From Kofleriaceae bacterium (GTDB lineage: Bacteria > Myxococcota_A > Polyangia > Haliangiales > Haliangiaceae): DNA of 39,933 bases. Where the stretch lies: positions 1 to 39,933 of the forward strand of contig JALHPV010000027.1 in the NCBI GenBank assembly GCA_022842285.1. The letters are read 5' to 3'. Shown piece after piece: positions 1 to 39,933 of the stretch (positions are counted from its first letter, which is position 1; every line of letters begins with the position of its first letter). The notes under the pieces are model-generated. The model was not told where the DNA came from. It ran no database searches and worked only from the letters and a program-made list of their open reading frames with translations. Made by a program: the position numbers and the translations under genes.

Positions 1-733
1 GCGCGTAGACCGTCACGTCGGTCGTCGCGGCCAGATCCGTCAGCGCCTCGAGCTGCGCGCGCGCGAGCGTCGACGCCCCGAACACGGTGATGGGCCCCGC
101 TGCCCGCGGGGGAGCCACCCGCGCCTGCCGCCGCAGCCACGGCAACGCGGGCACGGGCGCCGCGCGCAGTGTCTTGCCATCACCGTCAGGCGAGGCGCGC
201 CGGATCGCGGCGCCGAGCAAGGCCGCCTGCCAGCGGGCCTGATGCGTCGCCAGCTCCGACGGCACGAGCCCGGCCAGCAGCGCGGGCATCCAGTCAGGCC
301 GCGTGAGGGCGTACGTCCACGCGAGGTGCGCGAGGTGCTCGGCGAGCTGCACGCGACGTGGGCCGGCGGCATCACCCGCTGCCGGGGCGGCCGCGAGATA
401 GGCCGCGACGGCCGCGTGCTCGCCGATCGCCGTCTCGTCGGCGAGGACGGACGCGACGGCCGCCGCGAGCTGGCTGCGATCGAGCGCGACGAGCCCCGCA
501 GCCTTGGCCGCCGCGTCACCGGCCCACGTGCGCTCGACGAACGCCTCGAACGTGACGATGTCGAGCCCCGCCGCGATCCCACGCGTGAACGCGAGCTGGC
601 GGCGGACGTACCGACCGACGAGGCGCGAGCCGACGACGATGGTGGTCGGCGCGAACGGGTTCGTCGGGGGCAATGCATCGACGAGCGCCTCGAGGAGCTG
701 CTCGACGCGGTTGGCATGACGGGCGCGGAGCAT
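1..733 (-). CDS. recC: RecC-like exodeoxyribonuclease V gamma subunit (N-terminal part, runs off window)
   Basis: The frame is open from an ATG at 733 to the window edge (about 244 residues), so the 3' part is missing. The N-terminus reads MLRARHANRVEQLLEALVDA, then PFAPTTIVVGSR, GRYVRRQLAFTRGIAAGLDI and a later HQARWQAALLGAAI. These match the start of RecC proteins (x-H/A-N-R-x-E-x-L-L, then PF-P-x-x-I-V-V-x-S, then GIAANxDF, then RWQ). RecC is the Chi-recognising, nuclease-holding subunit of the RecBCD recombination and repair nuclease. The start codon overlaps the stop of the upstream lipid kinase by one base (TGATG), so translation is probably coupled. I expect recB and recD beyond the left edge. 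Family call from memory of the motif pattern; fairly sure. Confidence 0.78.
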   Translation of the reverse strand, partial: MLRARHANRVEQLLEALVDALPPTNPFAPTTIVVGSRLVGRYVRRQLAFTRGIAAGLDIVTFEAFVERTWAGDAAAKAAGLVALDRSQLAAAVASVLADETAIGEHAAVAAYLAAAPAAGDAAGPRRVQLAEHLAHLAWTYALTRPDWMPALLAGLVPSELATHQARWQAALLGAAIRRASPDGDGKTLRAAPVPALPWLRRQARVAPPRAAGPITVFGASTLARAQLEALTDLAATTDVTVYA

Positions 734-1671
734 CACGGCCCTCGGGTGAGCATCCAGAGGGCGGCGGGCTTCACCTCGAAGCGGGCGGGGAGGCGGCCAG
801 GCGACTCGCCATCGATGTCGAGCTCGACGTTGGCCGCGGGATCGATGGGCTCCGCCTCGATGATCGTCGCGCGGCGCGCGGACACCTTGGACATGCCGAG
901 GTGCGAGCCCTTGTAGATGCGCCGGCTCGCCGTCATGAGGTCCATGAGGCCGAAGTCGCCGAGCGCGACCACGTCGAGCTTGCCGTCGTCGACCTCGGCA
1001 TCGGGGGCGACCTTCATCGCGCCGCCGAAGTAGCGGCCGTTCGCGATGGCCACGGTGTTGATGGCGAGCTCGATGCGGTCCGCGCCATCGAACGTGACCT
1101 GGACGCGCTGGTTCTCGTACGCGAGGGACGCGCGCACGGAGGCCCAGAGGAACGACAGGCGGCCGAGCTTCTTGCCCGACTGGTTGACGAGCCGATCGAC
1201 GACGCCCGAGACGCCAAACGACGCGATGTTCGCGAACATGCGGGCCGCCGGCGAGCCATCGGTGGCGACGAACGTCAACCGGCCGACGTCGATGCGCTGC
1301 CGGTGGTTCGCGGCGATGACGGCCGCGGCCTCGCGGGTGTCGAGCGGCAGGTCGAAGGTGCGGCGGAAGTCGCCGCCGGTGCCGAAGGGGATGAGCCCGA
1401 AGCTCGCCTCGGGCGCGATCGCTTGGCCGGCCTCGTCGAAGAAGCCGTTGACGATCTCGTTCACGGTGCCGTCGCCGCCGACGCCCACGATGCGCTCGGC
1501 GCCTGCCCTCAGCGCCTCGCGGGCCAGCCGCGTGGCCGCGCCCGCCTGCTCGGTGATCGCCTCGTCGAAGGGGAAGGCGCGGCCCAGCGTCTCGCGCAAC
1601 TCGGGCCAGCGCTTACCGAGTCGCCCACCTTGCGACTTGGGATTGACGATGACGACGGTGCGCGGACCCAT
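733..1671 (-). CDS. YegS/DagK-type lipid (diacylglycerol or sphingosine-like) kinase
   Basis: 312 residues from the chosen start. It opens with MGPRTVVIVNPKSQGGRLG, the NPxSGG-type nucleotide-binding segment. GVGGDGTVNEIVNGF is the diagnostic GGDGTxNEVxNG loop of the DAGK catalytic domain, and IPFGTGGDF corresponds to the PxGTxND motif. The length fits the bacterial YegS/BmrU family, which phosphorylates membrane lipids with ATP at the cytoplasmic face; the actual substrate cannot be told. An ATG 15 bases upstream (1686) would add MVGAA. I prefer 1671, because a TACGGT hexamer at 1687-1692 would act as a -10 and put the transcript start near 1680. The last base of its stop is the first base of the recC start. 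Confidence 0.9.
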   Translation of the reverse strand: MGPRTVVIVNPKSQGGRLGKRWPELRETLGRAFPFDEAITEQAGAATRLAREALRAGAERIVGVGGDGTVNEIVNGFFDEAGQAIAPEASFGLIPFGTGGDFRRTFDLPLDTREAAAVIAANHRQRIDVGRLTFVATDGSPAARMFANIASFGVSGVVDRLVNQSGKKLGRLSFLWASVRASLAYENQRVQVTFDGADRIELAINTVAIANGRYFGGAMKVAPDAEVDDGKLDVVALGDFGLMDLMTASRRIYKGSHLGMSKVSARRATIIEAEPIDPAANVELDIDGESPGRLPARFEVKPAALWMLTRGP

Positions 1672-1760
1672 GGCAGCCCCGACCATACCGTAGGGGTCTG
1701 ACCGCGCTTACGTGACGTGCTCGCCGATGAGGCAGCTCTCCGCGCGCCTCGTCCGCCCGA

Positions 1761-2942
1761 TCACGGAAACCACGAGTATCTATCGAGGTCGTCATCATCA
1801 TCCGCCACGACGCGCAGTCCCGAGCACACGAACGATGGGCGTGCCCGACAGACGGCGACCTGGTGCGAGTCCTCCGGGGTGTCGGGGGCATCGGTGGCTC
1901 GCACGACCAGTTCTGGTCCCGGGCTCGCGGCGATGACCTCGAGGAGCTCCACGGTGAACGCGAGCTCGGCGCGTGGAGACGGGTGAGTGGCGATAACGCT
2001 GGCGCGTTGACCGTCATGCAGGAACGAGACGCCGCACTCGAGCGGGCCGTACACGGTGTCACGCTCGTACCGCCACGCAATTCCCCGGGTCCACGGTGCG
2101 ACCAGGGGCGCTCCGTCCACGTCCACCGCGAACGTGTCGCACTCGGGCGCGTACGCATGGTCGTCGCAGCCAAAATCGTCGCACTCGTTCTCTAACGCGC
2201 GCTCGGCCGCTGCGGCAGCCTCCGCCTCGCCCTCGCACGGGTCGAACGGGGCGGCCCCGACCCCGACCCTGGCCCGGCTTATCCATCCAGCTGCGCGGCC
2301 CGCTCCCCAGACCTCGAGCTCCGAAATGACCACGCTGCGCGCGGTGAGCGAGGTTCCCGGAACGATCGCAGCGACTTCGAGCCGGATCGTACGACGGGCG
2401 CTGACTCGCAGTGCCTGAAGATCGCGCCGCTCCACATCCAGGTCGACCGGAGGCAGCTCCACATCATCGGCGATGACGCGCAGCCGCTTGATGCGTGGAT
2501 GGACGACGAAGAGATCTTCACCCTTCGGCCCTGTCGCCGTGAACCCCGCCGTCAGCCGGATCTCGTGGACATCGATGAGGCCACCGAAGGGATGCGCGAC
2601 GTGGATCCAGGTCCCGCCGAGCGCGCCGGGCCAAGAGCTCCACGCCGTCTGAAGGTCGCGGTCGACCAGGTTGTCCGGCGCATGCTGCGTGGACGTCGAT
2701 GCGACCCGGATCTCCACGTCTCCGCTCCCCACCAGCTCGATGTCCGGAGGGCCGGCGTCCGGGCCGCTCGGCGCCGGCCCCGCGTCGAGTTGCGAGACAC
2801 TCACGGCCATGGTGGCGTCATGAGCAGGCGTGCCGGCATCGGAAGGCGAGGTTGCGAGCGGCGGCGCCGCCGGTTCGGCCCGCTTGCAGCTGGCGCCGCC
2901 CGACAAGCCCACGACCACCATCACCGCTCGCGATAACCGCAT
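1761..2942 (-). CDS. Lipoprotein with discoidin-like (NADase-type glycan-binding) domain
   Basis: 393 residues from the second ATG (2942). The first ATG at 2960 would put MTLYDG before the charged MRLSR signal start. MRLSRAVMVVVGLSGGASC looks like a lipoprotein signal with Cys at residue 19, although the lipobox (GAS-C) is not ideal. A Pro/Ala/Asp-rich linker follows to about residue 75. The next part (DNLVDRDLQTAWSS, then GGTWIHVAHPFGG, then VHEIRLTAGF) has the shape of F5/8 type C or NADase-type glycan-binding folds, in which N-L-x-D-G-D-x-x-T-A-W is typical. The second half is Cys-containing (CDDFGCDD) and unrecognised. It is the last gene after a double-receiver gene, 37 bases away, with a hairpin between. 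Cell-envelope carbohydrate binding is an inference only. Confidence 0.7.
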   Translation of the reverse strand: MRLSRAVMVVVGLSGGASCKRAEPAAPPLATSPSDAGTPAHDATMAVSVSQLDAGPAPSGPDAGPPDIELVGSGDVEIRVASTSTQHAPDNLVDRDLQTAWSSWPGALGGTWIHVAHPFGGLIDVHEIRLTAGFTATGPKGEDLFVVHPRIKRLRVIADDVELPPVDLDVERRDLQALRVSARRTIRLEVAAIVPGTSLTARSVVISELEVWGAGRAAGWISRARVGVGAAPFDPCEGEAEAAAAAERALENECDDFGCDDHAYAPECDTFAVDVDGAPLVAPWTRGIAWRYERDTVYGPLECGVSFLHDGQRASVIATHPSPRAELAFTVELLEVIAASPGPELVVRATDAPDTPEDSHQVAVCRARPSFVCSGLRVVADDDDDLDRYSWFP

Positions 2943-2958
2943 CCCATCGTAGAGCGTC

Positions 2959-2977
2959 AAAGGGCTCCTTCGAGCCC
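2959..2977 (-). terminator. Short hairpin after the receiver gene, weak terminator candidate
   Basis: GGGCTC (2962-2967), a CTTC loop and GAGCCC (2972-2977) form a perfect 6-bp stem. It begins 3 bases after the TAG stop of the double-receiver gene. On the minus strand it is followed only by TTTGACG, so the U-tract is short; it may attenuate rather than fully terminate. Confidence 0.35.
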
Positions 2978-2979
2978 GC

Positions 2980-4032
2980 CTAGCCCGGACCGTCGTTCAT
3001 CGCGCGCTCGATCTTGGTCTTCAGCTCGACGTACCGGCGGAGAAAGTCGTAGTGCTTCTCGCGGAAGGCCTGCGTGTAGCGCCGCTCGCGGGCCTTGACC
3101 CGCCAGGCCTCGGAGAGGTCATCCAGGCGCAGGACGAGCTGCTTGGCGTCGGTGAACGGCTCGACGAGCATGCGCGTGCCGGCCTGCTCGATCAGCTGGA
3201 CGTGCCCGTTGTCGGAGGGCCCCAGGAAGGTCAGCACGACGGTGTCGGGGTGCTGGTTGCGGATCGTGCGCGCGAGCGTGTTGGCGGGGAGGTCGGTGAT
3301 GTCCTCCGCGATCATCGCGTAGTGGAACGCACCGCCGCTGATGCGGTCGAGCCCCTCGCCTGCGGAGTTCGCATGGACGAACGTGAAGCCAGGTGGCGAC
3401 GCCTCGGTCATCGCGGACACGAAGTCATCGACTTGATCGACGACGATCACCCGGAGCTCGTCGAGCTGCACGAGCTTCTTCGGATCCTTGCCCGCCGCGC
3501 GATCGGCGAGGTCGATGGCGCGGCGCTCGGACTCCATGAAGCGCTGGAGGAACTCCTCGTGGACGCCGCGCACGTCGCCGAGCACGCTGTCGATCTCGCG
3601 CTTGCCGACGGAGCGGCCGGCCGCATCGAGCACGCGATCGCGCAGGTACTGCACCGACTCGGGCGCCTTCAGCACGAGGTCGATCGCGCCGGCCCGGACG
3701 GCATCGACGGCGTCCTCGAACGAGCGGCGCGGTGTCAGGGCCACGACCATCGTCGTCGGTGACTCCTGCTTGATCATGCGGATCGTCTCGATGCCGGTGC
3801 GTGGGTCGGGGGTGTCGATATCGACGAGCGCGACGGAGAAGAACTGTCGATCGACGAGCTCCTTCGCGGCGGCCTGGCTCGCGACGGCGGTCACGTGCAG
3901 GTGGATCTCGGAGAGCAGCTGCTCGATGCCGGCGTGCACGCGCGGATCGCCATCGACGACGAGCACCTCGATGCCCACCAGCGCAGCGCTGGGCTGCGGT
4001 CGGTACGTCGAGCTGGAGCTATCGGCCGTCAT
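2980..4032 (-). CDS. Double receiver-domain protein (one canonical, one degenerate receiver)
   Basis: 350 residues with no DNA-binding or enzymatic output domain. Residues about 20-140 form a receiver: acidic pair in VLVVDGDPR, phospho-acceptor Asp in VALVDIDTP, Thr/Ser in VVALTPRRS and Lys in LVLKAPES. A helical linker follows (EFLQRFMESERRAIDLADRA). Residues about 190-310 repeat the fold (LRVIVVDQVDDF, then YAMIAEDITDLP, then VVLTFLGPSDN, then RMLVEPF). There the acceptor position is not a clean Asp and the Lys of the usual K-P-F is replaced by Glu, so this half is probably not phosphorylated. The C-terminus is a basic helix. Its ATG overlaps the stop of the zinc-ribbon gene (ATGA), which implies co-translation. 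It probably relays or titrates phosphoryl signals through protein contacts (inference). Confidence 0.85.
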   Translation of the reverse strand: MTADSSSSTYRPQPSAALVGIEVLVVDGDPRVHAGIEQLLSEIHLHVTAVASQAAAKELVDRQFFSVALVDIDTPDPRTGIETIRMIKQESPTTMVVALTPRRSFEDAVDAVRAGAIDLVLKAPESVQYLRDRVLDAAGRSVGKREIDSVLGDVRGVHEEFLQRFMESERRAIDLADRAAGKDPKKLVQLDELRVIVVDQVDDFVSAMTEASPPGFTFVHANSAGEGLDRISGGAFHYAMIAEDITDLPANTLARTIRNQHPDTVVLTFLGPSDNGHVQLIEQAGTRMLVEPFTDAKQLVLRLDDLSEAWRVKARERRYTQAFREKHYDFLRRYVELKTKIERAMNDGPG

Positions 4033-5144
4033 TCGGTCTCCGGGGGGAGCGGATCGCCATACGGATCTTCGGGGCCTTTCCCGCCGCCGTCCTTCGGTTT
4101 CTTCCTGGGCTTCTTCTCGCCGGACTTCTTCGTCGGCTTCGGATCGACGGGGGGCTCGGCGGTCGGCTTCTCGATTGGCTTCTCGGGGCCTGGCTTGGCG
4201 TCGAGGGGTGGCTTGGCGTCGAGGGGCGGCTTGGCGTCGAGGGGCGGCTTGGCGTCGAGGGGCTTCTGCTCGACTGGCTGCTCGGTCGGCTTGATCTCTG
4301 TCGGCGTGATCGCGACGGGCGTCGTCGCCTTGGTGTCGTCGGCGGGTGGTGGGGGCGGTGGTGTGGGGGGCGTGGGCGTCGGCGTGGCGGGGGCCGGCGG
4401 CGCATCCGTGACATCGGCGACGCGGACGGGCGTCGGCGGCGGCTGGATCGACCCGGTTCGCCCGTCGGCGGCGGAGGGGCCGCCATCAATGGCGCCACTC
4501 TTCGTCGTCGGAGCCGTGACGGTGGGGGGATCGGCGAGACCTTCGAGGAGCATCCAGGTGCCGGCGGTTGCGAGCCCGGCGTCGAAGAGCAGCAGGAAGA
4601 TGATGAGCCCCCAGCGGGTGCGCGCGGGGCGGATCGACTCTTCGAGCGCCGGCGACGCCGAGCGCTTCGGCGACCGATTGCTACCGGCGGGGACGTTCTG
4701 GGGCGGGATGCTCGTGGCCGGTCCGGTCCCGTTGTGGGGCGGGATGCTCGGAGCCGGTCCCGTGCCCTGGTGACGCGCCGCTCCGCCCGAGCTCTGCGGG
4801 GCGCCCGGCATGGGGACGCCGCTGCCGTTGTAGCTGGGCGGGGTCGCGGACCACTGCCCGTTGTTGGCCGGCGGGATGCTGTGCGGAATCCCGGCGACGT
4901 CCGGGCGCGCGCCGGGAAGTGGGGTCGGGGTGGTGGGCATCTCGGGCGGGGCGCTGACCCGCCGGGGCGGAGGGACGCCCGCTTCGGGCGAGATGGAGCT
5001 CAGCGGCTGCACCTGCATCGGGGCATCGCTGTGAATCTTCTCCGTCGGCGCGAGGCGGTTCTCGCCCCCCGCGGCGCGCGCACCACACCCGCCGCAGAAC
5101 CGGGAATCCGGCTCGTTCTGGGTGCCACACTGCGGGCAACGCAT
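4029..5144 (-). CDS. Zinc-ribbon, single-pass membrane protein with Pro-rich repeats
   Basis: 371 residues. MRCPQCGTQNEPDSRFCGGC is a four-Cys zinc ribbon (C3, C6, C17, C20). A long Pro/Gly/Ser-rich disordered segment follows, including the near-repeats APSIPPHNGTGP and ATSIPPQN. One membrane span lies at about 178-200 (GLIIFLLLFDAGLATAG). The C-terminus is rich in Pro, Lys and Thr with four PPLDAK hexapeptide repeats, ending in acidic-basic low complexity. The topology suggests a cytoplasmic ribbon and an outer Pro-rich stalk. It heads an operon with the double-receiver gene, overlapping it by 4 bases, and is divergent from pilT with 76 bases between starts. No clear Shine-Dalgarno; a TACCCT lies 10 bases before the start. 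Role unknown. Confidence 0.85.
   Translation of the reverse strand: MRCPQCGTQNEPDSRFCGGCGARAAGGENRLAPTEKIHSDAPMQVQPLSSISPEAGVPPPRRVSAPPEMPTTPTPLPGARPDVAGIPHSIPPANNGQWSATPPSYNGSGVPMPGAPQSSGGAARHQGTGPAPSIPPHNGTGPATSIPPQNVPAGSNRSPKRSASPALEESIRPARTRWGLIIFLLLFDAGLATAGTWMLLEGLADPPTVTAPTTKSGAIDGGPSAADGRTGSIQPPPTPVRVADVTDAPPAPATPTPTPPTPPPPPPADDTKATTPVAITPTEIKPTEQPVEQKPLDAKPPLDAKPPLDAKPPLDAKPGPEKPIEKPTAEPPVDPKPTKKSGEKKPRKKPKDGGGKGPEDPYGDPLPPETE
4192..4263. repeat. Four tandem 18-bp units inside the zinc-ribbon gene
   Basis: Four near-identical copies of GGCTTGGCGTCGAGGGGC (first copy ends in T) start at 4192, 4210, 4228 and 4246. The period is a multiple of 3, so copy-number change keeps frame; each unit encodes one PPLDAK-type hexapeptide in the extracytoplasmic Pro-rich stalk. 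Confidence 0.95.
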
Positions 5145-5154
5145 CCGGCTCGAA

Positions 5155-5160
5155 AGGGTA
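5155..5160 (-). promoter_or_regulatory. Candidate -10 (TACCCT) for the zinc-ribbon operon
   Basis: Minus-strand TACCCT ends 10 bases before the ATG at 5144, and no Shine-Dalgarno lies between. The predicted leader is only a few bases. No convincing -35 seen. Confidence 0.35.
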
Positions 5161-5199
5161 CCTGATCTACCGCACCGAGAGCCAACCGACGGCGTGTGC

Positions 5200-5205
5200 T
5201 ACCCT
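5200..5205 (+). promoter_or_regulatory. Candidate -10 (TACCCT) for pilT
   Basis: The same hexamer as on the opposite strand at 5155-5160, 15 bases before the pilT ATG at 5221. No purine-rich ribosome site is visible in between. Confidence 0.3.
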
Positions 5206-5220
5206 CATCGGCACGGTCTG

Positions 5221-6393
5221 ATGAGCCAAATCCTCGACCGAGTGCTCGCCGCTGCCCGCCAGCTGGGAGCCTCCGATGTGCACCTGAAGGCGGGACTCCC
5301 GCCCATCTTCCGCATCAAGGGAGACCTGCGGACCGTCCGCGACGTGCCGGCGCTGACGCGTGAGGCGATCGCGCAGTTTGCGGTCCACATGATGAACGAC
5401 CGGCAGCGCGCCGATTTCGAGCAGCACCTCGATATCGACCTCGCCTACGGGACGCCAGACGGCGTGCGGTATCGCGTGAACCTGTTCCAGCAGCGCGGCT
5501 CGGTCGGCATGGTGCTGCGCCTCATCCCGCCGGAGGTCCCGCCGTTCGATCGGCTGAACCTCCCGCAGGCGCTCCTCGATATCTGCGGCAACAGCCGCGG
5601 GGTCGTCCTCGTGACGGGGGCCACGGGCTCGGGCAAGTCGACGACGCTCGCGGCGATGATCGACTACATCAACACGCAGCACGCCTATCACATCGTCACG
5701 ATCGAAGACCCGATCGAATACACGTTCCGCGACAAGCGTTCGGTGCTGAACCAGCGGGAGATCGGGTTCGACACGATGTCGTATTCGCGCGCGCTGCGGG
5801 CCGCCCTGCGCCAGGACCCCGACGTCATTCTCGTCGGCGAGATGCGCGACTTCGAGACGGCGGAGATCGCCATGACGGCCGCGGAGACCGGACACCTCGT
5901 CCTGTCGACTCTGCACACCGTCGATGCGACCGAGACCGTGAACCGCATCGTGTCGATGTTCCCGACGCACCAGCAGATGCAGGCCCGCCTGTCATTCGCA
6001 AGTGTGGTGAAGGCCGTGATCTCCCAGCGCCTGCTCCCCCGCGCCGACGGGAAGGGCATGGTCCCTGCACTGGAGATCATGGTGAACACCGAGCGGGTCC
6101 GGGAGATGATCGAAGATCCCTTGCGAACCAAGGAGATCAAGACGGCCATCTCCGAGGGTCTGCACCCCTACGGGATGGTGACTTTTGACCAGAGCTTGGC
6201 TGGCCTTGTGAAGCAGCGCCTCGTCACGTACGAGGAGGCCCTGAAGCACACGACCAGCCCATCCGACTTCGCCCTTTTGTTCCGCGGGGTTTCAGGCGGT
6301 GCGCAGCAGGCGCGCTGGTCTGGAGATAGCCCCACGGAGCGCAGCCCAACTGGAGCCCATGACGAGTTCGAAATCGAAGGCTTCGAGAAGTAG
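5221..6393 (+). CDS. pilT: PilT-type twitching-motility retraction ATPase
   Basis: 390 residues. The N-terminal PAS-like half (DVHLKAGLPPIFRIKGDLR) and the C-terminal secretion-ATPase core are both present. The core shows Walker A GATGSGKST (about 133-141), Asp box IVTIEDPIEYTF, Walker B DPDVILVGEMRD and His box STLHTVDATETVNRI; all are canonical for PilT. PilT is a cytoplasmic hexamer that disassembles type IV pili during twitching or S-motility. The frame extends upstream to 5122, but that part overlaps the divergent gene and shows no family similarity, so ATG 5221 (MSQILDRVL) is the start. The last 40 residues, after about residue 350, are a non-conserved tail (GGAQQARWSGDSPTERSP). The next gene starts inside it. 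No other pil genes are in the window. Confidence 0.96.
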   Translation: MSQILDRVLAAARQLGASDVHLKAGLPPIFRIKGDLRTVRDVPALTREAIAQFAVHMMNDRQRADFEQHLDIDLAYGTPDGVRYRVNLFQQRGSVGMVLRLIPPEVPPFDRLNLPQALLDICGNSRGVVLVTGATGSGKSTTLAAMIDYINTQHAYHIVTIEDPIEYTFRDKRSVLNQREIGFDTMSYSRALRAALRQDPDVILVGEMRDFETAEIAMTAAETGHLVLSTLHTVDATETVNRIVSMFPTHQQMQARLSFASVVKAVISQRLLPRADGKGMVPALEIMVNTERVREMIEDPLRTKEIKTAISEGLHPYGMVTFDQSLAGLVKQRLVTYEEALKHTTSPSDFALLFRGVSGGAQQARWSGDSPTERSPTGAHDEFEIEGFEK

Positions 6394-7987
6394 TCGCGTT
6401 CTCGTCGCGATCGCCGTGCTCCTCCTCACCACAGGGGTGGCGGCGGCGGGACGGAAGCGCGTGGCCGTGCTGGACTTCGAGGGCACGGACGCGGCGAAGG
6501 TCCAGAAGGGCGTCATCGCCCTCATCAAGAAGAGCCACACCGTCATCACGCAGGACAAGTGGGACGAAGCGGCGAGCGATCTCGGTGCCTCGTCGCTATC
6601 GGAGAAGAACGTCAAGAAGGTCGCGAAGAAGCTGAAGCTCGACGGCGTCGTCTCCGGCGAGGTCGAGAAGCGTCGCGGCGAGTACATCATCCGGATCAAG
6701 CTCCGCGCCGGCACGACCGGTGAGCTGGTCGGCAAGGGCGTGAACGTGAAGTCGTCGAGCTCGCGCCTCGACAGCTCCTCGCAAGATGACCTCCAGGCGG
6801 AGCTCGTCGGCGAGATCACGAGCCTCGACCAGAACCGCGGCAAGTCGGACGACGAGGACGAGGACGAGCGTCCCGCCAAGAAGAAGCCGACCAAGAAGGT
6901 CGAGGACGACGAAGACGAAGAGGAAGACGAGGACGAGGAGGAGGAAGACGCTCCCAAGAAGCCGGCCAAGAAGGTCGTCAAGCAAGACGACGAGGACGAG
7001 GACGAGGACGAGGACGAAGACATGGCCGATCGGAAGCCGAAGAAGGGCTTCTCGAAGAAGGCGCCCAAGGAAGACGACGAGGACGAAGACGAGGAGGAGG
7101 AGGAGGACAACCCGCTCCCCGCGAAGAAGCGCCCGGCCAAGTCCGACGATGACGAGGACGAGACGGAGACGGCCTCGAGCGAGGACGACGAGGACGACGA
7201 TCCGTCGATCTCCGATCGCGACGACGAGGACGAGGACGACGAGGGCAGCAGCCTCTCGGCGAAGGAAGCCCTCGCCCCGGGCGAGCGCGCAGTCGATGCG
7301 GTCGCAGGGCTCTCGATCACCATGCGCCGCCTCGGCTTCAAGTTCGGCCCGGCCGCGACGGTTCCCAATGGCTACAAGGGCGCGCCCGTGCCCGGCGTGA
7401 TGATCGACGCGACCATCTATCCCGGCGCGATCAGCCACAAGAAGGGCGGCTTCGTCGAGAACATCGGCGCGACGATCCTCGTCGACAAGGTTCTCATCGT
7501 CAGCTCGCAGGACCTGATGGGCAACAAGCTCGCGTCCTCGCAGCTCCGCTGGGAGGTCGGCGCCGTCGCCCGCTATCCGATGAAGAGCCTCACCCTCGGC
7601 GGGTCGATCAAGTACGGCCGTCAGAGCTTCGCGATCAGCGGAGACTCGCCAGTGCCCGATGTCGCGTACTCGTACGTGAACCCGTCGGCGTTCGTGCGCA
7701 TCCCGGCCACGCCGAAGATCCTCGTGAACGTCGCCGCGGGCGTCCTCGGCGTCATGGCCACGGGCGAGATCCAGGAGGCGACGCAGTACGGCGGTGCGTC
7801 GGTGCTAGGCATCGACTTCGAGGGCAGCGCGGACTACTCCGTGAAGTCGAACCTGTTCGTCCGCGCGGCGCTGAACGTCCAGACCTTCGCGTTCACGTTC
7901 AAGGGCAACGGCATGCGCTCGATGGACGTCGCCGGGGCACGCGACAGCTACTTCAGCCTCGGCGTCAATCTCGGCTACCTCTACTGA
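6359..7987 (+). CDS. Exported protein: TolB-like N-domain, acidic-lysine linker, beta-barrel-like C-domain
   Basis: 542 residues. The ATG at 6359 has GGAG three bases upstream and lies within the last 35 bases of pilT in another frame, so the two are likely coupled. A signal peptide is clear (VLVAIAVLLLTTGVAAAG). Residues about 25-155 resemble CsgG/TolB-type domains (KRVAVLDFEGTD, then LKLDGVVSGEVEKRRG, then YIIRIKLRAG). Residues about 160-305 are almost only Asp/Glu with blocks of Lys/Pro (KKPAKK). The rest alternates hydrophobic strands (YPMKSLTLGGSIKYG, SLGVNLGYLY) and ends in Tyr, as outer-membrane barrels often do. An outer-membrane protein with a periplasmic domain is the likely picture; function unknown. 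Linkage to pilT hints at a pilus or envelope role (inference). Confidence 0.75.
   Translation: MTSSKSKASRSSRVLVAIAVLLLTTGVAAAGRKRVAVLDFEGTDAAKVQKGVIALIKKSHTVITQDKWDEAASDLGASSLSEKNVKKVAKKLKLDGVVSGEVEKRRGEYIIRIKLRAGTTGELVGKGVNVKSSSSRLDSSSQDDLQAELVGEITSLDQNRGKSDDEDEDERPAKKKPTKKVEDDEDEEEDEDEEEEDAPKKPAKKVVKQDDEDEDEDEDEDMADRKPKKGFSKKAPKEDDEDEDEEEEEDNPLPAKKRPAKSDDDEDETETASSEDDEDDDPSISDRDDEDEDDEGSSLSAKEALAPGERAVDAVAGLSITMRRLGFKFGPAATVPNGYKGAPVPGVMIDATIYPGAISHKKGGFVENIGATILVDKVLIVSSQDLMGNKLASSQLRWEVGAVARYPMKSLTLGGSIKYGRQSFAISGDSPVPDVAYSYVNPSAFVRIPATPKILVNVAAGVLGVMATGEIQEATQYGGASVLGIDFEGSADYSVKSNLFVRAALNVQTFAFTFKGNGMRSMDVAGARDSYFSLGVNLGYLY
6841..7260. repeat. Purine-rich low-complexity tract (GAC/GAG/AAG codons)
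   Basis: About 420 bases in which the plus strand is dominated by GAC, GAG and AAG codons, encoding the Asp/Glu/Lys linker of the exported protein. Imperfect, length-variable-looking runs such as GAGGACGAGGACGAGGACG recur. The pyrimidine-rich complement gives long serine-rich or valine/leucine-rich open frames that are artefacts. Confidence 0.85.
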
Positions 7988-8694
7988 GCGAGCAGCGCCG
8001 TCGCGAGCGACTGCCCCGTGGCGGTGGCCATGGCATGGTCCTCGATCGGCTCGACCTGGCTGTTCGGGAACGCGATGTAGCGGACCGGGCCATCGGTGCC
8101 GCCGGTGCTCGGGTCTGGATCGATTCCAAGCAGGGCAGCCATCGCGTAGGACGCCTCCCCGAGGATCGCACTCGGGCCCTTGTCTCCGAACACGCCGTAG
8201 GCGAGTTGGTCTCCGTACACGACCGCGAAGACCGTCCCATGCTCGATGCCGTGCTCGGCCGCATCGAAGCGCCCGCTCGCTAGCGGTACGACCACGAAGG
8301 GCAGGGTGGCGGCATCGAGCGGATCGCCGTTCGAGTCCACGGCACTCGTCGCAGGGAGGTAGGAGCCGTCCGTGTCTTCGTTGCATTGCTCCGATCGCTT
8401 GCCATCGCAGTCGATATCCATGTCGGCGGTCCAGAACACGACGCCGCGAGCCCCACACACGGAGATGTCAGCGGACCCGCCGCTGTCCATCGCGTAGGGG
8501 CCGCCGAGCGTGGTCTCACACGTAGCGGTCGCCGCGAGGAGCTCCGCCGCCGTTGGTAGCGGGGCGCCGTCGTCGGTGGCGTCATCGGTCATGCCGTCGT
8601 CGACCACTCCCTCATCGGTCATCCCGTCGGACATGTTGCTGCCGGTCGTGCACGCCGCGAATACTGTCAGCAGCCCCAGGCATCGCCGCACCAT
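7981..8694 (-). CDS. GH75-type (fungal chitosanase-like) lipoprotein
   Basis: 237 residues. MVRRCLGLLTVFAACTTGSN is a lipoprotein-type signal with Cys at residue 15. A repetitive Asp/Thr/Met linker follows (MTDEGVVDDGMTDDATDDG). From about residue 50 the sequence matches glycoside hydrolase family 75: VVFWTADMDIDCDGKRSEQC, TDGSYLPATSAV, LPFVVVPL, HGTVFAVVYGDQLAYGVFGD, GPSAILGEASYAMA and a final VRYIAFPNS. The family includes chitosanases first known from fungi and Streptomyces that cleave glucosamine polymers. The conserved acidic positions appear present. A strong Shine-Dalgarno fixes the start. Its 3' end overlaps the stop of the convergent barrel gene by 7 bases. Substrate unproven; surface polysaccharide or prey-wall degradation would fit (inference). 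Confidence 0.8.
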   Translation of the reverse strand: MVRRCLGLLTVFAACTTGSNMSDGMTDEGVVDDGMTDDATDDGAPLPTAAELLAATATCETTLGGPYAMDSGGSADISVCGARGVVFWTADMDIDCDGKRSEQCNEDTDGSYLPATSAVDSNGDPLDAATLPFVVVPLASGRFDAAEHGIEHGTVFAVVYGDQLAYGVFGDKGPSAILGEASYAMAALLGIDPDPSTGGTDGPVRYIAFPNSQVEPIEDHAMATATGQSLATALLAQ

Positions 8695-8700
8695 TCCAGA

Positions 8701-8709
8701 CCTCCCTTA
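8701..8709 (-). promoter_or_regulatory. Strong Shine-Dalgarno for the GH75 gene
   Basis: Minus-strand TAAGGGAGG sits 6 bases before the ATG at 8694. It is the best ribosome site in the window and contrasts with the many genes here that have none. Confidence 0.75.
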
Positions 8710-8786
8710 TCCGTGTCTCCGTGTCGCGATCTGGTCCACCTGCGCTCGTACTGGACACAGGAGTAACGATCCCTGCTGGCACCTTC

Positions 8787-9266
8787 TCATAGTCGGTACC
8801 CGAGCAAGCCATCGATCCCGACAAACGGCGTCGAAGCACTCGCCGGGGCCGCGTCGATGTAGATGTATTGCGCGCCGAGCCCGAGGCGGAGGTCGAGCTT
8901 CGCGGTGAGCCGGAACGCCCAGCCGACGAACGCGCCCGCCGTCATCGCCCATCCCTCCGCGTCGTTGTCGCCGCGCACGACGGCCCCACGCACGTAGGGC
9001 GTGACGTACAGCCCGCGCTGACCGTCGCGCGCGAACCACGTGCCGCGGACCTCGGCGTTCAGGCCCCTCACGTTGTCGCCGAGATCGAACCACGGCAGGA
9101 AGTACGTGCCGAAGATGCCTGCGCCGCCCGCGATGGACAGGCGCGAGGTCAGATCCCGCTCGTAGACGATGTCGACCACGGTGAGCCCGACATCGGCCTG
9201 GACCTGGTCGGCCTGGGCGCGGGAGGTGATGGTCAGCACGAGAACGAGCGCAGCGATTCGAATCAC
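8787..9266 (-). CDS. Small exported beta-barrel-like envelope protein
   Basis: 159 residues from a GTG at 9266. That start gives a clean signal peptide (VIRIAALVLVLTITSRAQA, then DQ). The frame is open to 9560, but the upstream part overlaps the divergent gene and is Arg/Gly/His-rich noise. The mature protein alternates amphipathic strands (ADVGLTVVDIVYERDL, RGLYVTPYVRGAVV, MTAGAFVGWAFRLTAKLDLR, GLGAQYIYIDAA) and ends LLGYRL, suggesting an 8-strand outer-membrane barrel. No family recognised. Only 27 bases separate its start from the divergent gene at 9294, and both appear to use one symmetric -10 at 9276-9282. Confidence 0.72.
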   Translation of the reverse strand: MIRIAALVLVLTITSRAQADQVQADVGLTVVDIVYERDLTSRLSIAGGAGIFGTYFLPWFDLGDNVRGLNAEVRGTWFARDGQRGLYVTPYVRGAVVRGDNDAEGWAMTAGAFVGWAFRLTAKLDLRLGLGAQYIYIDAAPASASTPFVGIDGLLGYRL

Positions 9267-9275
9267 GATGGCACC

Positions 9276-9282
9276 TAGCGTA
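9276..9282. promoter_or_regulatory. Symmetric bidirectional -10 element TAGCGTA
   Basis: The plus strand reads TAGCGT (9276-9281), 12 bases before the ATG at 9294. The minus strand reads TACGCT (9282-9277), 10 bases before the GTG at 9266. One 7-bp core could therefore start both transcripts, each with a leader of only a few bases. Neither gene has a Shine-Dalgarno. Inference from position and hexamer form (TAnnnT). Confidence 0.45.
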
Positions 9283-9293
9283 CGCTCGCGGCC

Positions 9294-9776
9294 ATGGGAG
9301 GCACAGCGGCGGAGCCACCGCCGATCGTCCAGCCGGCGAAGTCGATGCCGATCGCCGTCGGCATGTCCGTGGGCACGACCGCCGTCGGCGCCCTGATGTT
9401 CGCCACTGCCTACGACACCGCTGCGGTCTACGTGGCCGTGCCGCTCCTCCTCGTCGGTCCCACGCTGGGACGCGGCTACGCCGGTGAGGCCTGGAGTCCG
9501 GCCCTCGGGCTGCGACTGGGTGGCGCCCTCACGGCCGCGCTCGGCGCCATCACGTATCACTGGATCGACTTCAAGGGCGACGCCGATCAGACGAACCAGG
9601 ACATCGGGCTCATCATCAGCGGCATCGGCGGTGCGGTGTTCGGCATCGGCGCGGTGATCGAGCTGGCCACCACACCCGGCGCCGTGAACCGCGCCAACGC
9701 CCGGGCCGCGAGCCTCACGTACACCGTGGTCGGTCCCGATCGCGCACCGGGGCTCGCGCTCGTCGGCACGTTCTGA
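9294..9776 (+). CDS. Small membrane protein of unknown function
   Basis: 160 residues. There are about four hydrophobic segments: MPIAVGMSVGTTAVGALMF, AAVYVAVPLLLVG, LGGALTAALGAITY and IGLIISGIGGAVFGIGAVIE. A short soluble N-terminus and a polar C-terminus flank them. Gly/Ala-rich helices recall small myxobacterial inner-membrane proteins, but I recognise no family. Divergent from the barrel-like gene at 9266, and convergent with the GNAT gene, whose stop begins 1 base beyond its own stop. Confidence 0.7.
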   Translation: MGGTAAEPPPIVQPAKSMPIAVGMSVGTTAVGALMFATAYDTAAVYVAVPLLLVGPTLGRGYAGEAWSPALGLRLGGALTAALGAITYHWIDFKGDADQTNQDIGLIISGIGGAVFGIGAVIELATTPGAVNRANARAASLTYTVVGPDRAPGLALVGTF

Positions 9777-9777
9777 G

Positions 9778-10296
9778 TCACGAGTTGGTTGGCTCGACGT
9801 AGATCAGGCGGATGCCGGGGCGCGAGCGGCCACTGCGGCGTACCGCGGACTCCGTCGCCTTTGGCAAGCGCGTCCAGGTCTCGCGGACGTTGTCTCCCGC
9901 GACCCGTACGAAGCCGCTCGCCGCCGCGGTGGCGCTCCCGCGAATGTTCCGGACGTCGCAGCGGATCACGGCGAAGCTCGCGCCGCCGGCCGCGAACACC
10001 GCATCGACGACCGCGCTCACGGCCTCGCGCGCGAACCCGACCCCCGTGTATTCGCGCGCCAGCCAGTACGACACCTCGACGGCGCTCCCGAGCGGCGTGA
10101 CGATGACGGCGCCCACCAGCGTCTCACTCGCGCGCGTCCGGATCGCGTACGTGGTGCCGCGCGGCAGGCCGGCCGCGCCGAGCCACGGTGCGAGGTGGTC
10201 GGCGTTGGCCTCGCGCAGGGCCACGAGCGCGTCGGAGGCATCGGCGGCGGTCATGACCAGGCGGGTCGACTCGATGGGACCGAGAGGGAGGCTCAT
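9778..10296 (-). CDS. GNAT-family N-acetyltransferase (RimJ/RimL type)
   Basis: 172 residues from ATG 10296 (MSLPLGPIESTRLVMTAAD); a start at 10332 is possible but unneeded. The RimL-like pattern is present: an early STRL substrate segment, ADHLAPWLG, then LVGAVIVTPLGSAVEVSYWL (strands 2-4), YTGVGFAREAVSAVVDAVF as the acetyl-CoA-binding helix region, IRCDVRNIRGSATAAASGF as the conserved N-x-x-S-x-x-A-x-x-x-G-F element, and WTRLP near the end. Such enzymes acetylate N-termini, amino acids or antibiotics with acetyl-CoA; the substrate is not predictable. The gene is divergent from alaS. Confidence 0.88.
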   Translation of the reverse strand: MSLPLGPIESTRLVMTAADASDALVALREANADHLAPWLGAAGLPRGTTYAIRTRASETLVGAVIVTPLGSAVEVSYWLAREYTGVGFAREAVSAVVDAVFAAGGASFAVIRCDVRNIRGSATAAASGFVRVAGDNVRETWTRLPKATESAVRRSGRSRPGIRLIYVEPTNS

Positions 10297-10382
10297 ATCC
10301 CTACCCACGTAAGTGGCGCGCGAAAGCTGCAACGCCTTCGGCGCACCCCCCTCAGCCCAGGGCTAACCATCGGTTTTCCTGC

Positions 10383-10388
10383 TAGGTT
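10383..10388 (+). promoter_or_regulatory. Candidate -10 (TAGGTT) of alaS, near-leaderless
   Basis: TAGGTT ends 9 bases before the ATG at 10398, and the intervening CTGGTCGCC contains no Shine-Dalgarno. A start point 6-8 bases after the hexamer would leave a leader of about 1-3 bases. Confidence 0.45.
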
Positions 10389-10397
10389 CTGGTCGCC

Positions 10398-13064
10398 ATG
10401 ACCATGTCCGGTGCTGACGTTCGCCGTCTGTTTCTCGAGTTCTTCGCGCAGCGCGGGCACCAGCCCGTGGCCTCGAGCGCCCTCGTGCCGGCCAACGATC
10501 CGACGCTCCTGTTCACGAACGCTGGCATGGTGCAGTTCAAGGACGTCTTCACCGGCGCCGAGCAGCGCGGCTACAAGCGCGCGACCTCCTCGCAGAAGTG
10601 CGTGCGCGCGGGCGGCAAGCACAACGACCTCGACGAGGTGGGCAAGACGCCGCGCCACCACACGTTCTTCGAGATGCTCGGGAACTTCTCCTTTGGCGAC
10701 TACTTCAAGGAGGACGCGATCGCGTGGGCGTGGGAGCTGCTCACGGGCGTGTACAAGATCGATCCGGCGCAGCTGTGCGTGACGGTGTACGGCGGTGACC
10801 CGGAGCTGCCGGGCGTCGGACCGGACGACGAAGCGCGCGCGATCTGGAAGCGCGTGACGGGCTTCGGCGACGACCGCGTCATCGGCCTCGGCAAGAAGGA
10901 CAACTTCTGGATGATGGGTGACACGGGTCCGATGGGGCCGTGCACCGAGATCCACTTCTACAGCAAGGGCAAGCCGACGGCCTGGCCGACGAATGACCCG
11001 GCGACGTGGGGCGGCTGGCTCGAGATCTGGAACCTCGTGTTCATGCAGTTCGAGCGGCGCGAGAAGGACGGCCCGTTGTTCCCGCTGCCGGCGGCGAGCG
11101 TCGATACGGGCGCGGGCCTCGAGCGCGTGACGAGCGTCGTGCAGGGCGTGAAGTCGAACTACGACACGGATCTCTTTCAGGGGATCATCGCGACGGCGGC
11201 CGCGATCGCGGGCAAGAAGTACGGCGACAGCGAGGAGTCGGACACGTCGATGCGCGTCATCGCGGATCACGCGCGCACCACCTCGTTCCTGATCGCCGAC
11301 GGCGTGTTCCCCGACAAGACGGGGCGCGAATACGTGCTGCGTCGCATCTTCCGGCGCGCGGTGCGCCACGGGAAGCTCCTCGGCATCGACCGCCCGTTCA
11401 TGCACGAGGTCTGTCAGAAGGTCATCCAGGACTTCGGCGGCCAGTTCCCCGAGCTCGTCGAGCGGCAGAAGGTGATCACCGAGGTCGCCCTCGAGGAGGA
11501 GAAGCGGTTCCGCGCCACCCTCGATCGTGGCCTCGCGCTTCTCGACGACGAGTTCGAGCGCATGAGCAAGGGCGGCGAGAAGACCGTCCCGGGCAAGAGC
11601 GTGTTCACGCTCTACGACACCTTCGGGTTCCCGGATGACCTCACCGAGATCATCGCGAACGAGCGCGGCTACACCGTCGACAAGGACGGCTTCAAGGCCG
11701 CGATGACCGAGGCGCAGAGCAAGAGCAAGTTCGCGGGGAGCGACCAGGAGGCGGTCGCGGGCGAGCTGAAGGCGATCGCGAGCGAGCTCGGCGCGACGCG
11801 CTTCCTCGGCTACGACGGGCTGGTCGGGGACGGCATCGTCAAGGTGGTGCTCGTCGGCGGCAAGCGCACCGACCGCGCGCAGGTAGGCGATCGCGTGCAG
11901 CTCGTGTTCGACCAGACGCCCTTCTACGCGGAGAGTGGCGGCCAGATCGGCGACACGGGGGAGGTCGTCACCGCGACCGCGAAGGTGAAGATCGATGACA
12001 CGAAGAAGCCGGCCGGCGACGTGCACGTGCTGTTCGGCGAGGTCGTCGAGGGCTTCATCGGCGTCGGTGACACCGTCGCGTTCAACGTCGACGAGGAGCG
12101 CCGCAATCGGATCCGCGCGAACCACTCGGCGACGCACCTGCTCAACCACGCGCTGAAGACGGTCCTCGGTGGGCACGTCGCCCAGAAGGGCTCGCTCGTC
12201 TCGCCGGATCGCTTGCGCTTCGACTTCGCGCACTTCTCGCCGATGACCGAGGAGCAGAAGCGTCAGGTCGAGGACCTCGTCAATGCCGAGATTCGCCGCA
12301 ACAAGGCCACCGTCATCGAGACGCTGCCCATCGAGCAGGCGAAGCAGCGCGGCGCGGTGGCGATGTTCGGCGAGAAGTACGGCGACACGGTGCGCGTCGT
12401 CTCGATCGGCGCCGAGTCGATCGAGTTCTGTGGCGGCACGCACGTTCACGCGGCCGGCGACATCGCCATGCTGAAGATCGTCAGCGAGGCCGGCGTGGCC
12501 CAGGGCGTGCGTCGTATCGAGGCCGTCACCGGCGTGGGCGCGCTCGAGTACCTCCGCAAGCTCGAGGACGAGCTCCTGCGCGTCGGCGATCGTCTGAAGG
12601 CGGGACCGTTCGAGGTGGCGGCGCGCGTCGACAAGGTGCTCGCGGACCAGAAGGCCCTCGACCGCGAGCTCGGCCAGCTCAAGCAGAAGCTCGCGTCGGG
12701 TGGTGGCGGCCGTGACCTCATCGCCGAGGTCGTGACCGTCAAGGGCATCAAGGTGCTCGCGGCCCAGGTCGAGGTCGACGACGCGAAGGTCCTCCGCGAC
12801 ACCGGCGATCAGCTGCGCGACAAGCTCGGCTCGGGCGTCGTGCTGCTCGCGGGCACCGGCGGTGTCGAGGTGAAGCTCGTCGCGATGGTGACGAAGGATC
12901 TCGTCGGCAAGGTCTCCGCCGGCAAGCTCCTTGGCGAAGTGGCCGCGCAGCTCGGCGGTCGCGCCGGTGGTCGCCCCGACATGGCGCAGGGCGGCGGCAA
13001 GGACACGGCCGGCGTGCCGCAGGCGCTCGCGTTCGCGCGCAGCTGGGTCGAGCAGCACGCGTAA
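10398..13064 (+). CDS. alaS: Alanyl-tRNA synthetase
   Basis: 888 residues, the usual bacterial AlaRS length. The class II core is at the N-terminus (VRRLFLEFFAQRGHQPVASS, TNAGMVQFKDVFTG, KCVRAGGKHNDLDEVG, RHHTFFEMLGNFSFGDYFK). A tRNA-recognition domain follows, then the editing domain with the zinc motif NHSATHLLNHALKTVLGGHV and CGGTHV at about 12430-12450, and the C-Ala/DHHA1 domain, which is glycine-rich (GGRAGGRPDMAQGGG). It charges tRNA-Ala in the cytoplasm and clears Ser- or Gly-tRNA-Ala. A second in-frame ATG lies 6 bases in. The gene appears monocistronic. The long opposite-strand open frame is an artefact of its codon bias. Confidence 0.99.
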   Translation: MTMSGADVRRLFLEFFAQRGHQPVASSALVPANDPTLLFTNAGMVQFKDVFTGAEQRGYKRATSSQKCVRAGGKHNDLDEVGKTPRHHTFFEMLGNFSFGDYFKEDAIAWAWELLTGVYKIDPAQLCVTVYGGDPELPGVGPDDEARAIWKRVTGFGDDRVIGLGKKDNFWMMGDTGPMGPCTEIHFYSKGKPTAWPTNDPATWGGWLEIWNLVFMQFERREKDGPLFPLPAASVDTGAGLERVTSVVQGVKSNYDTDLFQGIIATAAAIAGKKYGDSEESDTSMRVIADHARTTSFLIADGVFPDKTGREYVLRRIFRRAVRHGKLLGIDRPFMHEVCQKVIQDFGGQFPELVERQKVITEVALEEEKRFRATLDRGLALLDDEFERMSKGGEKTVPGKSVFTLYDTFGFPDDLTEIIANERGYTVDKDGFKAAMTEAQSKSKFAGSDQEAVAGELKAIASELGATRFLGYDGLVGDGIVKVVLVGGKRTDRAQVGDRVQLVFDQTPFYAESGGQIGDTGEVVTATAKVKIDDTKKPAGDVHVLFGEVVEGFIGVGDTVAFNVDEERRNRIRANHSATHLLNHALKTVLGGHVAQKGSLVSPDRLRFDFAHFSPMTEEQKRQVEDLVNAEIRRNKATVIETLPIEQAKQRGAVAMFGEKYGDTVRVVSIGAESIEFCGGTHVHAAGDIAMLKIVSEAGVAQGVRRIEAVTGVGALEYLRKLEDELLRVGDRLKAGPFEVAARVDKVLADQKALDRELGQLKQKLASGGGGRDLIAEVVTVKGIKVLAAQVEVDDAKVLRDTGDQLRDKLGSGVVLLAGTGGVEVKLVAMVTKDLVGKVSAGKLLGEVAAQLGGRAGGRPDMAQGGGKDTAGVPQALAFARSWVEQHA

Positions 13065-13076
13065 GCGGTCACGGCG

Positions 13077-13640
13077 CTACGGGCAGTCCGGGCCGTCGCA
13101 GCACCGGGTCTCGAGCCCGGCGGGGACGAGCTCGGGATGCTCCTCGAAGCCGGTCGCGACCCGCGTGTAGACCGTGGGCGCCTGCGAGCAGGTTCCCAGG
13201 ACCTGGATCTGGTTGCCCTCGACCTGATTGTTGTAGGTCGCGAGGGATGCGAGCTTGCCGCCGACCTTGGTGACGAAGCACTCGGAGAAGTCGTCGTCCG
13301 TGAGGTGTCCGCTCACGTGCAGCTCGAGGCCCGGGAGCGTCGGCTCGAGGTCGAGGACGCCGATGGAACCGAAGGTCGAGACATTTTCGGTCGCGCACTC
13401 GTACGGGGTGCCATCGATCGAGATCGTCTTGTCGTGCTCGCTGCCCTCGACGGTGATCGCCTCGGGCGTGCCGTCGCCGTCGAGGTCGACCTCGTAGGTC
13501 CCCGGTGTCAGCGACTCCCATTCGGCGGGAAGCACCGGTGCGGGCACGGCGCCCTCGGTCGGCGACACGTTACTGGTGCTGGGAGCGGGTTGCTTGCCAC
13601 CACACGCCACCACGAACACGACCACCGCGACCTCTTTCAT
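13077..13640 (-). CDS. Small lipoprotein with VCBS/EF-hand-like Asp loop
   Basis: 187 residues. MKEVAVVVFVVACGGKQ is a short lipoprotein signal with Cys13 (lipobox VVAC). A Ser/Pro/Thr linker follows, then TPGTYEVDLDGDGTPEAITV, whose DLDGDGTPE loop matches the calcium-binding loop of FG-GAP/VCBS repeats. There are five Cys in the C-terminal half, ending RCCDGPDCP. It lies tail to tail with alaS, 12 bases away. A TAGAGT hexamer at 13653-13648 sits 7 bases before the start. Function unknown; outer-membrane or periplasmic location inferred. Confidence 0.75.
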   Translation of the reverse strand: MKEVAVVVFVVACGGKQPAPSTSNVSPTEGAVPAPVLPAEWESLTPGTYEVDLDGDGTPEAITVEGSEHDKTISIDGTPYECATENVSTFGSIGVLDLEPTLPGLELHVSGHLTDDDFSECFVTKVGGKLASLATYNNQVEGNQIQVLGTCSQAPTVYTRVATGFEEHPELVPAGLETRCCDGPDCP

Positions 13641-13647
13641 CGCCGCG

Positions 13648-13653
13648 ACTCTA
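13648..13653 (-). promoter_or_regulatory. Candidate -10 (TAGAGT), leaderless placement
   Basis: Minus-strand TAGAGT ends 7 bases before the lipoprotein ATG at 13640; the gap CGCGGCG carries no Shine-Dalgarno. Confidence 0.4.
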
Positions 13654-13694
13654 CATCAGCACCCGACGGTGAGCAGCGACCGGGCCGAGCGCGG

Positions 13695-14906
13695 TCACCC
13701 GGTCGCCCCGAGCGTCACGAGGCGACGCGCGAGGAAGCGACGTTCGGGCTCAAGCGTGCAGCATGCGAGCGCGGACTTGTACGCGCGCACGGCGTCATCG
13801 GTGCGCCCGAGGCGGCGCAAGAGGTCGGCGCGCGCCGCGTGGAAGAGGTGGTACTCGGCCAGCTCGGAGCGCAGCGGCTCGATCACGCCGAGACCGGCCG
13901 TGGGACCGCGCGCCATGGCGATGGCGGCGCCGCGATTGAGCGCCACGATCGGCGTGGGCTGCCGGCGGTAGAGCTCGTCGAAGAGCGCGACGATCTGCGG
14001 CCAGTCGGTGGCGTCGGCGCTCGGCGCCTGCGCGTGCAGGGCGGCGATCGACGCCTGGATGCCGTAGGGCCCCGGCGCCCGCAACGCGAGGGGGATCAGC
14101 GCGAGCGCCTCGTCGATCGCGCCGCGATCCCAGCGGGTGCGGTCCTGGTCCTCGAGGAGCACGATCTCGCCCTGGGCATCGATCCGCGCATCGCGCCGCG
14201 CGTCGTGGAGGAGCATGAGCGCGAGCAGGCCGCGGGGTTCGGCGGCGTCGGTCAGCTCGACGAGGATGCGCGCGAGGCGGATCGCTTCGCGGCACAGGTC
14301 GCGGCGGATCCACGCGTCGCCCGCCGTGGCGGCGTAGCCCTCGTTGAACACGAGATAGACCACGGCCATCACTGCCCCGAGGCGGTCGGGGAGCTCGGTG
14401 GGATCGGGCACCTCGTACGGGATGCGCGCACCGCTGATCTTCTGCTTGGCGCGGACGAGGCGCTGGGCCGTGGCCTCGGGGGTGGTGAGAAATGCGCGGG
14501 CGATCTCGACGGTGGTGAGGCCGGCGAGCGTGCGCAGCGTCAGCGCGACCTGCGCATCGAGCGCGAGGGCAGGGTGACAGCACGTGAACATCAGGCGGAG
14601 CCGGTCGTCGGCGACGGCAAGCTCGGGAGCATCCGCGACCTCGTCGGTCTCGTTCGCGGCCACGAGCTCGCGCAGCTTCACGCGCCGGCGGATCGAGTCG
14701 ATCACCTTGTTGCGGGCGACCGCGATGAGCCAGCCGCGCGGCTCGGCGGGCGCACCTTCGATGGGCCAGCGTGCGAGCGCCGCCTCGAACGCCTCCTGGA
14801 CCGCTTCCTCGGCGGTCTCGAAGTCGCCGTGGCAGACGCGAATCACCGTCGCGAGGACACGCGCGCGTTCGGCGCGGAAGACCTCGGCGATGATGCGCGC
14901 CAGCAC
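13695..14906 (-). CDS. ECF42-type sigma factor with C-terminal TPR (DUF6596) extension
   Basis: 403 residues from GTG 14906, much longer than a plain ECF sigma factor. Region 2 includes ATVIRVCHGDFETAEEAVQE and RGWLIAVARNKVIDSIRRR. Region 4 follows with FTCCHPALALDAQVALTLR, GLTTVEIARAFLTTPEATAQ and RLVRAKQKI. The long C-terminal half holds the ECF42 pattern VYLVFNEGYAAT, LCREAIRLARILV, LLALMLLHDARR and later helices with TPR character (RRQPTPIVALNRGAAIAMA). In this family the extension is needed for activity and the partner is a DGPF/YCII protein rather than an anti-sigma factor. That partner lies directly upstream, 3 bases away. The target stress is unknown. Confidence 0.93.
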   Translation of the reverse strand: MLARIIAEVFRAERARVLATVIRVCHGDFETAEEAVQEAFEAALARWPIEGAPAEPRGWLIAVARNKVIDSIRRRVKLRELVAANETDEVADAPELAVADDRLRLMFTCCHPALALDAQVALTLRTLAGLTTVEIARAFLTTPEATAQRLVRAKQKISGARIPYEVPDPTELPDRLGAVMAVVYLVFNEGYAATAGDAWIRRDLCREAIRLARILVELTDAAEPRGLLALMLLHDARRDARIDAQGEIVLLEDQDRTRWDRGAIDEALALIPLALRAPGPYGIQASIAALHAQAPSADATDWPQIVALFDELYRRQPTPIVALNRGAAIAMARGPTAGLGVIEPLRSELAEYHLFHAARADLLRRLGRTDDAVRAYKSALACCTLEPERRFLARRLVTLGATG

Positions 14907-14909
14907 GGT

Positions 14910-15263
14910 TCAGTACTGCAGGATCGGCCGTACTTCGACACAGCCGATGCCATGGGCGACGCTGGGGATTTTCGCGGCGATACTCGTGGCCTCGTCGAGA
15001 TCCTTCGCCTTGATCAGATAGTAGCCGCCGAGCTGTTCCCGCGCCTCTGCGAACGGACCATCGGTCCTCGACACCTTGCCGTCCTTCACCCGCACCATGG
15101 TCGCGGTGTGCGACGGCTGCAGCGCGTCGCCGGACACGAAGTGTCCCGATTCCTGGATGGCCTTCATGAAGCCCGCGTACTCGCCGTACATGGCATTGCG
15201 CTTCGCCTCCGGCAGGTCGGCCCACTGCTGTTCGGCGTGATAAATCATAAGCAGGTATTGCAT
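14910..15263 (-). CDS. DGPF/YCII-domain protein paired with the ECF42 sigma factor
   Basis: 117 residues from ATG 15263, which has GGAGA 5 bases upstream; the frame is open to 15329, but without a better start. MQYLLMIYHAEQQ, then SGDALQPSHTATMVR, then the signature DGPFAEAREQLGGYYLI, then the C-terminal EVRPILQY are typical of PCN/DGPF proteins of the YCII-related superfamily. These genes are the usual genomic partners of ECF42 sigma factors, as here (same strand, 3-base spacing). Their biochemical role is not settled; a ferredoxin-like small-molecule fold is inferred for the superfamily. Confidence 0.93.
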   Translation of the reverse strand: MQYLLMIYHAEQQWADLPEAKRNAMYGEYAGFMKAIQESGHFVSGDALQPSHTATMVRVKDGKVSRTDGPFAEAREQLGGYYLIKAKDLDEATSIAAKIPSVAHGIGCVEVRPILQY

Positions 15264-15301
15264 CGCGGTCTCCGGCTTGGTGGTTGGCATTGCAACCCTG
15301 G

Positions 15302-15328
15302 GTCGAACGGCGCGCACGCGGATCGACA
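15302..15328 (-). promoter_or_regulatory. Candidate ECF42 autoregulated promoter
   Basis: Minus strand: TGTCGA at 15328-15323, a 17-base spacer, then CGAC at 15305-15302. This is the -35 TGTCGA and -10 CG(A/T)C form known for ECF42 targets. The predicted start point near 15295 gives about a 30-base leader carrying GGAGA before the ATG at 15263. It drives the DGPF-sigma operon. Confidence 0.65.
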
Positions 15329-15360
15329 CGCGATCTGAACTATTTCGTAACCCCCGACGA

Positions 15361-16368
15361 CTACTCGGCGATCGGGTCGACGATCGTCTGGCTGATCGAC
15401 AGGATCTTGCCGCGCTGAGCGCTCGTGACCTTCACCGTGAGCTCGAGCGGGTCGACCTCGTCCACCGCATACAGCCGCACGAGCTGCGCGTAGTCGGGGT
15501 TGGGACGCTGCCGCGACGCGGGGACATCCACCCGCACGAGCCGCACCGTGTACTCGCCCACGACGAGCGTGCGGAAGCCGAGCACGTTCTCGTCCTGACC
15601 GCTCTCCGTCGCCTCGTGGTGGATGAAGAGGGGCCGCGTCCGCTCGATCACCTCGCCCGCGCGCTCGAGCTCGACGACCCAGTCCCACTCGACTTCGTGG
15701 CGATCGACCAGCGCACCACTCGGCGACTTCACCGTCAGGCCGCCAGCGAGGTCCGCGCACTGCGTGATGCCCTCCTGCGAGTCCGGAACGAGGGGGAAGC
15801 GCGCCCAGGGCGCGTCCTCGCCGCGGGCGACGTCGACCTTGAGCTTTGCCGGCTCCTCGCGCGCGGAGAAGTCGTACGGCTGCATCGTCGCGAGCGTGCC
15901 GTCGCGATCGTGGATCTTCACCGTGAACTTGCCGTCGGCGAGCCCGCTGAACGTGAACCGGCCGCCCGCGCTCGTGAAGCCGCGCGCGACCTCGGCGTTA
16001 CTGGCGTCGTGCAGCGTCACGAGCGCGCAGCTCGTTCCGGTCACGTACGGACAGAGGTCACCGCGCTGTCCGCCGCATTCTTCGACCGCGACCTCGATCG
16101 TGCCGCGCTCGGTGGTCGTGCCGCCGCCACCCGTGCAGAGCCACGGCATCCAGAAGCACGTGAACGGGTCGTCGGCCTTGCTCGGGTCGGCGAGCTCCTC
16201 GCACGACGAGCTCGCGATCTGCTCGGCAGAGTCGGGATCGCAGGTTGCCACCGTCGCCTGGTCCGGGAAGCAGGTCTCGATCTTTGCGGTGGCCGCTTCG
16301 CAGGCGTCATCACCGGAGTTGCAGGCAGCGGTCGCGAGGAGAAGCAGGGCGGGGGCAAGGCGAAGCAT
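15361..16368 (-). CDS. Cys-rich lipoprotein with carboxypeptidase-regulatory-like domain
   Basis: 335 residues from ATG 16368. MLRLAPALLLLATAACNSG is a good lipoprotein signal (TAAC at 13-16); an earlier ATG at 16413 would bury it. The N-terminal third has regularly spaced Cys (DDACEAATAKIETCFPDQ, TCDPDS, SSSCEE), a pattern common in myxobacterial surface lipoproteins. The middle (ARGFTSAGGRFTFSGLADGK) resembles a carboxypeptidase-regulatory or SpaA-like beta-sandwich, followed by IHDRDG. The rest has alternating strands without a known family. Surface or periplasmic location inferred; function unknown. It reads toward the ECF42 pair but is separated from it by about 100 bases containing the ECF42-type promoter. 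Confidence 0.75.
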   Translation of the reverse strand: MLRLAPALLLLATAACNSGDDACEAATAKIETCFPDQATVATCDPDSAEQIASSSCEELADPSKADDPFTCFWMPWLCTGGGGTTTERGTIEVAVEECGGQRGDLCPYVTGTSCALVTLHDASNAEVARGFTSAGGRFTFSGLADGKFTVKIHDRDGTLATMQPYDFSAREEPAKLKVDVARGEDAPWARFPLVPDSQEGITQCADLAGGLTVKSPSGALVDRHEVEWDWVVELERAGEVIERTRPLFIHHEATESGQDENVLGFRTLVVGEYTVRLVRVDVPASRQRPNPDYAQLVRLYAVDEVDPLELTVKVTSAQRGKILSISQTIVDPIAE

Positions 16369-16556
16369 GGGCCCGCCCATCAGCAAAGTCCGTTCCCCGA
16401 GCGACCCGAGCAATCTCGACGACCTGGCCGTGCCGACCGAGCAACTGGATCCGCCAGTGGATGCTCCCGTGGTGTCGAGGTCGACGCGATTTGCGCATGA
16501 CGCGAACCAGCGTGAGAAACGCTCGTACGCGGTCGACAGGCCGCACGAGCCCGATC

Positions 16557-16562
16557 TAGGGT
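16557..16562 (+). promoter_or_regulatory. Candidate -10 (TAGGGT), leaderless placement
   Basis: TAGGGT is followed by only GCCGCC before the ATG at 16569. With standard spacing the transcript would begin at or next to the start codon. Confidence 0.45.
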
Positions 16563-16568
16563 GCCGCC

Positions 16569-17048
16569 ATGCAGTACCGTATTTCGTTGTTGATTCCGCT
16601 AGTTGCCGCTTGCGCCTCGAGCACTCCGGCCCCGATGGCGCCGGCCCCGGCCCCGGCCCCGGCCCCGGCGACGGGAACGCTCCAGGCCGACACCATCGTT
16701 GGCTACTGGTCCGGCGACTGGGGCAACCTCGTCTTCCAGGTCGACGGGGATCGCATCCTCGGCTCGTACAACCACGACGAGGGCACGATCGTCGGCACGA
16801 TCCAGGGCGACCTGCTCGTCGGCTGGTGGTGCGAGGCGCCCTCGCGTCAAGCGGACGCCGATGCGGGTGAGGTCGAGATGAAGTTCGTCACGAACCCCGA
16901 CGGTTCGCGGCAGATCGACGGCCGGTGGCGCTACGGCAGCACCGCCGAGTGGAAGGAGGATTGGGACGTGAGCTACTCCACCAGCGAGGCGCCGCCGGAG
17001 CTCGTCGCGCGGTTCTCCGACGCCTCCGTGTTCTGTCCCAAGCCGTGA
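16569..17048 (+). CDS. Small lipoprotein with Trp/Gly beta-repeat domain
   Basis: 159 residues. MQYRISLLIPLVAACASS has a lipobox (VAAC). A Pro-Ala tether (PAPMAPAPAPAPAPATG) precedes a compact domain with the recurring pattern G-x-W-x-G-x-W-G: VGYWSGDWGNLVFQVDGDRI, GSYNHDEGTIVGTIQGD, LVGWWCEAP, IDGRWRYGS and EWKEDWDV. This looks like a small beta-barrel domain seen in hypothetical proteins of many Gram-negatives. No enzyme motif seen. Likely anchored in the outer membrane; role unknown. Monocistronic as far as can be seen. Confidence 0.75.
   Translation: MQYRISLLIPLVAACASSTPAPMAPAPAPAPAPATGTLQADTIVGYWSGDWGNLVFQVDGDRILGSYNHDEGTIVGTIQGDLLVGWWCEAPSRQADADAGEVEMKFVTNPDGSRQIDGRWRYGSTAEWKEDWDVSYSTSEAPPELVARFSDASVFCPKP
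16641..16670. repeat. Tandem hexamer CCGGCC (about five copies)
   Basis: Four exact CCGGCC units followed by CCGGCG encode the Pro-Ala tether of the lipoprotein. The period of 6 keeps the frame whatever the copy number. Confidence 0.9.
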
Positions 17049-17190
17049 GCACGGCGACGCTGTTCGCACGCCGGCCGGCGCACGCCGAGCGGATGCGCGG
17101 CGAGCCGGCGTGGCTCATCCGCGGTTGTACGTAGTTCCGCGCGGCGTGCTGATCGCTACCGCGAAGCGCCGAGCGCTCGGACGTGGGCCG

Positions 17191-17221
17191 GCGACATGGT
17201 GCGCTCGATGCACCATGTCGC
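17191..17221. promoter_or_regulatory. Perfect 12-bp inverted repeat before the DUF6335/PRC operon
   Basis: GCGACATGGTGC (17191-17202), a 7-base loop (17203-17209) and GCACCATGTCGC (17210-17221) form a perfect dyad. It ends just ahead of the GAGGG ribosome site (17225-17229) and the ATG at 17234. It could be an operator for a dimeric repressor or, as RNA, a hairpin next to the ribosome site. There is no T-tract, so it is not a terminator. Confidence 0.8.
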
Positions 17222-17233
17222 GTCGAGGGCCAC

Positions 17234-17545
17234 ATGAGAGCATCCAAGAAGCGAGCGACACGGCGGACGTGGAGCGACGTCGACGCCGAGCTGGCAGCGG
17301 CGGCACGCGGCGTCGCGCCGACCTCCGACGACGCCGGCGCGTTCGCCGGTGAAGACCGGCGGGAGATCGACGCCATCGGCGCGGCCGCAGGGGTCGTGGT
17401 CGCGGACGGCGAGCTGCTCGGCGGTCCCGACGCGACCGAGCGACGGGATGCCCACCGGTGGGAGCTCGATCCCGCGTCGGCAGACCCGGACGAACGTCAT
17501 CCGTCCAGCAAGCCCCTTGCCTCGCGCACGCACGGAGACCGCTGA
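17234..17545 (+). CDS. DUF6335-like small stress-cluster protein
   Basis: 103 residues from ATG 17234, which has GAGGG 4 bases upstream. MRASKKRATRRTWSDVD is basic. The core (GAFAGEDRREIDAIGAAAGV, then DGELLGGPDATERRDAHRWE, then LDPASADPDERH) follows the DUF6335 pattern, common in cyanobacteria, in which a D-x-x-x-I-G-x-A-x-G helix precedes E-x-R-D-x-x-R-W-E-L-D-P-x-S. No catalytic motif is seen. Its TGA overlaps the start of the PRC-barrel gene by one base, so the pair is co-translated. The family has no known function; in other genomes it tends to lie beside PRC-barrel and other stress-type genes (from memory). Confidence 0.65.
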   Translation: MRASKKRATRRTWSDVDAELAAAARGVAPTSDDAGAFAGEDRREIDAIGAAAGVVVADGELLGGPDATERRDAHRWELDPASADPDERHPSSKPLASRTHGDR

Positions 17546-18255
17546 TGGTGCGCCCGTTGAGGGAGCTGCACGGCTATCAGCTCGAGGCGACGGATGGGCT
17601 CGTCGGTCATGTCACCGACGTCTACTTCGACGACGACCAGTGGTCGGTTCGGTACCTCGTCGTCAATACGGGGAGCTGGTTCGATGCCCGCGAGGTTCTG
17701 ATCTCGCCGAAGGCCCTGGGAGCAGCCGATGGTGAGACCCGGACGATCGCCGCGCGGCTGACCAGGAAACAAATCGAGCTCAGTCCATCGGTCGACTTCA
17801 ACCGCACCGTGGGGGCTCCGTATGGCGCGATGACGTACGGAGCAGGGAAGGAGCTCGCTCGTCCCTACGAGGCAGGCGACCCTCATCTTCGAAGTAGTCG
17901 CGAGGTGATCGGCTATCACCTGCGCGCGACCGACGACACGCTGGGACATGTCGAGGACGTCGTCATCGACGACGAGACGTGGACGATCCGCTATCTGGCC
18001 GTGGACACCTCCAACTGGTGGTTCGGCGGACACGTCCTGATCTCGCCGCGCTGGATCCGGGCCGTGAGATGGCCCGAGCGCCTCGTCGAGCTCGCCGTCA
18101 CGAGAGACGTGATCAAGCACAGCCCGACCTGGAAGCCTACCTTTCCGATCACGCAGGCCTACGAAGACAGCCTGCACGACTACTACCGCCTACGCCAAGC
18201 CTGGTCCGTTGATCGTCGGTCCAACGAGGCTCCCCTCGAGCCACGTCGCGAGTGA
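17545..18255 (+). CDS. Tandem PRC-barrel domain protein
   Basis: 236 residues from ATG 17545, which overlaps the previous stop (TGATG). Two PRC-barrel copies: ELHGYQLEATDGLVGHVTDV with FDDDQWSVRYLVVNTGSWF and VLISPKAL; then EVIGYHLRATDDTLGHVEDV with DDETWTIRYLAVDTSNWWFG and VLISPRWI. The fold is shared with the photosynthetic reaction-centre H subunit and RimM, and stand-alone tandem versions are frequent in stress-adapted bacteria. A basic C-terminal tail follows (HDYYRLRQAW). No membrane segment, so cytoplasmic. Binding partner unknown; its coupling to the DUF6335-like gene suggests the two work together. Confidence 0.93.
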   Translation: MVRPLRELHGYQLEATDGLVGHVTDVYFDDDQWSVRYLVVNTGSWFDAREVLISPKALGAADGETRTIAARLTRKQIELSPSVDFNRTVGAPYGAMTYGAGKELARPYEAGDPHLRSSREVIGYHLRATDDTLGHVEDVVIDDETWTIRYLAVDTSNWWFGGHVLISPRWIRAVRWPERLVELAVTRDVIKHSPTWKPTFPITQAYEDSLHDYYRLRQAWSVDRRSNEAPLEPRRE

Positions 18256-18266
18256 CGACCGCGTGG

Positions 18267-18389
18267 TCAGAGCCGACGAAGCCACGGCCCGACGTGGTAC
18301 GCGACGAAGATGGTCACGACGGCGAACACCATGGCGAGAAGTCCGGGGTTGTCCATGCCCCAAGCAACAGCAAGGGTGAGGCCAACCAC
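18267..18389 (-). CDS. Possible small membrane protein (29-40 aa)
   Basis: A short frame just downstream of the VIT1-like gene on the same strand. From GTG 18389 it gives 40 residues; from ATG 18356 it gives MDNPGLLAMVFAVVTIFVAY and a basic end (GPWLRRL). The composition is that of a single-span or hairpin membrane peptide with a positive C-terminus. No strong ribosome site is visible before either start, so coding is not proven. It fills the otherwise empty 150 bases between the PRC-barrel and VIT1-like stops, and would be co-transcribed with the VIT1-like gene. Confidence 0.38.
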   Translation of the reverse strand: MVGLTLAVAWGMDNPGLLAMVFAVVTIFVAYHVGPWLRRL

Positions 18390-18405
18390 GGCGGGTCGGG
18401 CGTGA

Positions 18406-19140
18406 TCAGCTCGCCGCGACGCCAAACAACCAACCGACCAGGGCGGTCATCACCATCGCCAGCGCGCCACCGACGATGACGCGCAGGGATGCGCGCCCGA
18501 GCGGGGCTCCGCCGAGATGACCGCCGATCGCTCCGAGGACCGCGAGGCTCACCAGCGAGAGCGCCGCGATGGCGACGACTCCCAGGGCGGCGGGGGCGAC
18601 GAGTAGCCCGATGATCGGGATCGCGGCGAACACCGCGAAGCTCGCCGCCGAGATCCATGCAGCCTGCATCGGCCGCGCGAGCGTCGTCTGGTCGATCCCG
18701 AGCTCGTCGCGCATGTGCACGCCGAGCCGGTCGTGCGCGCTCAGTTGCTCCGCGACCCTGGCAGCGAGGTCCGGATCGAGCCCTCGCTTCACGTAGATCA
18801 GGGTGAGCTCGGCAAGCTCGACCTCCGGTTGCGCTGCCAGCTCTCGCATCTCGCGCGCGATGTCCGCCTGCTCGGCGTCGCGCTGCGAGCTCACCGAGAC
18901 GTATTCGCCCACCGCCATCGACATGGAGCCGGCGACCAGGCCCGCGACCCCCGCGGTCAAGATGGCGCCCGGCGACGCCGACGCGGTCGCGACCCCGATC
19001 ATCAGGCTTGCGGTGGAGACGATCGCATCGTCGGAGCCCAGGACGCCGGCACGAAGCCACTGTCCGCGGCCGCTGCGGTGCCCCTCCCGATGGTCCGGGA
19101 CTCGCGCCACGGGGGGAATCGCCGCCGGTGGAACGCTCAT
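18406..19140 (-). CDS. VIT1/CCC1-family membrane protein (iron/manganese transporter type)
   Basis: 244 residues from ATG 19140 (MSVPPAAIPP); an earlier ATG at 19194 adds an unlikely Arg-rich stretch. The family pattern is clear: LRAGVLGSDDAIVSTASLMI (first span with the conserved G-x-x-D-x-x-x-S), GLVAGSMSMAVGEYVSVSSQ (second span), and a cytoplasmic acidic helical domain (AEQADIAREMRELAAQPEVE and a GLDPDLAARVAEQLSAHD segment). Three more spans follow near the end, with ALVGWLFGVAAS as the last. VIT1/CCC1 proteins export or store Fe2+/Mn2+ by proton antiport. Convergent with the DUF6335/PRC operon. Metal specificity unknown. Confidence 0.92.
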   Translation of the reverse strand: MSVPPAAIPPVARVPDHREGHRSGRGQWLRAGVLGSDDAIVSTASLMIGVATASASPGAILTAGVAGLVAGSMSMAVGEYVSVSSQRDAEQADIAREMRELAAQPEVELAELTLIYVKRGLDPDLAARVAEQLSAHDRLGVHMRDELGIDQTTLARPMQAAWISAASFAVFAAIPIIGLLVAPAALGVVAIAALSLVSLAVLGAIGGHLGGAPLGRASLRVIVGGALAMVMTALVGWLFGVAAS

Positions 19141-19435
19141 GCCACCACGCCTGTCAGGTGCAATCGCGAAAACCGTGCGCCGCGCTCCGCACATTTGCGT
19201 CCGACAGCGGTCATGTCATCGCCGATGGTGCGCCAGGCTGCTCGAGCGTCATGAGACCACGGTGTGCACCAGACGTGCCGTCGCCAGCCGCACGGATGAC
19301 CGCACTCAGGTCAACTGGCTGGAATGACAGACGTCGGCGGCCCCTGCTGCCTCACCGTTCTGGACTGCGTGGCGCGCGAGACGCCTCGGCGCAGCGCTAT
19401 ACTGAGGGTCCCACGCTGCAGGGTGTGGACTGGCC
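19141..19435. other. Intergenic region between VIT1-like and PilZ-like genes
   Basis: About 295 bases separating divergent genes. Short frames here are unconvincing. The one element I can point to is TATACT at 19398-19403, a good -10 hexamer about 32 bases before the ATG at 19436, without an obvious -35. No repeat or RNA gene recognised. Confidence 0.6.
19398..19403 (+). promoter_or_regulatory. Candidate -10 (TATACT) for the PilZ-like gene
   Basis: TATACT is one mismatch from consensus and lies 32 bases before the ATG at 19436, giving a normal leader of about 25 bases with a weak GGGTGTGG purine patch. No matching -35 is visible. Confidence 0.4.
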
Positions 19436-21775
19436 ATGGCTCCTGACGACGCAAGTGCGCCCAAACCGCCGGTCGTCCTCCGGATCAAGCTCCGCTACGA
19501 GGACGCCGACGCGATGGTCCAGCGGTTCGCCGTGAATGTCGGCAAGACCGGGCTGTTCCTCCCGACCAAGTCGTTGCAGCCACTCGGCGCCGACGTGAAG
19601 TTCGAGCTGCGGCTGGCCAACGACACGCCGGTGCTCGTCGGGCTCGGTCGCGTGAAGGCGGTGCAGCCGCCCGATCCAGCGCATCCAAAGGCCATCTACG
19701 GCATGTCGGTCGAGCTCCTGCGCGTGACGAAGGAGAGCCGCGAGCTGATCCTCCGCATGCTCGAGCAGCGCAAGAAGACGGGCCTGCCCGAGGTCGGGCT
19801 GCCGCTGCCAGCGGACATCGAGAGCTACCCGCGCGCCTCGACGCAGCCGCCCGAGAAGACGCCCGCGTCGGGAGCGACGCCGGTGCCGCTGCCCATCGCC
19901 ACTCCGCCGATCGATTCGGAGCCTCTGCTCACGTCGCCGCGTCGCCAGAGTGGGCCGATCGCGATCGCAAAGCTCGCGGCTCCGGCCCCGCTGGCTCCGG
20001 AGGCGCCGCGCCGCGCCCGCACGTCCGTACAGGAGGTGATCGAGCGGGCCTCGGGACCGATCGCGAGCGTGCAGGTGATCGTGCCGGGCCTCGACGAGGA
20101 TGTGGATGTCGGCGCCGCCATCGCACGCGCGCGCCTGCTGTCGGTCGGCGACATGGATGTGGAGCTCGCGGCCCTGCGCGAGGCCGCCGCGGCGCCGTTC
20201 GCGATCGATGTGGAGTCCGCGTCGGCGGAGCTCGCGAAGCAGCTCGGCGGCGCGGCCGTGAAGCGCGATCGTAGTGCGCGCTGGGCGCCACCCCCGGCCA
20301 CGTCCACGCCGGTCGCGAAGATCGAGCCCGTCCTCGAGGCGAAGGTCGAACCCACGCCGATCGTCGAGGCAAGGGTCGAGCCCACGTCGATCGTCGAGGC
20401 GAAGGTCGAGCCCGCGCCGATCGTCGAGGCGAAGGTCGAGCCCGCGCCGATCGTCGAGGCGAAGGTCGAGCCCGCGCGCGCACCGATCATCGCGCGCCCG
20501 GCCACCGAACCGGTGGCCGACGACGACGTGGTGGAGACCACCGACGCGCATCGCGTGGGCACCGAGCCGGTGGCCGACGAAGACGTCGTCGAGGCCACCC
20601 CCAGCGACGGCGGGCAACCAGCCGGCAGCGGGCGACGCGGGGCGTTCGACACCCAGCCGGATCCCGAGCCGTACGAGCCCCCGCCGACGCGCATCGTCGA
20701 GATGGCTCCGGCGCCCCAGGTGGAGCCGGAGCCGTACCCGCCGAAGCAGCCCGCGAAGCCCCTCTCGCCGCTCCGCGCGGCGCTGCTGGCGAAGCGGCCG
20801 ATTCCGGCCCAGCCCGAGCGCTATGCGGCGCTGGCCGACGCGCCGATTCCCGTGGTCGATGGACCGGCGCCGGCGGCGCCCGTGCCGACGCCGCGCGAGT
20901 CATCGGAGGACATCGAGACCCTGGATGCCTCGGACCTGGAAGAGGTCGAGGAGACGCAGGTCGGCGAGATTCCGGTGCAGCCCGAGCTGACCGTCGATGC
21001 GGAGATCGAGTCGAGTCGCGCGACGCACGCCGTCGCCCCGCCGACCGAGGACTTCGAGGTGCTCGCCGAGGAGGAGCCGATCGAACCGCCCCCCCCGATC
21101 CAGGCGCCCGCGTCGATGGTGAACATCTCGGTGCCCGAGCGCCCGAGTGACATCGACTTCGCCGCGCGGCTCGACCTCGGCGACGAGAGCGATGTCCCTC
21201 GCCGGCGGGTGGGACCGCGGCGCCTCGAGTCGGTGCTCACCGAAGGCGAGGAGGACGACGAGTTCACGCCCTCCTCGGGCGCCATCGATCCACGCACGCT
21301 GTCGACGGGATACGCCCTCTCCCAGTTCGAGGAGCCGCGGTCGGCCGACGAGCTTCCCGAGGACTTCGAGCTCGCGTACACGCCGGTGCCAGGGCAGGGG
21401 CTTCCTCGCTTCGACGACAGCGATGTGATCCGGCTCGACCAGGCCAAGTCGATCAAGCCGAAGCGGCCCGATAGCGAGCTCTCGGCAGCGCTCGACGCGC
21501 TCGAGTCACCGCGCGACGATCTCGACTCCGCGCTCGCAGACCTCGAGCCGGACTCGCGCAACAACCTCGACCACGCCCTCGATGGCCTCGACGTCGACAT
21601 GGACGACCTGGAGATCCCTGTCGCTCACGTGCCTCGTCCGCCCGTGCATCGTGGTCCGCCGCCGCCCCCGCGTGGAGCCACCCCGGCGCGTGCGCCGCGA
21701 GCGGCGTCGGATGGCGGCGTCATCATCGACTTCGATGATGAAGACGGCGACAAGATCGACCCCAACGAGGGGTGA
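19436..21775 (+). CDS. PilZ-like (TIGR02266-type) domain protein with long disordered, repetitive tail
   Basis: 779 residues. The N-terminal 105 residues fit the myxobacterial PilZ-like domain: VVLRIKLRYEDADAMVQRFA, VNVGKTGLFLPTKSLQPLGA, VKFELRLANDTPVLVGLGRV, HPKAIYGMSVELL and a final helix (RELILRMLEQ). PilZ domains often bind cyclic-di-GMP; the canonical RxxxR...DxSxxG is not clear here, so binding is uncertain. The rest is Pro/Glu/Val/Ala-rich, with five tandem ten-residue EAKVEPxPIV repeats and later acidic motifs (ALDALESPRDDLDSALADLE). It ends in an Asp/Glu-rich tail. No membrane span. It could act as a cytoplasmic scaffold in motility or polarity control (inference). Confidence 0.8.
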   Translation: MAPDDASAPKPPVVLRIKLRYEDADAMVQRFAVNVGKTGLFLPTKSLQPLGADVKFELRLANDTPVLVGLGRVKAVQPPDPAHPKAIYGMSVELLRVTKESRELILRMLEQRKKTGLPEVGLPLPADIESYPRASTQPPEKTPASGATPVPLPIATPPIDSEPLLTSPRRQSGPIAIAKLAAPAPLAPEAPRRARTSVQEVIERASGPIASVQVIVPGLDEDVDVGAAIARARLLSVGDMDVELAALREAAAAPFAIDVESASAELAKQLGGAAVKRDRSARWAPPPATSTPVAKIEPVLEAKVEPTPIVEARVEPTSIVEAKVEPAPIVEAKVEPAPIVEAKVEPARAPIIARPATEPVADDDVVETTDAHRVGTEPVADEDVVEATPSDGGQPAGSGRRGAFDTQPDPEPYEPPPTRIVEMAPAPQVEPEPYPPKQPAKPLSPLRAALLAKRPIPAQPERYAALADAPIPVVDGPAPAAPVPTPRESSEDIETLDASDLEEVEETQVGEIPVQPELTVDAEIESSRATHAVAPPTEDFEVLAEEEPIEPPPPIQAPASMVNISVPERPSDIDFAARLDLGDESDVPRRRVGPRRLESVLTEGEEDDEFTPSSGAIDPRTLSTGYALSQFEEPRSADELPEDFELAYTPVPGQGLPRFDDSDVIRLDQAKSIKPKRPDSELSAALDALESPRDDLDSALADLEPDSRNNLDHALDGLDVDMDDLEIPVAHVPRPPVHRGPPPPPRGATPARAPRAASDGGVIIDFDDEDGDKIDPNEG
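20333..20474. repeat. Tandem 30-bp repeats (about five copies) in the PilZ-like gene
   Basis: Units start at 20333, 20363, 20393, 20423 and 20453 (last one partial), with a core like GTCGAGGCGAAGGTCGAGCC. Copies 3 and 4 are identical over all 30 bases, which indicates recent duplication. Each unit encodes ten residues (EAKVEPAPIV type). Confidence 0.95.
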
Positions 21776-21799
21776 GTCCCGGGCGAGGCCGTCGTCTCG

Positions 21800-23182
21800 T
21801 CAGGCGCCGAGGCCGGGATGCGCGAGCGCCTTCACGAGGGCCGCGCGGTTTCCGGCGTGCTGCTGCCAGAGCTCGATCATCCGATCGGCCTGCGTCCGGC
21901 GCGACGTCGCGATGGCCTCGACCGGTTCGAGCAGCGAGACGGCGTCGGGGGCGACCCGCTGGAGGCCCGCCTTCGCGATCGCGACGAGCTCGATGGCGAG
22001 GTCCCCGGCGGAGTGCGCGCCGATCTTCGTGGCGAAGCCCTGGCGCGGCATGTCGTCGGCGATGCGCTGACGCTCGGCGAACGAGAGCTTCGTCATGAGG
22101 GCCGTCGCGGCGGTGCGCGCGGAGGTGTCATAGAGCAGCCCGCGCATCATCGGGCCGAGCGCGAGGATCATCGGCAGCGAGCCGCAGTCGCACCCCCGGA
22201 CCTCGATGAACTTCTTGAGGCGGCCCTCGGGGAACAGCGTCGAGAGATGGAGGCCCCAGTCGCTCCGCGTCGCGTGCTCGCCCTGCCAACCCTCGGCCAT
22301 GAACCGGCGGAAGGTCAGATCGGCGGGCACCGGGCGATAGCCGCCGCGGTAGACGAAGTACATGGGGACATCGAGCGCCCACTCGGTGTACGCGCTGAAG
22401 ATGTCCTCGCGGTCGTAGACGAACGGCAGGAACCCGGAGCGCGCGTTGTCGGTGTCGCGCCAGATCCAGGCGCGATACGACTGGAAGCCGCTGACCTGGT
22501 CTTCGACGATCGGCGATGCGGCCCACAGGGCCGTGAGGAGCGAGGAGATGGAGTAGACGCACTTCATCTTCGCGGCCGCGTCGGCCTCGTCGGCGAAGTC
22601 GAGGTTCGCCTGTACCGTCGCCGTGCGCAGCATCATGTCGAGGCCGCGCGTGCCGACGGTCGGCATGTACGCGCGCATGACGTCGTAGCGCTCCTTCGGC
22701 ATCCACGGGATGTCACCGCGGCCACCGAACGGGCGCAGGCCCGTCGAGAGAAAGGCAAGACCTAGCTCCCGCGCGGCCGCGCCGAGCTGGGCGGTGTAGG
22801 CGCCCAGATCGGCGACGAAGTCGAGATCCGAGCCGACGGGGCGCCCGGCGAGCTCGAACTGACCACCCGGCTCGAGCGAGATCTGCTCGTCGCCCCGCAT
22901 GTGGCCGATCGGATGATCGTTCTCGCGGACGGGGGTGCCACCGCGCGCCGCGAACCAGTCGAGGAGGGCGTGGATGCCGTCGGGGCCGTCGTAGGCGATG
23001 GGAGAGCCGTCCAGGTGGACGCCCACGAGCTCGTGCTCCGTGCCCACACGCCATGCGCTGGCGGGCTTTCCCGCATCACGAAAGTACGCGAGCAACTCGT
23101 CATGCGAGCCGATCGGGACCAGGTCCGAGTCGTCGACGAGATGCACGAGGGTCGGGGCACTGTAGGGGGCGATCCCAGACAC
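21800..23182 (-). CDS. gshA: Glutamate-cysteine ligase, GCS2/plant-like type
   Basis: 460 residues from GTG 23182; GTG 23146 is an alternative, and the ATG at 23266 is rejected because it lies beyond the divergent pyrE start. Family motifs: VGTEHELVGVHLDG (ATP/glutamate site), DEQISLEPGGQFELAGRPV, MRTATVQANLDFADEAD-type segment (LRTATVQANLDF), VSGFQSYRAWIWRDTDNARS, RSDWGLHLSTLFPEGRLKKF and IEVRGCDCGS. These define the gamma-glutamylcysteine synthetase form shared by plants and many proteobacteria, the first step of glutathione synthesis. It tails 24 bases from the PilZ-like stop. The presence of a GST gene downstream in the window fits a glutathione-using cell. Confidence 0.94.
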   Translation of the reverse strand: MSGIAPYSAPTLVHLVDDSDLVPIGSHDELLAYFRDAGKPASAWRVGTEHELVGVHLDGSPIAYDGPDGIHALLDWFAARGGTPVRENDHPIGHMRGDEQISLEPGGQFELAGRPVGSDLDFVADLGAYTAQLGAAARELGLAFLSTGLRPFGGRGDIPWMPKERYDVMRAYMPTVGTRGLDMMLRTATVQANLDFADEADAAAKMKCVYSISSLLTALWAASPIVEDQVSGFQSYRAWIWRDTDNARSGFLPFVYDREDIFSAYTEWALDVPMYFVYRGGYRPVPADLTFRRFMAEGWQGEHATRSDWGLHLSTLFPEGRLKKFIEVRGCDCGSLPMILALGPMMRGLLYDTSARTAATALMTKLSFAERQRIADDMPRQGFATKIGAHSAGDLAIELVAIAKAGLQRVAPDAVSLLEPVEAIATSRRTQADRMIELWQQHAGNRAALVKALAHPGLGA

Positions 23183-23242
23183 GTCAATTGACCCGCTCCG
23201 CCCTTCGGCGGCTGTCCCGCCGCCGACTGACGGGGCGCGTGG

Positions 23243-23248
23243 TAGCGT
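23243..23248 (+). promoter_or_regulatory. Candidate -10 (TAGCGT) of pyrE, leaderless placement
   Basis: TAGCGT is followed by CGCGATCG and then the ATG at 23257 (8-base gap). No Shine-Dalgarno is visible. The same hexamer, similarly placed, occurs before the GST gene. Confidence 0.45.
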
Positions 23249-23256
23249 CGCGATCG

Positions 23257-23817
23257 ATGGACGCACTGTTGCCGCGCTCGCGGCTGCTCGAGCTCCTTCG
23301 CGAGCGGTCCTTTGCCGAGCGCGAGGTCACGCTCTCGTCGGGCCTGAAGTCGAATTTCTACATCGATTGCAAGCAGGTCAGCCTCGACGCCGAAGGAGCC
23401 GCCCTGATCGGCGAGCTCTTTCACCAGACGATCGAGCAGGTCGCGCCCGCCGCGGTGGCGGTTGGTGGCCTCACCCTCGGCGCAGATCCCCTCGCCACCG
23501 CCACGAGCCTCATCAGCTTCCAGCGCGGCCGGCCCCGTCAGGCCTTCATCGTACGCAAGGAGCCGAAGGGTCACGGCACGAACCAGTGGATCGAGTCCGC
23601 GAAGCTCGCGCCCGGCTCGGCCGTCGTCGTCGTCGAGGATGTCGTCACCACGGGCGCCGCCTCCATCAAGGCGATCGAACGCGTCCGCGAGGCCGGCTAT
23701 CAGGTGGTGCATGTCGTCGCGCTCGTCGATCGGCTCGAGGGTGGTCGCGAAGCCGTCACCAAGCACGCGCCGCTCACCGCGATCTTCAACCGCAAAGACT
23801 TCATGGGCGATCGGTGA
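23257..23817 (+). CDS. pyrE: Orotate phosphoribosyltransferase
   Basis: 186 residues. The PRPP-binding loop is explicit (AVVVVEDVVTTGAASIKAIE). SFAEREVTLSSGLKSNFYID, GGLTLGADPLATATS and AFIVRKEPKGHGTNQWIES are standard OPRTase segments. The enzyme transfers ribose 5-phosphate from PRPP to orotate to make OMP in pyrimidine synthesis. No other pyr gene is adjacent. The stop TGA overlaps the ATG of the following lipoprotein by one base, so the two are translated together although unrelated in function. Confidence 0.97.
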   Translation: MDALLPRSRLLELLRERSFAEREVTLSSGLKSNFYIDCKQVSLDAEGAALIGELFHQTIEQVAPAAVAVGGLTLGADPLATATSLISFQRGRPRQAFIVRKEPKGHGTNQWIESAKLAPGSAVVVVEDVVTTGAASIKAIERVREAGYQVVHVVALVDRLEGGREAVTKHAPLTAIFNRKDFMGDR

Positions 23818-24425
23818 TGCGCGCCCTGCTCGTCGCGTTCCTGCTCGTCGCTTGCGGCGCGCCCACCCCGCCCGTGCGCCTCACCGAGGAGTGGCCCACC
23901 TCCGTTGGCGACTACGAGGACGTCACCGAGATGTGGACGCGCAGCGCCCGCATGCGCGGCGAGTATCAGGAAGCGCTCGAGGTCGCCGCGACCTTCAAGT
24001 CCCCCGAGTGGCATGCCGCCTACGCCGAGCGTGATTCGTCGGCGCGCGCCCTCGTCGGAGAAGCCCGCGAGCAGCGCATCGCGCAGGGCAAGGCCGAAGC
24101 CGCCGGCCCCTACGAGTTCGAGGTCATGGTCACCACGTGGGACCGTCGCGAGAACGACCTCGACCGCGGCACGAAGGCCATCTGGAAGGTCCGCATGCTC
24201 GACGAGGAGGGCCTGGAGATCGAGCCTCTCGAGGTCATCAAGGACAAGCGACCGCCGGTCATCGTCCGCACGGAGTTCCCGGCCTTCGGGCAGTTCGCGA
24301 CGGCCTATATCGTTCGATTCCCTCGCACCAAGCCACTCCTCGGGCCCGGCGTGCAGAAGCTGCGCATGCGCCTCTCGAGCGCGCGTGGCGGCGTCGACCT
24401 GATCTGGGCGACGTCGAACGACTAG
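23817..24425 (+). CDS. Lipoprotein of unknown function coupled to pyrE
   Basis: 202 residues from ATG 23817, inside the pyrE stop (TGATG). MRALLVAFLLVACGAPTPP is a lipoprotein signal with Cys13. An amphipathic helical region (VTEMWTRSARMRGEYQEALE, then WHAAYAERDSSARALVGEAR) precedes a beta-rich part (YEFEVMVTTWDRRENDLDRG, WKVRMLDEEG, YIVRFPRTKPLLGPGVQKLR). The pattern recurs in myxobacterial lipoproteins, but I have no family name. Its TAG stop lies inside a 16-bp palindrome shared with the convergent gene's stop. Confidence 0.75.
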   Translation: MRALLVAFLLVACGAPTPPVRLTEEWPTSVGDYEDVTEMWTRSARMRGEYQEALEVAATFKSPEWHAAYAERDSSARALVGEAREQRIAQGKAEAAGPYEFEVMVTTWDRRENDLDRGTKAIWKVRMLDEEGLEIEPLEVIKDKRPPVIVRTEFPAFGQFATAYIVRFPRTKPLLGPGVQKLRMRLSSARGGVDLIWATSND

Positions 24426-24435
24426 CTAGCTAGTC
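24420..24435. other. 16-bp palindrome carrying stop codons in all six frames
   Basis: GACTAGCTAGCTAGTC is a perfect palindrome. TAG occurs at 24423, 24427 and 24431 on the plus strand and at the mirror positions on the minus strand, so every frame on both strands is stopped. The first plus TAG ends the lipoprotein gene, and the first minus TAG ends the PATAN gene. Confidence 0.9.
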
Positions 24436-27400
24436 TGGCTTCGGCTTCTTCTTGCCGACGAGCCGCTCCCAGAAGGTCTGGGGCTGGTAGCCCTCGTCGA
24501 GATCCTCGAACGACTCCGTCACGAGCTTCGGGACCTGGGCGGTCTCGGTCGCGCCCTGCTTGAAGAACGCTTCCTCGTCCTCGCTGAACTTGCTGATCTC
24601 CGTCTTCGCGACGTCCGCCTTCACCTTCTCCACGGTCGCCGCGCGCGCGGGGGTCTCGACGCTCTTGCTCGGCGGCGCCGCCACCTGCTTCGCGACAACG
24701 GCCGCGACCGCCTCCTGCGCGGCGGCGATATCGGCGACGAGGATCGACGGCTCACCCGAGCGGATATCGGCCGGGGTCGGCCGCTTCGCGCGCTGCGCGA
24801 TCTCGCCGGTCTTGTCCGGTGGCCGGTCGTCCGCGACCTCGGGCACTCGCGGCGGCGGCACCCGCCCCGTCTCCACCGTGGTGTGAGCCTCGCGCGGAAT
24901 GCCATCCGACGGCTCGTCGGTGAGCTCCGAGGGCGCCCCGCCGGACGGGGGGCTCTCCGCGCGAACGAACGGCGTCGTCTTTGGTTCGTCGTCGTCGGTG
25001 CCGAGGCGCTTCGCGAGATCATCCGATGACGACGGCCGGGGCACGGTATCGACCGGGACCGTCGCCACGATCGTCGCCGGCTTCTCCTCGGTGCTCGTCG
25101 GGATGACGGGCGTTGGTTCCTTCGCCTCCGTGACCGTCGCGACGGGCTCGGCGACGAGGCGCGCCGTCTGCTCCGTATGCGTGATGAGGACGCGGTCGCC
25201 TTCGGTGACGGTGGCGGTGGGCGTCTCGGTCGTGACGACGCTCTCCGTGGCAAGCGCCGCCGGCTTCTCGGTGACGGCCAGCGGAGCGGGCTCGTCGCTC
25301 GAGACGTCGAACCTCGCGTGTGTCGATCCGCCGGGCTTGGCGCCGGCCTTTGCGGGCGCAGATACACCGGGCTTGGTGCCGGACTTGGTGGCCTCGCTGG
25401 CGACGAGATCTTTGACCATGCTGGCCGCAGACTTCGCGGCCCAGGCCTCGAGCTTCTCCTGCTCGGCCTGGGCGGCCGCCGCCTGTGCGGCGCTCTCGAT
25501 GTCGGTGCCACGGTCCGCATCGACCTCGCGCGCCGTGCGCACCGGACCGCTGGTCTCGCGACCCGGGCGCGCCTTGCTGTCGCTGGCGGGATTCTCGTCG
25601 CCCGCATCAGCGGCCGGCCTGGCGTCGGCAGCCGCCTTGGCGTCGGCGGCCACCTTGGCGTCGGCAACCGCCTTGGCGTCGGCAGCGGCCTTCTCGGCGG
25701 CCTCGGCTTCGAGCTTGGCCTTCTTGTGGGCCTCGGCTTCGACGCGTGCCCGTTCGAGGGCGTCGGCTTCGTCACGCTTGCGCTGCGCTTCCGCGGCGGC
25801 GGCCTTCGCCTCGGCGGCGGCCTTCTCGGCGGCGACCTTCTCCTCGGCGGCGGCCTTCTCGGCGGCGGCCTTCGCCTCGGCGGCGGCCTTCTCGGCGGCG
25901 ACCTTCTCCTCGGCGGCGGCCTTCTCGGCGGCGGCCTTCTCCTCGGCGGCGGCCTTCTCCTCGGCGGCCTTCGCGGCGGCGGCCTTCTCCTCGGCAGCGG
26001 CCTTCTCGGCGGCGGCCTTCGCCTCGGCGGCCCGCGCATGAGCCGCGAGCTTCACTGTCTCCGCCTCGGCGAGCGCACGAGCGGCGTCCGACACGGTGGG
26101 GATCGGCGCCGACGGCTCGGCCCCGATGACGACGCTGGGCTCGAGCCCGATGTCCGACGCGAAGATCTTCTCGCGCTGCGTCGTGTCCATGATGGACTCG
26201 AGGCCTTCGCGCGCCTGGTCACGGGTCGTCGGAAGCATGATCTCTCCCGACGCCTTCGACGCGGGGACGACTCCCGCGAGCGGGCCGACCTCGGCACCGA
26301 CGATGCGGGGGACGAGCGCGCCCCAGTCGATATCCGTCCTGGACGGCGTGACCGCGACGGGGGTGTTGGCGCGGCGCTTCTTGCGCTTGCGGCCGCCCTT
26401 GGACTTCATCCGCTGGGACTCGCGCGCGGCCGTCTGGGTGAGGGGACCGCTCTCGGCGAGGGATGGATCGCGCTCGGGGGCCTCGGTGCCGACGAGCCAC
26501 TCCTCGATCGCGAGGACGGCGCGCCAGGTGGACTTCTTGCGGGCCTGCGAGGCCGCGCGCAAGAGCCCCACGTCCATGGCGCGCTGGGCGACGCGGAGGG
26601 TCTCGAAGACGCGGTAGGGCGAGTCCTCGAGGACATCGGCCAGTACGCGGTGTCCGTCGAACATGCGGAGGACACCGTGGACCTCCGTGGGGATCTGGCG
26701 CCCGTACGCCTGGATGCGCTGCATGTCCTGCTCGAGGACCATCGACGGGGAGAGCTGACCGCTGGAGTCGCGGACGCCGGTGAGGAAGCGCTCGGCGTCG
26801 GCGAAGAGCTCCTCGCGGTCGAGCGGGATCTGGTGTCGGCGGACGATGTCCTCGCGGTGGAAGTCGAAGCGAGCATCGGTCCACAGGAGCAGCTGGTGGA
26901 GGGCCGCCTGGCCATGGATCAGGCCCACCTGCGCCGAGGTGACCTCGCCGTGATAGAAGCGCACCTCGCCGCGACGCAGGCCGCGGATGAGGGTCAGGAC
27001 CGCGCTGCGGCCGAGGGCGGACAGGGCTCGCACGAGGGTGAAGACGCCGGTGGTCTCCGCGAGGCTGCCGACGAGCTGCTCGCGCTGGGCGGCGGGCCGA
27101 TCCCGGAGGAGGCGCCCCACCGTGACGATGTCGCGGAGGTAGGTCGGCAGGAGGACGACCTCGTCGGCGCCGGCCTGTTCGGCGTCGGTGCGGCGGACCC
27201 CACGGCCGGTGAAGATGATGGGGACATCGAGCTGCCGCTCGCCGAGCACGGCCCGGACCCGGCGCACGATGTCGAGGCCGGCGGGGCCCCCGATGATGAT
27301 GAGCCCGGGCGGCGTATCGTCGACGGGGAGGTCGAGCTTGGCGATTTCGGCCGGGACGGGGAGCTCCTCGACCTGGACCCCCTCGCGGGCGAATCCCAGC

Positions 27401-27462
27401 CGGATCTGGTGCCGAGCCCGGTCATCGGGGTCGATCACGAAGACTTTCGATAGCCCCGCCAT
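24430..27462 (-). CDS. Pseudo-receiver / PATAN (DUF4388) protein with long Ala-Lys-Glu coiled region
   Basis: 1010 residues. Residues 1-115 have the receiver fold (SKVFVIDPDDRARHQIRLGF, then IIFTGRGVRRTDAEQAGADE), but the phospho-acceptor strand reads LIIIGGPAGLD, with Gly where Asp should be. Residues about 128-225 are a DUF4388/PATAN domain (LVGSLAETTGVFTLVRALSA, GEVRFYHGEVTSAQVGLIHG, ALHQLLLWTDARFDFHRED). A helical part to about 320 and a basic patch (KSKGGRKRKKRRAN) follow. Residues about 475-620 are a near-continuous AAAEKAAAEEKAAA-type coil, then Pro/Thr/Glu-rich disorder. It ends FWERLVGKKKPKPD. PATAN domains mediate regulator contacts, for example in phototaxis and motility systems. 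Divergent from the sigma54 activator. Confidence 0.87.
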   Translation of the reverse strand: MAGLSKVFVIDPDDRARHQIRLGFAREGVQVEELPVPAEIAKLDLPVDDTPPGLIIIGGPAGLDIVRRVRAVLGERQLDVPIIFTGRGVRRTDAEQAGADEVVLLPTYLRDIVTVGRLLRDRPAAQREQLVGSLAETTGVFTLVRALSALGRSAVLTLIRGLRRGEVRFYHGEVTSAQVGLIHGQAALHQLLLWTDARFDFHREDIVRRHQIPLDREELFADAERFLTGVRDSSGQLSPSMVLEQDMQRIQAYGRQIPTEVHGVLRMFDGHRVLADVLEDSPYRVFETLRVAQRAMDVGLLRAASQARKKSTWRAVLAIEEWLVGTEAPERDPSLAESGPLTQTAARESQRMKSKGGRKRKKRRANTPVAVTPSRTDIDWGALVPRIVGAEVGPLAGVVPASKASGEIMLPTTRDQAREGLESIMDTTQREKIFASDIGLEPSVVIGAEPSAPIPTVSDAARALAEAETVKLAAHARAAEAKAAAEKAAAEEKAAAAKAAEEKAAAEEKAAAEKAAAEEKVAAEKAAAEAKAAAEKAAAEEKVAAEKAAAEAKAAAAEAQRKRDEADALERARVEAEAHKKAKLEAEAAEKAAADAKAVADAKVAADAKAAADARPAADAGDENPASDSKARPGRETSGPVRTAREVDADRGTDIESAAQAAAAQAEQEKLEAWAAKSAASMVKDLVASEATKSGTKPGVSAPAKAGAKPGGSTHARFDVSSDEPAPLAVTEKPAALATESVVTTETPTATVTEGDRVLITHTEQTARLVAEPVATVTEAKEPTPVIPTSTEEKPATIVATVPVDTVPRPSSSDDLAKRLGTDDDEPKTTPFVRAESPPSGGAPSELTDEPSDGIPREAHTTVETGRVPPPRVPEVADDRPPDKTGEIAQRAKRPTPADIRSGEPSILVADIAAAQEAVAAVVAKQVAAPPSKSVETPARAATVEKVKADVAKTEISKFSEDEEAFFKQGATETAQVPKLVTESFEDLDEGYQPQTFWERLVGKKKPKPD
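25605..26040. repeat. Ala/Lys/Glu codon repeat region
   Basis: Degenerate 12- to 15-base units built on GCC-TTC-TCC-TCG-GCG-type words (plus strand) fill about 435 bases and encode the coiled coil of the PATAN protein. Two longer blocks around 25820-25920 are nearly identical, consistent with slippage or unequal exchange. Confidence 0.85.
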
Positions 27463-27481
27463 GCGTCGAGAAACCGCGTGA

Positions 27482-27489
27482 AGTATAAA
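27482..27489. promoter_or_regulatory. Shared bidirectional -10 around a TATA core
   Basis: AGTATAAA gives TATAAA on the plus strand (27484-27489), 20 bases before GTG 27510, and TATACT on the minus strand (27487-27482), 19 bases before ATG 27462. The divergent regulator genes thus appear to start from one symmetric element. No clear -35 on either side. Confidence 0.55.
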
Positions 27490-27509
27490 CGTATGCGGCG
27501 ACCCGTTCC

Positions 27510-29444
<1,935 letters not shown>

Positions 29445-29458
29445 GCGATACTGGCGTC

Positions 29459-30385
29459 GTGCGGTCGTGGGTGTTGCTCGTGCTGGCTGGCTGCTACGCG
29501 CCGACCGCTCCCGCGGGCGCTCCGTGCGCTGACAACCGGACCTGTCCCGAGGGGCTCGTGTGCGAGACGGTCGGGGGGGCTGACGTGTGCATCCTGCCCG
29601 GCACGCTGACGCCCGACGCGGCGGTCGATGCCTGGTACGGCGACGAGATGCTGCCACCCGTGGACCGCGACGGCGATGGGGTAACCGACGACGCTGACCT
29701 CTGTCCGGACATCGCCGACGATCAGCACGACGAGGACGGTGACAGGATCGGGGACGCGTGCGACCCGTGTCCCATCGCCAAGCAGAGCACCGTGAACACC
29801 GACGGCGATGGCCTGCCCGACAACTGCGATCCGTTTCCAATGATGGACGGCGATGAGCTCGCGCTGTTTCACGGCTTTCACGTGTCGCCGCCGAGCTGGT
29901 TCGTCGGTTCGGGCTGGAGCTTCGCGCAAGACGCGGCCACGTTCTCGCAAGAAGGTGGGACCCCGCGGTTCCTCACCGCGGCCGGGTCGGTCGCGGGGGC
30001 GGCGATCGTCATGACGCAGCTGACGGTGAACGCGCTCGCGATGGACGGAGGGATCGGAATCGGGCTCGGCACCCCGCAGTCAGGCATCTCCTGCGGCCTC
30101 GCGATACGGAATGGGGTGCCCCAGCTCCTCCTCTACGATATCGACGCGTTGGTCGACCGCGCGATGACGGCGATCCCCGAGTTCGAGCTCGACGCGCCGT
30201 GCGTGCTGCTCCTCGTGCGTGACGAGAAGCAAGAGGTGACGTGCATGGCGGCAACCGGCATGGACACGTACACGACGATGCAGGTGTCCGATAGCCAGCC
30301 GGATGCGCTCCAGCCGCTCGCTGTCGGGCGAGCCGTCGAAGCGTCGCTCCTGTATCTGCTGGTCACCACCACCACCAGCATGTAG
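29459..30385 (+). CDS. Lipoprotein with thrombospondin type 3 calcium-binding repeats
   Basis: 308 residues from GTG 29459. VRSWVLLVLAGCYAPTAPAG has a clean lipobox (LAGC). A small Cys knot follows (APCADNRTCPEGLVCETVGG). Residues about 60-125 are TSP type 3 repeats (DRDGDGVTDDADLCPD, DEDGDRIGDACDPCP, NTDGDGLPDNCDPFP), whose Asp-rich loops bind Ca2+. The C-terminal 170 residues look like a concanavalin-type beta sandwich (ALFHGFHVSPPSWFVGSGWS to SLLYLLVTTTTS). It is a cell-surface, calcium-dependent adhesin-like protein by architecture (inference). It lies 14 bases after the sigma54 activator, on the same strand. Confidence 0.85.
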   Translation: MRSWVLLVLAGCYAPTAPAGAPCADNRTCPEGLVCETVGGADVCILPGTLTPDAAVDAWYGDEMLPPVDRDGDGVTDDADLCPDIADDQHDEDGDRIGDACDPCPIAKQSTVNTDGDGLPDNCDPFPMMDGDELALFHGFHVSPPSWFVGSGWSFAQDAATFSQEGGTPRFLTAAGSVAGAAIVMTQLTVNALAMDGGIGIGLGTPQSGISCGLAIRNGVPQLLLYDIDALVDRAMTAIPEFELDAPCVLLLVRDEKQEVTCMAATGMDTYTTMQVSDSQPDALQPLAVGRAVEASLLYLLVTTTTSM

Positions 30386-30466
30386 TCACGGTCGGTGGCC
30401 AGCACAGCTCCTGCCAGGGATCACCGACACACGGCCGCTGGCTGCGACGCAGGGTCGCGCGTGCGC

Positions 30467-30472
30467 TAGCGT
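30467..30472 (+). promoter_or_regulatory. Candidate -10 (TAGCGT) of the GST gene, leaderless placement
   Basis: TAGCGT followed by CGGGAC and the ATG at 30479 (6-base gap). The hexamer is identical to the one before pyrE. Confidence 0.45.
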
Positions 30473-30478
30473 CGGGAC

Positions 30479-31105
30479 ATGGCGATGGTTCTCTATGTCG
30501 GTAGCAAGCGGTATTCGTCGTGGTCGTTGCGCCCCTACCTGGCGCTCGCCCAGGCCGGGCTCGACTTCGAGACTCGCGTCATCCACCTCGATCGCCCCAC
30601 GACGGCCGGAGAGATCGCACTGGTCTCCCCGACGGGGCGTGTGCCCGTGCTCCACGACGGAGAGCTGCGCATCTGGGATTCCCTCGCGATCTGCGAGTAC
30701 GCCGCGGAGCTCGTCCCGGCCCTGTGGCCCGCAGATCGGGCCCAGCGCGCCCGGGCCCGCGCGATCAGCGCGGAGATGCACGCGGGCTTCGCCGCACTCC
30801 GGACGAACATGACGATGGACGTGATCGGCCGCTTCCCCGGCCAGGGTCACGTCCCCGAGGCGCTCGCGGATGCGCGCCGCATCCAGGCGATCTGGGCCGA
30901 CGCGATCGCCGCGAGTGGAGGGCCGTACCTGTTCGGGCGCGCCTTCACCATTGCCGACGCGATGTACGCCCCGGTCACCACGCGCTTCGTCACCTACGGC
31001 GTCGAGGTCGACGCCACGGCGCGGGCCTACATCGACGCGATCACCGCGCATCCCGCGATGCAGCGCTGGCTCGCCGACGCCGCTCTCGAGCCGGCCAAAG
31101 GCTAA
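30479..31105 (+). CDS. Glutathione S-transferase
   Basis: 208 residues, the standard GST length. Thioredoxin-like N-domain: LYVGSKRYSSWSLRPYLALA with the Ser-rich activation site, then SPTGRVPVLHDGELRIWDSL with the cis-Pro and the glutathione-binding D-S. Helical C-domain with GPYLFGRAFTIADAMYAPVT (the N-capping box and hydrophobic staple S/T-x-A-D). It conjugates glutathione to electrophiles or acts in thiol chemistry; substrate unknown. A second in-frame ATG lies 6 bases in. The MOSC gene follows 9 bases later, so the two likely form an operon. Confidence 0.95.
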   Translation: MAMVLYVGSKRYSSWSLRPYLALAQAGLDFETRVIHLDRPTTAGEIALVSPTGRVPVLHDGELRIWDSLAICEYAAELVPALWPADRAQRARARAISAEMHAGFAALRTNMTMDVIGRFPGQGHVPEALADARRIQAIWADAIAASGGPYLFGRAFTIADAMYAPVTTRFVTYGVEVDATARAYIDAITAHPAMQRWLADAALEPAKG

Positions 31106-31114
31106 GCTCCTTCT

Positions 31115-31582
31115 GTGAGCGCCCGCATCGTCCAGCTATCGATCTCGAAAGGGGGCGTGCCGAAGCTGCCCATTGACGAGGTGCACGTCGGCACGCTCGG
31201 CCTCGCCGGCGATGCGCACCGCGATCTGAAGCATCACGGCGGCATCGAGCGCGCGGTGTGTCTCTACTCGGCCGAGGTCATCGCGGCGCTGCAGGCCGAG
31301 GGGCACCTCATGGCGCCCGGCTCCCTCGGCGAGAACGTCACGATCGCGGGCCTCGACTGGGCGACGCTCCAGCCCGGTCAGCGGCTTACGCTCGGCGCCA
31401 CCGTCGTACTCGAGCTCACGCGTGACACCACGCCGTGTCGCACGATCATGAATCAGTTCGCCGACCAGAAGTTCAGCCGCATCGCGCACCGCCACCATCC
31501 CGGCTGGTCACGCTGGTACGCGCGCGTGATCACCGAGGGCACCGTGCGCGCGGGCGATCCGGTCGCGATCAGCGGGCCGTGA
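31115..31582 (+). CDS. MOSC-domain protein
   Basis: 155 residues from GTG 31115. VQLSISKGGVPKLPIDEVHV opens the domain; then GDAHRDLKHHGGIERAVCLY, GSLGENVTIAGLDWATLQPG, LELTRDTTPCRTIMNQFADQ with the single conserved Cys, and HPGWSRWYARVITEG. MOSC domains occur in molybdenum-cofactor sulfurases and in small stand-alone proteins that act in sulfur-carrier or N-hydroxylated-compound metabolism. There is no partner domain, so the reaction is undefined. It overlaps the convergent zinc-ribbon gene by 14 bases at the 3' end. Confidence 0.94.
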   Translation: MSARIVQLSISKGGVPKLPIDEVHVGTLGLAGDAHRDLKHHGGIERAVCLYSAEVIAALQAEGHLMAPGSLGENVTIAGLDWATLQPGQRLTLGATVVLELTRDTTPCRTIMNQFADQKFSRIAHRHHPGWSRWYARVITEGTVRAGDPVAISGP

Positions 31583-32039
31583 GACCGCGGATCAATCGGA
31601 CCAGGCCGTAGACGATCGGTCCGAGAAAGACGAACAGGGGGCCGAACCCGGTGGCGACCGAGAACAGCGTGATGGCGAGCCCGCCACCGAGCCAGAGCGA
31701 GCCGGCGATGATGTCCTTCTTCGCGTCGTGGAGCGAGGGCACCGGTCCGACGAGCCCCTCACCGGGCAGGATGTCCGTCGCGGCGATGGCCGCGGCGCCG
31801 GCGAGGACCGTTTCGTGCTTGCAGTAAGGGCACGTGAAGCGGCCGTACTGGCGCTCCAGATCGTCGAGCGTCAGGAGCTTCGCACAGCGCTCGCATTGCG
31901 CTTCCGCACCGAGCATCGCCGGCGACATCGCGTGGCATGACGGGCAGCGGAACTGCTTGGCGACGCGCTCCTCGTGGCTGAGGCGCACTTCCTTCGCGCA
32001 GTGAAAACAGCGGCTGTCTTCGGGGGCGATCGTGCTCAT
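31569..32039 (-). CDS. Double zinc-ribbon membrane protein
   Basis: 156 residues from ATG 32039. Three Cys pairs lie in the first 80 residues (CFHCAKE, CPSCHAM, CERCAKL) and a fourth in CPYCKHE, forming two rubredoxin-like or treble-clef zinc sites. Two close membrane segments end the protein (IIAGSLWLGGGLAITLFSVA, GFGPLFVFLGPIVYGLVRLI). This is a cytoplasmic metal-ribbon, membrane-anchored protein of unknown role. It begins 2 bases after the Fe-S oxidoreductase stop and is surely co-transcribed with it. Confidence 0.8.
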   Translation of the reverse strand: MSTIAPEDSRCFHCAKEVRLSHEERVAKQFRCPSCHAMSPAMLGAEAQCERCAKLLTLDDLERQYGRFTCPYCKHETVLAGAAAIAATDILPGEGLVGPVPSLHDAKKDIIAGSLWLGGGLAITLFSVATGFGPLFVFLGPIVYGLVRLIRGLTAR

Positions 32040-32041
32040 CC

Positions 32042-33190
32042 TCAGTCGTCCGCGGCGTCGGGATCGGTGGGCGCGGTGAAGGGCGTCTCGGAGAGCGTGG
32101 CCATCGCCGTCGCGAGATCCGTGACCTCGACGGTGGGCGGGGCGTTGCGCTTCAACATGAACGAGCACGTCGCGCACGACGTGACGACGATGCCGCCCCC
32201 CGAGGCATGGACCTCGGCGAGCCGGCGCTTCGCCATCTGATCGGCGACGGCCGGCATCGTCTTCGGGAGGAGCCCGCCGCCACCGCAGCACTCGGTGTCG
32301 GCCTTGTTCCACGCGAGCTCGCGTACCTCGGCGAGCTGGGCGAGCGCGCGCCGCGGCGAGTCGACGACGCCGTTGTAGCGCGCGTGGTAGCAGGGGTCGT
32401 GGTAGTAGACGCTCTTGCGCTGGAGCGAGCACGCGAGGTTCGCGGCGGCGGGCGCGAGGATGTCGGCGAGCGCGACGATCTCGGTGCGCATGCCGATGCC
32501 CTCGGCGGGGTACTGCTCGCGCATCGCGTAGAGGCACGCCGAGCAGTTGATGGCGACCTTGCGGAAGCCGCGCAGGGACTTCGCGACCCGCCCCGCGTGC
32601 CAGCGAAACAGGTCGCGGTGGCCGGCGGCGAGGAGCGGATAGCCGGCGCACGCCTGCGGCATCTCGACGAGCTTCACGTCCTCGTTGCCGGTGCGCTCGA
32701 GCACGGCGAGGGTCGCGGCGATGTCGGCCGAGCCCTTGTCGATCGCGTCGCAGCCCGGCATGAAGCCGACGTCGCCCTCGGTGGCGAGGCTCTCGGGGAA
32801 CATCTCGGCGAGCTGCGCGGTCAGGCGCTGCTCGCGAGCCCGGAACCGCTCGCTGTAGCCCGTCAGCGCGGGATGCGGCTGGCCGTGGCTGACGGCGGCG
32901 GCGCGGCCGGCGAGCAGCACCAGGCCGGGCTCGTTGGCGTGGTCGCAGTACACGGTGCAGTGGCGACAGCCCGTGCATGCCCACAGCGGATCGGTCGTGT
33001 CGGCGGACCACGAGCGATGCCCCAGCCGGAGCTGGTTCATGCTGTCCATCTTCACCTGCGGGATGTACGTCTCGCGGCCGCTCGCCGTCGACACGGGGCA
33101 CGCGTGCCGGCACATCTTCGGGCAGAAGGTGCAGTAGTCGAGCTGCCGGGCGACGGAGCCCGCGGAGAACGGATCGCTGGTGTCGGCCAT
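32042..33190 (-). CDS. Fe-S oxidoreductase with two CCG domains (GlcF/HdrD/LutA-like)
   Basis: 382 residues from ATG 33190. Two 4Fe-4S motifs at the N-terminus: [14 protein letters not shown] and [15 protein letters not shown] (the second lacks the usual final Pro). The C-terminal part carries two cysteine-rich CCG-type domains: [14 protein letters not shown] preceded by [10 protein letters not shown], and [14 protein letters not shown] with [24 protein letters not shown]. This is the electron-transfer subunit architecture of glycolate/lactate oxidase (GlcF, LutA) and heterodisulfide reductase (HdrD). No FAD partner lies next to it, so the donor is unknown. A small zinc-ribbon membrane protein follows 2 bases later. 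It probably works at the membrane (inference). Confidence 0.93.
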
Positions 33191-33204
33191 TAGGCAGGTC
33201 GAGC

Positions 33205-33924
33205 TTAGTTCAATCCGTCGACGCGCTCGCGGAGCTGCGCCAGGTCCCGTGCGATGCGGGGATTCTGGGGCTCCAGCACCGCCAGGCGCTCGAGCACGTC
33301 GAGCGAGCGGGGGAGGTCGCCGTTGCGGCCGTAGATCCCGGCGAGGTTCACGAGCATGCGGGCCACGATCTGCCGCTTGCTCGCCGCCGCGATCACGCTC
33401 GGCTCGAGCACTGCGTCGGGGGTGGTGGTCTTGCGCAGCAGCGCCTCCAGATCCCCCGGGGCCAGGGCCCGCCCGCCGGCGAACGGATCGAGGAACAGCC
33501 ACGCGTCCTCGATCGCGACGCGCACGAGGAAGTGCCCGGGGAAGTTCACGCCCTGGGCCAGGATGCCGACCCGCCGAGCGACTTCGAGGTACAGCACCGA
33601 GAGCGTGATCGGGATGCCCGTGCGCCGGTCGAGCACCTCGGCCAGGAAGCTGTTCCGCGGATCGTAGTAGTCGTCGGTGTTGCCGGAGAACCCGAGCCGC
33701 TCGAACAGGCAGTCGCTGATCGCGCGGGCGCGGCCGATCCCGTTCGTGGCTGTTTGCACCTCCGGCGCCGCAAAGCGCGCGATGGCATCGAGCTGGCCCC
33801 GGTACGTGTCGAGGTCCCGCTCGGGGTAATCCCACGCGCCGATCAGCAGCGCAGCGTGGTCGAGGGAGAAGTCGTCCCGACCCACCACATCCGAGAATCG
33901 GACCAGACCCGGACTCGGATCCAT
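33205..33924 (-). CDS. SirB1-like transglutaminase-fold protein with TPR end
   Basis: 239 residues from ATG 33924; an upstream ATG at 33984 is ignored because it overlaps the divergent kinase. SFLAEVLDRRTGIPITLSVL, then YLEVARRVGILAQGVNFPGH, then FLVRVAIEDAWLFLDPFAGG are the SirB1/transglutaminase-core hallmarks. However, the family's catalytic-like residues are not all present (no obvious active Cys). Two TPR-like helices end the protein (MLVNLAGIYGRNGDLPRSLD, LERLAVLEPQNPRIARDLAQ). SirB1 homologues are often found with translation-factor or regulatory genes; precise role unknown. It lies 14 bases before the Fe-S gene in the same direction. TACGCT sits 9 bases before the start. Confidence 0.9.
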   Translation of the reverse strand: MDPSPGLVRFSDVVGRDDFSLDHAALLIGAWDYPERDLDTYRGQLDAIARFAAPEVQTATNGIGRARAISDCLFERLGFSGNTDDYYDPRNSFLAEVLDRRTGIPITLSVLYLEVARRVGILAQGVNFPGHFLVRVAIEDAWLFLDPFAGGRALAPGDLEALLRKTTTPDAVLEPSVIAAASKRQIVARMLVNLAGIYGRNGDLPRSLDVLERLAVLEPQNPRIARDLAQLRERVDGLN

Positions 33925-33933
33925 TTCACCGTC

Positions 33934-33939
33934 AGCGTA
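33934..33939 (-). promoter_or_regulatory. Candidate -10 (TACGCT) of the SirB1-like gene
   Basis: Minus-strand TACGCT ends 9 bases before ATG 33924. The gap GACGGTGAA has only a weak ribosome-site resemblance. Confidence 0.35.
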
Positions 33940-33982
33940 GCACCGGCGGTGTGCCGGAAACATGCGATGATCAAGCCTTCTC

Positions 33983-35104
33983 ATGGCGGAGGAGCCTCGC
34001 GCAGGGCTAGTCGTCGGAGGCCGCTACGAGCTGATCGAAGTGGCCGGTCGCGGCGGCATGGCCGATGTCTGGCGAGGTCGTGTGAAGGGCGACGCCGGCT
34101 TCGCGCGGGATGTCGCCGTGAAGCAGATGCACCAGAACCTCGCATCGCAGCCGAACTACGTCGCGATGTTCGTCGAGGAGGCCCGCGTCGGCTCCGCCCT
34201 GCAATCTCCGAACGTCTCGGAGGTCCACGACTTCGTCCACGACCATGGCAACTACTACATGGTCCTCGAGTGGATCGACGGCATCGATCTGGGGTCCTGG
34301 GTGAAGTGGCATGTCCAGCGAAACGAGCCCACGCGCTGGGAGCTCATCGCCGCCATCGGCGTCGGCGTGCTCCGTGGTCTCGCCGCCGCGCACGAGCGCC
34401 TCGGTCCCGACGGCCGGCCCCTGCCGATCGTCCACCGCGACGTCTCGCCGCACAACGTCCTCCTGACCACGCGCGGCATGGTCAAGCTCATCGACTTCGG
34501 CCTCGCCCTCGCCAGCGACCGCACGAAGGAGACGACCGAGCCCGGCATCGTCAAAGGCAAGATGTCGTACCTCGCGCCGGAGATCGTCGCCGGCGGTCGC
34601 CCCGTTCCCGCGTCGGATCAGTTCGCCTGTGGCTCCGTCCTCTGGGAGGCCCTCGTCGGTCGCAAGCTCTTCGACGGCGCCACTGACTACGAGACGTATA
34701 CGCGCCTGCGCGACTGCATGGTCCAGCCCCTCCGCCCCCTCCGTCCCGACATCCCGCAACCCTTCGCGCAGATCATCCACCGTGCGCTCTCGCCGGCCGT
34801 CGACACGCGCTTCCCGTCGACGCGCGAGATGGCCCGGCAGATCACGACCGCGCTCAAGAAGGTCCAGCTCCGCAAGGACCTGCACACCGTCCTCGCCCGC
34901 AGCGTCGTCGATGCCCGCACGTCGCTCGGCATCACGCACCGCGCCGACGAGCACTCGGACGCGACCCCGATGGCCGAGATCATGGCCGAGTCCACGCCGC
35001 GCATCGAGGTGCCGGTCCAGACCAAGAGCACGGCGGCGAGCATCGTCGAGCGGGCCAAGGGCCTCGCGCACTACCTGCCGTTCTTCGGCCGCAAGCGCGG
35101 CTAG
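33983..35104 (+). CDS. Cytoplasmic Hanks-type Ser/Thr protein kinase
   Basis: 373 residues. Kinase core at about 13-285: glycine loop VAGRGGMADVWRG, Lys in VAVKQMHQN, catalytic loop HRDVSPHN (an RD-type kinase; the SPHN form is typical of myxobacterial kinases), Mg-binding DFG in LIDFGLALAS, the P+1 region KMSYLAPE, and DQFACGSVLWEALVG. A basic 90-residue tail without a transmembrane span or PASTA repeats follows, ending ERAKGLAHYLPFFGRKRG. It is soluble, perhaps membrane-adjacent by its basic end. An FHA-bearing sigma54 activator at 27510 is a possible substrate (inference). Divergent from SirB1-like with 58 bases between starts. Confidence 0.96.
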   Translation: MAEEPRAGLVVGGRYELIEVAGRGGMADVWRGRVKGDAGFARDVAVKQMHQNLASQPNYVAMFVEEARVGSALQSPNVSEVHDFVHDHGNYYMVLEWIDGIDLGSWVKWHVQRNEPTRWELIAAIGVGVLRGLAAAHERLGPDGRPLPIVHRDVSPHNVLLTTRGMVKLIDFGLALASDRTKETTEPGIVKGKMSYLAPEIVAGGRPVPASDQFACGSVLWEALVGRKLFDGATDYETYTRLRDCMVQPLRPLRPDIPQPFAQIIHRALSPAVDTRFPSTREMARQITTALKKVQLRKDLHTVLARSVVDARTSLGITHRADEHSDATPMAEIMAESTPRIEVPVQTKSTAASIVERAKGLAHYLPFFGRKRG

Positions 35105-35146
35105 ATCATCGCCCCTGCGTCCTCGCCGCATGGCACCGTGTCACCC

Positions 35147-37921
35147 ATGACGGTCGACACCTGGCGCGCACAGGGACGGACGCTCGGCGTCCTCGGCTAC
35201 ACGCTCTTCGTGGCCGACTCCGGCCCCAGCGACCGACCCGTGCTGGTGCTGCTGCACGGCTTTCCCACGTCGAGCTACGACTGGGCGCGCGTCTGGCCGG
35301 CCTTGAGCAAGCGCTTTCGCTGCATCGCCCCGGACCTCCTCGGGTTCGGCTTCTCGGACAAGCCCACGCCGCATCGCTACTCGATCGGCGAGCAGGCGGA
35401 TCTCGTCGAGGGCGTCCTCGCGGCTCTCGGCGTCGAGCAGTACCACGTGCTCGCGCACGACTACGGCGACACGGTGGCCCAGGAGCTGCTGGCCCGCGAC
35501 AACGCGCGGACAGAACCACGGTGGCGCTCGGTGTGCTTTCTGAACGGAGGGCTGTTCCCGGAGACGCATCGCGCGCGCATCATCCAGAAGCTGCTCGCCA
35601 CGCCCGCCGGGCCGGCGCTCACGCGTGTGCTCGCTCGCCGCGGCTTCGATCGGGCCTTCGCGAGCGTGTTCGGTCCGGACACGAAGCCGAGCGGCGCCGA
35701 GCTCGACCAGTTCTGGCAGCTCATCCAGCACGGGGACGGCGGCCACGTGTTCGCCTCGCTCATCGGCTACATGGCGGAGCGCCGCACGCATCGCGAGCGC
35801 TGGGTGGGCGCGCTGATCGATGCCCGGTGCCCGGTGCAGCTCATCAACGGCTCGGTCGATCCCGTGAGCGGGGCCCACATGGTGGCGCGCTATCGCGAGG
35901 TCGTCGGTCGGGGTGACATCGTCGAGCTCGCGACCATCGGGCACTATCCGCAGGTCGAGGCGCCGGCGCGGGTCGTCGCGGCGTACCTCGGCTGGCTCGA
36001 TGGCCACGCCGCGCTGCGGTGGGATGTGCTCCTCGTCGGGGCGCTCGTGTTCGATGGCTCGGGAGCCGAGCCACGCCCGGAGGACGTCGCTCTGCGCGCC
36101 GGCCGGATCGCGGCCCGAGGACAGGCGCTCGATCGGTCGCGCGCCGATCGCGTCGTCGAGCTGGGTGGCCGCTGGCTGATGCCGGGGCTACTCGACATCC
36201 ACACTCACTTCGACCTCGAAGTCGAGCTCGCGCCCGACTTGCCCGAAGCGATCCGCCACGGCAGCACGACCGTCGTGGTCGGCAACTGTTCGCTCGGGCT
36301 CGCGTTCGGAAACCTGCGCCGGGATGGCCACGACCCCATCGTCGATTGCTTCGCGCGGGTCGAGAACGTCCCCAAGCCCGTCCTCCGGGCGGTGGCTGAC
36401 CGCGCGACGTGGTCGCATAGCCACGAGTACCTGGCCCACCTCGACCGCCTTCCTCTCGGGCCGAACCTCGCCGCCCTCGTGCCTCACTCGATGCTCCGGA
36501 TCGCGACGATGGGGCTCGCGGCCAGCATCGAGCGGGCGCCGACGGCCGACGAGCTCGCGCGGATGGAGGCGCTGGTCCAGACCGCGATGGAAGAGGGCTA
36601 CATCGGCTTCTCCACCGACGCGCTGCCGTTTCACTACCTCGCGAACGATCCGAACCGGCGCTCCAAGATCCCGGGCCAGTACGCGTCGTTCGACGAGATC
36701 CGGCGCCTCGTCGAGCCCGTCCGCCACCACGGGCGCGTCTGGCAGGCGACGCCCCCGAAGGACCGGCCGCTCGAGGTCACGCGGCTGTTTTCGCTCACCT
36801 CGGCGCGCCTGTATGGCCGCGCCCTCAAGACCACGGCGGTCGCCGCGCTCGACGTGGCGAGCAACAAGTCGTTGCTCGTGCTCGGGCGGATGCTCACGGC
36901 CGTCCTCAATGGCCCCCTCGAGGGACACTTCCGGTTGCAGGCCCTGGCCGCGCCCTTCAAGACGTGGAGCGAAGGGGCCATCACGCCCCTCGCCGAGGAG
37001 ATCGAGCCGCTCCGGGTGCTGAACGAACCCGAGGTCGAGGATCGCGCCGCGCGCGAGGCGATCATGGAGGACCCTGCGTGGCAGGCCCGGTTCCTGGCCA
37101 TGTGGCGGCACGGCAAGCGCGGATGGGGCGTCGCGCGCGCGAAGCGGGTGTTCAAGCGCGAGGACTACGCGATCGATCGCGACCTGCGCTCGATGGTCGT
37201 CGACCGCTGCCCGGTGCCCGCGTGGCAGGGCGAGACCCTGCACCAGGTCTACGAGCGCCTGCTCCGCCATCAGGCCGGCGCGGCGGTGGCGCGGTCCGCC
37301 GACGAGCGCGACGCCTTCGACGGCTTTCCCCGTCCGATCGACGACGACGCGCGCTTCATGATGCATCTCTTGCGGCGCTTCGATCGCGACCTCGTATGGT
37401 GGACCATCTCCGCCAACCGCGACGAGGCGGGCGTGGCGGCGCGGCTCGTGGACCCGCTGCTGCTGCCCGGGTTCTCCGACTCGGGCGCCCACCTCCTGAA
37501 CATGGCGTTCTTCGATGCGAACCTGCGCGCGCTCCGCATCGCGGCGCGGCAGCCAACCCCGCTCGCGTCCGTCGCGCACATGGTCGGGCGCCTGACCCGC
37601 GAGCCGGCCGCGTTCTTCGGTCTCGATGCCGGGGGCATGGAGGTGGGCGACGTCGCGGACCTCGTGGCACTCGATCCCGTCGCCCTCGTGGCGTGGGATC
37701 CAGACACCACGGTGACGCGGGTCTACCGCGAGCTCCTCGATACCGAGCAGCTCGTCAATCGTCCTCCGGCGGTCGTCACGCGCGTGTGGATCGCGGGCGA
37801 GGAAGTCTGGGACGGCGAGCACTTCCATGCGGCGGCAGGTCAGCGACCGTTCGGCCGCGTCTTGCGCGCGCAGAACCACTGGCCCGCTCCCGGCGCGTCC
37901 GGATCCGTCGCCCAGGACTAG
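35147..37921 (+). CDS. Fusion: MEST-like alpha/beta hydrolase + D-aminoacylase-type amidohydrolase
   Basis: 924 residues in one uninterrupted frame (GTG at 35138 is an alternative start). Residues 1-287 are an alpha/beta hydrolase: oxyanion HGFP (37-40), nucleophile elbow AHDYGDTVAQ with Asp105 in place of Ser, acid near Asp238 (GSVDPVSG) and His266 (GHYPQ). LNGGLFPETHR and RWVGALID recall the animal MEST/PEG1 subfamily. Residues about 290-905 are an amidohydrolase of the N-acyl-D-amino-acid deacylase type: GLLDIHTHFDLEVE (metal His352, His354), VVVGNCSLG with Cys381, YIGFSTDALPFHY, and GFSDSGAHLLNM near the end. Catalytic motifs of both halves look intact. The first might open an ester, epoxide or halide and the second an amide or urea-like bond of one substrate (inference). 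Monocistronic. Confidence 0.9.
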   Translation: MTVDTWRAQGRTLGVLGYTLFVADSGPSDRPVLVLLHGFPTSSYDWARVWPALSKRFRCIAPDLLGFGFSDKPTPHRYSIGEQADLVEGVLAALGVEQYHVLAHDYGDTVAQELLARDNARTEPRWRSVCFLNGGLFPETHRARIIQKLLATPAGPALTRVLARRGFDRAFASVFGPDTKPSGAELDQFWQLIQHGDGGHVFASLIGYMAERRTHRERWVGALIDARCPVQLINGSVDPVSGAHMVARYREVVGRGDIVELATIGHYPQVEAPARVVAAYLGWLDGHAALRWDVLLVGALVFDGSGAEPRPEDVALRAGRIAARGQALDRSRADRVVELGGRWLMPGLLDIHTHFDLEVELAPDLPEAIRHGSTTVVVGNCSLGLAFGNLRRDGHDPIVDCFARVENVPKPVLRAVADRATWSHSHEYLAHLDRLPLGPNLAALVPHSMLRIATMGLAASIERAPTADELARMEALVQTAMEEGYIGFSTDALPFHYLANDPNRRSKIPGQYASFDEIRRLVEPVRHHGRVWQATPPKDRPLEVTRLFSLTSARLYGRALKTTAVAALDVASNKSLLVLGRMLTAVLNGPLEGHFRLQALAAPFKTWSEGAITPLAEEIEPLRVLNEPEVEDRAAREAIMEDPAWQARFLAMWRHGKRGWGVARAKRVFKREDYAIDRDLRSMVVDRCPVPAWQGETLHQVYERLLRHQAGAAVARSADERDAFDGFPRPIDDDARFMMHLLRRFDRDLVWWTISANRDEAGVAARLVDPLLLPGFSDSGAHLLNMAFFDANLRALRIAARQPTPLASVAHMVGRLTREPAAFFGLDAGGMEVGDVADLVALDPVALVAWDPDTTVTRVYRELLDTEQLVNRPPAVVTRVWIAGEEVWDGEHFHAAAGQRPFGRVLRAQNHWPAPGASGSVAQD

Positions 37922-37966
37922 AACCGTTCGTGCTCGCGACGAACCGCCGTACACTGACATCGGGTG

Positions 37967-38098
37967 ATGCGCTGGAGCAGTGCCGGGTACATCACCGTCA
38001 TGCGCGCCGAGCGCGGTGAGGTCGTTCGTGCGGAACCGTTCGATGCGATCGAGATCGCAGTAGGAACCCTGTTCGGCGACGATCCGCCGGATCTCTGA
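37967..38098 (+). pseudogene. C-terminal remnant of a Uma2-family (PD-(D/E)XK nuclease-like) protein
   Basis: A 43-residue frame too short for most callers: MRWSSAGYITVMRAERGEVV and then RAEPFDAIEIAVGTLFGDDP, ending in TGA. The RAEPFDAIE-x-x-VGxLFGD ending is the characteristic C-terminus of Uma2-family proteins (DUF820, restriction-endonuclease-like). The upstream frame is closed by TGA at 37955 and no N-terminal core is present, so the rest of the gene has been lost. No terminal repeats or insertion sequence are seen. Family call from memory; moderately sure. Confidence 0.55.
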
Positions 38099-38154
38099 TT
38101 CGTCGTTGCTCTTGTTCTTTGGAAGCGGGGTCGATGCGTCCGCGCGCGCGCTGC

Positions 38155-38868
38155 TTAGAAGTCTTCGGGTAGGAGACCGTCGTCGCCGCCTTCACCGTCG
38201 GGCTGCTTCGGCGCCGGGCGAATGATGATGTCGTCGACGTACCACTCGTCGCCCTCCTTGAGGAGCACGATGCGGTAGCGGATGCCGCCCTCGTCCCAGC
38301 GGAGCTCGGCGCGCTCGGAGCTCGACTGATCGAGGGTGTCGTTGATGCGCTTGCCGATGCCGGTGACGAAGCCTTCGATCTGCTTCGTGAGGCCTTCGCG
38401 GCGGCGCTTGGTGAGCACGCCCAGGACGCCGCCGAGGTCGCGCGCGGCGATGGCATCGGAGAAGAGCACGATGGCGTCGCGGGGCTTCTTGGCGCGCGAG
38501 CGACCGACGAGCTCGGACTCGAGGCGCCAGGACTTTCCGTCGCGCTCGAGGTGGACGAGCTTGCCGTCGTTGTAGGTGACCATGGCGCGCTCACCGACGT
38601 CGGGGTTCCCCTTGAGGGAGTCCTCGAGGAGCTGCGCCTGCCACTTGCGCTCCTTGGCGGTCTCTTTCCACTGGATGGCGAACTCGTCGAAGGAGAGCTT
38701 GCCGCGGGCGGAACCAGCGAGCATGTCGTAGGCGTCGCGGGGGTTGTCGCTCTTCAGGGCGTTCAGGTACTCGCGGACGCCGTCCGCGGCCGGTGACGAG
38801 GGGCCACCCGCGCCGCCGCAGCCCACTCCCAACATGGCCGCCAGAGCGAGCCGAGAAATCAGTCCCAC
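38155..38868 (-). CDS. NTF2-like lipoprotein with internal duplication
   Basis: 237 residues from GTG 38868, which restores a signal (VGLISRLALAAMLGVGCGG); the open frame runs to 39003 but that part crosses a terminator-like hairpin. Two similar halves: VREYLNALKSDNPRDAYDML ... KLVHLERDGKSWRLE, and IVLFSDAIAARDLGGVLGVL ... IVLLKEGDEWYVDDIIIRP. Each has the helix-helix-strand order of NTF2/SnoaL-like domains. It ends in an acidic Gly-rich tail. The family is used for ligand binding or complex assembly; no active site is inferred. Because its start lies 20 bases past a hairpin with T-tract, transcription control here is unclear. Confidence 0.7.
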   Translation of the reverse strand: MGLISRLALAAMLGVGCGGAGGPSSPAADGVREYLNALKSDNPRDAYDMLAGSARGKLSFDEFAIQWKETAKERKWQAQLLEDSLKGNPDVGERAMVTYNDGKLVHLERDGKSWRLESELVGRSRAKKPRDAIVLFSDAIAARDLGGVLGVLTKRRREGLTKQIEGFVTGIGKRINDTLDQSSSERAELRWDEGGIRYRIVLLKEGDEWYVDDIIIRPAPKQPDGEGGDDGLLPEDF

Positions 38869-38888
38869 GCCCGGACAGTAGCTCGCCG

Positions 38889-38927
38889 AAAAAGCAAAGG
38901 CCACCGAAGCAACATGCCTCGGTGGCC
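38889..38927 (-). terminator. Strong intrinsic terminator on the minus strand
   Basis: Arms GGCCACCGA (38899-38907) and TCGGTGGCC (38919-38927) pair perfectly, and an inner GCA/TGC extends the stem. On the minus strand the stem is followed by TTTGCTTTTT (38898-38889). It lies about 160 bases downstream of the nadB stop, and only about 20 bases upstream of the lipoprotein start, so it might also act as an attenuator for that gene. Confidence 0.75.
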
Positions 38928-39028
38928 CCCCCTCGCTGCGTGGCCGTCCGTCAAGATCCCGCAGCGCGGAGTATGGGGAACGGTATTGCGAGGGTGATGC
39001 CACGCCCGGGATGCGGACTTGGACCTCG

Positions 39029-39056
39029 AAAATGGCCGGTCTGTGAACGACCGGTC
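39029..39056 (-). terminator. Weaker hairpin with T-run just after nadB
   Basis: CCGGTC (39036-39041), a 7-base loop and GACCGG (39049-39054) form a stem that can extend by a G-T and a G-C pair. On the minus strand ATTTTC follows. It lies 30 bases beyond the nadB stop; together with the stronger hairpin further on, it would form a tandem terminator. Confidence 0.5.
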
Positions 39057-39085
39057 ACTGGCTGTGGCGTGAAATCCGGCCCAGG

Positions 39086-39933
39086 TCAGCCGCGAGGGCC
39101 GTTGGTCAGCTGGATCTCGGAGTGGAGCGCCTCGGGGAGCTTGTCCGGATAGTCGAGCGTGAAGTGGAGGCCGCGCGACTCCTTGCGGCGGCGGGCGCTC
39201 TCGATGATGAGGTGGGCCACCAGCGCCAGGTTGCGGAGCTCGACGAGGTCGGAGGTGATCTTGAAGTCGAGGTAGTACTGCCGGATCTCGTCGCGCAGGA
39301 TCTCGATGCGGCGGTGCGCCCGTTCGATGCGCTTGTCGCTGCGGACGATGCCGACGTACGACCACATGAAGCGCCGGACCTCCTCCCAGTTCAGCGCGAC
39401 CACGATGGCGTCGTTCGAGTCGGTGGCCGTGCCGTACGACCAGGGCGCGACCTGCGACGGACGGTGGCGGGGGACGTCGCGGACGGCCTCGGCCGCGCGC
39501 CGCGAGAAGACCATGCCCTCGAGGAGCGAGTTGGAGGCGAGGCGGTTGGCGCCGTGCAGGCCGGTGAAGGCGCACTCGCCGATCGCGTAGAGGCCGGCGA
39601 TCGTCGTGGCGCCCGTGACGTCCGTCTTCACGCCGCCGCACATGTAGTGGGCTGCGGGCACGACCGGAATTGGCTGCTTCGTGATGTCGATGCCGAGGGC
39701 GAGGCAGTGCTCGGCGATGTTCGGGAAGCGGTTCCGCACGAACGCGGGATCGAGGTGCGTCATGTCGAGGAAGACGCAGTCGGCGCCGCTCTTCTTGATC
39801 TCGTTGTCGATCGCTCGCGCCACGATGTCGCGCGACGCGAGCGACTTCATGGGGTGGTAGTTCTCCATGAACGTCTCGCCCGTCGCGAGGCGCAGCACGC
39901 CGCCCTCGCCGCGCATGGCCTCGGAGAGGAGGA
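39086..39933 (-). CDS. nadB: L-aspartate oxidase (5' part missing at window edge)
   Basis: About 282 residues of the C-terminal half; the coding frame enters from the right edge with LLSEAMRGEGGVLRLATGET. Diagnostic pieces: DCVFLDMTHLDPAFVRNRFP, PVVPAAHYMCGGVKTDVTGA (substrate-binding His), TTIAGLYAIGECAFTGLHGA and ANRLASNSLLEGMVFSRRAA of the FAD-binding fold. The C-terminal helical domain follows (RRIEILRDEIRQYYLDFKIT, LVELRNLALVAHLIIESARR), ending YPDKLPEALHSEIQL. NadB oxidises L-aspartate to iminoaspartate, which NadA turns into quinolinate for NAD synthesis. The FAD N-terminus lies outside the window. Confidence 0.95.
   Translation of the reverse strand, partial: LLSEAMRGEGGVLRLATGETFMENYHPMKSLASRDIVARAIDNEIKKSGADCVFLDMTHLDPAFVRNRFPNIAEHCLALGIDITKQPIPVVPAAHYMCGGVKTDVTGATTIAGLYAIGECAFTGLHGANRLASNSLLEGMVFSRRAAEAVRDVPRHRPSQVAPWSYGTATDSNDAIVVALNWEEVRRFMWSYVGIVRSDKRIERAHRRIEILRDEIRQYYLDFKITSDLVELRNLALVAHLIIESARRRKESRGLHFTLDYPDKLPEALHSEIQLTNGPRG

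What the first reader, a model, noticed from the sequence alone, without database searches (positions are those of the whole stretch)
35147..37921. Natural fusion of a MEST/PEG1-like alpha/beta hydrolase with a D-aminoacylase-type amidohydrolase
One open frame of 924 codons joins two complete catalytic domains. The first half carries HDYGD at the nucleophile elbow together with LNGGLFPETHR, RWVGALID and GHYPQ, which I know from the animal imprinted protein MEST, an alpha/beta hydrolase without a firmly known substrate. The second half has HTH metal ligands, GNCSLG and GFSDSGAH of N-acyl-D-amino-acid deacylases. A bifunctional enzyme acting in two steps on one compound, such as an acylated or halogenated amide, would explain a fusion kept intact. 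A bacterial fusion partner could reveal what MEST-like proteins act on.
Basis: partly seen in the sequence, partly recalled or inferred. Interest (0 to 1): 0.72.

Follow-up and report, generated by a model that had tools for sequence, protein, structure and literature searches.

The report
MEST-like hydrolase fused to divergent amidohydrolase
One bacterial gene really does join a close relative of the animal imprinted protein MEST to an enzyme of the D-aminoacylase fold; the fusion recurs in a second genome and the two genes sit side by side in two others, so the pair probably serves one small-molecule breakdown pathway, but the substrate is unknown and the second half lacks the usual D-aminoacylase metal ligands.

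Summary
Confirmed: one open frame, 35147-37921 (+), 924 codons, joins two whole domains with almost no linker. It is not an assembly accident. A genome of another family in the same class carries the same fusion (66% identical over 1-916). The two genes are neighbours in two further genomes: a TetR/amidohydrolase/MEST-like operon with ATGA overlaps (G069), and in the gammaproteobacterium HTCC2148 a TetR-amidohydrolase pair divergent from a MEST-like gene. Both sites share a palindromic operator, AACTTGACGTCRAGTT. N half: MEST family (44% over 295 aa to human MEST, whose letters I recalled), not a haloalkane dehalogenase; Asp105/Asp238/His266 invariant, and the serine of MEST's 'SHD' is alanine here, so the nucleophile should be Asp. 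C half: D-aminoacylase fold (Z about 41), but the two beta-site His ligands that define those deacylases are absent in all 29 relatives, while HxH, Cys and Asp are kept. 'N-acyl-D-amino-acid deacylase' is therefore not supported. Most likely a bifunctional hydrolase of a TetR-controlled catabolic pathway (N epoxide- or ester-cleaving, C amide-cleaving through a rearranged metal site). Substrate unknown. Many genomes hold either half alone, so the coupling is facultative. New domain architecture of known families.

The parts
35147..37921 (+). fusion gene, 924 codons plus stop (alternative GTG start at 35138)
   Evidence: second fused genome
35147..36007 (+). N half, residues 1-287: MEST-like alpha/beta hydrolase
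   Evidence: Pfam, alignment A1, AF2 mean pLDDT 94, recalled MEST comparison
35459..35461 (+). Asp105, putative nucleophile (HDYGD)
   Evidence: invariant in 25 rows; position 103, Ser in MEST's SHD, is mostly Ala in the bacterial family
35540..35572 (+). LNGGLFPETHR, MEST-type signature, residues 132-142
   Evidence: N133, G134, P138, E139, H141 invariant
35768..35770 (+). Tyr208, invariant cap-region tyrosine, candidate acid that activates an epoxide or ester oxygen
   Evidence: invariant; geometry not tested
35858..35860 (+). Asp238, putative triad acid
   Evidence: invariant
35942..35944 (+). His266, putative triad base (GHYPQ)
   Evidence: invariant
36008..36019 (+). junction, residues 288-291; last N helix ends at 287, first C strand begins at 292
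   Evidence: AF2 secondary structure; junction alignment
36020..37918 (+). C half, residues 292-924: D-aminoacylase-fold amidohydrolase of a subfamily without beta-site His ligands
36200..36208 (+). HxH motif (His352, Thr353, His354)
   Evidence: invariant
36287..36289 (+). Cys381 (GNCSLG), equivalent of the D-aminoacylase metal Cys
   Evidence: invariant
36743..36754 (+). Gln533-Ala534-Thr535-Pro536 on predicted beta5, where D-aminoacylases carry the metal His of ATHMRDE
   Evidence: Q533 invariant, no His at 531-536 in any of 29 rows
37478..37480 (+). Asp778 (GFSDSGAH), catalytic Asp equivalent
   Evidence: invariant
33983..35104 (+). Ser/Thr protein kinase gene 42 bp upstream, same strand; neighbour, probably not part of the system
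   Evidence: Pfam Pkinase; no kinase among the flanking genes scanned in G159, G069 and HTCC2148

Best explanation
A genuine bifunctional enzyme that serves a small-molecule (possibly lipid-like) catabolic step. SHOWN by sequence: one frame, two domains, one fusion event shared by two genomes, and recurrent adjacency of the unfused genes next to a TetR regulator in two phyla. INFERRED: in the N half Asp105 attacks an electrophilic carbon of an epoxide or ester, a covalent ester forms, and His266/Asp238 drive its hydrolysis, with Tyr208 as candidate proton donor. INFERRED: the C half cleaves an amide or cyclic amide with water activated by Asp778 and a metal held, unlike in D-aminoacylases, at the alpha position (His352, His354, Cys381, Asp778), because the beta-position histidines are gone. 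INFERRED: the halves work on the same or successive compounds, and fusion or operon linkage only guarantees equal supply, since many bacteria keep just one of the two.
For: Fusion in G000 and G159, sisters in both half-trees at 100/100 and 100/98. G069: TetR-amidohydrolase-MEST with ATGA overlaps. HTCC2148: TetR-amidohydrolase, 12 bp apart, divergent from a MEST-like gene across a 48-bp perfect palindrome. The two TetRs are homologous (33%) and have the same operator core AACTTGACGTCRAGTT just upstream, the only copy in each genome. N triad invariant in 25 rows; fold ties epoxide hydrolases and dehalogenases, Z 30-33. C fold is D-aminoacylase-like, Z 41 against 29.5 for the next family; 352/354/381/447/533/778 invariant; subtype V site defined by Cys97/His222/His252 and Asp368 (PMC12017989).
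Against: Linkage is facultative: most unfused C-half genomes checked lack a close MEST-like gene, and many genomes hold only the N half. Neighbouring genes name no substrate. The operator is absent from G000, and in G159 lies at a TetR gene on another contig, not by the fusion. The alpha-metal proposal rests on ligand loss and conservation only; no metal was modelled. AF2 gave no reliable domain arrangement: the N half is poorly modelled in the full-length model.
Confidence: 0.55

Rival explanations
1. Co-expression fusion only: two broad-specificity hydrolases of one detoxification or stress regulon were joined by loss of a stop codon; each acts on its own substrates and no intermediate is shared.
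For: Each half occurs alone in many genomes. No linker or interface is conserved beyond two sequences. TetR regulators often control detoxification sets (general knowledge).
Against: Adjacency recurs in two phyla and two orientations and the fusion has stayed open across 66% identity.
Confidence: 0.3
2. The C half is no longer a hydrolase: a D-aminoacylase-fold protein with a dismantled metal site that binds a ligand, or catalyses a metal-free reaction, and supports the N half.
For: Both beta-site His ligands are missing in all 29 relatives.
Against: HxH, Cys381, His447, Gln533 and Asp778 are invariant between Myxococcota-type and gammaproteobacterial sequences down to about 33% identity, which suggests an active centre under selection; the subfamily mostly occurs without the N half.
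Confidence: 0.12
3. The N half is an ordinary haloalkane dehalogenase or epoxide hydrolase and the MEST likeness is superficial.
For: Folds tie at Z 30-33 with both classes; best Pfam and PDB hits are generic Abhydrolase_1 and dehalogenases.
Against: 44% identity over 295 aa and 235 bits to recalled MEST against 81 bits to the best PDB chain; MEST signatures invariant in the bacterial family; HGNP and HDWG residues of dehalogenases replaced.
Confidence: 0.05
4. The fusion is a sequencing or assembly artefact.
For: Draft assembly of 550 contigs.
Against: The same uninterrupted fusion in an independent genome; smooth coding signal across the junction.
Confidence: 0.01

Closest known systems
MEST/PEG1 (animal alpha/beta hydrolase)
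   Same: 44% identity over the whole domain, same HDYGD, NGG(L/I)FPETHR, RWVGAL and HYPQ motifs (human sequence recalled; SHD at 145-147 agrees with PMC5481029)
   Different: No N-terminal membrane segment; Ser of SHD replaced by Ala; fused to, or beside, an amidohydrolase
Haloalkane dehalogenases and Asp-nucleophile epoxide hydrolases
   Same: Fold (Z 30-33), Asp nucleophile, Asp and His partners, HGxP motif
   Different: About 20-26% identity; halide-binding Asn and Trp absent; only one invariant cap tyrosine found
D-aminoacylases, N-acyl-D-glutamate deacylase and PpOngB (subtype V amidohydrolases)
   Same: Fold (Z about 41), HxH, Cys, catalytic Asp, GHS/PHS motif
   Different: Metal-binding His of beta5 and beta6 absent in the whole subfamily; about 630 aa instead of about 480
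Unfused amidohydrolases of Halieaceae and Myxococcota-type genomes
   Same: 47-56% identity, same altered ligand set
   Different: Single-domain; mostly next to unrelated genes such as SelO and dihydroorotate dehydrogenase

Membership tests
MEST family | full-length similarity clearly above other alpha/beta hydrolases | tested here: met
   235 bits, 44% over 295 aa against 81 bits for best PDB chain; the MEST letters were recalled from memory, checked only by the SHD 145-147 numbering
MEST family | signature motifs HDYGD, NGG(L/I)FPETH, RWVGAL, HYPQ | tested here: met
   (MEST side recalled from memory)
Haloalkane dehalogenase | halide-stabilising Asn (HGNP) and Trp next to the nucleophile (HDWG) | tested here: not met
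   HGFP and HDYG; F39 and Y106 nearly invariant in the family
Epoxide hydrolase (alpha/beta type) | HGxP, Asp nucleophile, Asp/Glu and His | tested here: met
   HGFP, D105, D238, H266 invariant or nearly so
Epoxide hydrolase (alpha/beta type) | two cap tyrosines that activate the epoxide | tested here: inconclusive
Epoxide hydrolase (alpha/beta type) | opens epoxides | not testable with these tools
   needs an assay
Subtype V amidohydrolase (N-acyl-D-amino-acid deacylase) | D-aminoacylase fold | tested here: met
   Z 41 to 3gip, 9gv8 and 1m7j; next family 29.5
Subtype V amidohydrolase (N-acyl-D-amino-acid deacylase) | metal site Cys, His (beta5), His (beta6) | tested here: not met
   Cys381 kept; no His at the beta5 or beta6 strands in any of 29 rows; definition from PMC12017989
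Subtype V amidohydrolase (N-acyl-D-amino-acid deacylase) | catalytic Asp and supporting HxH | tested here: met
   D778, H352, H354 invariant
Subtype V amidohydrolase (N-acyl-D-amino-acid deacylase) | deacylates N-acyl-D-amino acids | not testable with these tools
   needs an assay

The most novel reading that the evidence does not exclude
The fusion and its unfused TetR clusters mark an undescribed two-step hydrolytic pathway in which a MEST-type Asp hydrolase and an alpha-metal, D-aminoacylase-fold amidohydrolase act in turn on one amide-containing epoxide or ester; that substrate would point to the chemistry of animal MEST.
Probability: 0.25. Interest if true: 0.8.

Novelty: new variant of a known kind. 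Interest (0 to 1): 0.55.

Why it matters
MEST is an imprinted gene linked to growth and fat storage whose catalytic function is undefined (PMC5481029). Soluble bacterial relatives with a recurring gene partner, a linked regulator and a defined operator offer a tractable way to find a substrate class. The bacterial alignment also argues that Asp, not the Ser of the published 'Ser-His-Asp' triad, is the nucleophile. On the other side, a widespread amidohydrolase subfamily, likely to be annotated as D-aminoacylase, lacks the metal ligands that annotation implies.

Tried and rejected
Full-length alignment of N-only plus C-only rows (A2) misplaced about 135 residues of the C rows in the N half, so it was not used for folding; A4 replaced it. 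Gene neighbourhoods of the Halieaceae amidohydrolases (SelO, dihydroorotate dehydrogenase, NhaA), of other MEST-like genes and of the window gave no substrate hint. An upstream FAD monooxygenase in G159 was considered as an epoxide source, but it lies about 0.3 kb away and was not seen beside the other clusters. Looked for the TetR operator in the window and in the window's genome: none; one match in G587 lies inside a purF-like frame and looks like chance. No fusion on plasmids (only 33-38% C-half relatives). Literature searches found no paper on bacterial MEST homologues or this fusion, within an open-access library only. The epoxide hydrolase, dehalogenase and related alpha/beta hydrolase folds could not be told apart by structure (Z within about 2).

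Full report
What was checked. Base composition by codon position is coding-like along the whole gene, including the junction. Pfam places an alpha/beta hydrolase at residues 31-118 (best stretch) and an Amidohydro_3 domain from 335. The whole genome (G000, 7.9 Mb) has no second close copy of the fusion and no second close copy of the MEST-like half.

The fusion is real. In a sample of 290 genomes of the same class, one more genome (G159, another family) has an uninterrupted homologous fusion, 66% identical over residues 1-916; reading it shows N and C halves in one frame with only the terminal stop. A sample of 379 genomes of the phylum added no further fusion. In separate trees of the two halves the two fused proteins are sisters with full support (100/100 for C, 100/98 for N), so a single fusion event is the simplest reading. 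The junction is tight: the last helix of the N half ends at residue 287 and the first strand of the C half begins at 292.

The unfused genes are also neighbours. In G069 (a third family of the class) a TetR gene, the amidohydrolase gene and the MEST-like gene follow one another on one strand, each stop overlapping the next start as ATGA. In the marine gammaproteobacterium HTCC2148 (G575) a TetR gene lies 12 bp upstream of the amidohydrolase and both diverge from a MEST-like gene. A 48-bp perfect palindrome fills the divergent region; its core AACTTGACGTCAAGTT occurs, with one base changed, just upstream of the TetR gene in G069. The core occurs once in each of these genomes, and the two TetR proteins are 33% identical. 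By simple arithmetic the chance of such adjacency in HTCC2148 is about 0.006. This supports joint function. It is not obligate: G132, G202, G476, G515 and G591-G595 hold the amidohydrolase without a MEST-like gene, and many genomes hold only the MEST-like gene. Of 19 Halieaceae-type genomes chosen because they hold the amidohydrolase, 9 also have a close MEST-like gene. In G000 and G159 the fusion itself is not beside the operator; G159 has the operator at another TetR gene.

N half. No animal MEST is in the databases on hand. I compared the N half with human MEST as I remember it (326-residue form); its Ser-His-Asp falls at 145-147 in the 335-residue numbering, as printed in PMC5481029, which is a partial check of the recall. 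BLASTP gives 44% identity over 295 residues and 235 bits, against 81 bits for the best PDB chain, a haloalkane dehalogenase. In 25 bacterial relatives Asp105, Asp238 and His266 are invariant, and so are the MEST-type residues of LNGGLFPETHR, RWV and HYP. The residue at the Ser position of MEST's SHD is mostly Ala, so Ser is not a conserved nucleophile; Asp105 sits at the nucleophile elbow, as in epoxide hydrolases and dehalogenases. The Asn and Trp of dehalogenase motifs HGNP and HDWG are Phe39 and Tyr106. The AlphaFold2 model (mean pLDDT 94) matches epoxide hydrolases (8zp6, Z 32.6, 2.2 A over 272 residues) and dehalogenases (8ooh, Z 32.3) equally. [quoted passage not shown] Tyr208 is the invariant cap tyrosine here and a candidate for it, but I could not test geometry.

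C half. The model (pLDDT about 92 over this half) matches the D-aminoacylase group best: 3gip Z 41.6, 9gv8 41.3, 1m7j 40.9, then a gap to dihydroorotase at 29.5. In that group zinc is held at the beta site by Cys97, His222 and His252 (PpOngB numbers), with Asp368 catalytic; the HxH pair assists Asp and, with high metal, forms an inhibitory alpha site (PMC12017989). Here HxH (352, 354), Cys381, His447 and Asp778 are invariant, but the beta5 strand reads VWQ(A/T)TP where D-aminoacylases read ATHMRDE, and no histidine occurs at the beta5 and beta6 ligand positions in any of 29 relatives. The whole subfamily, across Myxococcota-type genomes and Gammaproteobacteria, shares this loss. So the fold is that of subtype V, but the defining metal ligands are not met; an alpha-site mononuclear enzyme is my inference.

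Function. The best-supported reading is a bifunctional enzyme of a TetR-controlled catabolic route: the N half opens an epoxide or ester through a covalent Asp intermediate, the C half cleaves an amide. The substrate and the order of steps are not known. Rivals are a co-expression fusion without a shared substrate (0.3), a C half that is no longer a hydrolase (0.12), a misassigned N half (0.05) and an artefact (0.01). The upstream protein kinase gene (42 bp away) has no counterpart among the flanking genes scanned beside the related clusters and is probably unrelated.

Novelty. Both halves belong to known folds; the joint architecture, the TetR cluster and the altered metal site were not found described in the open-access papers searched. 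I rate it a new variant of a known kind, of moderate interest, because it gives a testable route to the chemistry of MEST-type proteins.

Noticed in passing
L121 6600-6900 (HTCC2148, G575): 48-bp perfect palindrome AGCTTGCAATAAAATGAACTTGACGTCAAGTTCATTTTATTGCAAGCT between a TetR gene and a divergent MEST-like gene; same core upstream of TetR genes in G069 and G159.
   Followed up: partly
L168 7100-9086 (G159 contig C9): TetR gene with the same operator core, followed by a small frame that I take by eye for a DUF962/Mpo1-like membrane protein (not scanned); not near the fusion.
   Followed up: partly
L044 and L121 (HTCC2148): Two paralogous amidohydrolases in one genome: one with VWQTTP, the common Halieaceae type, and one with LWQATPPKD, the type fused or linked to MEST-like genes.
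   Followed up: partly
L099:5671-8184 (and L104:5976-8492): A gene with a major vault protein shoulder domain lies about 0.7 kb from a MEST-like hydrolase gene in two genomes of the window's family.
   Followed up: no
window 24430-27462 (-): 1010-aa protein with only a weak DUF4388 match; otherwise unassigned.
   Followed up: no
window 30479-31582 (+): Glutathione S-transferase and MOSC-domain genes in tandem, possibly another small detoxification unit.
   Followed up: no
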